Shown here one piece after another: positions 1-64,000 of a DNA stretch of 64,000 bases. The stretch is from Candidatus Cloacimonadota bacterium (GTDB lineage Bacteria; Cloacimonadota; Cloacimonadia; Cloacimonadales; Cloacimonadaceae). The notes beneath the pieces are model-generated. The model was not told where the DNA came from. It did not search any database and saw only the letters and a program-made list of their open reading frames with translations. The stretch is from contig JAJBAV010000002.1 in the NCBI GenBank assembly GCA_020532085.1, positions 1-64,000 of the forward strand, written 5' to 3'. The translations under genes were made by a program, and so were the position numbers. The first letter of the stretch is position 1. Every line of letters starts with the position of its first letter.

Positions 1-183
1 AACCATATCCACCAGAGTGAGTTAATTACCTCCAGGTTTCAGCATGAAGATCGGAGGGATATTGGCGTAGGGGCTGTTTGGCTAAACAACAAAATTGAGT
101 GTCCACTATTTCAGGACTTGACACGACCCGGGGATGAGCCAAATTTTCCTCTGATTTTCACACCTGGATGCCCTGGGGAATGA
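1..183 (+). CDS. Possible C-terminal fragment of a protein cut by the window edge
   Basis: Reading frame 1 is open from the first base for 60 codons and ends in TGA at 181-183. The product reads like ordinary protein (for example DIGVGAVWLNNKIECPLFQD and a C-terminal FTPGCPGE), but I recognise no family. The start would lie outside the window. An open frame of this length at an edge is not rare by chance, so this is a weak call. The next gene (HU) is on the opposite strand, and the two would share the bidirectional hairpin at 259-290. Confidence 0.3.
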   Translation, partial: NHIHQSELITSRFQHEDRRDIGVGAVWLNNKIECPLFQDLTRPGDEPNFPLIFTPGCPGE

Positions 184-258
184 GTTGGGTTTCGGTGAAA
201 GCCTGGTCCCGCCCGCAAGCTAAGCGGGAAGCGAGCTGGGGTCTGATTTCCCGGCGCG

Positions 259-290
259 AAAAAAGGCGGGAATCGCTTCCCGCCTTTTTT
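259..290 (-). terminator. Rho-independent terminator of the HU gene (bidirectional)
   Basis: A 14-bp perfect stem (259-272 with 277-290) has a TCGC loop. It consists of a GGCGGGAA core flanked by six A on one side and six T on the other, so it can stop transcription from both strands. It lies 18 bases after the HU stop codon. Confidence 0.85.
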
Positions 291-307
291 AGGATGTCAA
301 TTATGGA

Positions 308-595
308 TTATTTCTTTTTCCCGGCCTTGACAGCTTCTTTGAGCTTCTTGCCTGCTTTGAAGACAGGAACTTTACGGGCTGGGATCTTGAGGGGTTTCTT
401 GGTCTTGGGGTTGACGCCATTGCGGGCTTTGCGATGGGCAACACTGAAGGAACCAAAGCCGACAAGGGAGACTTTTTCATCTTTCTTGAGAGCTTGCGTA
501 ACACCCTCTAACATTGCGTTGAGTGCGATGCCGGCTGTTTTCTGCGAAATTCCGGCGGTCCCTGCGATCTTTTTGATTAAATCATCTCTGCTCAT
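308..595 (-). CDS. hup: HU family DNA-binding protein
   Basis: This 95-residue protein has the usual length of HU. HU dimers bend and compact DNA in the nucleoid. The N-terminal helices (MSRDDLIKKIAGTAGISQKT) carry the dimer core. The central GFGSFSV turn leads into the DNA-binding arm, with its RNGVNPKTKKPLKIPA signature at about residues 57-73 and the minor-groove proline. The tail KAGKKLKEAVKAGKKK is unusually lysine-rich. An AAGGAGG ribosome site lies just before the ATG. The gene is monocistronic, with its own promoter (about 644-673) and terminator (259-290). Family assignment is secure; HU cannot be told from IHF subtypes with certainty, but the arm is HU-like. Confidence 0.96.
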   Translation of the reverse strand: MSRDDLIKKIAGTAGISQKTAGIALNAMLEGVTQALKKDEKVSLVGFGSFSVAHRKARNGVNPKTKKPLKIPARKVPVFKAGKKLKEAVKAGKKK

Positions 596-643
596 TTTAC
601 CTCCTTGGGGTTGTATTTAAAGAGTAAGAGATAATACGGTGCT

Positions 644-673
644 ATTAAAAACGGGGTCTGGAAAATCTGTCAA
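644..673 (-). promoter_or_regulatory. Probable promoter of the HU gene
   Basis: On the minus strand a perfect TTGACA (673-668) is followed after 18 bases by TTTAAT (649-644). It lies 49-78 bases upstream of the HU start. Inferred from consensus and position only. Confidence 0.5.
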
Positions 674-833
674 CAAAAAAATGCTGTTTTCACAGCACTT
701 TAGCGTTCCCGGGCAACGCAAAACCGTAGTCGTGAAATGCCAACTGACTGTGGGGCAAGCAGAAACGAAATCCAAATGGGAGTGAAAAAAAACTGCAAAA
801 AATACCGTTCTTGCTGCCTGCTAGCTTTTTACA

Positions 834-861
834 TTGACAAAAAAAGGCTCCTGTAACGTTG
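834..861 (+). promoter_or_regulatory. Probable promoter of the TPR lipoprotein gene
   Basis: TTGACA at 834-839 is followed by TAACGTTG at 854-861. The second box resembles the TAnnTTTG -7 element of Bacteroidota promoters more than TATAAT. The start codon is 31 bases further on. Inference from sequence only. Confidence 0.4.
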
Positions 862-892
862 TTGTTCCAACAGAAAATTCACTGGAGGAATA

Positions 893-2074
893 ATGAAAAA
901 ATATGCATACCTGCTTGCGATGCTGCTGACAGTCCTTATGGTGCTGTCCGCCTGCAGCGGAAACAAAAAGATCGAAGAACCGGTGGAACCGCCGCCCACA
1001 CCGCTGGAACTGGCCAAAGCCGCCGAGGACACCGCTCTCGTCAACGTCGAGGATGGAAACTTCGCCTTGGCATTGGAATACTACAACCAGGCCAAGGATT
1101 ACTACCTGCTGGCCCAGCCTGAAGCCGCGCCCACGGATTCGGTGGACGTGAACATCGAACTGATCCAGAAAAACATCGCTTTCACCTATCAGAACCTGGC
1201 CCAGGAAAGCGATCAGTATCAGCAGTATGATGACGCGATCACGGAATTTGAAAGCGCCGCCAACATCTACAAAAGCCTGGTGCCGCTCACCATGACCGCC
1301 ACGGAGCGCGACGCCATCGTGGCCGGCCTCTACCGCAACATGGCCTTCACCGCTCAAAAAGCCGGCCAGTTCGAACGCGCCCTGGGTTATTACGACAACG
1401 TGCTTCAAACCGAGCCTGGTAACTCCGACGTGCTGATGTCCAAGTACAGCATCCTCAAAAACGACATTGGCGACCAGGTTCGCGCTTATCAGGTGCTGAA
1501 GGATTACGCCGAGGCTTCCGGCGACGTGAACGCCTATCTGGTGCTGGCCTCAGCCTATCGCGATGAAGGCGACGACAACACCGCGGCCATCTATTACGAC
1601 AAAGCCCTCGAACTGAGCGAAACCCCGATGGTGTACTCCACCGTGGCCGATTTCTACCGTGGGATCAAGAACTACAAGAAATCCAACGACGTGCTGCTCA
1701 AACTGATCGCGGCCACCACGGACAACGCCTCCAACGCCCTCGCCTACCGCATCATGGCCGATAACTACGACAAGCTGAACAACACCTCCAAGAAGCTCGA
1801 ATACTACGACAAATCCCTGGACTTGGAGCCCAACGCCGACGTGGCCCTGGCCCTGGCCAATCACTGGAACAAGCAGAAAAGCTGGGCCAAGGTGGTAACC
1901 TATGCCACCAAGGCCATCAACGTCGATTCTTCCAAGGCCGCGGCTTATCTGCTGCGCGGCAACGCCTATTTCATGCAGAAGAAGTATGATGCCGCCAAAG
2001 CCGACCTGCAAAGAATCGTTAACGATCCGAACTACGGCTCCAGCGCTTCCGCCATTCTCAAGAAGATCAAATAA
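893..2074 (+). CDS. TPR-repeat lipoprotein
   Basis: A 393-residue protein with an N-terminal lipoprotein signal: Lys-Lys, a hydrophobic stretch, and the lipobox LSAC with the acylated Cys at residue 21. It is therefore probably anchored in a membrane facing the periplasm. The rest is helical with repeated TPR-like motifs, for example NFALALEYYNQAKDYY, QFERALGYYDNVLQTEPGN, KKLEYYDKSLDLEPN and KKYDAAKADLQRIVND, spread over about residues 45-385. TPR proteins are protein-protein scaffolds; the partner is unknown. GGAGG at 884-888 fixes the start. A strong hairpin terminator at 2090-2126 separates it from umuD, so it is transcribed alone. Confidence 0.9.
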   Translation: MKKYAYLLAMLLTVLMVLSACSGNKKIEEPVEPPPTPLELAKAAEDTALVNVEDGNFALALEYYNQAKDYYLLAQPEAAPTDSVDVNIELIQKNIAFTYQNLAQESDQYQQYDDAITEFESAANIYKSLVPLTMTATERDAIVAGLYRNMAFTAQKAGQFERALGYYDNVLQTEPGNSDVLMSKYSILKNDIGDQVRAYQVLKDYAEASGDVNAYLVLASAYRDEGDDNTAAIYYDKALELSETPMVYSTVADFYRGIKNYKKSNDVLLKLIAATTDNASNALAYRIMADNYDKLNNTSKKLEYYDKSLDLEPNADVALALANHWNKQKSWAKVVTYATKAINVDSSKAAAYLLRGNAYFMQKKYDAAKADLQRIVNDPNYGSSASAILKKIK

Positions 2075-2089
2075 TCAAGTCATATTCGG

Positions 2090-2126
2090 CAGTCAACCGT
2101 GCGTGTTCACGGTTGACTGTTGTTTT
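2090..2126 (+). terminator. Rho-independent terminator after the TPR lipoprotein
   Basis: A perfect 12-bp stem CAGTCAACCGTG (2090-2101) / CACGGTTGACTG (2108-2119) has a 6-base loop and is followed by TTGTTTT. It lies 15 bases after the stop codon. Confidence 0.85.
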
Positions 2127-2140
2127 CTGAGGTCTCCGCG

Positions 2141-2590
2141 ATGCCCAAAAAGATCAAGTCCGACGGCTCGGTGAAGGCGCTCTACGGCGTCAGCACCGAA
2201 ACCAAGCTCAAACGCCCGCTGATCGGCAGCACTGTTCCGGCCGGCTTTCCCTCTCCCGCCACCGATTACATCGAAGGCCTGCTGGACCTCAATGAATATC
2301 TGATCAAGCACAAGGCCGCCACCTTTTTCGCCCGGGTGGGAGGCGATTCGATGATCGGTTGCGGCATTTTTCCGGATGACATCGTGATCGTGGACAGAGC
2401 TTTGGAGGCCAACCACAACTCGGTGGTGCTGGTGCGCTATGACGGGGAATTCACGATCAAGAAGCTGCGCGTCGAAAAGGGAGAGTATTTCCTGGTTTCC
2501 GAAAACGAGTCCTACCCGGCCATCAAGATCAACGAGGAGCTCGATTTCGTGATCTGGGGCGTAGTCACCACCGTGATTCACAAAGTGTAG
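2141..2590 (+). CDS. umuD: UmuD-like S24 family self-cleaving protein
   Basis: This 149-residue protein aligns along its length with UmuD, the SOS mutagenesis subunit that cleaves itself on RecA filaments. It has the pre-site region GFPSPATDYIEG, the catalytic serine in GGDSM (Ser70) and the catalytic lysine in GEFTIKKL (Lys107). The Ser-Lys spacing of 37 equals that of E. coli UmuD (60/97). The expected scissile bond is Ala34-Gly35, a LexA-type Ala-Gly rather than the Cys-Gly of E. coli UmuD. There is no LexA-type helix-turn-helix. An upstream TTG at 2120 is in frame, but the ATG at 2141 follows a GAGG and is preferred. No umuC (Y-family polymerase) lies next to it. The next gene starts 3 bases after the stop. 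Confidence 0.88.
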   Translation: MPKKIKSDGSVKALYGVSTETKLKRPLIGSTVPAGFPSPATDYIEGLLDLNEYLIKHKAATFFARVGGDSMIGCGIFPDDIVIVDRALEANHNSVVLVRYDGEFTIKKLRVEKGEYFLVSENESYPAIKINEELDFVIWGVVTTVIHKV

Positions 2591-2593
2591 CGC

Positions 2594-5500
2594 GTGCGCC
2601 TGCCATTCCTTGCCGCGGTCCTGGTCCTGATCCTGTTTTCGCCGCTGGCGGCGCAATCCCTGGTGCTGGAGCAAAGCCTGCTTTTGCTGCCGGACCAGCT
2701 TGACTACCAGATCGCGCCAGGCCCCATCGTTACAGGTTCAGAATCCGTTTTTGCCGACACCCTGCTCTTGATTCCGGGTTTGGATTACCGGCTGGATCAC
2801 CGTGCCGGGACCCTCACCCTGTTGCGCTTTCCCGAGGCGGAATATCTGCGCGTCAGCTGCCTGCAAGTGCCGCCTGAACTGGCCCGCCCGCGCCAGCTCT
2901 ACCGCGAGCTGGATCCCTCCGACAGCCTCTTCCAAAGCGTGGCGCCCCGCCCGCGCAACTGGCTTCCAGACGATGGCAAACTGCTCATCTCCGGCGCCAA
3001 GACCTTTGCCATCACCTTCTCCGACGAAGATGCCTTCGACCTGAAGCAGTCGCTGTTCGTGAATCTGAACGGCGAGCTTTCCCGCAACGTGAACATTGCC
3101 GCCCAGCTTTCCGACAGCCAGTCCAAACTTACTCCGGAAGGCGATTCCAAGGAACTAAGCAGCCTGGACAAGGTGTTCATCCGAGTGTACGGCAAACAAT
3201 ACGAGATCGCGATGGGCGACCTCGACTGGGAATTCACCGACACCCGCTATATCAACTACCGCACCAGCATCGAGGGCCTGAACGCCTGGTACCGCGACCG
3301 CCATTTCGCCCAGGCCGGCTTCACCGCCGCCGCGGGCAAACCGGCCAGCCAGGCCATCACCGTGGTCGACGGCAAACAGGGCCCCTATTACCTCAATCCC
3401 ACAGGCTGGCAGAGCTCGTATCTGATCACCGCCGGCAGCGAACAGATCTTCCGCAACGGCGTCCTGCTGGAACGAGGCACAGACTATTACATCGACTACT
3501 CGGAAGGTTCGGTGATGTTTCGCAGCCTGGTGGTCTCCAGTGACCAGATCAACGCCTGGTTTCAATACGCGGATGAACATTACAAGCAATCCACCCTCTT
3601 CAATTCCTCCCGGATCCAGGTGCTGCCCGGCCTCTCGCTCGCGCATCACTTCATCCGCCAGACCGATGCCAAAGACGCTCCTCTGCTTTATCAGTTCAGC
3701 CCCGCGGACCTCGATTCGCTGAGCGCGGCGGGAGACCGCCTGGCCTGGGGAAACGGCGTCGTGCTGGTGGATCCCGGCCTGGGCAGCTATCTGCTGAGGC
3801 AGACGGAAGACGGCATTCCCTACTACGAATACGCCGCGGGCGACACCACCGCGGTCTACAACGTCACTTTCAGCTTCATGGGCCTGGGCGGCGGTGATTA
3901 TGAAGAATATTCCAGCGGCAAATTCCGCTACGTGGGTGCCGGACTGGGTTCCTGGCTGCCTCAGAAACGCCTGGTTCCGGCGGTGCTGCGCAACAACGCG
4001 GACCTTGCCCTGAACTATGAGTCCGGGCCTCTGGAGCTGGGCTTGGAAGGCATTTACACCACCAACGACAAGAATGCTTTTTCCGCATTGGACGACGCCG
4101 ACAACCGCGGCGGCCTGCTGGCCGCCTGGGGCCGGCTCAAAACCGGGGAGGTGGACAGGCAAAGCTGGATCGGCCTGGATTTCGAGCGGCGCTGGGCGAA
4201 CAGCTTTCTCTTCAGCCAGCAATCCGGCTACGCGGAAGAATATGACCTCGCGCTGCTGCCCCCGGCCGATTCCCTGGCCCAGTGGCGGCTCGATCTCACC
4301 CTGGGCTCGCGCGCCTGGGAGGCCTGGAAACCTCAACTGACGCTGCGTTACCGGGACATTCCCGGCCTCTACAGCCAGAAAGCGCTGCGTTTGCTCTCAC
4401 AAAGCACTGGGCGTGGCTTGATTCCCGCTCTGAACCTGCGTTCCACCCTTTCCTGGCAAGATCTCGCGGAGGACGCCGGCTCCAGCCTCATGCAGTATCA
4501 CGATCTGGGCGGAAGCTGGGATTTCAACTGGCTCAAAGCCAAACTGCTGGCCACCTACAACAGCCTCGAACACACCCAGCCCTCCCCGGCGGAGCCGGAC
4601 AGCCGCTACTACCGCGTTAATCCCCAGATCACGCTTCGGATGGGCCCAACCAGCCTTTCCCAGCTCAGCTTCACCCAAGACAACAGCTTCCGCAAAGACA
4701 CGGACTGGATCAGCGCCTCCAGCTCGCAAACCTACGCCCTAAAACACAGCACCACCTCCCTCAACCACAGCCTGAACCTCGATTTCACCCACCGCCAGAT
4801 CCAGAGGGAAGGCCCCAAAAACAGCTACAACCTGGTGTCCCTGCGCAACTCCCACTATTTCCTCAAACAGGCGGTGATGCTGCTGGGCAATTACCAACTC
4901 AACCAAACCGAGTTTTTTCCCCGCATCCGCGAGCTGGAATACATCGGCGACGGCCTCGGCCTCTATGACAGCACCGGCGTCTACACCCCGGATGGCGACT
5001 GGGACTACGTTTTCATCACCAGCGGACGCGGGACGCTGAGCTCGGAGGTGAACGGCCAGGTCAGCCTCTACCTCAAGCCCGGAAACCATTTCCCCAAGTG
5101 GAACTGGCTGCGCGGTGACCTCATCCTCCAGGGCACGCTGCAGGATTCGCTGATGACGGATTGGCGCAGCTACCTCATCTTCCCGGAATCCGCGTTCAGC
5201 GCGCCTTCCACCATCTTCGGAAACCAGCGTCTCTCCCAAACCTTCTGGCTGGACCTGGTGCCCGGGCGCGTGGTCGGCAGCCTTGGCGCGAGTTTCAACC
5301 GCAGCCTCGACAACCGCTACCAAAGCCAGTCCCGCGCCTCGGAAGCCCTCTACTCCGCGGAGTTTGACTTCAAGAACTTCTCCGGCAACAATTACAACCT
5401 CCGCTACCAACACAGCAACGAAACCGACTCCCGCTACCTCTCCGACATCACCCTGAACGAGCTCAGGCTGCTGGTCCAGCGCAACTTTTCCCCCAACAAC

Positions 5501-5845
5501 ATCGGCACCCTGAACCTAAGCGGCAGCCTGGAGAACGGACTCAGGCAACAAAGCGGTGAAGGCTACCGCCTGCGCGGCCTGGGCCTGGAACCCGGCTATC
5601 GCGGCGTTTGGGGCAAGAAAGCCCGCGTGAACGGCTCCTTCGGGCTTCGCTACAATTTCCGGGAAGGCGACGATTTTCTGGCCTTCCTGCCCGAAAAACG
5701 GGGCGGATTGCTGCTCAATTGGTCGCTTTCCGCCGTTTACCGCCTCAACAGCTTCAGCTCCGCCACCGCCGAATACAGCGGCACCGCCTATCCGGACCAG
5801 GACGTGAAACACTCGCTCAAGCTGGAATTCAAGGCCGAACTTTGA
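2594..5845 (+). CDS. Large predicted outer-membrane / surface protein
   Basis: A 1083-residue protein starting with GTG 3 bases after umuD. It has a signal peptide (RLPFLAAVLVLILFSPLAAQS). Two copies of a motif of the form GSExxFxxxxLLxxGxDYxxDxxxGxxxx are visible, near residues 48-75 and 278-306. Between them lies a region with VNLNGELSRNVNIAAQLSDSQ and YEIAMGDLDWEF. The C-terminal two thirds alternate short hydrophobic/polar strands with many Tyr, Trp, Asn and Gln (such as LNLDFTHRQI, SLKLEFKAEL) and end in an aromatic-poor LEFKAEL. This pattern suggests an outer-membrane beta-barrel. I do not recognise a named family. The in-line signals resemble large surface proteins of the FCB group. 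Function unknown. Confidence 0.75.
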   Translation: MRLPFLAAVLVLILFSPLAAQSLVLEQSLLLLPDQLDYQIAPGPIVTGSESVFADTLLLIPGLDYRLDHRAGTLTLLRFPEAEYLRVSCLQVPPELARPRQLYRELDPSDSLFQSVAPRPRNWLPDDGKLLISGAKTFAITFSDEDAFDLKQSLFVNLNGELSRNVNIAAQLSDSQSKLTPEGDSKELSSLDKVFIRVYGKQYEIAMGDLDWEFTDTRYINYRTSIEGLNAWYRDRHFAQAGFTAAAGKPASQAITVVDGKQGPYYLNPTGWQSSYLITAGSEQIFRNGVLLERGTDYYIDYSEGSVMFRSLVVSSDQINAWFQYADEHYKQSTLFNSSRIQVLPGLSLAHHFIRQTDAKDAPLLYQFSPADLDSLSAAGDRLAWGNGVVLVDPGLGSYLLRQTEDGIPYYEYAAGDTTAVYNVTFSFMGLGGGDYEEYSSGKFRYVGAGLGSWLPQKRLVPAVLRNNADLALNYESGPLELGLEGIYTTNDKNAFSALDDADNRGGLLAAWGRLKTGEVDRQSWIGLDFERRWANSFLFSQQSGYAEEYDLALLPPADSLAQWRLDLTLGSRAWEAWKPQLTLRYRDIPGLYSQKALRLLSQSTGRGLIPALNLRSTLSWQDLAEDAGSSLMQYHDLGGSWDFNWLKAKLLATYNSLEHTQPSPAEPDSRYYRVNPQITLRMGPTSLSQLSFTQDNSFRKDTDWISASSSQTYALKHSTTSLNHSLNLDFTHRQIQREGPKNSYNLVSLRNSHYFLKQAVMLLGNYQLNQTEFFPRIRELEYIGDGLGLYDSTGVYTPDGDWDYVFITSGRGTLSSEVNGQVSLYLKPGNHFPKWNWLRGDLILQGTLQDSLMTDWRSYLIFPESAFSAPSTIFGNQRLSQTFWLDLVPGRVVGSLGASFNRSLDNRYQSQSRASEALYSAEFDFKNFSGNNYNLRYQHSNETDSRYLSDITLNELRLLVQRNFSPNNIGTLNLSGSLENGLRQQSGEGYRLRGLGLEPGYRGVWGKKARVNGSFGLRYNFREGDDFLAFLPEKRGGLLLNWSLSAVYRLNSFSSATAEYSGTAYPDQDVKHSLKLEFKAEL

Positions 5846-5860
5846 TCCCGGTTGCTGAAC

Positions 5861-6643
5861 ATGACTGAACTCATCTCTCTCACCCCTCTCGACTACGCGC
5901 TCGTGCTGCCCTTCATCTTTCTGGCGGGTCTCATCGATTCCATCGCCGGCGGCGGCGGCCTGATCTCCCTCCCGGCCTACGTCGCGGCCGGATTGCCCAT
6001 GCACACGGCCCTGGCCACGAACAAGTTTTCCTCCGCCTGCGGCACCGTCTTCAGCACAGCCCGCTACCTGCACGCGAAAATGATCGACCTCCCCGTGGCC
6101 TTGGTCAGCGCGGTTTTGGCGCTGCTCGGCTCGTATCTGGGCACCCGTGCCGTGCTCCTGCTTTCCGGCGATTTCCTGCGCTGGCTGCTGCTGGTGGTGA
6201 TACCCGTGATCGCCGTGCTCACCCTCATCCGCAAGAATTTCGGCCGCCAAAACCATTCCCGCCAGCTCAAACTTGGCCTCAGGCTGTTTTTGGGAGGATT
6301 GGCCGGCCTTCTGATCGGCTTCTGGGACGGCTTTTTCGGCCCCGGTACCGGCACCTTCCTCATCCTGGTTTACGCGCTGCTGCTGCACTACGATTTTGTG
6401 GTGGCCAACGGCAACACCAAGGTGGTGAATCTTGCTTCCAATCTGGCCGCGCTCACCGCCTTCCTGATCGCCGGCAAGGTGTATTTCCCCCTGGCAGTGC
6501 CCGCCGCCGCCTTCGGCATCGCCGGAAACCTGATCGGCTCCAAACTGGTGGTCCGCAACGGCAACCGGCTTATCAAACCGATCTTTGTCCTCGCCCTGGT
6601 CCTGCTGCTGGGACGCATCGTCTGGGATCTCTTCAGTCGCTGA
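5861..6643 (+). CDS. TSUP family (TauE/SafE) membrane permease
   Basis: This 260-residue integral membrane protein has eight or so hydrophobic segments and the family's internal duplication. The two halves each begin with an acidic-glycine motif: AGLIDSIAGGGGLISLP near the N-terminus, and IGFWDGFFGPGTGTFL in the middle. TSUP proteins move organic sulfonates, sulfite or related anions, or sulfur compounds, across the inner membrane; the substrate here cannot be told. A TTG at 5852 is in frame, but the ATG at 5861 gives a normal N-terminus and is preferred. It follows the outer-membrane gene by 15 bases and may be cotranscribed with it. Confidence 0.9.
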   Translation: MTELISLTPLDYALVLPFIFLAGLIDSIAGGGGLISLPAYVAAGLPMHTALATNKFSSACGTVFSTARYLHAKMIDLPVALVSAVLALLGSYLGTRAVLLLSGDFLRWLLLVVIPVIAVLTLIRKNFGRQNHSRQLKLGLRLFLGGLAGLLIGFWDGFFGPGTGTFLILVYALLLHYDFVVANGNTKVVNLASNLAALTAFLIAGKVYFPLAVPAAAFGIAGNLIGSKLVVRNGNRLIKPIFVLALVLLLGRIVWDLFSR

Positions 6644-6680
6644 TCCCGCTTCGTTCCAGCCGACTTGCCAAACAAAATCC

Positions 6681-6709
6681 TTGACAGCCGGACCCCTTTC
6701 CGGGAAATG
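6681..6709 (+). promoter_or_regulatory. Probable promoter of tRNA-Leu
   Basis: TTGACA at 6681-6686, a 17-base spacer, then GAAATG at 6704-6709. The mature tRNA begins 17 bases later. The -35 is perfect and the -10 weak. Confidence 0.5.
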
Positions 6710-6725
6710 GCTCCCACAAGCAAGT

Positions 6726-6813
6726 GCTGAAGTGGTGAAATTGGTATACACGCTAGTTTCAGGGACTAGTGAGCGATGAGCTCATGGGGGTTCGAGTCCC
6801 CCCTTCAGCACCA
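6726..6813 (+). tRNA. tRNA-Leu (anticodon CAG)
   Basis: The acceptor stem GCTGAAG (6726-6732) pairs with CTTCAGC (6803-6809). A is the discriminator, and CCA is encoded at 6811-6813. The anticodon arm is CTAGT-TTCAGGG-ACTAG with anticodon CAG at 6760-6762. A long variable arm (about 6770-6784), as in class II tRNAs, and a T arm GGGGGTTCGAGTCCCCC are present. It reads leucine CTG codons. Confidence 0.96.
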
Positions 6814-7274
6814 TTTTTCTGCCCGCGTTTTTCCTCCTCCGTTCCGCTCTGGGTATTGCCATTTTATACGGATTTACGGATTGAACGGATTTACGGATGG
6901 CATCTTGGCGTCCAGCGGGCTTGTGAGCATGGATTACAGGAGAACCAAGGTTCACCCAACAAGCCGAAACTTATGTTACTTTACTCTGTCTCTCTGTCCC
7001 TCTGTTTTGTCTTTTTTCTGTGCCTCGAGATAAATCTCGGGCACCCAACAAGCTGAAGCTTATGTTACGATCACTCTGCTTTTACTGTGGGCTCTCTGTT
7101 TTAAATTCCCTTTTTTCTGAACTCTTTTTCTCTGATTTTGCGCTTTTCCGCGACCCATTCTTCATCGATCTAAAAAATTGGGAAGAGGGATACTCCGCCC
7201 GCCGGGTAATATTTTTGTGGACATTCCGGGCGGGGTTTGATAAATTGTGAACAAGACATCGAAAAAGGAAAACG
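6814..7274 (+). repeat. Intergenic spacer with 17-bp repeat units and a GAGTCCA-type hairpin remnant
   Basis: No coding signal. Positions 6868-6900 hold two units of the 17-bp repeat ACGGATTTACGGATTGA. At 6909-6940 is a degenerate copy of the hairpin seen intact at 13328 and 37993 (core TCCAGC...GAGCATGGATTACAGG). The phrase CACCCAACAAGC(C/T)GAA...CTTATGTTAC occurs twice (about 6953 and 7041), a local direct repeat of about 25 bases with small differences. Confidence 0.6.
7218..7246 (+). promoter_or_regulatory. Probable promoter of the CsgG-like lipoprotein gene
   Basis: TGGACA at 7218-7223, 17-base spacer, TAAATT at 7241-7246; 28 bases before the ATG. Confidence 0.5.
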
Positions 7275-8270
7275 ATGATGAGAACAAAGCTGATCTTCGC
7301 AACCCTGCTGGCGCTGGTTCTGGCCGGATGCGCCACTCAGAGCGTGAACATGGCCATCATGCGCCCGGCCGAGGTGAACCTTTACGACTACACCGCAGTT
7401 GCCATGGGCGACATCTGGGGCCCTCCCCAACAGTGGTTCCGCGCTCAGGATATCCGCGACGCCTTCACCGCCCGCCTCCTGGAAAGCGAATATTTCGAAA
7501 CCATACTCGACCGCCAGTACCTTCAGGCCATCCTGCAGGAGCATTACCTTGCCTGGAACGGTTTTGTGAACGGGGAAACCGCGCCCCAGCTGGGTGAATT
7601 CATCGGCGCCGCAGCCTTGGTGGTCGGCCGGGTCACCCGCGACGAGTACAAAGAGGACATCAGCACGGAAACGGTGACCAAAAAAGACAAGAACGACATG
7701 GAATACGAGGTGCAGAAACACACCCGCACCGGCACCCACTACCTGGGCGTGAACATCCAGATCATGGATGTGCAGACCTCCGCCGTGATCGCCAACAAGC
7801 GCCTCGATACCAGCTTTTCGGATTCCAAGTCCGCCGAGGACCGCCAGCCGCCCAAGATCGACCAGAGCTACCTCTACGGAGTTTGCGTGGACGATCTTTC
7901 CCGCCAGTTCATCCGCACCGTCGCGCCCTACTACGTGAACGTTTCCGCAACCTACGAGCTGGACAAGAAACACCTTCCGGAGCTCAAAACCGCCCACCAG
8001 ATGGTGGTTGTGGGCGAAACCGAACGCGCCCTCGAGATCCTGCAGGCAGCCGCCCTCAAACCGGAGATCCCCGCCAAATCCCGCGCCAAGGCATATTACA
8101 ACCTTGGCCTCATCCAAACTTACACCGGTGCTTACGACAACGCCCTCGCCAACCTTATCCAGGCTCTGGAACTCGTGCCGGGAAACAGCCGCTACAGCCG
8201 CGCCATCCAGATCTGCCGGGATGAACGCCATCAGGCCGAACAGGTGAGGCGGCAGATGGAAGGGGACTGA
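7275..8270 (+). CDS. Lipoprotein with CsgG/LpoB-like fold region and C-terminal TPR
   Basis: This 331-residue protein has a clear lipoprotein signal (lipobox LAGC, Cys at about residue 19). The middle part (about 25-240) has the look of CsgG/LpoB-type proteins: MRPAEVNLYDYTAVAMGDI, then a segment starting IRDAFTARLLESEYFETILDR, a GEFIGAAALVVGRVTRDEY strand, and an amphipathic VNIQIMDVQTSAVIANKRLDTSF strand. In such proteins this region oligomerises or binds envelope partners. The C-terminal 80 residues contain a TPR pair (AKAYYNLGLIQTYTGAYDNALANLIQALELVPGN region). It is likely a periplasm-facing lipoprotein of unknown process. AAGGAA precedes the double ATG. The gene stands alone, and convergent alr follows after a repeat spacer. 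Confidence 0.85.
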   Translation: MMRTKLIFATLLALVLAGCATQSVNMAIMRPAEVNLYDYTAVAMGDIWGPPQQWFRAQDIRDAFTARLLESEYFETILDRQYLQAILQEHYLAWNGFVNGETAPQLGEFIGAAALVVGRVTRDEYKEDISTETVTKKDKNDMEYEVQKHTRTGTHYLGVNIQIMDVQTSAVIANKRLDTSFSDSKSAEDRQPPKIDQSYLYGVCVDDLSRQFIRTVAPYYVNVSATYELDKKHLPELKTAHQMVVVGETERALEILQAAALKPEIPAKSRAKAYYNLGLIQTYTGAYDNALANLIQALELVPGNSRYSRAIQICRDERHQAEQVRRQMEGD

Positions 8271-8600
8271 CTTTTCCCTACGGATTCAACGGATTGAACG
8301 GATTATACGGATCGGCGGGGTGTTGGGATTCTTATACGGGTTTACGGATTGAACGCATTTGCTGATTTGGACGGTTAATCGCCAAGCCTGAACCTGTCAT
8401 TCCGGGAAGCGCGCGTCAGCACGCAGGGTCCCGTCGGGGTCCTCGCCGGACAACCTGTTGGCCGGCGGGGTGATTCGAATCCAGGCCTCTACTGCGTCGT
8501 CCCGGAATGACCTAACAGGGGTGTCTTTAGGTGGGAATGCCCGGAATGACGTAACAGCGTTGGCTTCCCCCTTCTTGCCGAAAATCCTCTCCCTCCAGGG
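8271..8600. repeat. Repeat-packed spacer between convergent genes
   Basis: No gene. At 8280-8315 and 8336-8369 there are diverged 17-bp units of the ACGGATTTACGGATTGA family. From about 8396 to 8560 lies a copy of the long TGTCATTCCGGG repeat (GCGCGTCAGCACGCAGGG, then TCGCCGGACAACCTGTTGGCCGG, then GGTGATTCGAATCCAGGCCT, then two CCGGAATGAC ends). The second copy with the same internal order is at 13578-13690. Confidence 0.7.
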
Positions 8601-10496
8601 TCAATACGCGAACACCACCCCGCTTTGGGGAAAGACCCACTCTCCGGCTTTGGTGGCCACGGTGATGGTGTTTTTGCCGGTGGAGACCCGCGGATACTTG
8701 TTTTGGCCGGCGAAGACGGGCACGCACTCGATCGGGACCAGCTCCGCCGGATGGGAAAAGCTGATCTTCACGCCGTGGGTGAGTTCGGTGATGAAAACGC
8801 TGAGTTGGTGGGAAGCCCGGGGATAGAGGGTGAGGGTGTCGATCTCGAAGCGGACCTCGGAGCCCACCAGATCACGCAGGGCGGGATGGGAGCAGCGGAT
8901 CTCCATGCAGGCGTTGCGGAAGTGGAGTTTGGTCTCCAGTTCGAGCCCGTCGATCCGCACCGAGGAGAGGGAAAAGGCTTCCGGGCTGAGCTCGAAGTTG
9001 GTGTCCATCAGCCAGCGGTATTCCACGTCGCGGCGCTTGAAATAGGTTTTCAGGGCCGCCTCGGAATTGGCACAGGCAACGGTGAAAAAGTCATTTTGCA
9101 GCGTTTTGCTGAAGCTGAGGGTGGTGGCGGCGCGCCAGAAGCGGGGGTCGCCAGAATCGGAGAAGCTGATGTGGTGGCGAAAGTCCCGCCGGTAGAGGAT
9201 CTCGCGGTCTTTGTTGAAGAAAAACACCCGCAGGATCTCGCGCGAGATCAGCTCGCCCATTTCCTCGCTGTTCACGCGCTGGCTGATGGCGGCCTGGATG
9301 ATCTGGCTGAGCTTGGAATCCGGATAGTCCGAAGAGACAAATTCCCGCCGCGAGAGGGGGGAGGAGGTCACCAGGCGTTTGCCGTCGTAGTAATGCCTTT
9401 TCGCGCGGCGTCCCACCTGGCAGAGCAGCTCATAGGCCGAGCCAGCATAAGCAGCCGCGAGGTTTTCCGCTCTCAGTTCCTCCGCGGAATTCCCCAGCAG
9501 CACCACTTCGTCGCCAATATCCACCTTGCCGGCGTCGCTGATGTCCGCGCAGATCATGTCCATGGAAACCCGGCCGATCACTGGACAGAGCGCTCCTTTT
9601 ACGGATACGGTCCCGCGGTTCGAAAGCAAAAAGTCGTAGCCGTCGGCGTAACCCACCGGGATCACGGCGTAGCGCGTGGGCCGGGCGGCTTGCCAGGCAC
9701 GGTTGTAGCCCACCGTGGCGCCGGCGGGGACCTCTTTGATCTGCGCCACCGTGGATTTGAAGGTCATCACGGGTTTCAGGGCGATCTTTTCCCTTTGGGA
9801 GGAATGGGTGTAGATGCCGTAGCTGAGGATGCCCAGACGGCAGACGGAAAGAGATTTTCCGAAACCGTTCACCACCGCCGCGCTGTTGGCCAGATGCACC
9901 CAGGGGGCGTCAACCTGGTACTTTTTCAGGGTGGCCAGAAATTCCTCTTCCTGGGCCTGGCTGAAAGCCGGGTCGCTTTCGCTGGCGGCAAAGTGGGAAA
10001 ACACGCTCTGCACCTGCAGATGGGGGAGTTGGTCCACTGCCTTCCAGAGCCGCCCGAAATCCCCGGACAAAGCCCCGCTGCGGTGCATGCCGCTGTCCAG
10101 CTTGAGGCTCACCTTGCACCTTATCTTGCGCTCAGCGCAGGCCTGGTCCAGCTCCCGGGCAAAAGCCGGATCGCTAAGGGTGGGCCAGAGCTCATGGTCC
10201 AGTATCCCCGGGATCTCGCTGGGAAGAGAGGGTGAGAGGATCAGGACGGGTTCCCTGAAGCCCTGGACGCGCAGCAGTTTTCCCTCTTCGGGATTGGCCA
10301 CTCCCAGCGCCACAGCCCCCTCCGCGAGGGCGATTCGGGCGATCTCGCGCGCGCCGTGCCCATAGGCGTCGGCCTTCACGATCTGGATGAAGCCCTGGTT
10401 CGCGCCCATCAGGGCCTTCAAAGCCCTCAGGTTGGCGCGGAAAGCCGCCAGGTCGATCTCCACCCAGCTGCGTTCGCGAACCGCCTCTTTGGCCAT
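8601..10496 (-). CDS. alr: Alanine racemase with extra C-terminal domain
   Basis: Residues 1 to about 372 are a complete PLP-dependent alanine racemase, which makes D-alanine for peptidoglycan. The PLP lysine is Lys41 in VKADAYGHGA. SLKLDSGMHRSG follows at about 130, the catalytic tyrosine is Tyr264 in VGYNRAW, and GRVSMDM lies at about 308. Typical Alr ends near residue 370, but here the frame runs on to 631 residues. The extra 250 residues contain an acidic-aromatic segment (DPRFWRAATTLSFSK, FFTVACANSEAALKTYF, RDVEYRWLMD) and a beta-rich end (GEWVFPQSGVVFAY). I do not recognise this extra domain. The gene follows phoH by 11 bases in a three-gene operon. No frameshift or internal stop separates the two parts. 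Confidence 0.93.
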   Translation of the reverse strand: MAKEAVRERSWVEIDLAAFRANLRALKALMGANQGFIQIVKADAYGHGAREIARIALAEGAVALGVANPEEGKLLRVQGFREPVLILSPSLPSEIPGILDHELWPTLSDPAFARELDQACAERKIRCKVSLKLDSGMHRSGALSGDFGRLWKAVDQLPHLQVQSVFSHFAASESDPAFSQAQEEEFLATLKKYQVDAPWVHLANSAAVVNGFGKSLSVCRLGILSYGIYTHSSQREKIALKPVMTFKSTVAQIKEVPAGATVGYNRAWQAARPTRYAVIPVGYADGYDFLLSNRGTVSVKGALCPVIGRVSMDMICADISDAGKVDIGDEVVLLGNSAEELRAENLAAAYAGSAYELLCQVGRRAKRHYYDGKRLVTSSPLSRREFVSSDYPDSKLSQIIQAAISQRVNSEEMGELISREILRVFFFNKDREILYRRDFRHHISFSDSGDPRFWRAATTLSFSKTLQNDFFTVACANSEAALKTYFKRRDVEYRWLMDTNFELSPEAFSLSSVRIDGLELETKLHFRNACMEIRCSHPALRDLVGSEVRFEIDTLTLYPRASHQLSVFITELTHGVKISFSHPAELVPIECVPVFAGQNKYPRVSTGKNTITVATKAGEWVFPQSGVVFAY

Positions 10497-10507
10497 CTCC
10501 CGCGCTC

Positions 10508-11848
10508 CTAAAAGAACTTCGCGGCCAGGTCCGCCAGCTGCGAACGCTCGCCCTTTTCCAAGGTGATGTGGCCCACGATGTCCTCGTTCTTCAGTTTTTC
10601 CACAGCCACGGAAAGCCCGTTGGAAGAGGAATCCAGGTAGGGGATGTCGATCTGGTAGGGGTCGCCGGTGAGCACCACCTTGGTGTTTTCCCCGGCGCGG
10701 GTGATGATGGTCTTCATCTCGTGCGGGGTGAGGTTTTGGGCCTCGTCGATGATGATGAATTGGTCCGGCAGGCTGCGGCCGCGGATGTAGGTGAGCGGTT
10801 CCAGCTCCAGAAAGCCGTAATCCATGAAATCTTCCAGGCTGGGCTTGCGTTTGCCTTTCATGTTCTCGCTTTTGATGTCCTCGTGCAGCGCCAGCAGGAT
10901 GTCCATGTTGTCGTAGATGGGCTGCATCCAGGGGTTGAATTTGTCGCTCTTGGTTCCGGGGAGGTAGCCGAGGGCCTGCCCCAGCGGTGAGATCGGCCGC
11001 GAGATCACCAGCCGGGTGTACTTTTGCTCTTCCACAACCTTTTGCAGCCCCGCCGCCATCGCCAGCAGGGTCTTGCCCGTGCCGGCCTTGCCCGAAAGGC
11101 TCACCAGGCGGACTGTGTCGTCCAGCAGCAGGTCCAGCGCCATTTCCTGTTCAAAATTGCGCGCCTTGATCCCGTAAACCAGTTCACCCTGATAGCTCTG
11201 CAGCTTGTAGAGGGCGTTCGCGCTCTTGTTATAGCGAAGGGTGCGAACTGTGTCCGGGGTGGATTTGCGGAAGAAGCGGATGAACTGGTTCGGACACAGC
11301 TCCCCAAAGGGATTGGCGATGTATTTCCGGCCGTTGATGGAGTCAAATTCCGCGTCCTCCAGTTCCTTGGTTTCCCAGCCGGTGTAGAGCTCTTCGAACT
11401 TGATGTTGTCCGTCTCGAAATTCTCGGCGTTGATGCCCACGCTGTCGGCTTTGATGCGCACGTTGGCGTCCTTGGAGACCAGCGTCACCAGGTCCTGGGG
11501 GTATTTTTGCTGGAAATAGAGCGCGGTGCCTATGATCAGGTTGTCGATGCGGTCCAGGAAAAAGAGCTGTGAGGCGGCGTCAGTCACATCTTTGTTCACC
11601 GAGACCTGCACCGTGCCGCCGTTGTCCATGGTCACGCCTTCCTGCAGGCTGCCCCGCGTTCTCAGGGCGTCCAGGTAGCGGCCGATCTGGCGTGCGTTGC
11701 GGCTCTTTTCGTCCACGCCTTTCTTGAATTGGTCGATCTCCTCGATCACCACGATGGGGATCACCACGTGGTTTTCTTCAAAGGAAAAGAGGGCCTGGGG
11801 GTTGTGAATGAGGACGTTGGTGTCCAGGATGAAAATTTTGTCAGCCAA
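10508..11848 (-). CDS. phoH2: PhoH2-type protein (PIN nuclease + PhoH ATPase)
   Basis: A 446-residue protein with an N-terminal PIN domain (about 1-145; acidic residues in FILDTNVLIHNP and VIEEIDQFK). The C-terminal PhoH-like ATPase (about 230-446) has Walker A SGKAGTGKT at 252-260, Walker B FIIIDEAQN, and KVVLTGDPYQID. Proteins of this architecture unwind and cleave RNA in an ATP-dependent way; the name phoH is historical. Length and domain order are standard (YlaK family). It lies between the DUF985 cupin (13 bases upstream) and alr (11 bases downstream) in one operon, with no obvious functional link. Confidence 0.93.
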   Translation of the reverse strand: MADKIFILDTNVLIHNPQALFSFEENHVVIPIVVIEEIDQFKKGVDEKSRNARQIGRYLDALRTRGSLQEGVTMDNGGTVQVSVNKDVTDAASQLFFLDRIDNLIIGTALYFQQKYPQDLVTLVSKDANVRIKADSVGINAENFETDNIKFEELYTGWETKELEDAEFDSINGRKYIANPFGELCPNQFIRFFRKSTPDTVRTLRYNKSANALYKLQSYQGELVYGIKARNFEQEMALDLLLDDTVRLVSLSGKAGTGKTLLAMAAGLQKVVEEQKYTRLVISRPISPLGQALGYLPGTKSDKFNPWMQPIYDNMDILLALHEDIKSENMKGKRKPSLEDFMDYGFLELEPLTYIRGRSLPDQFIIIDEAQNLTPHEMKTIITRAGENTKVVLTGDPYQIDIPYLDSSSNGLSVAVEKLKNEDIVGHITLEKGERSQLADLAAKFF

Positions 11849-11861
11849 GAATATTTGCTCC

Positions 11862-12374
11862 TTATTGGGGGTGGGTTTGGATGCGCTCGATCAACTCGCG
11901 CTGGGCGGGAAACTCGTCGGCCAAAGCGCCGGACTCGGCCATCTCAAAATCGGTGTAGGAAAAAGCCGGCCACAGCGTGCAGCCGCAAAAGGCGAAGCCC
12001 GCGGATTCCTCCAGCTCGGTCGCGAACCAGGTTTGGCGCGGAATGATGAACTGGGGCAGCTGGCCGGCGCTCACGTCCGCGCCCAGGATCTGCGTCTGGA
12101 GCCCTTTCTGGGCCGAAAGCAGGTAGAGCCGCAGCGGCGTGCCGTGGTAGTGGTGCCACATCTCGTCACACTGCACCCGGTGCCACCTGCAAACCATCGT
12201 GTGGGGCAAAAGATAGAGGATCGACGATCCCGCCAGCCGCTCCGGAAAGATCACCTTGCCGGTGCTGTCCCTGAGGTCGCCGCTGATCTGCGATTGCCAG
12301 TTGCGCCGGTAGAAACCGCCCTCGGGATGGGGCATCATGTTCAGTTTGTCCAGGATATCTTGGTATTTTTCCAT
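11862..12374 (-). CDS. DUF985 (cupin_5) family protein
   Basis: This 170-residue protein has the DUF985 signatures PHPEGGFYRRNWQS, SSILYLLPHTMVCRWHRVQCDEMWHHYHGTPLRLYLL and TELEESAGFAFCGCTLWPAFSYTDFEMA. Family members are small cupin-fold proteins with a conserved His/Glu cavity; no reaction is established for most of them. A TTG at 12404 is in frame, but the ATG at 12374 (MEKYQDILDKLNMMPHPEGG) fits the family start better. It is the first gene of the cupin-phoH-alr operon. Confidence 0.88.
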   Translation of the reverse strand: MEKYQDILDKLNMMPHPEGGFYRRNWQSQISGDLRDSTGKVIFPERLAGSSILYLLPHTMVCRWHRVQCDEMWHHYHGTPLRLYLLSAQKGLQTQILGADVSAGQLPQFIIPRQTWFATELEESAGFAFCGCTLWPAFSYTDFEMAESGALADEFPAQRELIERIQTHPQ

Positions 12375-12519
12375 GCTACACTCTGTTTTAAAGACTGCGG
12401 ACAAGGATTTGTCCGGCGGCGATTGGCGTCAATCTTTTTGTTTAACATCTCCCGGGTCCAGGCGCGTAAACCTCCAGTTTTCCATCCAGCCAACCTGGCA
12501 TAAGCAGAGCACGAAATTC

Positions 12520-12548
12520 TTGACAACTTCAGCCCCCGGTTAAAGTTG
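12520..12548 (+). promoter_or_regulatory. Probable promoter of the Sel1-like protein gene
   Basis: TTGACA at 12520-12525 is followed by TAAAGTTG at 12541-12548, again of the TAnnTTTG type, 17 bases before the ATG at 12566. Confidence 0.4.
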
Positions 12549-12565
12549 CCGAAATGGAGGTAACC

Positions 12566-13282
12566 ATGAAAAAACTATTTGTATTACTGGTTTTGGCGGC
12601 TCTCACGCTGGCTCTAGCGGCTGAGATGTTTCCGGAAGCCGATCTGCTTTTACCGGCCATGCGGGGTGACGCTGAGGCTCAGTTGCGTCTGGGCCGGGCT
12701 TACATCAGGTACGGGCTGGATTATCATGAGTATGTCTATGAGGACTATACCGTTTGGGACAGCTGCTCTGTATGTGTGGACACTATGGCGGTAGCTTCTT
12801 ATCCCCTGTACAGCCAGGAAGGGCAGCAGCCTGTAGAATTGCCGCCCCATGAAGAGGATCTGTGGAATGGCTCGGAATGGCTTGCTTCCGCCTCCGAGTT
12901 GGGTAATGTCTATGCCCTTAACGATTATGCCTGTTGCCTGATGATGGGTTGGGGCACCATGATCGAAGCCAGGAAAGCCTTTCGCCTGTTCAAACAGGCC
13001 GCGGAGGCCGGAGTGCCTGCCGCCCAGTATAATCTTGGCTGGTGCTACAAATACGGCCTGGGCGTCATCAAGGATCCCGTCGAGGCCTACCACTGGCTGC
13101 TTGTGGCCTCGGCCAACGGCGTCCGGCAGGCTTACGGAGAGCAGGATTATAACAACTATTGCGATGCTTCGCCACTGGTGGAGCCAAAGCTTGTGCCAGA
13201 AGTTACCACCAGGGCAAAAAGGACCCTGGATTCACTGCCAGTACTCCCGCACGATCCGGACTCGCTGCTGCTGTCTCTCTGA
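12566..13282 (+). CDS. Secreted Sel1-like repeat protein
   Basis: A 238-residue protein with a signal peptide (MKKLFVLLVLAALTLALAAE). Sel1-like repeats (short TPR relatives) are visible as MRGDAEAQLRLGRAYIRYG near the N-terminus and ARKAFRLFKQAAEAGVPAAQYNLGWCYKYGLGVIKDPVEAYHWLLVASANG in the C-terminal half. Between them is a Cys-containing insert (WDSCSVCVDTM) and WLASASELGNVYALNDYACCLMMGWG, a diverged repeat. Such proteins act as scaffolds in envelope processes. GGAGG at 12556-12560 supports the ATG at 12566 over the one at 12554. The C-terminus is hydrophilic, then LLLSL. Partner unknown. Confidence 0.85.
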   Translation: MKKLFVLLVLAALTLALAAEMFPEADLLLPAMRGDAEAQLRLGRAYIRYGLDYHEYVYEDYTVWDSCSVCVDTMAVASYPLYSQEGQQPVELPPHEEDLWNGSEWLASASELGNVYALNDYACCLMMGWGTMIEARKAFRLFKQAAEAGVPAAQYNLGWCYKYGLGVIKDPVEAYHWLLVASANGVRQAYGEQDYNNYCDASPLVEPKLVPEVTTRAKRTLDSLPVLPHDPDSLLLSL

Positions 13283-14264
13283 CCACTCCCGGTTTCCGTG
13301 TTCCAGTAGTTGTCGGCATCGGGCGAGCCTGGAGTCCAGCGAGCCTGCGGGCATGGACTCCAGGATGATTGTGAGTTTTATTTTGGACCTGATACGGATT
13401 TACGGATTGAACTGAGTTACGGTTTTATTTGCCTCCCCGCCACATTCATCCCACCGCCCGCCCTCACAGGTACGTCATCCTGCGGCAGCCCGTCATCCCT
13501 GAGCTGGTGTCATTCCTGCGCTGGGGTTGAATGACGAAGGAGCAGCGACGACAGCAACCAACCATCCGTCATCCCTGCCCCGAACTGTCATTCCGGGGAG
13601 GCGTGCGTCATCACGCGGGGCTCTGTTGGGGTTCTCGCCGGACAACTTGTTGGCCGGTGGGGTGATTCGAATCCAGGCCTGGCGGGAATAGCCAATGTGA
13701 AACGGAAGCGGGGACGATGAAGGCTGCGCCTGGATCGTCACCTTGCCAGGGCATTACCCCAACCGTCTGGATTCCGGTGCCCCCACCCTGGAATGACTAG
13801 GTTTGACCGGGTGAATGAAAGGTCTGGATTCCGGGGCCCCCACCCCGGAATGACACAGTGGCTGGCGCTTCCAGACGGAAGGCAGTGACTGCAGCCACCG
13901 TTCCCCGCCCAGGACAGACGCACACGAAAGACGGAAGGCGGTGGCTTCAGCCACCGTTCCCTTTCAGGAGCCGCGTTAGAGACGATCTCCGGCGGTTTCA
14001 ACCGCCGGTCCGGTCCTGGGCTGGATGCCTCAACCGGTGGTTAAAACCGCCGGACATCGTCAATCTCTATCCCCGGATCTGGGTCACGGTGGCTGAAGCC
14101 ACCGCCTTCCGTCTGTTGTTCTCCGGACAAATCCCATTTCCAAACTGGTGCCCGATACACCCACCCCGGAATTTCAGCTCAGGGCCGGGCGGTGCTTGAT
14201 ATTGGATTCCGGGGCCCGGGGGTTGAAACCCGCACCCTGGAATGACATTTCCGTGGCCCTTTCT
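13283..14264. repeat. 980-bp repeat-packed spacer between convergent genes
   Basis: No gene. In order: a perfect hairpin CCTGGAGTCCA / TGGACTCCAGG (13328-13338 / 13354-13364); one and a half 17-bp units (13394-13422); a TGTCATTCCGGGG long repeat (13578-13690) matching that at 8396; two GGATTCCGG...CCGGAATGAC hairpins (13766-13858); the inverted-terminus element at 13929-14114; a CCGGCGGTT/AACCGCCGG hairpin (13989-14008) and a related one at 14034-14053; and a last TCC/GGA hairpin ending by the gene (14201-14245). The 35 bases around the stop codon of the next gene are almost identical to those around 17671. Confidence 0.75.
13929..14114. mobile_element. MITE-like element, short copy (186 bp)
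   Basis: 29-bp perfect inverted termini (13929-13957 and 14086-14114, beginning AGACGGAAGGCGGTGGC) enclose two further hairpins. No coding capacity. Same termini as the copies at 17286-17534 and 22782-23031, but the interior is shorter. Mobility is inference. Confidence 0.55.
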
Positions 14265-16958
14265 TCAGGGTCCGACGGCCTTCACCCGGTAGAAGTAGCG
14301 CGGGCCGGGAGGCGTTTGGCTGAGGGTGTGCAAAGTGGTGTTGGTGTAGAAGCTGAAAGGCCCGTCCGGAGAAGGGCTCCGCTCAACGATGAACTGAGTG
14401 GCGGGGAAGGGATAGCTCCAGTCCAGCCGTACCACGTTCAGGGCGGGAACATAGCTCAGTGAGATATCCTCCACCGGCGGGATCCCGCTGCCTCCGGACC
14501 ACCAGACGCGGTTATTGGCATCATCCTCAAAGTCAGGACCGCCGAAGGTGCCGCTCCAGCCAGAGAAATAGACGTGGCCTTCCTCGCTTGCCCTGTAAAC
14601 GTTCCTGGCCGCTGTGCCATAAGCGTTGCTTCCTGGATTGGTTGGGAAAGACGCGTTGGATATGGTATAGGATCCGGGCCCGTAAAAAGAAATGAACCTG
14701 CCGCCGGGGGTGCCGTTGGTGAACACGCAATGGTCAAAGTATTCCAGGGTGGGAGAGTTCAGAAAGGCGATCCCGGTGGAGCCCAGATATTGGAAAGTGG
14801 CGTAGGAGGCAGCGAAAGTGGATGTTTCCATCACGATGAAATGATATCCGCCTGTTCCAAAAACGGTGAAAGTCACCGGCCCCGAGACCGTTCCCGGAGC
14901 CCGGAAGATCCCGTTGCGAAAGACCACGAACTGCTCGTCGGCCCCGACCTGGATGGTGGAGCTGGGCTGGCAGATGAAGGTCCCGTCATCGCCCACGTAG
15001 GTCATGCCGGTGCTGGTGAAGGTGTGTCCGGCGAGGACCAGGGTGGCGTGGGACACCACGTTGGTGCCCTGATTCAGGCTCTGGACGTCGCCGTTGACGG
15101 TCACGGTGTTTGCTGAAACGATATCCAAGCCGCCTTTGATCACGCAGGCGGAGAGGCTCACCTCCGCGTTCCGCAGCCTGGTGATCACGGCTCCGTTCCT
15201 GAGGCGAAAGGATTCCGGCGCTCCGGATCCATTTCTAGAAAGGGTTTTGGCAATCCTCAGCGTGCGAAAATTGCTGTTGGGATGGGCGGTGATGGTGGAG
15301 TTCGCGTCGCCGAGGAATTCCACCGCCCCGCCGAAGGGATTGAAAACGCCGCGATGGTCGATCCAGTCGTGGTAGCAGCGGATGGTCCCAGAGCCAAAAA
15401 AGCTAAAGTCGTAATCTGTGAGTTCCATCCTGATGTTCAGGTCGCGCACGGTGAAGATGCCAATTGGGCCGATCATGAGTTCAGCGTCCTCCGTTGAGGC
15501 CATCCACATTTCGTCCGCGCCCCCGTACAAATCCACGCTGCCCTGGACGTTCATCCGGCCGTTGATATCGAAGAACTGGCCGCTGTCCTGGTGGACCACC
15601 ACGTTGCCGGCTTCGATGTTCCAATAGCCGTGGATCCCCGGCTGGGTCAGGTCCAGGATGGTCAGTTGGCAGCCCGCCTGGGTTTTCAACGTTCCGCCAC
15701 CGGTGTAGGAGTTGATCGTGTATCCCACCACGTAGCTGAAGACGATCAGGGCGTTGCTATTGGAGTTGGTCACATTGTTCAGATTCGCGCCGCTGTTGAA
15801 GAGGATCCAGTGGTTCGCGGTGAGGGTGCCCAGAACGTTCACGTAGGCCCTGATCCTCAGGTAATCGCCGCTATGGGCGTCCGTGAGGTTGTAAAAAGTA
15901 GTTTCGCCATCCACATCCTGATAACCTAGGGCTTTGTTGAACACCACCGTTCCGGTCCCCGGGTTGAAACCGCCGGGGCCGACGGCGTTCGTCCAGTTGC
16001 CGCCCACTTTCAGGGTGAGGCCGTTGGCCCTGAAGACGCCGCTTTCCAGCCTCAGGTTTCCTTTCACTGTGAGGTCGGTGGAAAGGTACGCTTGCGCGGA
16101 AGGGCTGATGGTGAGGTGGTTCAGAAACGCGTCGGAGCCTACGCTGCTCATCGCCTGGCCTGCTCCGTCCATCACCAGGGTCCCGCTGCCGAATCTCAGG
16201 CCCCGGCCGGCTGCGGCGTTGGAATCGTTCAGGTCTCCGCGCAGGATCAGGTTGCCGGTGTAATTGCAGTCAGCCCTGCTGCCCGCGAAATTGTAAAAAG
16301 TCCCCGCGATGGTCAAGTCCGCTGTGCTGTCGCCGCTGAAAGAGAAGATCCCCGGGGCCGTTTTCATGATCTTGAGGGTGTTCAGCCGGGTGTTCGCGCT
16401 GTAGTTCACAAGTTGGGAATCTGTGTTTCCGTCAAATTGCAGATAGCCGGTGGAGAACTGAACGTTGGAGCCGGAATAGAAAAACATGTTGCCGCCGCAA
16501 TAGATCTCAGCGCTGGAATTGCTGATGTTGGCGGAGGACCCGCTGTACCAGTTGATGCTGCCCTCCACGTCCAGGTCCACCGCCGCGCTGATGCTCAGCT
16601 GGCCCTGGATGTCCGCCCAATCCGAAACATGGAGGTTGCCGCCCGTTAAAAGGGTGAGGCTGGCGCCTTCTGCGATCCACAAAGTGTGGACGGTGGGCGC
16701 CAGGTTGCTCAATTTGGGATAATTGGTGAGACCGGGGTTGATGCAGACATCGCTGTCGCTGTTGGGAACGTAGGCGGGATTCCAGTTGCCGGCGTAGTTC
16801 CAGCTGGTGGAAGCCGCGCCTGTCCAATAGTGGTTGGTCCGCTCAGTCCCGTTGGCGGCGGGCCGTTCCGCGTCAAGCGTCAGGCCTGCCTGCGCGTGGA
16901 GGGCAAGGCCTCCCAGCAGGCTGAGGCTGGCCACAACGATCAAATTTTTCAGAGACAC
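14265..16958 (-). CDS. Secreted parallel beta-helix protein, paralogue 1
   Basis: An 897-residue protein with a signal peptide (GTG start with AGGAGG; VVASLSLLGGLALHAQAG). A GNW module at about 44-80 (WTGAASTSWNYAGNWNP...P) is followed by many short Asn/Gly/Ser-rich beta strands typical of a parallel beta-helix (NISNSSAEIYCGGNMFF, NYTGNLILRGDLND, HLTISPSAQAYLSTDLTVKGNLRL). The C-terminal 85 residues form a fibronectin-III-like domain introduced by SGIPPVEDISLSY and ending RYFYRVKAVGP. No LPXTG or standard type IX tail is visible. It is the first of four tandem paralogues (others at 17671, 23322, 26810), sharing long blocks such as RLNTL, LNDxNxxxGRG and the NRVWW-PPVE linker. Likely exported adhesin or carbohydrate-binding surface protein; role unproved. 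Confidence 0.85.
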   Translation of the reverse strand: MSLKNLIVVASLSLLGGLALHAQAGLTLDAERPAANGTERTNHYWTGAASTSWNYAGNWNPAYVPNSDSDVCINPGLTNYPKLSNLAPTVHTLWIAEGASLTLLTGGNLHVSDWADIQGQLSISAAVDLDVEGSINWYSGSSANISNSSAEIYCGGNMFFYSGSNVQFSTGYLQFDGNTDSQLVNYSANTRLNTLKIMKTAPGIFSFSGDSTADLTIAGTFYNFAGSRADCNYTGNLILRGDLNDSNAAAGRGLRFGSGTLVMDGAGQAMSSVGSDAFLNHLTISPSAQAYLSTDLTVKGNLRLESGVFRANGLTLKVGGNWTNAVGPGGFNPGTGTVVFNKALGYQDVDGETTFYNLTDAHSGDYLRIRAYVNVLGTLTANHWILFNSGANLNNVTNSNSNALIVFSYVVGYTINSYTGGGTLKTQAGCQLTILDLTQPGIHGYWNIEAGNVVVHQDSGQFFDINGRMNVQGSVDLYGGADEMWMASTEDAELMIGPIGIFTVRDLNIRMELTDYDFSFFGSGTIRCYHDWIDHRGVFNPFGGAVEFLGDANSTITAHPNSNFRTLRIAKTLSRNGSGAPESFRLRNGAVITRLRNAEVSLSACVIKGGLDIVSANTVTVNGDVQSLNQGTNVVSHATLVLAGHTFTSTGMTYVGDDGTFICQPSSTIQVGADEQFVVFRNGIFRAPGTVSGPVTFTVFGTGGYHFIVMETSTFAASYATFQYLGSTGIAFLNSPTLEYFDHCVFTNGTPGGRFISFYGPGSYTISNASFPTNPGSNAYGTAARNVYRASEEGHVYFSGWSGTFGGPDFEDDANNRVWWSGGSGIPPVEDISLSYVPALNVVRLDWSYPFPATQFIVERSPSPDGPFSFYTNTTLHTLSQTPPGPRYFYRVKAVGP

Positions 16959-17060
16959 GTTTTCCTCCTGTGTGTCTTTTCGGCGCGCGCCTGCCCCATC
17001 CCCTGAACGTTCTCAGCCGGCGGAAGCAAGGCATTGTCTAACTGATAAGGTCCTGTTTTG

Positions 17061-17091
17061 GATATATTTTTTGGATAGGGAAACATGTCAA
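17061..17091 (-). promoter_or_regulatory. Possible promoter of beta-helix paralogue 1
   Basis: Minus-strand TTGACA (17091-17086), 19-base spacer, TATATC (17066-17061), about 100 bases before the GTG start. Confidence 0.35.
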
Positions 17092-17104
17092 CCGGTTTTT
17101 TCTT

Positions 17105-17670
17105 TCTTTATTCTTGAAAATATCTGCCACACTAAGATCCTGAAAGGAAAACCACCCCCGCCCCGGGGGCTTGGGATCCATTTCCTGTCTCTGGATCCCA
17201 GACCAATGTCGCTCTGCGGGCTCGGTGAAGTCCCGCATGACGGGGGGGGGGGCCACCCCGGAATGACACAGTGGCTGGCGCTTCAAGACGGAAGGCGGTG
17301 GCTTCAGCCACCGTTCCCCGTCCGGGACAGACCACCAATAAAGAGGATGTCCGGTGCTTTCAAGCACCGGCCCAAACACCCCGGAAATCCGCCTCCCCGG
17401 CCTCCGGAGGGATCGTTTACGGCCTTTTGGCCGGCTATTTGCGGATGGCGTCAGCCGGCGGTTGAAACCGCCGGAGATCGTCTCTAACACTGCTCCCGAA
17501 AGGGCACGGTGGCTGAAGCCACCGCCTTCCGTCTGTTGTTCTTCGGACAGCTCCCATTTCCAAAATGGTGCCCGATACCCCCACCCCGTAATTTCAGCTC
17601 AGGGCCGGGCGGTGATGGTTATTGGATTCCGGGGCTCCCATCCCGGAATGCCATTTCCGTGGCCCTTTCT
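17105..17670. repeat. Repeat spacer downstream of paralogue 2
   Basis: No gene. After a T-rich stretch it holds a CCCCGCCCCGGGG-type end, a GGAATGACAC hairpin end (about 17245-17272), the 249-bp inverted-terminus element (17286-17534), and a TCC/GGA hairpin at about 17620-17652 next to the stop codon. The block 17265-17590 is nearly identical to 22753-23085. Confidence 0.75.
17286..17534. mobile_element. MITE-like element with 29-bp inverted termini (249 bp)
   Basis: The termini 17286-17314 and 17506-17534 are exact reverse complements. Inside are perfect hairpins CCGGTGCTTTCAAGCACCGG (17351-17370), CCTCCGGAGG (17401-17410), GGCCTTTTGGCC (17421-17432) and CCGGCGGTTGAAACCGCCGG (17455-17474). 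There is no open frame for a transposase. Each terminus is itself a hairpin (GGTGGCTTCAGCCACC). A second, nearly identical copy is at 22782-23031. Homology continues some tens of bases past both ends, so the true unit may be larger. Confidence 0.6.
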
Positions 17671-20600
17671 TCAGGGTCCGACGGCCTTCAAGAAATAGAA
17701 GTAGCGGTCTCCCGGCACCGTCTGGCTCCAGGTGAGGTTGGTGGTGTATCCCTGGTAAACGTAGATCCCGTCCGGGGCCGCGCTGCGGTAGATGTTGTAG
17801 CGAGTGGCGGGGAAGGGATAGCTCCAGTTCAGCCGGACAGCGTTCAGGCTGGACATATAGCTGATGGAGACTGATTCCACCGGCGGGATCCCGCTGCCGG
17901 ACCACCAGACGCGGTTGTAGGTATCGTTTTCATAGGCCGGGCCGCCGAAAACACCGCTCCAGTTGGAGAAATAGACGTGGCCGCCGTTGCTGCTCTTATA
18001 GACGTTTCTGGCGTTGCTGCCGGCGTTGGTGGGGAAGGAGGCGTTGGTCACGGTAAAGCTCTGGTCGCTGTCGATCCAGATCAGGTAACCGGCGATGGCG
18101 CCGTCGCGGAACTCGCAGTTGTCGAAGGGGTAACTCGTGTCCACAGTGCTGCCCTGGGCCAGATACAGGCCGTAGCCGTTCAGTTTTTGGAAGCTGGTGT
18201 AGGCCGCGGCGATGGTTCCCCCGGGAAGCACCTGCAGGCCGTAATGGCCGGAGATGTATACGTTGAAAGTGGCGTTGGCGGCGGCGTCCCCGATCGATTG
18301 CAGCCTTCCGCCGGACTGGACAAAGACCGACTTGGCGTTGGCGATCTGGACATTAGCTCCGGGGACCAGTTCCAGCGTCCCGCCGCTCTGGATGTACAGG
18401 TTGCCGGTGGAGCTGAAGGTGGCGGCGTTCACTTTCAGGGTCGCGTTGGCCACATAGTTGTTAATGGCGTTCGCGCAGGTCACGATCCCGTTGATGTTCA
18501 CCAGGTTCGCGCTTATGATATGCAGGCCGTTGTTGATCAGGCAGTCGGTGATGTTCACGCCCGCGGTTCTGGTCACGGGCACGGCATTGCCCTCGCGGTC
18601 GGTCTCAAACTCAGGCAGCTGGAGCCCCCCGGTCCTGGCCACGGTTTTGTTGATGGTCACCTTGTGGAAGTTGCTGCCGGAGTAATGGCTCAGGTTGCCA
18701 TCGATGGAGCCAACCAGCTCGACCGTCCCGCCACTGGGGTTGAAATCGTAGCGTTCCACATTGAAACCCCCGGCCACCCTGATGGTACCCCCGGTGATGT
18801 TCTCGGAAAAGGTGTAGGAACCGGGGTCATAGACGTAAACCCCCTGGTCCTTGAAATCCAGCACACCGCCGCTCATGGTGATGGAGCCGTTGCCGTTGTA
18901 AGGCCAGTAGGAGGCTGTGCTGCCCCCGTGGACATTGAAGGTTCCGTTGCTGATGTACAGTGTGCCTTTCAGGTCCACCCAGTCATTCGGGGAGGGGTTG
19001 TACAGATTGATGGCACTCGCGGCGCTCAGCCACCAGCCGCCGGCGATGCCGTTGTCCTCCAGATCCTGGGCCGTGAAGGTGACTCCGGAGGCGTTGACGT
19101 CGATCCCGCCGGAGCTCCAGTCATAGACGGCGCAGCTGACGGCGGAGCCGGTGGAGAAGCGCAGAGCGGCGCCATTGGCCACTTCCAGGATGTTGAAGGT
19201 TTCGCTGCCGTTCACATATTGGTGGGCGGTGCCGTTGAAGACAACCCGGGAAGTTACTTCACTAAAGGCCGTGGGGCCAAGCGGGTTGGTCCAGTCCCCC
19301 GCCACTTTCAGGGTGTATTCCCAGGCGTTGAAGCTGCCGCTGACCAGGCTGAGATTGCCTTTCACCGTCAGGTTGTTGAGCAGGGTTACGGCTCCGGTGG
19401 AATTGATGCTGAGGTGGTTCAGGTAGGCGTCGGCTCCGGCCAGGCTGATGGTTTGGCTGGCGCCGTTGGTCACCAGGGTCCCCGCGGTCCACATCACCCC
19501 TCTGCCGGCAGTAACGTTGGCATCGTTCAGGTTTCCTTTCAGATAAACGTTTCCCGGGTAGTTGCAGATCAGACTGCGGCCGTCATAGTTCCAGATGTTG
19601 CCGTCGATGTAGATGTCGTAAGTGCTGTTGGTGCTGAAGTACAAATTGCTGGTTCCCTCCACATCGGAGCGGAGGTTGAAGAGCCGGGTGCTGGCGCTGT
19701 AATTGTACAGGTAGGATGTGCTGGGGCCGTCGAACTCGAGGTAGCCCATGTCGAATTGGACGTTCGAACCGGACTGGAAGGTCATATTGCCCGCGCAGTA
19801 GATCTCGGCGCTGGCGTTGCTGATATCGGCGGTGGAGCCGGACTGCCAGGTTAAAGAGCCATCCACGTTCAGATCAACGGCGTCGGATATGATCAGATAG
19901 CCGCCCATGCAAACGTTGTTGGCCACCGTGAGGCTATTGGTGTAAAGGTGAACGCTGGCTCCGGTGTCCACGCTGAGAGTATGGCAGATGGCGGCGGCGG
20001 TGCCGATCACGGGATAGCGGGAAAGGCCGGAGGGGACCGAAACGTAATTCGTTGCTCCGGGCACCGTGCCGTAGTTCCAGTTGGACGCGATGTTCCAGGT
20101 GGTGGAGATGGCGCCGGTCCAGATGTGGCCCGCGTAGATCGTGCCGGTGTAGGTGATCCTGTTTTGAGCGGTGACGGTGAGTGTGTATTCCCGCGGCGTG
20201 GAGGGATACAGATAGCCATTGAAGACTCCGGAGGAGTTCGCGTATCCGCCTGCTTGAAACTGGTTGTTCCAGCTTATTCCCACATAGGCGTAGGCCACGC
20301 CGGTGCTCACGGAAACCGCGGTGGAGGTTCCGGGGTTGATATATTCGGTGTGGGTAACGCTCATGGCGCTGGGAACCTTCAGATAGGTGGAGAGCGAGGG
20401 ATCGCCCATGATGTTGTAGATCTCCCAGTAATAGTCTTTCAGCCCGCTGCTGCTCTGCTGCACCGCGGAATTGCCCATGTAAACCGTCTGGCCGAGGTTT
20501 GTGGCCCAGTCGTCCTGGGTTTCGCTGTGGGTGTGGAACATGGCGTCGTAGGCGCCCAGTTTGGCGGCATCGTAGGGATGGGCCGCGGCCTGGGGTGTTT

Positions 20601-22206
20601 TATAGCCCACCGCCCACCAGTAATCCTCACCCCAGTAGCTGCTGTTGCTGGCCCCGATGTAGCCCGCGGCACCCCGGGAGGCGCGGCGGATGAGGGCTTC
20701 CCCGAAACAGACGCCGTAGTCGAACTTGCCGGTGAGGCAGGCGTTGCCCACCATCACGCCGTATTCGTTCAGGTTGGTCATGGCGGCCACGTCGGTGGTG
20801 GTGAAGCTGGGGTCTCCCCAGCCTCCTTCCCAGCCGTGGGCGGTGTAGTTCATGAAGCCCCGGCCAGCGTTGGCGTTGGCGATGATGGCGGCGTCGCTGG
20901 TTTCCGAGGCGGGATAGAGATAGGCGTTCGTGGTCACTCCATTGGTGGCGTTGAAATAGTGGGTGGTGCCGTAGTTCACCTGGCCGTTGCCCTCCACTGG
21001 TCCGTGGCCAGTGTCAGCCCCTGCGATCAAAACCGCTTTGCCCAGATAGCTGAGGTCCGGCATCTCGGTTTTCTCGTAGATGATCGTCTTGGAAACCACC
21101 TGTTGGAGTTCGGTGGAGGAGGCAACCGAAAAGCGCCCGTAATACAGCTCCGGCAGATAGTCCGTGCCGTTCAGCCGCGCGTAGGTGAGGTCCGTGGGAT
21201 GGGTGCCGGTGCCGCCGGTGTTGGTCACTATGCCGATCGTACCGGAAACGTCGCCCACGATCAGGAGGTAGGTGGGCATGGGATTCCCCGCCGTGGCGTT
21301 GTTCCAGAGGTTTTGGAGATAGGTTTTGATGCTGGCGGCGCTGTTGGTCACGGTTCCGCCGGTGCCCACGGTGGTAACGCTGGTCTGGATGCCCTGCTGG
21401 TTTTTCCAGTCCACGAAAGGCTGGATGTAGCTGGTGTAGCTGGCCGGACAGAGGATGAGCATCTTCACCGGGGTGCGCACCACCCAGTCGCGGTCGTCGG
21501 CGCGCCAGTTGAAGAGGGTGGCGCGGTAGAGTTTTTCAAATTCGAAGGAGGCGGTTTTGCGCAGCAGCTCTTCCGTGGCGGCCGGGTCGCCTCCGCTGAA
21601 ATCCACGCGGATGCTGGCCTGATGGGTGATCTTCAGCTCGCCGCTCACCGGATTGTAGCGCGCGGGCTCGAAGTAGAACTGATACACCCTCACGCCCCTC
21701 ATCATCCCCACTTCCTCCAGGCGGAACAGCGGATTGTCCGTGAAAGAATCCCGGCTGTAGCTGGCCAGGTTTTGCTCGAAGGGAACCTTGTCCGGGTCCT
21801 GGCTTTTGGCCAGAGAGGGCTGGGAGGGGGCCAGCGGATGTTCCAGGCCCGACTCCGTCCGGCTGAACACCCTTTCCTGGCTGGATATCACCTCAAAGCT
21901 CACACTGGCGCCCAGGGGAACGGCAATCAGTTTGCTCAGGACGGGTAGCTCCGGCTCGCCGATCCGCCCGCTGGGGCCGTAGCCCTCAAGGGAAAGCCGG
22001 CTGAAGTCCCCGCCTTTGCTGGCCACGGTTTCCAGGCTGGCCGAGGAAATGCTGAAACTGAGCTCGAAGCCCAGGTCGGAATTGTTTTCCAGCCGGGTGG
22101 AGGCTGGAGCTGGGGAAAAAGTGAGCTGGCCGGCCTGGCCGGGGAGCTTGCCCCAGCCCGCGAGGCCAATGAGCAGGAGCGCCCAAAATGTTTTGCGAAG
22201 GTTCAT
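17671..22206 (-). CDS. Gingipain-type C25 peptidase fused to a beta-helix region, paralogue 2
   Basis: A 1511-residue secreted protein. After the signal peptide there is a C25 propeptide (about 25-245; GRIGEPELPVLSKLIAVPLGASV), then a C25 cysteine protease domain (about 246-600). The catalytic His is His457 in NYTAHGWEGGWGD and the catalytic Cys is Cys490 in MVGNACLTGKFD. An Ig-like segment follows (about 605-690; SAMSVTHTEYINPGTSTAVSV). From about 695 on it is homologous to the other three paralogues: GNW module (SNWNYGTVPGATNYVSVPSG), beta-helix strands, and a final fibronectin-like domain ending RYFYFLKAVGP. C25 enzymes are exported endopeptidases of FCB-group bacteria. AAG-rich GGGAGAAG precedes the ATG. 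A protease head on a paralogue shared scaffold is notable. Confidence 0.9.
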   Translation of the reverse strand: MNLRKTFWALLLIGLAGWGKLPGQAGQLTFSPAPASTRLENNSDLGFELSFSISSASLETVASKGGDFSRLSLEGYGPSGRIGEPELPVLSKLIAVPLGASVSFEVISSQERVFSRTESGLEHPLAPSQPSLAKSQDPDKVPFEQNLASYSRDSFTDNPLFRLEEVGMMRGVRVYQFYFEPARYNPVSGELKITHQASIRVDFSGGDPAATEELLRKTASFEFEKLYRATLFNWRADDRDWVVRTPVKMLILCPASYTSYIQPFVDWKNQQGIQTSVTTVGTGGTVTNSAASIKTYLQNLWNNATAGNPMPTYLLIVGDVSGTIGIVTNTGGTGTHPTDLTYARLNGTDYLPELYYGRFSVASSTELQQVVSKTIIYEKTEMPDLSYLGKAVLIAGADTGHGPVEGNGQVNYGTTHYFNATNGVTTNAYLYPASETSDAAIIANANAGRGFMNYTAHGWEGGWGDPSFTTTDVAAMTNLNEYGVMVGNACLTGKFDYGVCFGEALIRRASRGAAGYIGASNSSYWGEDYWWAVGYKTPQAAAHPYDAAKLGAYDAMFHTHSETQDDWATNLGQTVYMGNSAVQQSSSGLKDYYWEIYNIMGDPSLSTYLKVPSAMSVTHTEYINPGTSTAVSVSTGVAYAYVGISWNNQFQAGGYANSSGVFNGYLYPSTPREYTLTVTAQNRITYTGTIYAGHIWTGAISTTWNIASNWNYGTVPGATNYVSVPSGLSRYPVIGTAAAICHTLSVDTGASVHLYTNSLTVANNVCMGGYLIISDAVDLNVDGSLTWQSGSTADISNASAEIYCAGNMTFQSGSNVQFDMGYLEFDGPSTSYLYNYSASTRLFNLRSDVEGTSNLYFSTNSTYDIYIDGNIWNYDGRSLICNYPGNVYLKGNLNDANVTAGRGVMWTAGTLVTNGASQTISLAGADAYLNHLSINSTGAVTLLNNLTVKGNLSLVSGSFNAWEYTLKVAGDWTNPLGPTAFSEVTSRVVFNGTAHQYVNGSETFNILEVANGAALRFSTGSAVSCAVYDWSSGGIDVNASGVTFTAQDLEDNGIAGGWWLSAASAINLYNPSPNDWVDLKGTLYISNGTFNVHGGSTASYWPYNGNGSITMSGGVLDFKDQGVYVYDPGSYTFSENITGGTIRVAGGFNVERYDFNPSGGTVELVGSIDGNLSHYSGSNFHKVTINKTVARTGGLQLPEFETDREGNAVPVTRTAGVNITDCLINNGLHIISANLVNINGIVTCANAINNYVANATLKVNAATFSSTGNLYIQSGGTLELVPGANVQIANAKSVFVQSGGRLQSIGDAAANATFNVYISGHYGLQVLPGGTIAAAYTSFQKLNGYGLYLAQGSTVDTSYPFDNCEFRDGAIAGYLIWIDSDQSFTVTNASFPTNAGSNARNVYKSSNGGHVYFSNWSGVFGGPAYENDTYNRVWWSGSGIPPVESVSISYMSSLNAVRLNWSYPFPATRYNIYRSAAPDGIYVYQGYTTNLTWSQTVPGDRYFYFLKAVGP

Positions 22207-22320
22207 GATCTTCTCCCGGTATTTGTAAGGTTCAAAAAGCTCAAAGGTCCCCCGCCATGCTCAAATGCTGCCGGGACCTCGTTTTCCTGCCGCTTCTCAG
22301 CGAACCGGACCTATTTTTAC

Positions 22321-22349
22321 CATGTGTACCACTCGCCAGAATATGTCAA
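22321..22349 (-). promoter_or_regulatory. Possible promoter of paralogue 2
   Basis: Minus-strand TTGACA (22349-22344), 15-base gap, TACACATG (22328-22321), about 115 bases before the start codon. Confidence 0.35.
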
Positions 22350-22395
22350 TATTTTTTCGCTCTCCGTTTTCAATTTGCCCAAAACCTCCCGGGCG

Positions 22396-23321
22396 GTGAG
22401 GCTGGAGTCGAGCGACGCTGGAGCATCGGCTCCAGCTGAACATCCCCCACCAAGTCCCAGAGTGTCATTCCGGGGAAGCGTGCGCCAGCACGCGGGGACC
22501 CGGAATCCAGCCCTTGCGGGAATAGCCAATCCCGGTTCCGGTCCAAGCGGGGATCGATGCAGACTGCGTCTGTATCGACTCCCTCAGGGGGCATTAGCCG
22601 GAAGGCCTGGATTCCGTCACTGCGTTCCGGAATGACGCAGATTTGGAGCGAGGCGGTGATGGCCTGGATTCCGGGGCCCCCACCCCGGAATGACACAGTG
22701 GCTGGCGCTTCAAGACGGAAGGCGGTGATGGCCTGGATTCCGGGGCCCCCACCCCGGAATGACACAGTGGCTGGCGCTTCAAGACGGAAGGCGGTGGCTT
22801 CAGCCACCGTTCCCCGCCCGGGACAGACCACCAATAAAGACGATGTCCGGTGCTTTCAAGCACCGGCCCAAACACCCCGGAAATCCGCCCCCCACGGCCT
22901 CCGGAGGGATCGTTTACGGCCTTTTGGCCGGCTATATGCGGATGGCGTCAGCCGGCGGTTGAAACCGCCGGAGATCGTCTCTAACACTGCTCCCGAAAGG
23001 GCACGGTGGCTGAAGCCACCGCCTTCCGTCTGTTGTTCTCCGGACAAATCCCATTTCCTAAATGGTGCCCGATACCCCACCCCGGAATGACAAGGCGTGA
23101 CCGGGTGAATGAACGGTCTGGATTCCGGGGCCCCTTCCCCGGAATGACAAGGCGTGACCGGGTGAATGAAAGGTCTGGATTCCGGGGCCCCTTCCCCGGA
23201 ATGACAGAGCGGCTGAACCTTCAGGTGAAACCGCTCGGGACGGTGTTTCAAACCTTCCCCGGAATGACACTACAGGGGACCGCGCGGGCGATCCCCTGTG
23301 AATTGATTCTTTCAAGCCGCC
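22396..23321. repeat. Repeat spacer downstream of paralogue 3
   Basis: No gene; several weak open frames are repeat translations. In order: hairpin GCTGGAGTCGA / TCGGCTCCAGC (22401-22411 / 22426-22436); the long TGTCATTCCGGGGAAGCG repeat to about 22665; two GGATTCCGGGGCCCCCA-type palindromes (22668-22695, 22734-22762); the inverted-terminus element (22782-23031); and two tandem 58-bp units (about 23086-23143 and 23144-23201), each with a TCCGGGGCCCC palindrome. Positions 22401-22675 are nearly identical to 38194-38463. Confidence 0.75.
22782..23031. mobile_element. MITE-like element, second long copy (250 bp)
   Basis: Termini 22782-22810 and 23003-23031 are 29-bp exact inverted repeats identical to those at 17286/17534. 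The interior differs from that copy at only a few positions by eye, and the same hairpins are kept. Confidence 0.6.
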
Positions 23322-25913
23322 TCAGGGCATCACGGCCGTCACGCGGTAGAAATTGCTGTTTCCCGGAACCGAATGTCCCCAGCTGTGAGTGGTGGTGGAT
23401 CCCGCCTCGAACCAAGGTCCGTCCGGCGTGGTGGCCCTCTCCACCACAAAGCTGGCGCTGGAGAAGGGATAGTCCCAATTCAGCATGAACAGGTTGCTTT
23501 GGGGGTCGCGGCTGTGCGTGAGGTTTTCCACCGGCGGGATGCCGCCACCTTCCCACCAGATTCGGTTGTGGGGGTCGTTTTCGAAGCCCGGGCCGCCGAA
23601 GGCGCCGTCCCAGCCGGAGAAACGCACGTGCCCGGCGTCACGGCTCTTATAGACGTTTTTGGCGTTGCTGCCGGCGTGGGTGGGAAAGCTATTGTTCGCG
23701 AACATGATATTCTGCTCGCTGTCGATCCAGAGCAGGGTCCCCCCGAAAGCGCCGTCGCTGAACACGCAGTTGGGGAGGGCGTAGTTGCCTTCGGCCCAGC
23801 TGCCCAGGGCCAGTTTGAGCCCGTTGCCGTTCAGGTTATGGAAGTTCGTGTAAGCGGCGTTGATGGTGCCTCCGGAAAGCACTTCCAGGCCGAAGTAGCC
23901 GGCTCCGCGACCTCTGAAAGTCACGGGGCTGGAGGCGCTGCCCTGCGAGGTCAGGCGGGCTGAGAGGCCCACGAACAGGCCTTTGCCGCCGCCGATCCGC
24001 ACCTCCGAGCCAGCCTCGCAGAGGAGCTCTCCCCCCGCCAGAACCTGGAGGTTGCCTGCCGAGATGAGGGTTCCGCCGTTCAGGTGCAGGGTCGCATTGG
24101 CGATGGTGTTGTCCCCCGTACCATCGATGGTCAGGTTGCCGTTGGCGTTCACGGAGCTGGCGTAGGCTATGTTCAGCTGGCCCATGATCATGCTGTTGCC
24201 CATGATGGTGAGGATGCCGTTGTTGTTCAGCGGGGTGACGTTGCCGCCGTCATCAGGGTCAGAACCGCGCCTGTTGTAGGCCGCGCCGCCCTTGTTTATT
24301 TTCACGTTGTGGAACCAGCTGCCGCTGAAGTGGCTCACAGAGGCGTCGGCCAGCCCCACCAGCTCGATGGTGCCTCCGCTGGGCTGAAAATCGTTGCGGA
24401 GAACCGTGAAATCTTTGGGCGAACGGATGGTCCCTCCGCTGATGTTGGCGGAGAAGCCGTAGGAGGAGGAGGGAACGATGTAAACCCCTTGGTTCAGGAA
24501 TTCCAGCACGCCGCCGCTCATGGAGATGGAGGCGTTTCCCCCGGATGGCCAGTAGGAGTCTGCGCTGCCCCCGTATACCGCGAAGTTGCCCCCGGAGATG
24601 AACAGGTTTCCCTTCAGGCCGATGTTGTCGCCCGGCGCCGGATTGGCCAGTTCGATGGTGCCGTCCGCGCTCAGCCACCAGTTGCCGGCGATGCCGTTGT
24701 CAGCCAGGTCCCGGGCGTCGAACCAGGCGTAGGGCTCGCTGATCTCGATCCCGCCGGAGGTCCAGTCGTAAACCGCGCAGGCCACGTAGGAGCCGCCGTC
24801 GATCCGCAGCGCCCCGCCGTTGGCCACTTCCAGGATGTGAAACCCTTCGTCGCCGTACACGGTTTGGCTGCCTATTCCGGCGAAGACCACGCGCGAACTG
24901 CCGTCCAGATAGGATAATTGGGCATAGTTGGTCCAGTCTCCCTCCACCGTCACCCGATTGTTCAGGGCGTCGAACCTGCCGTCATAAATGGCGTAGCTTC
25001 CTTTGAGGCGCAGGTTGCTGTTCAGGGTCACCCTGCCGCTGGAAGTGATGGTGAGGTGGTTCAGATAGGCGTCCGCCCCCGCCAGGCTGATGCTTTGGTC
25101 CGTGCCGGTCGTCTTCAGGGTCCCGTTTGCCCATTGCACCCCCCGGTTGACTGTAGCGTTGTAATCGTTCAGATCCCCCCGCAAATGGATGGTCCCGGCC
25201 AGGGTGGACACGTTGCGGCACCCGTAATAGTTGTAGAAATTGCCGTTGATGTGGAAATCCTCGGAGCCGCTCAGATAGAAGGTATAGGTCCCCTCCACAT
25301 CGGAGCGGAGATTGAACAGCCGGGTGTTCGGGCTGTAGTTGTAAAGGGTGGAATCGCTCAAGCCGTCGAGTTCGACGGTGCCCATGGCCATCTGGACGTT
25401 CGAGCCGGGGTGGAACCACATGTCCCCGGCACAGAAGATCTCGGCGCCGGTGTGGGAGATCTGGGCCGCCGAGCCTGAATTCCAGTTCAGGTCGCCGTTC
25501 ACATCCAGGTTTAAATTGCCGTTTATGTAAAGCCAGCCGGTGATGTTCGCGTCCTGCGCGACCACCAGGCTGCTGCTGCTCAGGGTGAGCCAGCTTCCGC
25601 CTTCCAGGGTAAGGCTGCGGCAATAGGCCGTGGTGAGGGTGGTGACGGGTTTGCGGCTTGTTCCGGCCGGAATCAAAACGTCCACCGAACTGGTGGGGAT
25701 CTGGTTCGTGCCCCAGTTGCCGGCCTCGTTCCAGAGGCTGGATATGGCGCCGGTCCAGACGGCGGTAACCCGGGTGTTCGGATTCTCCTCCGGGCTGGCG
25801 CCGGCGGAGCGCTCCTGGTCAAGGTCTGGCCGGGCCGTCTGGGCGTAGAGCCCGCCGGCCAGCGCGCCCAAGGCCGCCAGAGCCACTAAAATCATCAATC
25901 TGCCTGTATGCAT
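23322..25913 (-). CDS. Secreted parallel beta-helix protein, paralogue 3
   Basis: An 863-residue protein with a signal peptide (MILVALAALGALAGGLYAQ within the first 25 residues). A GNW module follows at about 52-75 (WTGAISSLWNEAGNWGTNQIP), then beta-helix strands closely related to paralogues 1 and 2 (AEIFCAGDMWFHPGSNVQM, NTRLFNLRSDVEGTY, HLRGDLNDYNATVNRGV, SLAGADAYLNHLTI). The NRIWWEGGGIPPVENL linker leads into a C-terminal fibronectin-like domain ending SNFYRVTAVMP. Blocks shared with paralogue 2 include the DNGIAGxWWLSA segment and YWPxxGxxSISMSGGVL. TAGGAGA precedes the ATG. Exported, probably surface-associated; ligand unknown. Confidence 0.85.
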   Translation of the reverse strand: MHTGRLMILVALAALGALAGGLYAQTARPDLDQERSAGASPEENPNTRVTAVWTGAISSLWNEAGNWGTNQIPTSSVDVLIPAGTSRKPVTTLTTAYCRSLTLEGGSWLTLSSSSLVVAQDANITGWLYINGNLNLDVNGDLNWNSGSAAQISHTGAEIFCAGDMWFHPGSNVQMAMGTVELDGLSDSTLYNYSPNTRLFNLRSDVEGTYTFYLSGSEDFHINGNFYNYYGCRNVSTLAGTIHLRGDLNDYNATVNRGVQWANGTLKTTGTDQSISLAGADAYLNHLTITSSGRVTLNSNLRLKGSYAIYDGRFDALNNRVTVEGDWTNYAQLSYLDGSSRVVFAGIGSQTVYGDEGFHILEVANGGALRIDGGSYVACAVYDWTSGGIEISEPYAWFDARDLADNGIAGNWWLSADGTIELANPAPGDNIGLKGNLFISGGNFAVYGGSADSYWPSGGNASISMSGGVLEFLNQGVYIVPSSSYGFSANISGGTIRSPKDFTVLRNDFQPSGGTIELVGLADASVSHFSGSWFHNVKINKGGAAYNRRGSDPDDGGNVTPLNNNGILTIMGNSMIMGQLNIAYASSVNANGNLTIDGTGDNTIANATLHLNGGTLISAGNLQVLAGGELLCEAGSEVRIGGGKGLFVGLSARLTSQGSASSPVTFRGRGAGYFGLEVLSGGTINAAYTNFHNLNGNGLKLALGSWAEGNYALPNCVFSDGAFGGTLLWIDSEQNIMFANNSFPTHAGSNAKNVYKSRDAGHVRFSGWDGAFGGPGFENDPHNRIWWEGGGIPPVENLTHSRDPQSNLFMLNWDYPFSSASFVVERATTPDGPWFEAGSTTTHSWGHSVPGNSNFYRVTAVMP

Positions 25914-26809
25914 GGTCTCTCCTAAAAATCTGGGTTGACTGAATTTATCCTGCCCAAGCCTGTTTCAGGCCCTGGCGTTAATCTCGGGTCCGGTTCCGGG
26001 AAACGGAACCTATATTATCAACTTAATCACTCTTTCATAGATGTCAAAGATTATTTATTCACAACTTCTTTTCTTACATCCGCCATCCCCCTTGAGCCCA
26101 ACCTGCTCACATCCCGGTAACAACCCGCTTAGTTCCCACTTGACAGGCGGGAACTCAGCGGGATGTTCAGGGGAGGCGGATGGGAGAAGGAAATGGGAGC
26201 GCCACGTGGCGCAGGATAGCCACGTAGCGCAGGATGCCGATCCTGCGGAAAGCCACTTATCCATTCTGGCGCTGGCCGTCATCCCAGCGCTGCCGTCATC
26301 CAGACCGTCATCCCAGCGCTGCCGTCATCCCAGCGCAGGCTGGGATCCAGACCGTCATCCCAGCGCAGGCTGGGATCCAGAGAAGTTCCGCTCATGCACC
26401 AATGCCAAACCTTCAGGCAACGCCTTAACCCTCTTCAAAAGACCTGGATTCCAGCCTGCGCTGGAATGACGGAAAGTACAGCCGCCACGCCACGATCTGT
26501 CATTCCGGGGTGGCGTGTTAACGCCGGTGTCCCGGAATCCAGACGGTCAAACCATAAAAACTTCATCTCCAAGTCGGGTTCGACGCAGACGCAGTCTGCC
26601 TCGACACCCTCCGAGGGCTATTCCCGCGAGGCCTGGATTCCGGGGCCCCTCCCCAAGAATGACGCCAATGACGACACTTTGTTGAACAGGCGCGGATTCA
26701 GGGTCTCGTTTCGCTGTCATCGATGCCCCTGCGTCGTCTTACTCCAGCCTCACCCCCGAAATGACCCAGGCCCAGGCTCCGTTTCCCCTAAAACCGAGAC
26801 AATGAAAGG
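25914..26809. repeat. 900-bp spacer with mixed repeats between paralogues 3 and 4
   Basis: No gene. It holds the core of the 115-bp inverted-repeat family (26132-26164, GGCGGGAACTCAGCGGGA), a tandem pair of 18-bp units GCCACGT(G/A)GCGCAGGAT (about 26201-26236) followed by an inverted ATCCTGCG, two tandem 30-bp palindromic units (26322-26381), an inverted single copy (26441-26472, CTGGATTCCAGCCTGCGCTG), and a diverged TCATTCCGGGG long repeat (about 26497-26663). Confidence 0.7.
26322..26381. repeat. Two tandem 30-bp palindromic units (GTCATCCCAGC...GGCTGGGATCCAGA)
   Basis: Two exact head-to-tail copies (26322-26351 and 26352-26381). Each is a hairpin ATCCCAGC-gcag-GCTGGGAT. Truncated units precede them (26279-26321). 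They resemble the GTCATTCCCGCG...GCGGGAATCCAG class of dispersed palindromes reported in many bacteria (for example Neisseria dRS3-like elements). Confidence 0.75.
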
Positions 26810-29392
26810 TCAGGGCATCACGGCGCTCACTTTGTAGAAATATTGGCCGGGGGGATCGGTCTGGTCCCAGAATTTGTCCGCGGTCGAGGCCTGTTCCACG
26901 AAAGTGCCGTGGGGCGTGGCGCAGCGATAGATCTTGTAGGTGGCTTCGGCGAAGGGATAGCTCCACTCGAGGCGGACGGCGTTCGCGGGTGGTTCGATAT
27001 AGCTGAGAGTGAGCGCTGTGACCCCCGGGATGGGGTCGCCGTCCCAAAAGACGCGGTTCGAGAGGTCAAACTCGTGCAAGGCCCCGCCGAACTCACCGGA
27101 CCAGTTTTTGAAATAGGTGGAGCCGATGGGGGCCACGGTGCCCTTTTTAACGTTGTAGGTGGCGCCGCCGTTGTTGGCGGGGAAGACGGCACCGGTGACG
27201 ATGAACGACTGGCCGTTGCTCACGGTGAGGAGGGCGCTTCCGGTGGCGGGGATCCCCTCGCGGAAGACGCAGTAATCCAGGGCATGATCCACGTCCACGA
27301 CAGCCGTTCCGCGGATCGAGACCCCCGTGGTGTTCATGTATTCGAAGATGGTGTGTTCGGCGCTGATGAAGCCGCCGTCGTCGATCCAGAAATTGTAATA
27401 GCCGCTGTCGAGACGCGAGACCAGGACCGGCAGCTCAGCAGTTCCCAAAGCCAGCAGCTGGCCTCCGGCTTCGGCGAGGAACATTTTCGCCATGCCCATT
27501 TTCAGCTGGGAACCCGCTTCCAGGAGCAGGCGTCCGCTGCCCGAGACGGTGAGATTGCCGGAACAGAGGATGTGGTGGCCGTTGGTTTCCAGGGTGCCGC
27601 AGAGGATGTTGACGGGCGCGGCGTTCAAAGAGCTGAGGTTCCCGGCGAGGCTGACCTGGTTGGCCTCGGAAATCAGGAATCCGGCTTTGACGGTGACATC
27701 GTTCAAAGATAGGCTGGACCAGCGGTCCGGGGGTTCCTCCGGACGGGAGATCGCCTTGAGGACCTCGAGCTCCCAAAACCAGCTGGAGGCGGGGGAAACG
27801 ACGTTGTCATCGCCATCGCCGGTGAAACGGACCCGGCCCCCCGTGGGCTGGAAGTTTCCGCGCTGGTCCACCCAGCCGCCGTTGACTGAGATGGTTCCGC
27901 CGCTGAGGTTGAACACGCAGCTTGGGGCCCCGTCTGAGATCAAGACCCCGCTGTCGATGAACATCACGCCAGCAGACATGGTCAGTTGGGTGGCGCAAAG
28001 GTTGCCGAAGGTGAAAGGTCCCGTTCCGCCCTGAAAATCGACCAAAGCGTCGCCGGAGATGGTGAGGGAGCCCTCCAGGCCGAAGCTTTGGGCGGGATCC
28101 TGATGGATCTCGAGCTGGCCTCCGGAGACGTTTATGATCCCGTAGAGGGCGTCGTTGGCGAGGTCGAGGACATCAACGTTGCTGGCGTAGCCGCAGTTCA
28201 GGGTCCCTCCGGAGGCGTAGGACTGGATGCTGTAATCCTGGTCGGAATTGAAGCTGAGGGTTCCCGGCGCGGAGGGCGGGGCGTTGTCCACTTCGTTAAG
28301 GCTGGAAGAGGCGTTGAAGCTGACGTTGTTGCGGACGGTGAGGGTTCCCCAGATCCAGGTTTCGTCGTGGAAAACCAGGTTCCGGCCGGCGGCGGCAAAG
28401 TTGTCCAGAACGTTGTCAAAGCCTGTCTGGCCGAAGACCTCCTGGGTGACGCCGTTGCCGGTGAAGGAGATGGTGTCTCCATAATAATAGGCTTCCGGAC
28501 CCGCGTTGTTGCTGAAGTTTCCGGCCAGGGAGAGCAGGGGCGGGGCGTAGAATTCTCCGGACTGGAGGGTGAAGGAGCCGCGGAGGTCCAGGTTCGTGGT
28601 CTCGAGCGTGCCGTCGGGGCCTTTGTCCACGGTGAGGTTGTGCAGGTGGCTGGCGCCGCCCGTATCGGTGATGTAGTTGCCTTGAGCGCCGGTCATCACG
28701 AGGGTGCCGTGGTCGAAGGAACAGCTTCCGCCGGCTTCGATCTGGAGGTTGCCACCGCAGAAGGTGGAGCCGGAATAGCCGTGGTAGAAAGTATTTCCGG
28801 CAGCCACAAAGATACTGCCCGTAACGGTGACGGGGGCGGAGGAAGTGACTCCGAAAGTGAGGGAACTGGCGCTTTTTTGCAGGCTGAGTTGCCCGAAGCT
28901 GACCGGGCTTTGCACGGTGAAGGTGGAGGTGGAAACTCCCGAGACCAGCAAAGCGCCGGGGAAGTTTATCGCAGCCCCCGGATAAACCAGGAGATTCTTC
29001 TGTAGCTCGAGGGTGTTCGTGGCAGCCGACCTGAGCAGGGAGCCGTCGTAACACCTCATCTCCCAGACGTTCAGTCCGGAGCTTCCGGACAACGTGGTTT
29101 CGCCCCATTGGTAGAAGACGTCGGTGACCGTGAGGGTCCCGTTCAGGATGGACAGCGATGTTCCGGACCCCACGGTGAGAAACTGGCAGGCGGTGCTGTA
29201 GATCACCATCGGGAATCTGTCAACTCCGTCAGCGAGGATGATCGCGTGTTCGGACGGCAGAGGAACATGGCCGAGGGACCAGTTTTGCCAATGATTCCAA
29301 TACAGGTCCTCAGCGCCGGTCCAGGTATTGGTATCCTGGGCGGCCAAGAGGGCGGCAAAACAGAAAACCAGCAGCAGCAGGGCTTTCTTCAT
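26810..29392 (-). CDS. Secreted parallel beta-helix protein, paralogue 4
   Basis: An 860-residue protein with a signal peptide (MKKALLLLVFCFAALLAAQD). The GNW-type module is at about 23-60 (WTGAEDLYWNHWQNWSLGHVP). Beta-helix strands follow (for example GNLQIEAGGSCSFDHGTLVMTG, LHNLTVDKGPDGTLETTNLDLRGSF, FGLEGSLTISGDALVDFQGG). The linker is SNRVFWDGDPIPGVTAL and the C-terminal fibronectin-like domain ends QYFYKVSAVMP. It is the most diverged of the four, sharing architecture and the C-terminal domain but little of the central sequence. AAGGAG precedes the ATG. It is divergently arranged to the V-ATPase operon. Confidence 0.85.
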   Translation of the reverse strand: MKKALLLLVFCFAALLAAQDTNTWTGAEDLYWNHWQNWSLGHVPLPSEHAIILADGVDRFPMVIYSTACQFLTVGSGTSLSILNGTLTVTDVFYQWGETTLSGSSGLNVWEMRCYDGSLLRSAATNTLELQKNLLVYPGAAINFPGALLVSGVSTSTFTVQSPVSFGQLSLQKSASSLTFGVTSSAPVTVTGSIFVAAGNTFYHGYSGSTFCGGNLQIEAGGSCSFDHGTLVMTGAQGNYITDTGGASHLHNLTVDKGPDGTLETTNLDLRGSFTLQSGEFYAPPLLSLAGNFSNNAGPEAYYYGDTISFTGNGVTQEVFGQTGFDNVLDNFAAAGRNLVFHDETWIWGTLTVRNNVSFNASSSLNEVDNAPPSAPGTLSFNSDQDYSIQSYASGGTLNCGYASNVDVLDLANDALYGIINVSGGQLEIHQDPAQSFGLEGSLTISGDALVDFQGGTGPFTFGNLCATQLTMSAGVMFIDSGVLISDGAPSCVFNLSGGTISVNGGWVDQRGNFQPTGGRVRFTGDGDDNVVSPASSWFWELEVLKAISRPEEPPDRWSSLSLNDVTVKAGFLISEANQVSLAGNLSSLNAAPVNILCGTLETNGHHILCSGNLTVSGSGRLLLEAGSQLKMGMAKMFLAEAGGQLLALGTAELPVLVSRLDSGYYNFWIDDGGFISAEHTIFEYMNTTGVSIRGTAVVDVDHALDYCVFREGIPATGSALLTVSNGQSFIVTGAVFPANNGGATYNVKKGTVAPIGSTYFKNWSGEFGGALHEFDLSNRVFWDGDPIPGVTALTLSYIEPPANAVRLEWSYPFAEATYKIYRCATPHGTFVEQASTADKFWDQTDPPGQYFYKVSAVMP

Positions 29393-29463
29393 CAGAGACT
29401 CCTTTTAAGGCCCGGTTTGAAAATGTTTCCGGGCCGAACCGGATGAACTTTGCAACTTTGGTC

Positions 29464-29493
29464 AATATTCATGGTACGCGATTCATCTGTCAA
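29464..29493 (-). promoter_or_regulatory. Possible promoter of paralogue 4
   Basis: Minus-strand TTGACA (29493-29488), 18-base spacer, AATATT (29469-29464), 72 bases before the ATG. Confidence 0.45.
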
Positions 29494-29575
29494 TGATAAT
29501 CTGATGTGAATCAGGCGGGAACTGTGGAAAAAACACAACTCACCTGTTCCGACCAGAGGGTTCAGGCACTTTTCA

Positions 29576-29604
29576 TTGACAAAACCGGGCGGCCCAAAAA
29601 TGTG
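29576..29604 (+). promoter_or_regulatory. Probable promoter of the V-ATPase operon
   Basis: Perfect TTGACA at 29576-29581 followed at 17 bases by a weak AATGTG (29599-29604), 31 bases before the first ATG. The -10 is poor. Confidence 0.4.
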
Positions 29605-29635
29605 TGAACAAAGTCAAAAACTCACTGGAGAAATG

Positions 29636-30235
29636 ATGAGCGACCAGCTGCAAGACCTTTTACAGCGCGTGTATGACGAGGGCGTGAACAAGGCGAAAGC
29701 GGAGGCCGAGGCGATTTTGGACAAAGCGAAAGCCGAGGCGGAGGCGATCCTGCAAGATGCCAAGGCGGAAGCGGCCAAGACCGTTGCCGGCGCCCAAAAA
29801 GAGGCGGCGGACATCGCCAAAAACACCGATTCGGACCTCAAGATGGCCGCGCAAAACACCCTGAGCGCGGTGAAGCAAAAGCTCACGGAAGTGTTGCTGA
29901 GCGAGGCTTTCGACCCCAAACTGAAGGAAGCCGCGACGGACGCGGATTTCGTGAAGAAACTGATCCTGGAAATGGTGGCCGCCTGGAAGGAATCCGGCGG
30001 GACGGTGAGCATCAGCAAGAGCCTGGAAGGCAAGCTGGAGCAGCATTTCGCGCAGAGCCTGAGCGCCAGCGCGGGCCAGGGCCTGAAGGTGGAGTTTTCG
30101 CCCCAGATGAAGAACGGCTTTGCCATCTCGCCCGCGGGCAACGACTATAAACTCAGCTTCACCGACGAGGATTTCGCCAACCTCTTCAAATCCTACCTGA
30201 GACCCCGCAGCAGCAAGATCCTCTTCAAATCCTGA
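29636..30235 (+). CDS. atpE: V-type ATPase subunit E
   Basis: This 199-residue protein has the subunit E layout: a long N-terminal coiled coil of Ala/Lys/Glu heptads (KAKAEAEAILDKAKAEAEAILQDAKAEAAK, about 18-50) and a globular C-terminal domain. Subunit E forms the peripheral stalk holding the catalytic head. The frame opens earlier (29576), but GGAG at 29627-29630 and the family N-terminus favour the ATG at 29636. First gene of the seven-gene operon; the next gene starts 5 bases after the stop. Confidence 0.88.
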   Translation: MSDQLQDLLQRVYDEGVNKAKAEAEAILDKAKAEAEAILQDAKAEAAKTVAGAQKEAADIAKNTDSDLKMAAQNTLSAVKQKLTEVLLSEAFDPKLKEAATDADFVKKLILEMVAAWKESGGTVSISKSLEGKLEQHFAQSLSASAGQGLKVEFSPQMKNGFAISPAGNDYKLSFTDEDFANLFKSYLRPRSSKILFKS

Positions 30236-30240
30236 CACCC

Positions 30241-31125
30241 ATGCGCACCCAGTATTACTACTTCGTGACGGGTCTGCCGGCGCTGTCCATCGACGACAGC
30301 AAGAGCCAGCTGAGCACCGCGCAATTCCTCGCCGAGGCCAAAAACCATCTTACGGCGAAGGATTTCCGGCTGCTGCTGCTGCTTTGCCTGCCGGAGGACG
30401 CCGACGACCTGGCCCGGATCATGCATGGTAGCGAAAACGAGGGCCGGCCGGTGGGGGAAGGTTCCCGGGATTTCTGGAAGGGCTACCTGGAGCGGATGAA
30501 GGCCCGGGCGGCGGGTTCCAGCGAGGCGCTGCCCAAAGATTACAGGGTTTATCCGGAGTTCTGGCACGAGGCCGTCCTGGCGGCCTATTCCGCCGAGGAA
30601 ATGCCTCCCCAGTTGGACACCCGGCACAGGCTGCTGGCGGGTTCCTATGAATACTGCGCGGGGTTGGGCAACAAATTCCTCAGCCAGTGGTTCGAATTCA
30701 ACCGCGACCTGCAAAACATCCTCACCGCCATCAACGGTCGCGCCCACGAGGTGGATTATTCCCGCTGGCTGGTGGGAAGCGGCGAGCTGGTGGAAAAGCT
30801 GGCGAAAAGCAACGCCGCGGATTTTGGCCTCGGCAAGGGCCACGAGCTCTTCGAAAGCGTCCAGCGCGTCTGGGAGCAAAACAACATCCTCTACCGCGAA
30901 CGCGGCTACGACATCCTGCGCTGGAAATGGATCGAAAACCACAATTTCTTCAACTATTTCAACGCCGACCGCGTGCTGGGCTATTACGCCCAGCTGCGCA
31001 TCGTGGAACGCTGGCTGAACCTGGATCCCGGCTATGGCAGGGAAATGTTTCAGGATACGATGGACGCGCTGTCCGGCAGCTTCGTCTTTCCGGATATCTT
31101 CAAAGTAAAATCGATAAAATCATAG
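30241..31125 (+). CDS. DUF2764 family protein of the V-ATPase operon (candidate subunit C equivalent)
   Basis: A 294-residue soluble, helix-rich protein starting MRTQYYYFVTGLPALSIDD, the typical opening of DUF2764. The family is found almost only between V-ATPase subunits E and A in FCB-group bacteria and spirochaetes. No recognisable subunit C or F occurs in this operon. DUF2764 sits where subunit C does elsewhere, so it probably links the central rotor to the membrane ring. That role is inference from context. It has no catalytic motif. The stop is TAG; atpA begins 13 bases later. Confidence 0.85.
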   Translation: MRTQYYYFVTGLPALSIDDSKSQLSTAQFLAEAKNHLTAKDFRLLLLLCLPEDADDLARIMHGSENEGRPVGEGSRDFWKGYLERMKARAAGSSEALPKDYRVYPEFWHEAVLAAYSAEEMPPQLDTRHRLLAGSYEYCAGLGNKFLSQWFEFNRDLQNILTAINGRAHEVDYSRWLVGSGELVEKLAKSNAADFGLGKGHELFESVQRVWEQNNILYRERGYDILRWKWIENHNFFNYFNADRVLGYYAQLRIVERWLNLDPGYGREMFQDTMDALSGSFVFPDIFKVKSIKS

Positions 31126-31138
31126 AAGGTTAAAACGT

Positions 31139-32893
31139 ATGACCAAAGGCACCGTTAAAGGAATAATCAGCAACCTGGTTCAGGTGGAGGTGGACGGCCC
31201 GGTCTCCCAGAACGAGATCTGCTACATCGACCTGGAAGGCACGAAGCTGATGGCCGAAGTGATCAAGGTGACCGGCAAGATCGCCTACACGCAGGTGTTC
31301 GAGAGCACCCGCGGCCTGAGGCCTGGCTACCCGGTGGAATTTTCCGACCGCATGCTGGAAGTGAAGCTGGGGCCTGGCATGCTCTCCAAGAACTACGACG
31401 GCCTCCAGGACGACCTGAACAAGATGGAGGGCATGTTCCTCACCCGCGGCGAATACACCGATCCGCTGGACGAAGACAGCAGCTGGGAGTTCGAGCCGCT
31501 TGCCAAGGCAGGCGACGAGGTGATCCCCGGCGACTGGCTGGGCTCCGTTCAGGAAAACTGGATCAACCACAAGATCATGGTACCCTTCAAGCTGGAAGGC
31601 AAATTCCGGCTGAAAAGCGTGGCGGCGGCGGGCAAATACAAGCTCACCGACACCATCGCCGTGATCACCGACGCCGACGGGCAGGACCAGGAACTGAACA
31701 TGATCCAGTATTGGCCGGTGAAACTGCCCATCCGGGCCTATGAATCCAAGCCGCGGCCCTTCAAGATGATGGAAACCGGCGTGCGCACCATCGACACGCT
31801 CAACCCCATCGCCGAGGGCGGCACAGGCTTCACCCCGGGCCCCTTCGGAACCGGCAAGACCGTGCTCCAGCACAGCATTTCCCAAAACGCCGAGGCCGAC
31901 CTCATCATCGTGGCCGCCTGCGGCGAACGCGCCAACGAAGTGGTGGAGCTCTTCACCGAATTTCCCGAACTGGACGACCCCCGCACCGGCCGCAAGCTGA
32001 TGGAACGCACCATCATCATCTGCAACACCTCGAACATGCCGGTGGCGGCGCGCGAGGCCTCGGTTTACACCGCCATGTCCATCGCCGAATATTACCGCAG
32101 CATGGGCCTGAAAGTATTGCTGCTGGCGGACTCCACCTCCCGCTGGGCCCAAGCCCTGCGCGAGATGAGCAACCGCATGGAAGAACTTCCGGGCCCGGAC
32201 GCCTATCCCATGGACCTCCCGGCCATCATCTCGAACTTCTATTCCCGCGCGGGCTACGTCTATCTGAACAACGGCCAGGCCGGCTCCATCACCTTCATCG
32301 GGGCCGTGTCGCCCGCCGGCGGAAACCTCAAGGAACCCGTAACGGAATCCACCAAAAAGGCCGCCCGCTGCTTCTACTCCCTCTCCCAGGACCGCGCCGA
32401 CAGCAAACGCTACCCCGCCGTCGATCCCATCGATTCTTACTCCAAATACCTCGAATACGACGAGGTGATCGAATATCTGAACGCCAACATCGCGCCCGGC
32501 TGGGTGGAGAGCGTCACCAAGGCCAAGGACATCCTCCTGCGCGGCAAAGAGGCCAAAGACCAGATCAACATCCTGGGCGACGACGGCGTCCCCCTGGAGT
32601 ACCACGGCCGCTTCTGGAAAAGCGAGTTGGTGGACCGCATCATCCTGGTGCAGGACGGCTTCGACCCCGTGGACAAATCCACCCCCATCAAGCGCCAGGC
32701 CTATATGCTCAACCTCGTGCTCAAGACCTGCGACACCCCGCTGGCCTTCGACAACTATGAGGAACTCCAGCCCTATTACACCAAACTGATCAACGCCCTG
32801 CGGCAGATGAACTATCAGCCCTTTGAAAGCGATGATTTTAAGAGATACGAGTCCGAACTTCAGAAGATACTTGAGGAAAGGAGGGCTAAGTAA
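31139..32893 (+). CDS. atpA: V-type ATPase catalytic subunit A
   Basis: The 584-residue catalytic subunit has the P-loop GPFGTGKT at 234-241. The A-type insertion follows the N-terminal barrel (about 110-200; EFEPLAKAGDEVIPGDWLGSVQE). Other visible signatures are ACGERANEVVELFTEFPEL, NTSNMPVAAREASVYT and LADSTSRWAQALREMS. With subunit B it forms the A3B3 head that hydrolyses or makes ATP in the cytoplasm. Full length, no anomalies. Its TAA stop overlaps the ATG of atpB by one base. Confidence 0.98.
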   Translation: MTKGTVKGIISNLVQVEVDGPVSQNEICYIDLEGTKLMAEVIKVTGKIAYTQVFESTRGLRPGYPVEFSDRMLEVKLGPGMLSKNYDGLQDDLNKMEGMFLTRGEYTDPLDEDSSWEFEPLAKAGDEVIPGDWLGSVQENWINHKIMVPFKLEGKFRLKSVAAAGKYKLTDTIAVITDADGQDQELNMIQYWPVKLPIRAYESKPRPFKMMETGVRTIDTLNPIAEGGTGFTPGPFGTGKTVLQHSISQNAEADLIIVAACGERANEVVELFTEFPELDDPRTGRKLMERTIIICNTSNMPVAAREASVYTAMSIAEYYRSMGLKVLLLADSTSRWAQALREMSNRMEELPGPDAYPMDLPAIISNFYSRAGYVYLNNGQAGSITFIGAVSPAGGNLKEPVTESTKKAARCFYSLSQDRADSKRYPAVDPIDSYSKYLEYDEVIEYLNANIAPGWVESVTKAKDILLRGKEAKDQINILGDDGVPLEYHGRFWKSELVDRIILVQDGFDPVDKSTPIKRQAYMLNLVLKTCDTPLAFDNYEELQPYYTKLINALRQMNYQPFESDDFKRYESELQKILEERRAK

Positions 32894-34215
32894 TGGCCGG
32901 TACAGCATTTCATAAGATATATACCAAGCTCACCCAGATCACCAAGGCCACCTGCGCGGTCACCGCGACCGGCGTGGGCAATGAAGAACTGGCCACCGTC
33001 AGCGGCCGCCTGGCCCAGGTGGTGAAGATCATGGGCGAGACCGTGACGCTGCAGATCTTTTCCGGCACGGAAGGGATCGGCACGGACGCCGAAGTGGTCT
33101 TCTTCGGCCACCCGCCCCTGCTGAAAGTGGGCGAACAACTGGCCGGAAGGTTTTTCAACGCCTATGGCGACCCCATCGACGGCGGCCCCGCGATCGAGGG
33201 CGAGGCAGTGGAGATCGGCGGGCCCTCGGTGAATCCAGTCCGCCGCAAGGACCCTTCGGAACTGATCGCCACCGGCATCGCCGGGATCGACCTCAACAAC
33301 ACCCTCGTCACCGGGCAGAAGATCCCCTTCTTCGCCGATCCGGACCAGCCCTACAACCAGGTGATGGCCACAGTCGCCCTGCGCACCAAGGCCGACAAGA
33401 TCATCCTGGGCGGCATGGGCCTCTCCAACGACGATTTCCTCTATTACAAGAACACCTTTGAAAACGCCGGCGTGATCGACAAGATCATCTCCTTCGTGAA
33501 CACCACCGACGATCCGCCCGTGGAGCGGCTCTTGGTGCCGGACATGGCCCTGGCGGCGGCGGAATATTTCGCCATCCAGAAGAACGAATCCGTGCTGGTG
33601 CTGCTCACCGACCTCACGCTCTATTGCGACGCCCTGGCCATCGTGAGCAACCGCATGGACCAGATCCCCTCCAAGGATTCGATGCCGGGCTCGCTCTATT
33701 CGGACCTCGCCAAGATCTATGAAAAGGCCGTGCAGTTCCCCGCCGGCGGCTCCATCACCATCATCGCCGTGACCACCATCTCCGGCGGAGACATCACCCA
33801 CGCCATCCCGGACAACACCGGCTACATCACCGAAGGCCAGCTCTACCTGCGCCGCGACAGCGACATCGGCAAGGTGGTGATCGACCCCGCCAGAAGCCTT
33901 TCCCGCCTGAAAACCAAGGTGATGGGCAAACGCACCCGCGCCGACCACCCCCAGGTGATGAGCGCCTCCGTGCGCCTGAACGCCGACGCCACCAACGCCA
34001 AAACCAAGATGGAAAACGGCTTTGACCTCTCCGATTATGACCAGCGGACCATGGATTTCGCCCGCGACTATGCCATGCAGATCCTGGCCATCGACGTCAA
34101 CATCGACACCGATGAGATGCTGGACACCACCTGGGCCCTCTTCCGCAAATATTTCACCCGCGAAGAAGTGGCCATCAAAGACGAATTCATGCAACTCCAC
34201 TGGGACCAAGGATGA
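32893..34215 (+). CDS. atpB: V-type ATPase subunit B
   Basis: The 440-residue non-catalytic head subunit. It has the family features LAGRFFNAYGDPIDGGP, NPVRRKDPSELIATGIAGIDLNNTLVTGQKIPFF, VLVLLTDLTLYCDALAIVSNRMDQIPSKDSMPGSLYSDLAKIYEKA and DNTGYITEGQLYLRRD. The P-loop is absent, as expected for B. It overlaps atpA by one base and atpD by four bases (ATGA), showing translational coupling. Confidence 0.98.
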   Translation: MAGTAFHKIYTKLTQITKATCAVTATGVGNEELATVSGRLAQVVKIMGETVTLQIFSGTEGIGTDAEVVFFGHPPLLKVGEQLAGRFFNAYGDPIDGGPAIEGEAVEIGGPSVNPVRRKDPSELIATGIAGIDLNNTLVTGQKIPFFADPDQPYNQVMATVALRTKADKIILGGMGLSNDDFLYYKNTFENAGVIDKIISFVNTTDDPPVERLLVPDMALAAAEYFAIQKNESVLVLLTDLTLYCDALAIVSNRMDQIPSKDSMPGSLYSDLAKIYEKAVQFPAGGSITIIAVTTISGGDITHAIPDNTGYITEGQLYLRRDSDIGKVVIDPARSLSRLKTKVMGKRTRADHPQVMSASVRLNADATNAKTKMENGFDLSDYDQRTMDFARDYAMQILAIDVNIDTDEMLDTTWALFRKYFTREEVAIKDEFMQLHWDQG

Positions 34216-34805
34216 AGTTCCAATATAACAAGATCTCGCAGCTGATGCTGGAAAAACAGCTCAAGGTGAGGGCCAAGGCCCTGCCCACGCTGAAAAACAA
34301 GGAATCCGCCCTGCGCATGGAGGTGAAACGCGCCCGCGACAAAGCCCACGAACTGGATGAACGGATCCGGCGGGAAACCGCTGAACTGGACCAGTTCATG
34401 AAGCTCTGGGCAGAGTTCGACCCCACCCTGGTGCAGATCAAGCAAGTGGAGATCCTCACCCGCAACATCGCCGGAACGCAGGTTCCCGTGCTGGGCCGGA
34501 TCGATTTTGAGCTGAGGGATTACGACCTCTTCAGCGCGCCTTCCTGGTATCTGGACGGCATCGAAATGGTGAAGGGCCTGGCCACGCTGCAGGTGGAGCG
34601 GGACGTCTTCTGGCGCAAGATGCAGATCCTGGAATATGTGCGCAAGAAGACCACCCAAAAGGTGAATCTCTACGAAAAGGTGCAGATCCCGGCCTTCGAA
34701 GACGCCATCCTGAAGATCAAGCGCTTCCTGGAGGACGAGGAAAACCTCTCCAAGGCCGCGCAGAAGATCCTTAAGGGCCGCACCGCCAAGGAGGCCGTGG
34801 CATGA
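34212..34805 (+). CDS. atpD: V-type ATPase subunit D
   Basis: A 197-residue central-shaft subunit. It consists of two long coiled-coil helices, N-terminal (about 1-70; LMLEKQLKVRAKALPTLKNKESALRMEVK) and C-terminal (about 130-195; QKVNLYEKVQIPAFEDAILKIKRFLEDEE), around a short insert. It rotates inside the A3B3 head and couples it to the membrane ring. Both ends overlap neighbouring genes by four bases. Confidence 0.93.
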   Translation: MKFQYNKISQLMLEKQLKVRAKALPTLKNKESALRMEVKRARDKAHELDERIRRETAELDQFMKLWAEFDPTLVQIKQVEILTRNIAGTQVPVLGRIDFELRDYDLFSAPSWYLDGIEMVKGLATLQVERDVFWRKMQILEYVRKKTTQKVNLYEKVQIPAFEDAILKIKRFLEDEENLSKAAQKILKGRTAKEAVA

Positions 34806-36595
34806 TCGAGAAGATGCGCAAATACAGCTTCGTGCTCTATCACCGCGATTACGAGGCCTTCCTGGCCCAGCTGCAGAAACTGGGCGTGCTCCATCTGATC
34901 CGTAACACGGAAGCCAAGACCGAATCGCTGGTGAAGAACCTCGAACTGATCGGGGACTTCGCGGAAGCCACTTCATTTCTGCAGAAGCTGGCCTCGGAAG
35001 CGGAGAAAACCGCCACCGCCCTCACGCCCAAGATGCTGCTGAACAAGATCACGGAAGCCCGCGGGGAGAAAGACCGGCTGGGGAGGCAGGCCGAAACCCT
35101 GCGCAAGCAGATCCGCGAATTGGAGCCCTGGGGCCATTTCGACTATGAGCTGGAGAAAAAGCTGGAAGCCGATGGCATTCAGGTGGATTTCCACACTTGC
35201 CTCAAAAATCACTTTAAGTCACAGTGGGAAGAAGACTACGCCATCAAGAAGATAAGCGAAGTCAACGGCATCCTCTACTTCGTGGTTTTCCACACCGGGG
35301 AAAAGCCCGTTCTGGAGGCCGACAGTTTCACTTTCCACAAGCACACCATCCAGGAGCTGGAAGATCAGCTTAAGGGCGTGGAAAGCAGGATCGCCGACAT
35401 CGACGAGTATCTGCAAAACACGGCTCCCACGGCGATCGAGAGCTTCGCGGCGGAGATCGGCCGGCTCAGCGAGGCCTGCGAATATGAGGACGCCACCCTG
35501 CAGGGCCTCAGCGCGGCCGACGACCATGTCCGCGTGGTGGGCGGCTACATTCCCGAGCGGCTGGAGCCTGAATTGAAGGGCTTTCTGGAGCAGAACGGCA
35601 TCATCCACTTCGCCGCCGACGCCACCGTCGAGGACAATCCCCCCGTGAGCCTGCGCAACTGCTGGTTCGCCCGCCTCTTCGAGCCGATCAGCCGGATGTA
35701 CATGCTGCCGAACTACAACGAATTTGACCTCACACCCTTCTTCGCGCCCTTCTTCATGCTCTTCTTCGGCTTTTGCAACGCGGATATCGCCTATGGCGTG
35801 ATCTTCATCCTGCTTGCCCTATTCCTGCGCTTCAGGGCCAAAAACCCAGCCATGAAGAGCATGATGACCCTGGTGGCGCTCTTCGGCGCGGCCTCCATCG
35901 TGATGGGCTCCGTGTTTGGCTCGGTGCTGGGCTTTGACCTCAAAGAAACCTCCCTGGACAAGTTCGTGGTGGTCCGCAATTATGACCAGATCTTCAATTT
36001 TTCCCTGATCCTGGGCGCCATCCAGATCCTCTTCGGCACCCTCGTCAACGGGGTCAAGCTGTCCCGCCAGGGTGGCTTCAAATACTTCCTGGCACCCTTC
36101 GGCACCTTCCTTTTCCTGCTGGGGCTGATCATCCTCGGGGCGGGATTGCTGGATGCCGACATCTCGCGGGTCCAGCCCTATGTGAAATACCTGATCTGGG
36201 CAGGCCTGGCCTTGCTGCTGCTTTTCAACAACCCCGCCAAGAGCATCCTGAAGAACGTCCTGGGCGGGCTCTGGCTGCTTTACAACGTGGTCACCGGCTT
36301 TTTCGGAGACATCCTCTCCTACATCCGCCTCTTCGCCCTCGGCGTTTCCAGCGCCATTTTGGGCTTCGTGATCAACTCCATCGGCCAGCAGTTCCTCAGC
36401 ATCAAGATCCTGGGCCCCGTGATCTTCTTCCTCTTCATGGTGGCCGGCCACGGGCTCAACATCGCCCTCGGCGCTCTCAGCGGCTTCGTGCATCCCCTCC
36501 GCCTCACCTTTGTGGAATTTTACAAAAACGCCGGCTTCAATGGACCCGGCCTCGAATACAAACCCTTTGGCAAAACAAAAAAGATAAATACATAA
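34802..36595 (+). CDS. atpI: V-type ATPase subunit I (membrane stator, subunit a)
   Basis: A 597-residue protein with a soluble N-terminal half containing coiled coils (about 1-310), then six to eight transmembrane segments from FDLTPFFAPFFMLFFGFCNADIAYG on. The ion-path arginine is visible in GDILSYIRLFALGVSSA. Subunit I forms the half channels beside the K ring. It follows atpD with an ATGA overlap. The length is a little shorter than the usual 620-660. A 12-base gap with GGAGG leads to atpK. Confidence 0.96.
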   Translation: MIEKMRKYSFVLYHRDYEAFLAQLQKLGVLHLIRNTEAKTESLVKNLELIGDFAEATSFLQKLASEAEKTATALTPKMLLNKITEARGEKDRLGRQAETLRKQIRELEPWGHFDYELEKKLEADGIQVDFHTCLKNHFKSQWEEDYAIKKISEVNGILYFVVFHTGEKPVLEADSFTFHKHTIQELEDQLKGVESRIADIDEYLQNTAPTAIESFAAEIGRLSEACEYEDATLQGLSAADDHVRVVGGYIPERLEPELKGFLEQNGIIHFAADATVEDNPPVSLRNCWFARLFEPISRMYMLPNYNEFDLTPFFAPFFMLFFGFCNADIAYGVIFILLALFLRFRAKNPAMKSMMTLVALFGAASIVMGSVFGSVLGFDLKETSLDKFVVVRNYDQIFNFSLILGAIQILFGTLVNGVKLSRQGGFKYFLAPFGTFLFLLGLIILGAGLLDADISRVQPYVKYLIWAGLALLLLFNNPAKSILKNVLGGLWLLYNVVTGFFGDILSYIRLFALGVSSAILGFVINSIGQQFLSIKILGPVIFFLFMVAGHGLNIALGALSGFVHPLRLTFVEFYKNAGFNGPGLEYKPFGKTKKINT

Positions 36596-36607
36596 CCTGG
36601 AGGTTAC

Positions 36608-37117
36608 ATGCCTTACATTCTCTTACAACCTGTCACTGAAGCCGTCGCCGCCATCGGCGGGGGCAACCCGGCCTATATCCTGGCCTGGGTGGGGATCTTC
36701 ATCATGGTGGCCCTCTCCGGCATCGGCAGCGCCTGGGGAACGGTGAACGGCGGTTCCGCCACCGTGGCCGCGATGAAAAAACGCGACGACATCTTCGCCA
36801 ACTGCATGATCCTTTCCGCCATGCCCGGAACCCAGGGCCTTTACGGCTTCGGCGCCTTTTTCATCCTGAAAGAGCACATCAACCCTGAAATGACCATGAT
36901 CACCGCCGCCGCCATTTTCGGCGCCGGGCTCATCTCCGGGATCACCAACCTCGTTTCCGCCTATTTCCAGAGCCGCATCGTGGCCAACGGCATCGAAAGC
37001 ATCGGCAACGGCAACAACGTGTTCTCGAACACCCTCATCCTGGGCGTGTATCCCGAGCTCTACGCCATCATCGCCTTCGCCGCCTGCTTCCTCATCAGCG
37101 GCATGCTGCCGATGTGA
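36608..37117 (+). CDS. atpK: V-type ATPase rotor subunit K (probably Na+ type)
   Basis: A 169-residue proteolipid made of two hairpins (four membrane helices). The second hairpin keeps the ion-binding glutamate, Glu150 in VYPELYAIIAF; the first has PGTQGLYGFG in its place. The residues Thr75, Gln76, Gln121 and Glu150 match the Na+ ligands Thr64, Gln65, Gln110 and Glu139 of Enterococcus hirae NtpK at a constant offset of 11. This supports Na+ coupling (inference). It is the last gene of the operon, with a hairpin terminator 21 bases after the stop. Confidence 0.95.
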   Translation: MPYILLQPVTEAVAAIGGGNPAYILAWVGIFIMVALSGIGSAWGTVNGGSATVAAMKKRDDIFANCMILSAMPGTQGLYGFGAFFILKEHINPEMTMITAAAIFGAGLISGITNLVSAYFQSRIVANGIESIGNGNNVFSNTLILGVYPELYAIIAFAACFLISGMLPM

Positions 37118-37137
37118 TCTGAACGCTGAACCTATCC

Positions 37138-37164
37138 GGACAGGGGGCCCCGCGCTCCCTGTCC
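37138..37164 (+). terminator. Probable terminator of the V-ATPase operon
   Basis: Stem GGACAGGG (37138-37145) / CCCTGTCC (37157-37164) with an 11-base loop, followed by CGTTCGTTT. The T tract is weak. Confidence 0.6.
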
Positions 37165-37189
37165 CGTTCGTTTAACCCGGGAGATAAAA

Positions 37190-37534
37190 ATGGACATCTA
37201 CACCAACGACCAAATCCCCAGCCCGCAGCCTGAGCAGCCTGAAACCCACCCTCAGCGCCCGGAACCCCACCGCGGCATGCTGGTGCTCATCTTTGGGATC
37301 ATCGGCCTCTTCACCTGCGCGATCTTCTCCATCCTGGCCTGGATCTTCGGCAATGAAGACCTCAAAAAGATGGAATCCGGCCGCATGGACCCCGCCGGCC
37401 GCGACACCACCAACGCCGGACGCATCCTGGGCATCATCGGCGTGGCCCTGAACGTGCTTGGCCTCCTGGCCGGACTGGTGGGGGCCATCTTCATGTTCGG
37501 CCTCACCATGGCCGGAATGAAAGGCCTGTTCTGA
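37190..37534 (+). CDS. DUF4190 domain membrane protein
   Basis: This 114-residue protein has a Pro/Gln/Glu-rich hydrophilic N-terminus (about 1-28) and two membrane segments (about 30-50 and 78-108). They are separated by NEDLKKMESGRMDPAGRDTTNAGRILG, the typical short loop of DUF4190 proteins. No enzymatic motif; function unknown. GGGAG precedes the ATG. The next gene starts 8 bases after the stop, so the two probably form a pair. Confidence 0.8.
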   Translation: MDIYTNDQIPSPQPEQPETHPQRPEPHRGMLVLIFGIIGLFTCAIFSILAWIFGNEDLKKMESGRMDPAGRDTTNAGRILGIIGVALNVLGLLAGLVGAIFMFGLTMAGMKGLF

Positions 37535-37542
37535 TCTGACTG

Positions 37543-37977
37543 GTGGCGGCGGAGCCCGCCGCCGGCCCGATGCGCCTTCGTCTGGAAAGGACCGCCACCC
37601 GCTTCCCCGGCGGACGGGGCCCTGTCCTCATCCTGCTTTTCTCGCTGAGCGGCTATGTGGCCCTGCATCTGCTGCTGGAAGCCGGATTGAGGCTCTGCTG
37701 GTTCCGCGCCCTCACCGGCATCAATTGTCCCACCTGCGGGCTCTCCCGCGCTTTTTTGGCCCTCTTCCGCGGCCGCTTCCTCCAGGCTTTTCTCTCCAAT
37801 CCCTTCATGCTGTCCTTCACCCTCTTGGTGTTACTGCAGCTCTTTTCCACCGTGGCTTTCAAACGCCGCCTGGCCCTTGAGGCCACCGCCCGCGAACGCA
37901 AGCTTCTCCTGGCCTTCTTCCTTGCCCTCTTTCTGCTCAACTGGGCCTGGCTGATCTTCTTGGCGCCCCTCGCCTGA
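37543..37977 (+). CDS. DUF2752 domain membrane protein
   Basis: A protein of up to 144 residues with three membrane segments and the DUF2752 core TGINCPTCGLSRAFLALFRGRF followed by FLSNPFMLSF. The CPxCG pair and the RAF helix are diagnostic of the family, whose function is unknown. The frame begins with a GTG at 37543; an ATG at 37570 (MRLRLERTATRF) is an equally good start, as neither has a strong ribosome site. Paired with the DUF4190 gene. Confidence 0.8.
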   Translation: MAAEPAAGPMRLRLERTATRFPGGRGPVLILLFSLSGYVALHLLLEAGLRLCWFRALTGINCPTCGLSRAFLALFRGRFLQAFLSNPFMLSFTLLVLLQLFSTVAFKRRLALEATARERKLLLAFFLALFLLNWAWLIFLAPLA

Positions 37978-38059
37978 GCCGGGGTCCGGCAGCCTGGAGT
38001 CCAGCGAGCCTGTGAGCATGGACTACAGGACCAGAACGGGCTGGGCATTCGCATTTCAT

Positions 38060-38178
38060 ACGGATTTACGGATTGAACGGATTTACGGATTGAAAGGGTT
38101 TAGGGATTGAACGGATTTAGGGGTTGAACGGGTTTAGGGATTGAACGGGTTAACGGATTGAACGGATTTACGGATTTA
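38060..38178 (+). repeat. Seven tandem 17-bp units
   Basis: Units begin at 38060, 38077, 38094, 38111, 38128, 38145 and 38162 with consensus ACGGATTTACGGATTGA. Units 1 and 2 are identical; the others differ at one to four positions. There are no spacers, so it is not a CRISPR array. Shorter copies are at 6868, 8280, 8336 and 13394. Confidence 0.9.
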
Positions 38179-38828
38179 AACATCCCCCACCCCGCTGGAG
38201 TCGAGCGACGCAGGAGCATCGACTACAGCAGAACATTCTCCACCCAGCCCCAGAGTGTCATTCCGGGGAAGCGTGCGCCAGCACGCGGGGACCCGGAATC
38301 CAGCCCTTGCGGGAATAGCCAATCCCAGTTCCGGTCCAAGCGGGGATCGATGCAGACTGCGCTGTATCGACTCCCTCAGGGGCATTAGCCGGAAGGCCTG
38401 GATTCCGTCACTGCGTTCCGGAATGACGCAGATTTGGAGCGAGGCGGTGATGGCCTGGATTCCGGGACCCCGGCGTTAAAACGCCACCCCGGAATGACAG
38501 GGTGTGAGAGGGTGGATGAATGGCCAGGATTCCGTCACTGCGTTCCGGAATGACGCAGGGTTGGAGCGAGGCGGTGATGGTCTGGATTCCGGGACCCCGG
38601 CGTTAAAACGTCACCCCGGAATGACAGGTTCGGGCTGGGGCCACACTCAAGACGGAAGGCGGTGGCTTCAGCCACCGTACTGGGATGAGCCCCCAACCTT
38701 GTAAACAGACGATGTCCGTTTGGCTTCAGCCACCGGCTTCCTTCTTTTCGAAGCGCACAGACATTCCTTGCCGCAGCCGAAGCTCCCGGGTCGCCCCACC
38801 CCAACGGAATCAGCTTCTCCCTTCCGTG

Positions 38829-38946
38829 TTTCGCCCTTTAGCTCAGCCCCTTCGCCTCTTGTCCGCCTCCCCCTGACTTCCCGCCTGTCAGGCGGGAACT
38901 CAGCGGGAAGTGAGTGAGAGGCAAACGGGAGGAGGCTAAGGGCGAA
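38829..38946. repeat. Long inverted repeat of the GGCTAAGGGCG family
   Basis: Outer ends TTTCGCCCTTTAGC and GGAGGCTAAGGGCGAAA pair imperfectly. The centre is a perfect TTCCCGCCTG-T-CAGGCGGGAA hairpin (38878-38898) followed by CTCAGCGGGAAGTG. Same family as 63273-63387 and, in part, 26132-26164. Confidence 0.65.
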
Positions 38947-39271
38947 AACCTGGAGGTTTGACGCCAACAGGTCCGGACAAAGAATCCCAACATTTTGCTT
39001 CGCTCCGCGTTGAAAAATATCAACAGCCGGGCCTGGATGCTCAAACACATCACCTGTAAAGGATTTATCCCAAGGCAAGCCGAAAAAAGATGGGCGTTGC
39101 GCCAGCCGGCAGAGAGCCATCACGATCGGGATTTTTACCGGCCTGATATTCATGAATAGAATGTAACTCTATGGCATATAAATCGATATACGTGAGACCG
39201 GAGATAATGGCATCATCAGGTTCAGGCATGAACAGACAATCATGGGATGATTAATAATTGTAACATTGTTC

Positions 39272-39300
39272 TTGACATCAATCCAATCCCCGCCATTTAT
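39272..39300 (+). promoter_or_regulatory. Probable promoter of the giant surface protein
   Basis: TTGACA at 39272-39277, 17-base spacer, ATTTAT at 39295-39300, 75 bases before the ATG at 39376. Confidence 0.5.
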
Positions 39301-39375
39301 TGGGAACGTGGGGTTTTATCCGCGGGAAAGGCCGCGGCAGAGATTTTAACTAAGGTCCATAACAAGGAGACTGCC

Positions 39376-42300
39376 ATGAAACGAACGCTTATGCTCGGCA
39401 TTTTCGCCTTCCTTTGTGTTTTTGGCTTTGCCTAGACCATGGGCAATTACAGTTTTACCACCGGTTCCGCAACTTACACTGAGATCACGGGCGGAATCGT
39501 ATTGGGCAATGAAAGCACCGACGCCCAGCGCTTTGTGGACCCCATCGTTCCCCTGGGCGGCACAACCAACACGGGAGTGGGCTTTCCGCTGGGCTTCAAT
39601 TTCTATTTTGGCGGCCAGGAGTTCGACCGGGTGGGCATCTGCGCCGACGGCTGGATCGGGCTGGGGCAGTCCTGGGAACCGGTTCCGGTGAATATGTCAA
39701 GCAGCAGTTACATTGCTCCGCTCAGCACCACCTCAGGTATCAACCCTCCCTGGCTGGTGAACCGGGTGGCAGGCCTGGCCCTGAATCTGGCTGCCCAACC
39801 CGGCGCCACGCTGCAGATCAAAACAATTGGCAGCGAGCCCTACCGGGTGTTTGTGGCCCAGTGGGCAGGATACCGCAAAACCAGCGCCACCGGGGATAAC
39901 TTCAATTTCCAGATCCGGCTGCAGGAAACCACCAACTGGGTGACGATCATCTATGGAACAGTGACCAACAACGCCACGGCGACCACGGGGCAGGTGGGTC
40001 TGCGTGGGGTTCCTGCCAATCTCGCCACCAACTATGCCAACCGCAGCACCACCACTGATTGGAACGCCACCACCGCCGGCACTGCCGCCAACAGCACCTG
40101 CACCCTCAGCAGCGCGGTCTATCCGGCCAGCGGCACCACCTTCACCTGGGCCCCGCCGGCAGCGATCAACATCAGTTATACCATCGGCAGCGGCGGGGAC
40201 TTCACCACTTTCGCGGCGGCTTTCAATTTTCTCAACACCAACTACCCGCTCTCCGGCATCCCGCAAGGGGGAACCAGCTTCAACGTAGCGGCCGGAGAGG
40301 TTTTCAGCCAGGCGGAGCTGCTGCCCGCCCTCACCGCCACGGGAGGGCCCAACCGCCCCATAACCTTCAGGAAAAGCGGAACCGGGGACGACCCCATCCT
40401 GAAAGTGATGGGCACCACCGCCACCACCGACGCGGCCATCAAACTCAACGGCGGCGACTGGTTCAGATTTGAGCATCTGGACCTGCGCAACGCCGACGGC
40501 TCCACCTCCCTGGAGATCGGCTTCCACCTGGCCGCGCAAAGCTACGATCCCTGCAACAACAACACCATCAGCTACTGCAGCATCACCCTGGACAACAGCA
40601 ACGCCAACAGCAAGGGGCTCTATTCCACCGGAACCAGCGGAGCCGGGAACGCCAACAACAGCTATTCCCACCTGGACATCGCAAACTGCGACACCGGCAT
40701 CCACTTGCTGGGAAACAGCACTGCGGCATATTACAATCTCCAGGAACTGGTGGAATACTGCGACTTGAGCGACATCACAGACTACGGGATCTATTTCGGT
40801 TACGTTACCGGCCTGAGGGTCACCCACAACACCATAACCATGAAAGCCGACAACACTGTGGTTTTCCACGGAATCTACGCTTACAACGGAACTGCCGAGG
40901 TGGACAACAACACCATCATCGGCAACACCACCATCGGCAGCATAACCGTCCACGGCCTCTACGGACGCGCTGGAACCCTGATCGACTGGCATCACAACAC
41001 CATAAGGGATTTCAGCGGTACCTATCAGGTTTACGGCGTCTATATCTACAACGGCAACCACGACATCCACGCCAACGAGATCCATGCCCTCAGCTCCTCA
41101 AACCAGCATGTGTGGGGGATCTTCCTCGATGGCGGAACCGATGCCGTGAATGTTTACGGCAACGAGATCCACAATATCAAGTTCGTGGGGAATCCCGGAA
41201 ACGCTTACACAGCCTCTGGCATAGCTTTGCATGGAAGCGATGTAACAGTGGCCAACAACCTGATCTACGACCTCGGCAGTGTGGGCGACGGAGCTCCCAT
41301 GATCCGGGGCATCACCGCCGATACGGGCGGAACGTTCAGGATCTACTACAACACCGTCTATCTGAAAGGCGGCAACAGCAACACCAACTTCGGTTCCGCC
41401 GGCATCTACGTTTATACCGGCCCTTCCACCCTGGACCTGCGCAACAACATCATCGTGGACCTCAGCACCCCGGGATCGGCAACCACGGGAAGGGCGGCCG
41501 CCATTTGGAAGAATAACTATTCTGGTTTTGCCAATTTCGACCCCAGCTGCGACCGCAATATCTACTACGCCGGCTCGCCGGGGCCGAAGAACCTGATTTG
41601 TTATGACAACGGGGCTGCTTACGAAACCCTCAGCGACTACAAGGCCGCGATCATGACCCGCGAACTGGGCTCGCTGACGGAAAACGTGCCTTTCACCAGC
41701 ACGGTGGAACCCTACGACCTGCATATCCCCACCGGCGCTTCCACCCTGGCCGAGAGCAACGCCCTGCCCCTTGCCGGCTGGGATCTCGACTTTGACGGCG
41801 ACAACCGGGATGACGAGTTTCCGGACATCGGAGCGGATGAAGGCGCTTTCACCGTACCCGCCGTGGTTCCTGACCCGCCAGTGCTGATCAGCCCGGCTGA
41901 CGGGGCCATAGTGGTACAGCCCAGCGCCACCCTCTCCTGGGCCGCCGCTGACACCGGAGGCGCGCCCACTGGCTACCGGCTGCATTTTGGCACCAACCTG
42001 AACTCGCTCACCGTGATGGACCTGGGCAACGTGACCAGCTACGATCCAGATCCGGACCTGGATTTCCTCACCACCTACTACTGGAAGGTGGTGCCCTACA
42101 ACACCACCGGCCCGGCTGATTCCACCGCTTATTCCCACTGGAGTTTTGAGACCCACGCCGCTCCGCTCACCGGCAACTATATCATCGGCAGCAGCGGCTA
42201 CTACCTCACCTTCACTTCGGCCATCACCCATCTGAACGCGGCCGGGGTGGGCAGCGGAGGAGTTACATTTATGGCCATCGCCGGAGAAGTCTTTACCGAA

Positions 42301-45300
42301 AATCCGCCCCCCATCACAGCCACCGGCACCGCCGCCGATCCCATCGTGTTCACCAGCACGGACACCACGGCGGTGAATCCCCTGCTGACCCCAACCGGAG
42401 GAACCGACACCTATGCCCTCAAGATCGAGGGCGGCGATCACATCACCATCCACCACATCGACGTCGGGAACCTGCCGGCCGCCACCAATTTGGCCAATGG
42501 CTACTGGATCGAGGGGGTTTCCGGCAACGGCTGCGATCACGTGACCATCCGCAATTGCGGCATCACCCTCGATCTGGCTGTAACCAGCACCGCGATCTAC
42601 CTGAGCGGGGGAAGCAGCAGCACCGGCACCCAGGTGCTCGAGAACGTGATCGACAGTGCCAACCGTGCCGTTTACCTCTATCCCACCACGACCGCCTACA
42701 ACAGCCTGGTGCAGGGCAACGTGATCAGCAATGCCATCCAAGGCATTTATCTGCGTACAGACAACGGCAGCCTGGTCCACGATAACCAGATTTCCTTCCC
42801 CGCCGCTGCCACGGCAGCCCTTTACGGCATCTATCTTTACTCCTCCACAGGCACGCAGGTGTCGGCCAACACGGTGAGCGGAGGCAGCACCACCTCCACC
42901 TGTTACGCGTTGTACAACCGGAGCGGCACCAACTCCTGGTTCGGCAACCTGGTCAGCAATCTGCACAGCAACTACACCATGGAGGGATTTGACATCTACA
43001 GCGGCACCCTCGACATCCATGACAACGAGTTCACCGCCCTCAGCTCCAATCAGACTATTCTCGGCATCGATCTGAACCTGGAAGGCGGAGGCAGCGCCCA
43101 ACTCTATCGCAACAAAGTGCACAACCTCCAGTCCAACTCCACCGCGGGTTATCAAGCCTACGGCATCGTAAGCGGCACCACCACAAACCTGGTCCACAAC
43201 AACCTGATCTACGACATCCGCAATCCCGGCGGCAGCACGGCGCCCCAGGTGTTTGGCCTGCAGGTTAGCGGAGGTTCTCCCAGCCTGCATTACAACAGCG
43301 TGTACCTGAACGCCTCCGGCAGCAACGACAACTTCTCCAGCGCCGCCCTGTATGTGTCCGGCGGCAGCTCAATCCTGATGAACAACAATATCTTCATGAA
43401 TGCCGGCACCCCTGGAAGCAGCGGCAAGAGCGTGGCCTTCTGGAAAACTGCGGACGGCTTTGCCAACATCAATGCCGCCACCGACCGGAACATCTACCAT
43501 GCCGGCACCCCGGGAACGCAGAACCTGGTCTGCTGGACGCCTTCCGCCAGCTACCAGATCCATGACGATTATAAAGCGGCGACGGTGACCTCCGACCAGA
43601 ACAGCTTCACCGAGGAAGTTCCCTTCGTAAGCGCGACCGACCTGCATATCACTCCCGGAGCCGCCACCCAGGCGGAAAGCAACGGCATCGCCATCGCCGG
43701 GATCAGCACGGACTACGATGAAGAGGTCCGCGCTGGAGAGATGGGCTACGCGGGAACTGGCACAGCGCCGGACATCGGGGCGGACGAGGGTGAGTTTACC
43801 GTTCCGCTGCTGATCCCTGATCCAGCCATCGTGGTTTCCCCCTATGACGGTGAATACGCGGTAGTGCTGCAACCCACCCTCACCTGGTATGCCTCCTCCT
43901 CCGGCGACGTCCCCACCGGTTACCGGCTCAGCCTCTGGGCGGAAGACCCGCTGGAATACATTGAAGGCGGCACTGACCTGGGAATCGAGCTCAGCTACAA
44001 CTGCACAACCACGCTGGACTACCTGCGGACCTATTACTGGCGCATAGTTCCTTATAACGACAACGGCTCCCCCGATTCGCTGGACTGCCCCGTCTGGAGT
44101 TATTCCACCCACAAGGAACCGCTCACCGGCAGCTGGGTGATCGGCACAGGCCACTTCTATCCGGATTTCACCCACGCCATCAGATACCTGAACGCCAGTG
44201 GGGTGGGTACCGGAGGGATCACCTTCACCGCAGTGGCCGGTGAGGTTTTCGCCGAAAATCCACCCGCCATCACCGCCACCGGGACCGAGCTGAATCCAGT
44301 TGTCTTCACCAGCACGGACACCCTGGCCACCAACCCCAAGATCACGCCCACCGGTGGGACCGGCAGCTTCGCCTTCAAGCTGGCCGGAGGCGATTTCTTC
44401 ACGGTCGACCACATCGACATCGCCAACGCCAGCGGCTCCACGAACATGAACTACGGCATCTGGCTGGAAGCCCCCACCGGCAACGGCTGCACCGATAATA
44501 CAGTCAGCGCCTGCGCCATCACCCTGGACCGCGGCGTGGAATGCTACGCCATCCGCGAAGATTCAGCCTCCGGCCGGGTGAACCACCGCAACCAGTATCT
44601 GCGCAACACCATCTCCAACGTGCGCTATGGCATCTATCTATACAATACCACTGCCTCCCAGACACCGGTGATCCAAAGCAACCAGATCACGGATTTCAGC
44701 GCTAACGCCATCTACAGCCGGGCATCCACCAACATCGACATCAGCCATAACCAAGTATCGATGGCTGCAGGCAACACCGTGGCTGCGACGGGCATCAATT
44801 GCTATGACGACAACGGGGTTGGCCTCATCCACCACAACACCATTACTGGGTCCAACACCACCCAGACCTTCACCGGCATCTACCACTCTCACCCCGATTT
44901 CGATATCCATCACAACTCCATCTTCGATGTGGTTTCCGCCAATGCCGTGTACGGAATAAGGATCAACACCGATTACGGCGCCAATAACCGTAGTGTTTAC
45001 GAAAACTCGATCACAGATCTCACCAGCACGGGAAACTATGACGTGATCGGGATCTTGGAAAATCGCGCGATCGCTTATCAGAACAACATCTCCGGTCTGG
45101 TTTCGAATGGCAACGTGAAGGGGATCTACATGATCCAGGGCACTGCTTACCGCAACGACATCCGCAACTTGCAGACCAATGGCGCCGCCACCACCGTGAT
45201 CGGATTGTATTCCACCGGCACCTCAACCTATCACAATAACATGATCTGCGACCTGCGCGCCCCCACCTCCAGCGGCTCCCCGTCCGTGCGGGGCATCCAC

Positions 45301-47682
45301 GTTCATAACGGGACCGCGAACCTCTACTATAACAGCGTTTTGATCACCGGCAGCGGCGGCGAAAGCTTCTCCTCCGCGGTGCTTTACACTTACAGCGCCA
45401 CATCGATCACGCTGCAGAACAACATCTTCGCCAACCTCTCCAGCCCCGGCGCTTCCGGCAAGGCGGCGGCGTTCTGGAAAGCGGTGGAACACTTCGACGA
45501 TATCAACGCCGCCAGCGACAAGAACATCTGGTATGCCGGAACACCCGGCGCGCAGAACCTGATCTGCCAGTACGGCGCCATCAGCTGCCAGACCCTAAAT
45601 GATTACAAGACAGCCAACCTGGGCAAGGACCAGAATTCCTATTCGGAAGACCCGCCTTTCCAAAGCGAGGCAGCGCCCTACAACCTGCATCTGGACCCGC
45701 AGGTGCAGACCTATGCCGAGGGCAACGCCCTGGTGGTGGCCTCCGTGGATATGGATATTGACGGCGATGCCCGTGACTCCGAATCCCCTGATATCGGTGC
45801 GGATGAGGGCGTTTTCACCGAAGTGCAGCTGCCGCCCAATCCCCCGGTCTATCTGAGCCCCGCCAACGAAGCGATCGACCTGGCTCTGAACATTCCCCTC
45901 GCCTGGGCTCCCGGTGGAGGCGGCGATCCGGATTATTACATGGTTTACTTCGGCGAAACGACCACTCCTCCCTTGATGGAAGGCAATTGGCCCGACACCG
46001 AATATTACCCCTTCCTGCTGCCCGAGCATACATATTACTGGAAGATCGTGGCGGTTAAGGACGGCTTTGACTCGGCTTCCGGCCCCGTTTGGAGTTTCGA
46101 CACCCGGGCCGACGACACCATCATGGAATATCCCTTTGTGGAGAGTTTCGAAGAAGGCAACGCGAGCGGCTCCACCGACATCAACCGCTGGACCAAGGCC
46201 CTCGGCGCCGGCTCCTACTATTGGACCGCAAATACCGACATCACCTACAACCGCGCCCCGCGCACCGGCAGCTATAACCTCACTCTGCACGACGGCGGCA
46301 ACGCCTGGCTATTCCGGCCCATCTATCTGGAGCAGGGGCAAAGCTACGGGCTGGAACTCTGGGGCCGGCAATACACCACTTCCGGTAGCCAGGCCATCCT
46401 GGAGATCAAGTATGGCACGGCTGCCACCATCGCGGGCATGACGAATCCCATCGTGGCTTACAGGGAAGTGGTGAACGGCGATTACCAGCGCGTGGCCGGC
46501 ACCTTCACCGCCCCCAGCACCGGCATCTGGTATCTGGGCATCCACGGCACCTGCGGCGGAACCACCAACTACATCTCCATCGACGACATCAGCATCGATT
46601 ACTACGAGCCCTACCCCGAGTTTTCCATTAACCCCGCCTCCTGGAACTACGGCATGGTGAACGTGGGCGAGGCCACACCCGCCAAAACCTTCGTGATCAC
46701 CAATACCGGCGACGCCAACCTCGTGATCATGCAGAATGACGTGTACCTGGAAGGCGCGGACATCGATGATTTCGACCTCACCGAACTCACTGACGACCTC
46801 ACCATCACACCCGGCAATTCCGCCAACCTCTATGTGCTGTTCGCCCCTCAAAGCATCGGGGCCAAAACCACGAACCTGGTGGTGATCGACAACGTTGGCA
46901 GCAAAGCGGTGCACCAGGTCCCCCTCTCCGGAAGGGGAATCGGGCCACTGGTCCCGCCCTGCGTGGAGGATTTCGAGGACGGCTGGATCGACTGGATCAC
47001 GGTGAATGGCACCCAACCCAACAAATGGGAACTTGGCAGCGCTATGACCTACCGCAACGGCTACGCCGCCTACATCAGCACGAACAGCGGCGCCACTCAC
47101 AGCTACAACCCCGGCGCCAGCTCCTACGTGCATTTCTACCACGACGTCACCTTCCCAGCGGACATGACCGGCATGACGCTGAAATTCCAGTGGAAGGGCG
47201 TGGGCGAAGCCCTCTACGACTACCTGACCGTCCACATCACCGACACAAGCTTCATTCCCACGGCCGGGACCTCCTTCACGGAAGGCCAGATCGGCGCTCC
47301 GCTGCACTCCATCGGCGACTGGCAGCTGGCCGTTCTTCCGCTTTCCGCTGATTACGCCGGCCTCACCAAGCGCCTGATCTTCAGCTGGCGCAATGACGGC
47401 GGCGGGGGAACCCAGCCTCCCGCGGCCATAGACAACATCCGCATCTTCTCCACCTGGCCCTATCTGGATGAGAACGACTACCCCGCCGAAGTGCAAATTT
47501 CCGCCGACGGCAACGGCAACGTGGTCCTCACCTGGGATAAGATCGAGGGTGCCAACGACTACATCATCGAGGACGCCGACATGTACGACGGGACTTTCAG
47601 CCCCATCGGACGCGGCTACAACAGCTTCACCACCCCCGGAAGCTACGCGAGGCGGTTCTTCCGGGTGCGCGGCACCGATTGA
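39376..47682 (+). pseudogene. Giant modular beta-helix surface protein interrupted by an amber codon after its signal peptide
   Basis: Translation from the ATG at 39376 (AAGGAG 7 bases before it) gives 19 residues of signal peptide ending FLCVFGFA, then TAG at 39433-39435. The same frame runs on open for 2747 more codons (39439-47682). The stop replaces the expected first mature residue, probably Gln (CAG to TAG). The mature part has an N-terminal domain (about 1-250), three modules of about 650 residues, each a parallel beta-helix closed by DIGADEG-F and a fibronectin-like domain (near 810, 1459, 2131), a carbohydrate-binding-like domain (about 2230-2390), an ASPM/DUF1573-like domain (about 2392-2500; INPASWNYGMVNVGEAT), a cleaved-adhesin-like domain (about 2505-2670) and a final fibronectin-like domain. 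The ATG at 39439 has no ribosome site. Recent nonsense mutation, sequencing error or readthrough are all possible. Confidence 0.8.
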
Positions 47683-47726
47683 TCCCTGTTTGGAAGGATG
47701 GTTCCTTCCGGCAGACTGAACTGACA

Positions 47727-47757
47727 GGACCCGGCTTCTGGCCGGGCCCTGCTTTAT
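47727..47757 (+). terminator. Probable terminator of the giant surface protein
   Basis: Stem GGACCCGGC (47727-47735) / GCCGGGCCC (47741-47749) with one mismatch and a 5-base loop, followed by TGCTTTAT. 45 bases after the stop codon. Confidence 0.55.
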
Positions 47758-47772
47758 ACGTTGGTATTAAAA

Positions 47773-47840
47773 AGGCTCTCTTTCAAACCGGGTGGGTACG
47801 GGCGCTCAACCATAAAAAAGCCCGGTTTGAAAAAGAGCCT
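47773..47840. repeat. 20-bp inverted repeat between two terminators
   Basis: Arms 47773-47792 and 47821-47840 pair over 20 bases with a single mismatch (AGGCTCT(C/T)TTTCAAACCGGG), enclosing 28 bases. It lies between the convergent surface-protein and hcp genes. Confidence 0.7.
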
Positions 47841-47841
47841 A

Positions 47842-47871
47842 AAAAAAGCGGGACCAGGGCAGGTCCCGCTA
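47842..47871 (-). terminator. Rho-independent terminator of the TetR-cupin-hcp operon
   Basis: On the minus strand AGCGGGACC-tgccct-GGTCCCGCT is followed by TTTTTTT. It lies 18 bases after the hcp stop codon. Confidence 0.85.
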
Positions 47872-47888
47872 GATTATTGGGTTGAGGA

Positions 47889-49538
47889 TCAGGCCATGAT
47901 GGCGGCGACGTCGGAATCGGCGTCGGTGGTGGGCTGGAGGCCGAAGGTATCGATGATCACTTTCGCCACGTTGGGTGAAAGGAAACCGGGCAGGGTGGGC
48001 CCGAGGCGGATGTTCTTGAAGCCCAGATAGAGCAGGGCGAGCAGCACGGCCACGGCTTTTTGTTCGTACCAGGCGATGTCGAAGGCCAGGGGAAGCTTGT
48101 TCACATCGTCCAAGCCGAAGGCTTCCTTCAGCTTGAGAGCGATGATGGCCAAAGAGTAGGAATCGTTGCACTGGCCGGCGTCGAGCACGCGCGGGATGCC
48201 GTTGATGTCGCCCAGGGGGAGTTTGATGTAGCGGTATTTGGCGCAGCCGGCAGTGAGGATCACGGCGTCTTGGGGCAGCTTTTCCGCCACTTCGGTGAAG
48301 TATTTGCGCTTGGGCATGCGTCCGTCGCAACCTGCCATGACCACAAATTTCTTGATGGCGCCGGATTTGACGGCCTCGACCACCTGGTCGGCCATCGCCA
48401 TCACAGTGCGGTGGTTGAATCCGCCAGTGAGGGTGCCGGTCTCGATCTCCTTGGGCGGCTGGCAGGTTTTGGCTTTGGCGATGATGGCGCTGAAGTCTTT
48501 CTGCTGGCCGGGTTTGCGTTCCGGGATGTGGGTGGCGCCGGGATATCCGGTCATGCCGGTGGTGAAGAAGCGGTCCAGATAGGTCTGTTCGCCGCGCAGG
48601 GGCACGATGCAGTTGGTGGTCATCAGGATGGGTCCGTTGAAGTTCTCAAAATCCTCCAGTTGGTGCCACCAGGAGGAGCCGTAGTTGCCGTGGAAGTGTT
48701 TATACTTCTTGAAGGCGGGGTAATAGTTGGCGGGCAGCATCTCGCTGTGGGTGTAGATGTCGATGCCCTGGTCCTCCGTCTGCTGCAGCAGTTCCTCAAA
48801 ATCCTTGAGGTCGTGTCCGCTGACGAGGATGCCGGGCCTGGTTCCCACGCCCAGATCCACCTCGGTGGGTTCCGGAACGCCGTAGGTCTCGGTGTTGGCC
48901 CTGTCCAGAAGCTCCATCACCTTCACGGCGTATTCGCCGGTTTTGACCACGAGGGCGGTGAGTTCTTCGGCTGTGAGCTTGTTGTCGACGGTGGCGGCCA
49001 GCGCCTCCATGAGGAATTTGTTCACTTCATCGCTGGAGTAGCCAAGCATCCAGGCGTGTTCGCCGTAGGCGGAGATGCCTTTGAGGCCATAGATAACGGT
49101 TTCGCGCAGGGAGCGGATGTCTTCGTTCTCGGTGGCCAGCACGCCAACCTTTTGGCCATAGGCATCGTAATCCTCAGGTTTCACCTGAAACGTGGCGGCA
49201 TCCGGGCAGGTGGGGCAGATGGTGCCGGCTTCCCAGCCCAGCTCCAGTTTGCGCTGGTCGCGCAGGGCGATGGCTGCGGTGATCAGTCCGGTGATCTGGT
49301 CCAGATCCCAGTTGGCGTTGGTGATGGTGCGGAAGAGGCCGCCCATCACAACCAGGGCGTCCTCGGGATGATAGACGTCTTTCTTGGCCAGTTGCACCGA
49401 GGCGTAGGCGATGCCTTTCAGCGCGTGGATGTAGAGGTCGAAAAGGTGGCAGAGCTCGGGAGATTTTCCGCAGACTCCGCGCATGGTGCAGCCTTTGTTG
49501 AGGGCTGTTTCCTGGCATTGGTAGCAAAACATGCTCAT
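47889..49538 (-). CDS. hcp: Hydroxylamine reductase / hybrid-cluster protein, class I
   Basis: The 549-residue protein matches Hcp over its full length. The N-terminal cysteines Cys5, Cys8, Cys17 and Cys23 have spacing C-x2-C-x8-C-x5-C, that of class I enzymes of strict anaerobes. The hybrid-cluster ligands are visible in [41 protein letters not shown] and WYEQKAV. Hcp reduces NO to N2O and can reduce hydroxylamine, a nitrosative and oxidative stress role in the cytoplasm. It is the last gene of a TetR-cupin-hcp operon, 15 bases after the cupin. An NsrR/DNR-type regulator is not seen. Confidence 0.97.
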
Positions 49539-49553
49539 GTTGTTCTCCTTTGT

Positions 49554-49871
49554 TTATGGTTTGGGCATTTTGATCACGAGGAGGCGCAGATCGCTGTCAC
49601 CTTTGTTGGTAACCGCGTGCGGGATGTCCTTCGGGCTGTCGATGATGGTGTCTTTGGGAAAGGTTTCCTCTTCATCGCCAATGGTGAGCGTGGCGGCGCC
49701 ATCCAGCACGTAAAAAGCTACGTTCACGGGGGTGATGTGGGATTTGAGGTGGGCGCCCGGGGTCAGGCGCATGTGCACGATCTCACCTTCGGTTTGGGTG
49801 TAGATCTTGGTTCCGGTAACCCCTTCCCGGTCCAGGACGGGGTTGTTGTCTTTCCAGCTTCTGCTGTTCAT
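49554..49871 (-). CDS. Small single-domain cupin
   Basis: This 105-residue cupin_2-type protein has the metal-site motif region GAHLKSHITPVNVAFYVLDG and the second motif DSPKDIPHAVTNKG. Such cupins often bind a metal and act as small sensors or enzymes; no specific reaction can be told. The frame opens at 49940, but AGGAG and the ATG at 49871 (MNSRSWKDNNP) give a normal start. It is between TetR and hcp and is probably part of the same nitrosative or redox stress response. Confidence 0.85.
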   Translation of the reverse strand: MNSRSWKDNNPVLDREGVTGTKIYTQTEGEIVHMRLTPGAHLKSHITPVNVAFYVLDGAATLTIGDEEETFPKDTIIDSPKDIPHAVTNKGDSDLRLLVIKMPKP

Positions 49872-49936
49872 GTGCATCTCCTGTGGTTTGTTTTTCAAAG
49901 TAGGTTCCCCTGTGCCGGGGGACGGTGAAGGAAAGT

Positions 49937-50524
49937 TCATGACCGCAATTCCACAAGCTTCCTGATGGTTGCAAACAGCTTTTCGCCCTCGTCCACCAGG
50001 TCAAAGTTCTGCCCGCTCAGATTCCACTGGGTCACCAAAAAACGCATGGAGCCAACGATCACCCGGAACAACTGGCCGGGATCGTGGCTGGGATCGACGA
50101 CGCCTCTGGCCTGGGCCTCGCGCAGGTAGTAGAGCACGGAATCCCTGTGTGTGCCTGAGATCCGGTCCATGCGGGTGGCGCAGGCGGGATCGTATTGGAA
50201 CAATTCCTCTGAAAACATCACCTTGGCCAGATCGCGATGGGTGCTGAATAGCTGGTAGCGGTCCAGAACGAAGCGGCGGACCTTCTCCATCGGCGGCAGT
50301 TCCGAATTCTCGATCTCGGCCAGGATGCGGCAGGAAAGGGCTTCAAAATAATCCAGGATCTTTACTATCAGGTCGTCTTTGCTGGCAAAATGGCGATACA
50401 GCGCGGCTTCGGTGAGCTTGAGCTCCCGGGCGAGATTCTTGGTTGTGAGGAATTTATAACCCCTGCGGGCGATCAGGGCGATCGCCGCCTGCACTATATC
50501 GTCTTGTCTCGGAGTGAGTTCCAT
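49937..50524 (-). CDS. TetR family transcriptional regulator
   Basis: A 195-residue regulator. The N-terminal helix-turn-helix (about 8-55) contains GYKFLTTKNLARELKLTEAALYRHFASKDDLI, the standard TetR recognition region. The C-terminal 140 residues form the ligand domain, which is not assignable to a ligand. It is the first gene of the operon. A palindrome just upstream of its ATG (50539-50558) is the likely operator, so autorepression with control of cupin and hcp is expected (inference). Confidence 0.92.
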   Translation of the reverse strand: MELTPRQDDIVQAAIALIARRGYKFLTTKNLARELKLTEAALYRHFASKDDLIVKILDYFEALSCRILAEIENSELPPMEKVRRFVLDRYQLFSTHRDLAKVMFSEELFQYDPACATRMDRISGTHRDSVLYYLREAQARGVVDPSHDPGQLFRVIVGSMRFLVTQWNLSGQNFDLVDEGEKLFATIRKLVELRS

Positions 50525-50538
50525 CTTCCAGCCTCAAT

Positions 50539-50558
50539 GTTAGTGAGTATTCACTAAC
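50539..50558. promoter_or_regulatory. Probable TetR operator
   Basis: A perfect palindrome GTTAGTGA-gtat-TCACTAAC, 8-bp arms and a 4-base centre, 15 bases before the TetR ATG. Size and position fit a TetR dimer site. It is also AT-rich enough to overlap a -10 box. Confidence 0.65.
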
Positions 50559-50569
50559 CAATCTAAGCG

Positions 50570-50964
50570 GGTCTGGAAAAATGGCAAGGATTTTTTTCGG
50601 TTTTCTCGCCCAACGGACGAGAGAGGGTTTCAACCCATGATCCGTCCAGTGTTTTCTTCACAGGGTTGGATTCTGGTCTTCTTAACTGATCCAGATGGAT
50701 CCCAATTTCTTTGGTGAAGTTACACCGGCGAAAACCCATCCGGCTCCAAATATCAATACGGTATCAATACGGAATCATTACGGATGAAATCCGTATTGAT
50801 TCCGTATTGATACCGTATTGATATTGGGAGCGCTGGCTGGGGGAAAACCGGCTAATTAGCGCCACCAGCTCGTTCATTAAAGGCTTGGAAGGTCTCACGC
50901 GGCCTTGGGGAGGATTTAGCTTGACAGCACCGGGGCAGTCGGAAAATGGTGGCATTCTGAAACA
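50570..50964. repeat. Spacer with a 37-bp near-perfect hairpin
   Basis: No gene. The arms 50749-50785 and 50789-50825 pair over 37 bases with one mismatch and a 3-base loop. Each arm is made of three copies of an 11-base unit ATCAATACGG(A/T). The rest shows nothing recognisable apart from the lead region of the next gene. Confidence 0.75.
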
Positions 50965-51534
50965 ATGAGGATGAAAATGAGAATGGATCTTTTCAAGTTC
51001 AGGCTGCGGCCCGCACCGCGTTGGGGTCTGGTGTTGCTGCTGCTTGTTGTGGCCAGTGCCGGTTTCGCCAGTATGGTTCTGGGTTCCGGCGGGAATCCTG
51101 TTCCGGGCTCGGCTTTTTTGCTGCAAACAAGCTTTGATCCGCAAGACGCCGCATCCGCGCCAACCAATCCGGATACAGAAGCGGAAGCCGCTGGCGGAGC
51201 GCAGATCCCGCCCTGGCTGCAGATCATCCTCACGGTGGGCATCGCGCTGCTGATCTACTATTTCATCCTGATGATCATCAGGCGCAGGCAGAACACCGCC
51301 GAAGAGATCATTCACGTGAAGAGCAGGGAAGGTGACAGCGGTTATTCGGTGGAGCAGCCCGGCGAGCCGGTTTCGATCCCCGAAAAACAGCCTCCGGTGT
51401 TTCGCGTTCCGCCCCAGCAACCTTCCGGCGGCGCGAGAAGGCCGCAAACCGCCAAAAAGAACTCCTCCTGGGGCCTGGTGGTGGCCATCATCGTGATCCT
51501 GAACGTGATCCGCCGCTGCATCCAGAACGACTGA
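50965..51534 (+). CDS. Membrane protein of unknown function
   Basis: A protein of up to 189 residues. It has a first hydrophobic segment (about 19-42), a Ser/Asp/Pro/Ala-rich exposed stretch (about 45-82), a second membrane segment (about 86-106; WLQIILTVGIALLIYYFILMIIRRR), a soluble Pro/Gln-rich region, and a last hydrophobic segment (about 169-183) ending in RRCIQND. Four in-frame ATG codons lie in the first seven codons, so the exact start is uncertain. No family recognised. It is convergent to the FAD dehydrogenase. Confidence 0.7.
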   Translation: MRMKMRMDLFKFRLRPAPRWGLVLLLLVVASAGFASMVLGSGGNPVPGSAFLLQTSFDPQDAASAPTNPDTEAEAAGGAQIPPWLQIILTVGIALLIYYFILMIIRRRQNTAEEIIHVKSREGDSGYSVEQPGEPVSIPEKQPPVFRVPPQQPSGGARRPQTAKKNSSWGLVVAIIVILNVIRRCIQND

Positions 51535-51553
51535 CCGGAGCGGGCGAGAAGTT

Positions 51554-53101
51554 TCAGTTGATCAGGGCGTTGCCCTGTCTGATCCTCGTTCCCAGCCTCC
51601 AGCCATCGGCCGCGCTGCTGCTGATCCCGCCCGCGTAACCGCTTCCTTCGCCCACTGGATACAGATTTTCGATCCCCACGCAGTGCAATCCCTGTTTGTG
51701 CCTGGTGATCCGGATGGGTGACGAGGTGCGGGTTTCGGGGGCGATCAGAACGGCGTTTTGGCTGAAACCGGGCAACACCTGGTCGAAGCGGATGAGGGTG
51801 TCACGCAGACGGGAAGAGATTTCCGCCGGGAAAAGCCGGGAGAGGTCTGACGCGTAGGTTCCCGGTGTATAGGTGGATTGGGGGGCTTCGGGATCCTCTG
51901 TTCCACAGAGAAAGGCCCGCGCGGACTGGACCGGGGCCAGGAAAGTTTCACGGAAGGATAACTTTTCCAGACGGCGCTGCAGTTCCACCCCGTCCCAGAG
52001 CCCGGCTCCGTAATCGGTGGCGCTCACCGGAGTTACGATCGCGCTGTTGGCATAAATTCCAGCCCGGGCGGCGAAACTCATGCCGTTGGTCACCACTCCG
52101 CCCTGTTCCGAAGCGGCCGCGATCACCTGACCGCCTGGACACATGCAGAAAGTGAAACCGGTTGGGGCTGTGAGCCGGTAACTGGCCGGCCCCAGGAATT
52201 CCGCCCAATTCCCCTGCCCGTAAACCAACGCGTTGATCCAGGCCTGAATATGTTCGATCCGGAAGCCCAGGGCGAAAGGCTTTGGCTCCAGATCCACCCC
52301 CCGCCGTTGCAGCAGAGGCCAGGTGGAGCGGGCGGAGTTGCCCAAAGCCAGCACCGCCAGCTCGGGTGAGTGCCATTCGGAATTCAGCTTCAAACGGGTG
52401 AGTTTTCCACCTGAGAGTTCCAGGTCCTCCAAAGTGTGGTGGTGAAAGAAGCGGCAGCCTTTTAGCAGCAGATACTCACGCAGTTTTCGCACCAGAGCCC
52501 GGATGCCGTCAGTGCCCAGATGGGGCAGGGCCGACCAGGCAATTTCCGCGGGCGCGCCGAAACGCAGCATCTGTTCCAAAACCATTTGGAGAGCGGGATC
52601 GCCACCCCGGGCGGTGAGCTTGCCGTCGGAGAAAGCGCCGGCGCCGCCTTCGCCGCACTGCACGTTGGAATCCTCATCCAGAGAGCCGTGGCGCCAAAAA
52701 TAGTTCACCTTGTCCGCCCGCCGTTCCAGGGCGTCGCCGCGGTCGAACAACAAGGGCTGAAGCCCATTTTCCACCATCGCCAGGGCGCAAAACAATCCCG
52801 CTGGACCCATGCCGATGATGAATGGATGCGGATCCTGGGCCTGGATGGGCGCGCATTCCCGCAGGGGAGACATTTCCAGGGGGGTAAGGTCTTTATGCCG
52901 CGGAACCTCGCCACTGAAGCTGAGCTGGAGCGTAAAATCGAAGACGGGATGGCCGCGGCGCCTGGTATCCAGGGCTTGGCGGACTATCCTGACAATCTCA
53001 AAGGCTGAGGCAGGCAGGCCAAGTTTGCGGCCGGTTTCTTCAGCCAGAGAGAATTCCGGCCGGGCCGGAAAGCGAAGATTGCGCAAGGTGAATGTTTTCA
53101 T
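51554..53101 (-). CDS. FAD-dependent dehydrogenase (COG2509-type)
   Basis: A 515-residue flavoprotein. An N-terminal ferredoxin-like segment (about 1-75) precedes the FAD-binding motif IIGMGPAGLFCALAMVENG. Then come GEGGAGAFSDGKLTARGGD, ALGNSARSTWPLL, SYRLTAPTGFTFCMCPGGQVI and a C-terminal NLYPVGEGSGYAGGISSSAADG, all typical of the COG2509/BC4706 family. The reaction is unassigned. The frame is open up to 53182 through the tRNA-Phe gene; GGGGA and the ATG at 53101 (MKTFTLRNLRFPARP) fix the true start. Confidence 0.9.
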   Translation of the reverse strand: MKTFTLRNLRFPARPEFSLAEETGRKLGLPASAFEIVRIVRQALDTRRRGHPVFDFTLQLSFSGEVPRHKDLTPLEMSPLRECAPIQAQDPHPFIIGMGPAGLFCALAMVENGLQPLLFDRGDALERRADKVNYFWRHGSLDEDSNVQCGEGGAGAFSDGKLTARGGDPALQMVLEQMLRFGAPAEIAWSALPHLGTDGIRALVRKLREYLLLKGCRFFHHHTLEDLELSGGKLTRLKLNSEWHSPELAVLALGNSARSTWPLLQRRGVDLEPKPFALGFRIEHIQAWINALVYGQGNWAEFLGPASYRLTAPTGFTFCMCPGGQVIAAASEQGGVVTNGMSFAARAGIYANSAIVTPVSATDYGAGLWDGVELQRRLEKLSFRETFLAPVQSARAFLCGTEDPEAPQSTYTPGTYASDLSRLFPAEISSRLRDTLIRFDQVLPGFSQNAVLIAPETRTSSPIRITRHKQGLHCVGIENLYPVGEGSGYAGGISSSAADGWRLGTRIRQGNALIN

Positions 53102-53114
53102 ATGGTCCCCAAAT

Positions 53115-53139
53115 AAAAAAGGCGCTTTCATCAAGCGCC
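53115..53139 (-). terminator. Rho-independent terminator of tRNA-Phe
   Basis: Minus-strand GGCGCTT-gatga-AAGCGCC (53139-53121) followed by TTTTTT (53120-53115), 10 bases after the tRNA end and 14 bases before the next start codon. Confidence 0.8.
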
Positions 53140-53149
53140 GCAAAGTGAC

Positions 53150-53225
53150 TGGTGGCGAGACCCAGAATTGAACTGGGGACACAAGGCTTTTCAGGCCTCT
53201 GCTCTACCGGCTGAGCTATCTCGCC
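53150..53225 (-). tRNA. tRNA-Phe (anticodon GAA)
   Basis: Read on the minus strand: acceptor GGCGAGA paired with TCTCGCC, D arm TAGCTCAGCCGGTAGAGCA, anticodon loop CTGAAAA with anticodon GAA, T arm CCCAGTTCAATTCTGGG, discriminator A and an encoded CCA. 76 bases. Confidence 0.97.
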
Positions 53226-53236
53226 ACAAGTGAAGG

Positions 53237-53266
53237 CATAAACTTTTATGGCCGTGATTTTGTCAA
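53237..53266 (-). promoter_or_regulatory. Probable promoter of tRNA-Phe
   Basis: Minus-strand TTGACA (53266-53261), 18-base spacer, TTTATG (53242-53237), 12 bases before the mature tRNA start. Confidence 0.6.
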
Positions 53267-53336
53267 GACAATTATCCGCGGCAGGGGTTAGAAAGCAATA
53301 TGGAAGAGGGTTTGAGGGATGTCAGCCATCCTGGGG

Positions 53337-54629
53337 TCAGCTTGGCTGAGGGCTGGGGGCCAGCAAGATCCCATCCCGCTCCAGTTGACTGGGGATGCCC
53401 GTAATCAGAGAGCCGGGAGCGCATCCGCCGGTAGCGTAGGCGCGGATAAAATGGTCGGAAAGGCAGGTGGCTAGGCCGGCTTCGGCGCTTTCGCAAACGC
53501 CGCGGAGGGGGATCCTGTCCCGCAACAGCCTTTGGGTGTAAAGAAGCTTCTTGGCATCGCTGAGAGCGGTGAGCAGCCTCACCCGGCGGTTCTTGGCCAG
53601 ATTGGGTATCTGGCCTGGCAGGGTGTCCGCGGGGGTGCCCCAGCGGCGGGAAAAAGTGAAGGCGTGGAGATAGGCGATATCCAGCTCTGAGAGGAGGTTC
53701 AGGGTGGTTTGGAACTCGGCCTCCGTTTCAGAGGGGAATCCGGCGATCACGTCGAGCCCGATCGCCGCGTCCGGCCAAGTTTTGAGGATAGTGTCGATCA
53801 GGGCGCGGAAGGCAGCGGTTTCATATTGCCTGCCCATGCGCTTCAGCACGCTGTCGCAGCCGCTCTGCAGGGCAATGTGGAAGTGGGGGCAAAGCTTGTC
53901 GCAGTGGCTGATCCGTTCGGTCAGTTCCGCGGTGAAGAGCATCGGCTCCAGCGAACTGAGGCGGATCAGTTCCAGGCCATCCATCTCTTGCAATGCCTCC
54001 ACAACCTCGGCCAATCCTTGGTTTCCGTCTTTGTAGAGGCCCAGATTGACGCCACCGAGCACGATCTCCTTGTAACCGTTGGCCACGAACAACCGGGCCT
54101 GATCCAGTACGTCGGCAAAGCTGGCGGAACGGCTGTGGCCGCGTCCGTGGGGCACCGCGCAGTAGGCGCAGCGGAAATCGCAGCCATCCTGGATCTTCTG
54201 GAAGGCGCGGCTGTGCTCCACCATCCGGGTCACGGGCCGGTAAACGAAGTCCTGGCAGAGCATGATGTCCTGAAACTGGTAGTCCTTGGTTTCGAGGATC
54301 CGGGCGATGTCGGGCTTGCCCTGATTGTCCACGATGAGGTCCACGGGGCCAAGGTCCTTGATCTCATCAGGGTTGCGCTGGGCGAAGCAGCCGGTAACCA
54401 CGATCTTCACGTCGGGGTTTTGGGCTTTGCGGGCCAGGGCTTTGCGGATGAGGTTGCGGCTCTTGAAATCCGTCCGTCCGGTGACCGTGCAGGTGTTGAT
54501 GACATAGACGTCCGCCTCGGCGGAAAAAGGCACGGCGAGGTAAGCCCCGGAGGCGAAACCCGCGGAGATGGCGGCGGATTCATAGGCGTTGGTTTTACAG
54601 CCCAGGGTGGCGATGGCGACGCGGATCAT
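53337..54629 (-). CDS. mtaB: MtaB-type tRNA methylthiotransferase
   Basis: A 430-residue radical-SAM enzyme. The N-terminal UPF0004 domain has cysteines Cys11 (TLGCKTN), Cys47 (NTCTVT) and Cys81 (TGCFAQ) for the auxiliary cluster. The radical-SAM motif C-x3-C-x2-C is Cys150, Cys154, Cys157 in DGCDFRCAYC. A C-terminal TRAM-like tail follows. The CKTN and CTVTGRTD forms are those of MtaB, which makes ms2t6A at position 37 of tRNAs, rather than MiaB. An ATGA overlap with purN (54626-54629) picks the ATG at 54629. Last gene of the dnaN operon. Confidence 0.92.
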   Translation of the reverse strand: MIRVAIATLGCKTNAYESAAISAGFASGAYLAVPFSAEADVYVINTCTVTGRTDFKSRNLIRKALARKAQNPDVKIVVTGCFAQRNPDEIKDLGPVDLIVDNQGKPDIARILETKDYQFQDIMLCQDFVYRPVTRMVEHSRAFQKIQDGCDFRCAYCAVPHGRGHSRSASFADVLDQARLFVANGYKEIVLGGVNLGLYKDGNQGLAEVVEALQEMDGLELIRLSSLEPMLFTAELTERISHCDKLCPHFHIALQSGCDSVLKRMGRQYETAAFRALIDTILKTWPDAAIGLDVIAGFPSETEAEFQTTLNLLSELDIAYLHAFTFSRRWGTPADTLPGQIPNLAKNRRVRLLTALSDAKKLLYTQRLLRDRIPLRGVCESAEAGLATCLSDHFIRAYATGGCAPGSLITGIPSQLERDGILLAPSPQPS

Positions 54630-55200
54630 GGCCATCCAGGGCCAAGGAAGTTGTGGATCGCCGCAGCGTAGAGGCGGTGCTCGACTTCCAGCACCCGGGC
54701 GGCGATGGCTTCCGGCGAGAGGCAATCCGAGATGTCAACCTTTGCCTGGGCGATGATTTTACCATGGTCGTAGAGAGGATCCACCAGATGCACGGTGGCG
54801 CCGGAAAAGCGCTCTCCGGCGGCAAAAACTGCCTCGTGGACCCTGATCCCGTACATGCCCGGTCCGCCATGGGCGGGAAGCAAGGCGGGATGTATGTTCA
54901 GCACCGGAACGCCCACCTGGTCCAGAAAAGTGGGTGAGAGCAGCTTCATGAAGCCGGCCAGGGCGATCAGCTCGATCCTTTCCTCCCGGCAAAGCTCCAG
55001 CAGCCGGGCCTCAAAGGCCTCCTGGCAGCACGGGTTGAGAATATGGCAGGGCAGGCCCAGTCCCGCGCAGAGCCGGACCACCGGGACTTGGTCTCTGGAG
55101 GCGGTGGCAAAGGCGATCCGCAGTGGCCAGTTGTTTTGGGCAAAAGCCTGATGCAGCGCCCGCAGGTTGGAGCCGCGGCCGTGTCCGCTGGTGAGGACTG

Positions 55201-56982
<1,782 letters not shown>

Positions 56983-57002
56983 AATGTTCCACTTTATACC
57001 AG

Positions 57003-58241
57003 TTAATTGAATGTGTATGTTTTACTGAGGTTTTTGCCCCGATCCAGATTCACCCGCTGCAGGAGAAACCAGCCCAGGATGAAGAAAGCGCCCAGCGAAA
57101 CGATCGCATAGCGCTGGTTTCCGGTAACGCGGGACAGATTTCCGTAAACGAAAGGCCCGATGATCGCGGAGATCCTGCCCACGAGGGTGTAGAAGCCGAA
57201 AAATTCCGCCTGCCGGTCCAGGGGGGTAAGCACGGAAAGCATGGTGCGGCTGTTCGCCTGGCTGCTGCCGATGGCGAGGCCGGCCACCAGGCCGAGGGCG
57301 TAATACTCCATCGCCGAACGGCAGAAAAAGGCCCAGGTCACCACCCCGATCCAGACCAGGATGGAGACGCTGAGGGAAAGGCGGACGTTGTATCTGTCCG
57401 AAAGCCAGCCGAAGGCCACGGCGCCGATCACGGAGGTGACCTGCGCGATGATGAAGAAGATGATCAGGCTTTGCTGGCTCATTTTGAACTGGTCACCGCC
57501 GTAGATGGCGGCAAAGGCGATCACCGTGTAAATGCCCACGTTATAGAGAAAATAGCTTAGCAGATAGCTCAGCAGGTCCGGCATCCTGCGGATGTGTTTG
57601 AGGGAAAAGACGATGCGTTCAACCGCCACTTTCACGTAGTTGGTCTTGGGGGTGGCCACCTGCTTTTCCTTGAGCAGGATGAAAGTGATCAGCGAAAAGA
57701 GGAGGATGTGCGCGGCGATCATCGGCCAGATCCAGCGGTAGGCCTCTTTGTTCACCAAAACCAGCGATACCAGCAGGGAAACCAGTCCGCCCAGATAGCC
57801 CAGGCCCCAGCCGAAACCGGAGACTTTGCCGATGGTCGCGGGGGTGCTCACCTCCGGCAAAAAGGCGTCGTAAAAGACCAGCGCGCTGTTGAAGGAGAAA
57901 TTGGCGATGATGAAGAGGATCATGCCCAGCAGGTAATCGCCTTTGCCGGCGAAGAAGAGCAGGGCCGTGGAGGTGATGGTGAGGTAGGTGAAGCCGAAGA
58001 GGAATTTCTTTTTGGAGTGGGAATAATCGGCCATCGCGCCCAGGATGGGGGCAGCGATCGCGGCCAGGGTCATGGATAACGAAACTGCCAGCGACCAGTA
58101 CCATTCACCGCCTTCGGGACGTCCGGAAGCGATGCTGTTCACAAAAAAGACGCTGAACACCACCGTCACCATCACTGTGGTGAAGGCGGAATTGGCGAAG
58201 TCGTAGAACATCCAGCCGAGTGAGCTTTTACTCAGTTTCAC
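57003..58241 (-). CDS. MFS transporter of the UMF1 / Atg22-like family
   Basis: A 412-residue permease of about 12 membrane helices. The N-terminus [26 protein letters not shown] is typical of the UMF1 (Atg22-like) branch, whose fungal members export amino acids from vacuoles; the bacterial substrate is unknown. It starts with GTG, overlapping the recF stop by four bases (GTGA), and is followed by aspS after 20 bases. Its place inside a replication and translation operon is probably accidental. Confidence 0.88.
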
Positions 58242-59314
58242 GCGGTATCCTCCCTAAGTTCCAAACGTTGCAGGCCTGGCCACTGAAGGCAGAGGTCTTC
58301 CCTGGGGCTGGCGATGAAGATCTGGTAGCGGTAATCCACGTATTCCGCCACGCGGTGGGCGTGGTCCTTGTCCAGTTCGGCGAAAACATCGTCGAAGAGC
58401 AGGATGGGCCGGATGCCTGTGAGGTTCTGGATCAGGGTGGCCTGGATCAGCTTGAGGATGATCACTGTGATGCGTTTCTGGCCCTGGGAGCCGTAGCTTT
58501 TAAGGTTATGGCCGTCCAGGCGGAACTCGTAATCGTCGATGTGGGCACCGGCCAGGCTGCGCTGATAGCGCTTTTCCCGGGATTCCAGGGCCACCAGGGT
58601 CGCGAGCAGGTGCTCCGCGGTGGCGGGGTAGTCTTCGTGATGGTGGGGCAGATAGGCCACGCGGATGTCCTTCACCTGTTCGGAAACGGCAGGGTAGTGC
58701 TGCGCGAAGGCCCCGTTCACCAGGTCCAGATAGCGCTTGCGGTATTCCAGCACCTCCAGCAGCAGGGCGCAAAACTTCGTGTCCCAGGCCAGCTTTTCCT
58801 CCCGGGTGTAGGGGCGTTTGAACAGGCTGTTGCGCTGTTCCACCACATGCAGGTATTCGCGCAGGGTGGTGATGTAGGGCGGGTAGATCTGGGAAATGGC
58901 CAGATCGAAGTACTGGCGCCGGAAGCGGGGATATCCGCCCACCAGGTTCATGTCTTCCGGGGCGGCGTAGATCACCTTCACGTTCTCGAAGATCCGGCTC
59001 AGCTGCTTCACGGGATTGTCGTTTATCTTCAGCAGTTTCCTGCCTTGCTGCCAGCTGATCTGCACCCTAAGGTCCAGACCGGCGTCATCCGCAAACTCGC
59101 CGCGCACGCTGAAGAAATCCGTGTTTTCCCGCTTCAGTTCGTCATCGCGGTGAAAGCGCACGGATTTGCCCAGGCCACAATAGGCAATGGATTCCAGCAG
59201 ATTGGTTTTGCCCCAGCCGTTGGGCGCGATCACCAGATTCCCCTCTGGACGGAGGCTGAAACTGGCGTTGGCGTAATTTCGGAAATTGGCCAGGCTGAGC
59301 TGTTTCAGGATCAA
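58238..59314 (-). CDS. recF: DNA repair ATPase RecF
   Basis: A 358-residue SMC-like ATPase. It has Walker A APNGWGKTN (30-38), signature YGSQGQKRITVI and Walker B RPILLFDDVFAELD. RecF works with RecO and RecR to load RecA on gapped DNA. Length is standard. The Walker A has Trp where most RecF have Gln. It starts 3 bases after dnaN and overlaps the MFS gene by four bases. Confidence 0.96.
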   Translation of the reverse strand: MILKQLSLANFRNYANASFSLRPEGNLVIAPNGWGKTNLLESIAYCGLGKSVRFHRDDELKRENTDFFSVRGEFADDAGLDLRVQISWQQGRKLLKINDNPVKQLSRIFENVKVIYAAPEDMNLVGGYPRFRRQYFDLAISQIYPPYITTLREYLHVVEQRNSLFKRPYTREEKLAWDTKFCALLLEVLEYRKRYLDLVNGAFAQHYPAVSEQVKDIRVAYLPHHHEDYPATAEHLLATLVALESREKRYQRSLAGAHIDDYEFRLDGHNLKSYGSQGQKRITVIILKLIQATLIQNLTGIRPILLFDDVFAELDKDHAHRVAEYVDYRYQIFIASPREDLCLQWPGLQRLELREDTA

Positions 59315-59317
59315 GCG

Positions 59318-60484
59318 CTACGACCGCAGCGGCATCAACAGGAAGGTGATCTTCTGATTTTCAGGCAGCGGTTCGTTGTAAACCATCATCGGTTCTTTGG
59401 CGCCGCCCAGCTTGATGCAGACCGTATCGGTGTCGATGGCGTCCAGGATCGCCAGCATATAGCGGAAATTGAAGGAGATGGAAGTCTCGGAGCCGGTGTA
59501 TTTGAAGGTTTCCACAAATTCCTTGGCGTCGCCGGTATCGCGGTCGCTGGTGTTGATCTCGAAGCGTTCGGAATCGATCTCAAAGCGGATGCGGTTGTTG
59601 TCTTCCGGTGCAACCAGGGCCACGCGGCGGATGGATTCCTGCAATTTCTTCTTGTCCACCAGGATCTGGTTCGGCAGATCGGCCATGAAGGCTTTCTGAT
59701 ATTCGGGGTATTTATGCTCGATGATGTTTGAAACGATGGTGAAGGCGCCGTAGGCAAAGACGATCTTATTTCGTTCCATCAGCACCTTCATTTCCTTTAT
59801 GGAAGAGTCGAAAACCTTTTGCAAAAAGCTCAAAGTCTTCACCGGGATCACCTTTTCCAGCAGTTGCTCGGAAGGCGTGTCCTGGAAGAGGGATTCCTCG
59901 CCTTCAGCTTTTTCCTGCTTCACCGGGGCGGTGTTCGGCACCACGATCTCCGCGACCTTGCGTCCGTCGGTGGCGGCCATCAGGTTCGTCTTTTCCATGA
60001 TCTTCCAGCAGACGCCGGTGAGCACCGCGCGGTTCACGTCGGTGGAAACGGCGAAAGAGGTTTTGCCGATCATGCGGTTGAAGGTCTCAGCGTTCACGGT
60101 CGTGGCGTTTTCCAGCTTGGGTTCCGGCAGGATAGGGAACAGGGTGTGGTCGGCGCAGAGGATGTTGAAATCGATCTTGGCGCACTGGATCATCAGCAGG
60201 TCCTCGGTTTTCCAGAGGTCGATCACCGCGGGAGGCATCTGCTGGATGATCTCGTTGAAATGCTTGGCGGAAACGGCGATGGTGCCGCCTTCGCTCACGG
60301 CGGCGTTGAAACGCACGTCCACGGTTATCTCCAGGTCCGAGGCCGTGATCTTCACCTCGCCTTTGTCGGCGTTGGCTTCGATCAGGTAGTTGGTCAGAAT
60401 GGGAGAGGTGGTCTTGGCGGATACTATCCCCACCAAGTGCTGGATGTGGTGGACAAGCTCTTTCTGCTCTATCGCTAATCTCAT
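59318..60484 (-). CDS. dnaN: DNA polymerase III sliding clamp (beta)
   Basis: The 388-residue clamp has the three tandem clamp domains. It begins MRLAIEQKELVHHIQHLVGIVSAKTTSPIL, has SASDLEITV-like strands (TASDLEITVDVRF), and ends in the typical FLLMPLRS. It encircles DNA and tethers the polymerase. GGGGAAG precedes the ATG. Followed at 3 bases by recF. dnaA, often its upstream neighbour, is absent; a protease gene lies there instead. Confidence 0.97.
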   Translation of the reverse strand: MRLAIEQKELVHHIQHLVGIVSAKTTSPILTNYLIEANADKGEVKITASDLEITVDVRFNAAVSEGGTIAVSAKHFNEIIQQMPPAVIDLWKTEDLLMIQCAKIDFNILCADHTLFPILPEPKLENATTVNAETFNRMIGKTSFAVSTDVNRAVLTGVCWKIMEKTNLMAATDGRKVAEIVVPNTAPVKQEKAEGEESLFQDTPSEQLLEKVIPVKTLSFLQKVFDSSIKEMKVLMERNKIVFAYGAFTIVSNIIEHKYPEYQKAFMADLPNQILVDKKKLQESIRRVALVAPEDNNRIRFEIDSERFEINTSDRDTGDAKEFVETFKYTGSETSISFNFRYMLAILDAIDTDTVCIKLGGAKEPMMVYNEPLPENQKITFLLMPLRS

Positions 60485-60521
60485 GTCTTCCCCTTGTTTA
60501 CAGTAATTATATCGTCAGGCC

Positions 60522-60550
60522 ACCAAATTTGGCAATTGGCTGTTTGTCAA
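60522..60550 (-). promoter_or_regulatory. Probable promoter of the dnaN operon
   Basis: Minus-strand TTGACA (60550-60545), 17-base spacer, TTTGGT (60527-60522), overlapping CAAATTTG, a TAnnTTTG-like box. About 38 bases before the dnaN ATG. No DnaA box is evident. Confidence 0.45.
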
Positions 60551-60604
60551 CTGATTTGTGGACTTGGCATTTTTCCGGTATCGAAGCCAGGGTTCACGCG
60601 GCTC

Positions 60605-63163
60605 TCATTCCGTGAAGGCTTGCACCTTGTAGAATTTGTGGCGTGCCGTGCCAGCGGGGATGCTGTAGTGGGTCTCATAGACCGTAGCCACCGGGGTTTC
60701 CGGCCAGTCGGAGGGATCGTCGCTGGCAAAGACATGGTAGCCGCTGTAGCCTGGCAGTGCCGACCAAACAAGGTTCAGACCTGCTGTTCCCGCGGAGATC
60801 GCCACCTCCGGCGGGGCGGAGCTCAGGGTGCCAAAACTCCACACAGCGGAGCCGACAGCATCTCCACCCGAGCTGTAAGGGACCACTTTCCAATAATATG
60901 TGGCTTCGGAAGCAAGCGGCGCGGAGTGTTCATAAACGGTGGCAACGCCCAGGTTCAGCCCGTTCAGCAGATTGGTGGGAGGGTTGTTGGTTCCCAGATA
61001 AAGCTTGTATCCGCTGGGGGATCCTGAAGCCGGCTGCCAGCTGAACTGGCAATCGGTGGCCACGTGGGTGGCCTGATCTGCCGGGCTCAGGTAGCTGGCC
61101 GGGAAAGGAACCTGCGCCACTTTGATGTTGTCCAGAAACATGTTGTATCCAGCCGCGCTCACGGCCCGGAAGATCACGTAATAGTCGCCCGCGGCGTTTA
61201 TCGGCAGGGCGAAGGAGTAGTTTCTCCAGGCGGGAGAGCTTTCCGCTGGTTCCTGCAGCCGGTAGCGGAAGATGGTTCCCAGCAGAGTGGGCGTTCCGCT
61301 CAGGCCAGAACTGGAGTTCAGGTACACTTCGATCTTGTCCTGCGCCGTGCTTTGGTTTCCGTCCCGGTACATCCAGAAATTCACCGCGTGGGCGTGGTTG
61401 ACGGCATCGCTGACCACGATCTTGGGCGTAACCAGCAGCGCTGAACTCCCCGTGGGAGCGATGTCGCTGTAGTAGCGCAGCATTCCGGCCCCGGATTGGG
61501 GACTGCAGGTGGGATTGGTTCCAGAGGTAACCCGCGTGAAAGTGTAGCTTCCGGTTTGGGCAGCGCTGGTCCATCCCAGGGGTGGGAAAGTGGTGGCGTC
61601 GAAGCTCTGCAGATGGGGGTTCACGGCGAAATCGAATACAGGCGGCCCCAGCCGGAAACTCATGGTGCTGCCGGCGCTGGAGCCGATCTCGCAGATGAAC
61701 AGGTTTCCGGCCGACCCGTCTTGTAAAAATGGCGTCGGATTGGTTGTTGAGTTGATCGCGGTGCGGCCTGTTTCCAAGCTGTAGTTTGCTGAATTTACGG
61801 TGCCATTAACTGTGGTCGTTCCACCCGGCCTGTAGATGTATAGCTCGTCCGGAGGCCCGTCCGCGTTGCCGTTTCCGCAAGAGGTGTCGATGCGGTAAAC
61901 CAGGATTCCCGAGCCCGGGACCGAGCTTTCAAAGGTGCCTGTTTTCTTGCGGAATTCCACCACGTAATACTGGTTCGGGTTGTTCGAGTTGATCCTGTAT
62001 GCCTGTCCCGTGGCCGAGGTCAGCGGATTCAGCGTGTAAACCCCGTCGGCGCTGAGGGTGGGGATGGAGGCTATCCAATCACCGTATTTGTATTTCATGA
62101 AGGCGGTCATGTGCTGAGGCGGGTTTTGGTCCGAATTCATCAGGTCCCAGGCCCCGGCGGGGGAGATCCCGTTGCTGGTGTAGTGATAGAGGTCGGGCGC
62201 GCCCAGGGTGTGGAAAAATTCGTGGCAGATCACGCCCACCCCGCGATCGGCCAGAAAATCCTGAAGTTGGAAATTGAAGTCATAGACCCGTTTGCCGTTG
62301 ATGTACACATAGCGGTCGTAGAGGGACCAGCGGTGCGGCCAGAGCAGGCTGGCCCACTCTCCGGCGGTACCTTTGACTACAAAGACCACGTTGTCCACCC
62401 GGCCATCGTTGTCAGAATCGATGGTCAGACTGCTGGGGATTTGGGCGGAAACGCCGTTTGTGGCATTCTGCAACAAAGTAAATTCTCTAAGCCTCCTTTC
62501 CGTGTCCCCATCGTAGCCAGTGGGATTGGTGGTCACGTTGTATGGCTGGAAATAGGCCCGGGGGTGGCTGTCTTGCCAGGAGACCACATAACCTCCCGAG
62601 GGGGCGGGATAAAAGTGGGTGTTCACCGTCAGCTGGTTGTAGCTGGCTTGCAGATAGTAGTTTTTCTGGGAATTCGTGGATGAGTTGAACCAGCCGTCAT
62701 AAACGCTGTTTAGCTGGCCGAATTCGGTTTCATCGGAGAAGCGGATGTAGATCACGAGGTTGTTGATGGTGCCGGTGGTGGGGGCGTCCCGCTCGGCCGG
62801 CATGGCAAAACGTTCCTGGCGCTGTTGTTTGTAAAGAGACTCGCTGATGTTGATCCCGGGCTCCAGTCCCTGGCCGCGGGGGTCGTCCCGGCCCGCGATC
62901 AGCGTTCCGGCGGCCACGTCGTCGCCGTTCTTCACGGCGTAGCAGAGCCAGCCGGTCTGGGGATCGCGGATGATGGTGAAGCCTTCCGCGTCGTGCAGCC
63001 AGTTGTGGAATTCGTCGCCGCTGGCAAAGAGCTCCAACGTGGTTCCGTCAGGCTGGTCAACCTTTACCGCGATCTTGTTGATGTAGGCCGCCTGCAATCC
63101 GCAGGACAGGGCCTGAAAGGCCACAATGAAGGTTATGGCGGCAAGCTGGGCAAATCTGTTCAC
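60605..63163 (-). CDS. Secreted M6 family metalloprotease
   Basis: An 852-residue exported zinc protease. The signal peptide is FAQLAAITFIVAFQALSCGLQA. A propeptide-like region precedes the M6 catalytic domain. The zinc motif is HEFFHTLGAPD, with His314, Glu315 and His318. A calcium-type loop DSDNDGRVDNV lies at about 249-259. Then follow a carbohydrate-binding-like domain (about 560-720; LQSFDATTFPPLGWTS), a fibronectin-like domain (about 725-800; LSPADQATHVATDCQFSWQPA) and a last fibronectin-like domain ending HKFYKVQAFTE. GGGAG 8 bases before a GTG at 63163 picks that start; an ATG at 63178 is also in frame. The C-terminal domain resembles those of the beta-helix proteins. Confidence 0.92.
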   Translation of the reverse strand: MNRFAQLAAITFIVAFQALSCGLQAAYINKIAVKVDQPDGTTLELFASGDEFHNWLHDAEGFTIIRDPQTGWLCYAVKNGDDVAAGTLIAGRDDPRGQGLEPGINISESLYKQQRQERFAMPAERDAPTTGTINNLVIYIRFSDETEFGQLNSVYDGWFNSSTNSQKNYYLQASYNQLTVNTHFYPAPSGGYVVSWQDSHPRAYFQPYNVTTNPTGYDGDTERRLREFTLLQNATNGVSAQIPSSLTIDSDNDGRVDNVVFVVKGTAGEWASLLWPHRWSLYDRYVYINGKRVYDFNFQLQDFLADRGVGVICHEFFHTLGAPDLYHYTSNGISPAGAWDLMNSDQNPPQHMTAFMKYKYGDWIASIPTLSADGVYTLNPLTSATGQAYRINSNNPNQYYVVEFRKKTGTFESSVPGSGILVYRIDTSCGNGNADGPPDELYIYRPGGTTTVNGTVNSANYSLETGRTAINSTTNPTPFLQDGSAGNLFICEIGSSAGSTMSFRLGPPVFDFAVNPHLQSFDATTFPPLGWTSAAQTGSYTFTRVTSGTNPTCSPQSGAGMLRYYSDIAPTGSSALLVTPKIVVSDAVNHAHAVNFWMYRDGNQSTAQDKIEVYLNSSSGLSGTPTLLGTIFRYRLQEPAESSPAWRNYSFALPINAAGDYYVIFRAVSAAGYNMFLDNIKVAQVPFPASYLSPADQATHVATDCQFSWQPASGSPSGYKLYLGTNNPPTNLLNGLNLGVATVYEHSAPLASEATYYWKVVPYSSGGDAVGSAVWSFGTLSSAPPEVAISAGTAGLNLVWSALPGYSGYHVFASDDPSDWPETPVATVYETHYSIPAGTARHKFYKVQAFTE

Positions 63164-63272
63164 TTCTCGTTCTCCCATATTGAAAACTTTTTCGCATGCT
63201 CTCAGATCCGCCATATCCGTCAATGAATTTTCCCGCGCAACCCTCTTTTCCGCAGGGTGATACCGCCTTGTT

Positions 63273-63387
63273 CCGCCCTTAGCCCCTTCCTGTTCACCTC
63301 CCTTTCGCCTCCCGCACACTTCCCGTTGAAAGGGCGGGAACTCAACGGGAGGCGAAAGGGAGGTGAATGGGATGAGGCTAAGGGCGG
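63273..63387. repeat. 115-bp inverted repeat with 42-bp arms
   Basis: Arms 63273-63314 and 63346-63387 are reverse complements with four mismatches, around a 31-base centre containing GGCGGGAACTCAACGGGA. It lies between the glycosyltransferase stop and the protease start and could act as a terminator for the former. Relatives at 38829 and 26132. Confidence 0.85.
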
Positions 63388-63423
63388 GTCAACCGGGAAA
63401 ATTTGGAGATGGCTGGGAACGGT

Positions 63424-64000
63424 TTATGAAGTTACTTCTACGTTCAAAACAGAGCGATAAAGGTCTCCGATCCGGGCGGTGACGCTGGCGTGGCCGAAAT
63501 TTCTTACGCAATGTTCGCGGATGGCCTGTGGAGCATAGCTGGTATAACTGGAGCTCATTTTTAGCAGAGCCTCCGCGAGGGCGGAAGGATTCTGTTTGGG
63601 AACCAGGATGCCGCAATGCTCGTTCAGGATATCCCTGGGCCCTCCGCAGTTGGTGGCGACAACCGGTTTTCCGCAGGCCAGCGCCTCCGTGATGACCAGG
63701 CTGAAGCTTTCGAAACGGCTGGGCATCACAAAGCAGTCGCAGAGCTGATACTGCTCCCGGGCTTGGGTTGGGGTGAGCCTTCCCAGCCACGTGATGTGGT
63801 TCAGCAAACCCTCATCCTCCGCCGTTTTCCGGGCCTGGGACAGCAGGGGGCCCGCTCCGCCCCAGAACAGGTGCCAGTCCCGCGCGCGGGATTTCAAAAG
63901 CTTCAGCGCCTGAAGCAGATCGGTGGCCCCTTTGTTCGTGCTGACCGTGGACAGGGTAAACAGCCGCAAAGGCCCTTCCGGACGCGGGTTCACCGGGGGC
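63424..64000 (-). CDS. Glycosyltransferase family 4/1 protein, C-terminal part (partial)
   Basis: 192 residues in frame reach the window edge. They form the nucleotide-sugar-binding half of a GT-B glycosyltransferase: FTLSTVSTNKGATDLLQALKLL, ITWLGRLTPTQAREQYQLCDCFVMPSRFESFSLVITEALACGKPVVATNCGGPRDIL, and GILVPKQNPSALAEALLKM. The E-x7-E motif with SFSLVITEALACGKP is the usual donor site. The apparent start at 63993 (GTG) is internal; the frame is open to base 64000, so the N-terminus is outside the window. Acceptor unknown. Confidence 0.92.
   Translation of the reverse strand, partial: PPVNPRPEGPLRLFTLSTVSTNKGATDLLQALKLLKSRARDWHLFWGGAGPLLSQARKTAEDEGLLNHITWLGRLTPTQAREQYQLCDCFVMPSRFESFSLVITEALACGKPVVATNCGGPRDILNEHCGILVPKQNPSALAEALLKMSSSYTSYAPQAIREHCVRNFGHASVTARIGDLYRSVLNVEVTS

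Follow-up and report, generated by a model that had tools for sequence, protein, structure and literature searches.

Locus and gene layout

In the window (the whole 64,000-nt stretch of DNA analyzed here), a ribosome-binding site and start codon lead into a signal peptide whose frame meets an amber codon at the signal-peptide junction and then continues into a giant β-helix protein (Table 1). The leader, its Shine-Dalgarno sequence, and the TAG were present exactly as the original prediction had described them, and the frame beyond the stop was open for the full length claimed. The following in-frame ATG, separated from the TAG by the single codon ACC, was said to have no ribosome site, and no Shine-Dalgarno-like sequence was found just upstream of it (GTGTTTTTGGCTTTGCCTAGACCATGG).

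Downstream of the N-terminal domain, the giant protein consists of β-helix repeats, a region with Ig-like matches, and a C-terminal tail common to the window protein and its relatives. The tail was searched for a Por sorting signal of T9SS cargo, and no NCBIfam sorting-tail match was found at E values up to 0.1. As for the earlier description of a surface protein, the signal peptide, the NosD/β-helix repeats, and weak Ig-like matches were all recovered, while its location at the surface is presumed from them. Upstream of the gene, 1.4 kb (37978 to 39375) lack Pfam-supported genes and contain several short direct repeats (e.g., GGATTCCGTCACTGCGTTCCGGAATGACGCAG). Elsewhere in the window, a near-perfect palindrome of ~90 bp (50742 to 50831; ATCAATACGGTATCAATACGGAATC...) has about a dozen copies in 464 kb of the genome and was also found upstream of the orthologue in genome G010; it resembles a dispersed element of intergenic DNA.

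Table 1. Coordinates of the features at the signal-peptide junction, in the giant protein, and of isolated stops in two homologues (window positions unless a locus is named)
Feature	Position	Strand	Remarks
Shine-Dalgarno AAGGAG	39364..39369	+	6 nt upstream of ATG 39376; read from sequence
Signal peptide, 19 residues, MKRTLMLGIFAFLCVFGFA	39376..39432	+	Translation; orthologue counterpart MKRFLISVALASVCVFSFA-Q
In-frame TAG, presumed +1 residue	39433..39435	+	CAG (Gln) in orthologues L006 and L118
Next in-frame ATG	39439..39441	+	3 nt past the stop, without Shine-Dalgarno; Met in L006, Leu (TTG) in L118
Mature giant protein, open frame, 2747 aa	39439..47682	+	Stop ends at 47682
N-terminal domain, residues 1-237	39439..40149	+	Common to many exported proteins of relatives; homologues in 52/61 genomes
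Three related β-helix repeat blocks, residues ~245-800, 908-1421, 1562-2101	40171..45741	+	Pfam NosD at 1026-1176; internal similarity in BLASTP
HYDIN/Cep192-like Ig domain region, residues 2394-2500	46618..46938	+	Matches under Pfam cutoffs
Isolated in-frame TAA	L132 4555-4557		G066 orthologue; other genus than window
Isolated in-frame TAA	L131 3578-3580	reverse complement	G064 paralogue; other genus than window

Stops and leaders were scanned in a 464-kb sample of the host genome. The same arrangement of Shine-Dalgarno sequence, hydrophobic leader, and stop, with a strongly coding frame behind it and no neighboring gene with its own start to explain it, occurred there in the window case only. 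The remaining same-frame junction hits in the 464 kb were rejected, being either neighboring genes or antisense frames whose coding scores were poor.

The boundary codon in orthologues

The closest orthologue, L006 from genome G010 of the same genus, shares 88% amino acid identity with the window protein over 781 residues. At the junction, GCC TAG ACC ATG GGC AAT TAC in the window corresponds to GCC CAG GCC ATG GGC AAT TAC in L006. The next orthologue (L118, 64%) has GCC CAG TCT TTG GGT AAT TAC at the aligned place. The L006 start is preceded by the same Shine-Dalgarno sequence as in the window, with ACAAGGAG upstream of its ATG too. Since L006 combines that ribosome-binding site with a related signal peptide and a CAG at the equivalent place, the window layout is not a product of chance.

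More broadly, 42 homologue boundaries were inspected, leaving out copies in which the domain was not N-terminal. The boundary codon was Gln (CAG or CAA) at 22 of the 42 and a stop at none. Together with the CAG in both orthologues, these counts provide good support for the TAG being a former CAG (Gln) codon altered by a single C-to-T change at the first mature residue, as originally proposed and as the suggested comparison of orthologues now indicates. Neither a second allele with CAG elsewhere in the same assembly nor, in the family search, a second genome of the window species was found. That the stop falls exactly at the signal boundary is not as remarkable as it first seems, because a Gln at +1 is common in the family, and in the presumed ancestral sequence 5′ of the mature domain a single transition could create a stop at CGA-3 and CAG-20 only.

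In every intact relative the codon aligned with ATG 39439 lies inside the protein, and in L118 it encodes Leu (TTG). Hence, the ATG is an inherited internal residue and not a start.

Selection on the giant gene and age of the lesion

Purifying selection acted on the gene in the past and persisted until recently. Between the window and G010, dN/dS was 0.30 over the first 800 codons, on the N-terminal side, and 0.134 over the last 383 codons, whose G010 counterpart lies on another contig; dS ranged from 0.27 in the N-terminal part to 0.40 in the C-terminal part. Assigned to branches against outgroups, 22 changes fell to the window and 20 to G010, giving no sign of long relaxed constraint. Along the gene (39439 to 41781 compared with L082), dS against G010 was uneven, at ~0.5 to 0.8 in the first 300 codons and ~0.04 around codons 500 to 700, which suggests recombination between lineages in the β-helix part.

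No second lesion was found over the 8.2 kb (2747 codons) of the giant frame, from which 717 single-base paths lead to a stop. The absence of a second stop places the neutral divergence since the event below about 0.014 (~1.4%), and the bound falls to ~0.003 (~0.3%) when indels are included at an assumed rate of 0.1 for each substitution. The lesion, if real, is therefore young. The dN/dS values below 1 and equal branch rates likewise agree with the recent change that had been suggested. The rest of the gene is perfectly preserved, which is as compatible with a sequence error or functional bypass as with a very young mutation.

Isolated stops in homologues and probable draft-genome errors

Two other homologues, whose frames are otherwise open, carried one isolated TAA each, namely the G066 orthologue (L118/L132) at domain codon 145 and the G064 paralogue (L131) at domain codon 142. 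In the alignment, the two stops fall on neighboring, nonidentical codons midway through the domain, within an A-rich Tyr-Lys-Lys stretch at which relatives mostly encode Lys/Arg and Tyr/Phe; a stop position common to relatives was rejected on these grounds. Because these homologues each have a TAA of their own, sporadic nonsense alleles recur in the family.

For comparison, rpoB of the same 50 genomes contained one break with a TAG (G061, G061:C19:4972-8647), which is probably an assembly error because it is frameshift-like; draft errors thus probably occur in the genome set. The rpoB matches from 44 genomes contained no isolated stop of the substitution type. Counts this low cannot prove that lesions are more frequent in giant genes; they do show that the window gene is not alone in carrying a sporadic nonsense lesion. 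In G068, rpoB (G068:C47:29826-33893) matched as three pieces inside one open frame, which are possibly inteins.

These observations bear on whether the TAG is itself an artifact of assembly or consensus calling, or a base that a minority strain contributed to the MAG consensus, with the living population carrying an ordinary CAG gene. We consider this unlikely, albeit the alternative that deserves most weight. The window derives from a 2.81-Mb draft of 98 contigs (99% complete, 2% contaminated), the lesion is the only one of its kind in 464 kb, the remaining frame shows no decay, and drafts in the set include breaks in housekeeping genes that are probably errors (rpoB of G061). However, a clean single transition at a C-to-T-prone codon is exactly what a real mutation gives, the site lacks a homopolymer or repeat, and isolated nonsense codons occur in two further homologues, and the rpoB matches yielded none of the substitution type.

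Decoding of the amber codon

The original prediction had allowed for bypass of the stop by suppression, readthrough, or phase-type switching, and had suggested a search for an amber-suppressor tRNA. None of the 47 tRNA genes of the genome (RF00005 hits read with ARAGORN) had a CUA, UUA, or UCA anticodon. An overlooked suppressor gene is possible but unlikely, because the assembly is 99% complete. RF1 (prfA) was intact (492 bits, 359-codon frame), and no match to PylS in the genome reached its cutoff. Bypass through a suppressor tRNA, loss of RF1, or pyrrolysine is accordingly not supported. TAG is an ordinary terminator in this host, since 34 of 189 long ORFs in the 464 kb end with it, and no other coding frame convincingly broken by TAG was found there. 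Programmed readthrough as a conserved feature finds no support, all 42 homologue boundaries being free of stops. Inspection of 39376 to 39441 by eye revealed no slippable repeat or invertible segment, and phase-type switching is not supported.

A functional bypass could nevertheless operate if a near-cognate tRNA, such as tRNA-Gln (CUG), or a suppressor read the UAG, with low or regulated expression. The mature protein would then be nearly normal, because the inserted residue would lie at the cleavage site. A U directly after a stop codon lowers read-through, and the base here is A; the downstream frame is intact with a constrained history. The genome does encode tRNA-Gln (CUG), and misreading of UAG by tRNA-Gln in Escherichia coli is described in literature cited by PMC5289835. 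Set against these points are the missing CUA tRNA, the presence of RF1, the routine use of TAG as a terminator, a stop shared with no relative, and unremarkable RNA folding around the TAG (z -0.25). We therefore regard effective bypass as improbable, though some trace product may arise through UAG misreading. A broader scenario appears very improbable, namely that the isolated nonsense codons (the window TAG and the G066 and G064 TAA) recur as strains switch giant genes off under diversifying selection, with low-level misreading at the junction stop keeping a trace of exported protein. Also very improbable, though plausible in principle, is termination-reinitiation at ATG 39439: the intact Shine-Dalgarno-driven leader would bring ribosomes to the site, and the gap is very short, as required for such coupling, which needs overlaps or very short distances (PMC10666635), but the ATG lacks a Shine-Dalgarno sequence, was not selected as a start given its internal position in intact relatives and the TTG of L118, and would yield a cytoplasmic protein that, having no export signal, would remain in the cell without restoring function.

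Discussion

Taken together, the evidence points most likely to a loss-of-function mutation of an ordinary kind and recent date, or else to an error in the assembly, and not to new decoding. Between these, we think it probable that the window TAG is a recent nonsense allele, presumably an off variant, at strain level, of a surface protein that the cell can dispense with; we infer that the T at 39433 exists in the living bacterium and that the protein has been lost. A single C-to-T change would have converted the Gln codon just after the signal peptide to an amber stop, in the genome or in the dominant strain. Ribosomes loading at the AAGGAG site would make the 19-residue leader and then terminate via RF1, and the giant β-helix protein would not be produced in exportable form, save for traces from UAG misreading by normal tRNAs. 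If real, the lesion is a clean example of how one base change can cost an uncultured lineage an exported giant protein. It also serves as a warning, as gene callers will annotate a signal-less cytoplasmic protein from 39439.

Like amber recoding or suppression by CUA tRNAs or pyrrolysine, the locus has an in-frame TAG within a long coding frame. Unlike those systems, its genome combines a lack of CUA tRNA and a PylS score under cutoff with an intact RF1, and the 464 kb contain no second TAG of this type. The case provides no evidence that Cloacimonadota use recoding, and we found nothing in the literature on stop codons of this kind in the phylum. On/off surface expression would resemble that of phase-variable surface genes, which switch by repeat slippage or DNA inversion; in contrast, the window codon has neither repeat tract nor inversion site, and a point mutation provides no fast switching mechanism. 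The exported β-helix/Ig-like giants of other Cloacimonadota (G010:C17 = JAJBBF010000116.1 and others) share the N-terminal domain, β-helix blocks, C-terminal tail, Shine-Dalgarno sequence, and signal peptide with a +1 Gln, and differ in having a sense boundary codon (CAG/CAA or other). Strain-level premature stops in large surface-protein genes are a known general kind of variation. The window allele differs from these in placing its stop at the signal-peptide junction, so that only the leader would be made, and resembles them in its single nonsense codon within a frame that is intact elsewhere, its large and probably dispensable exported protein, and the intact alleles of its relatives.
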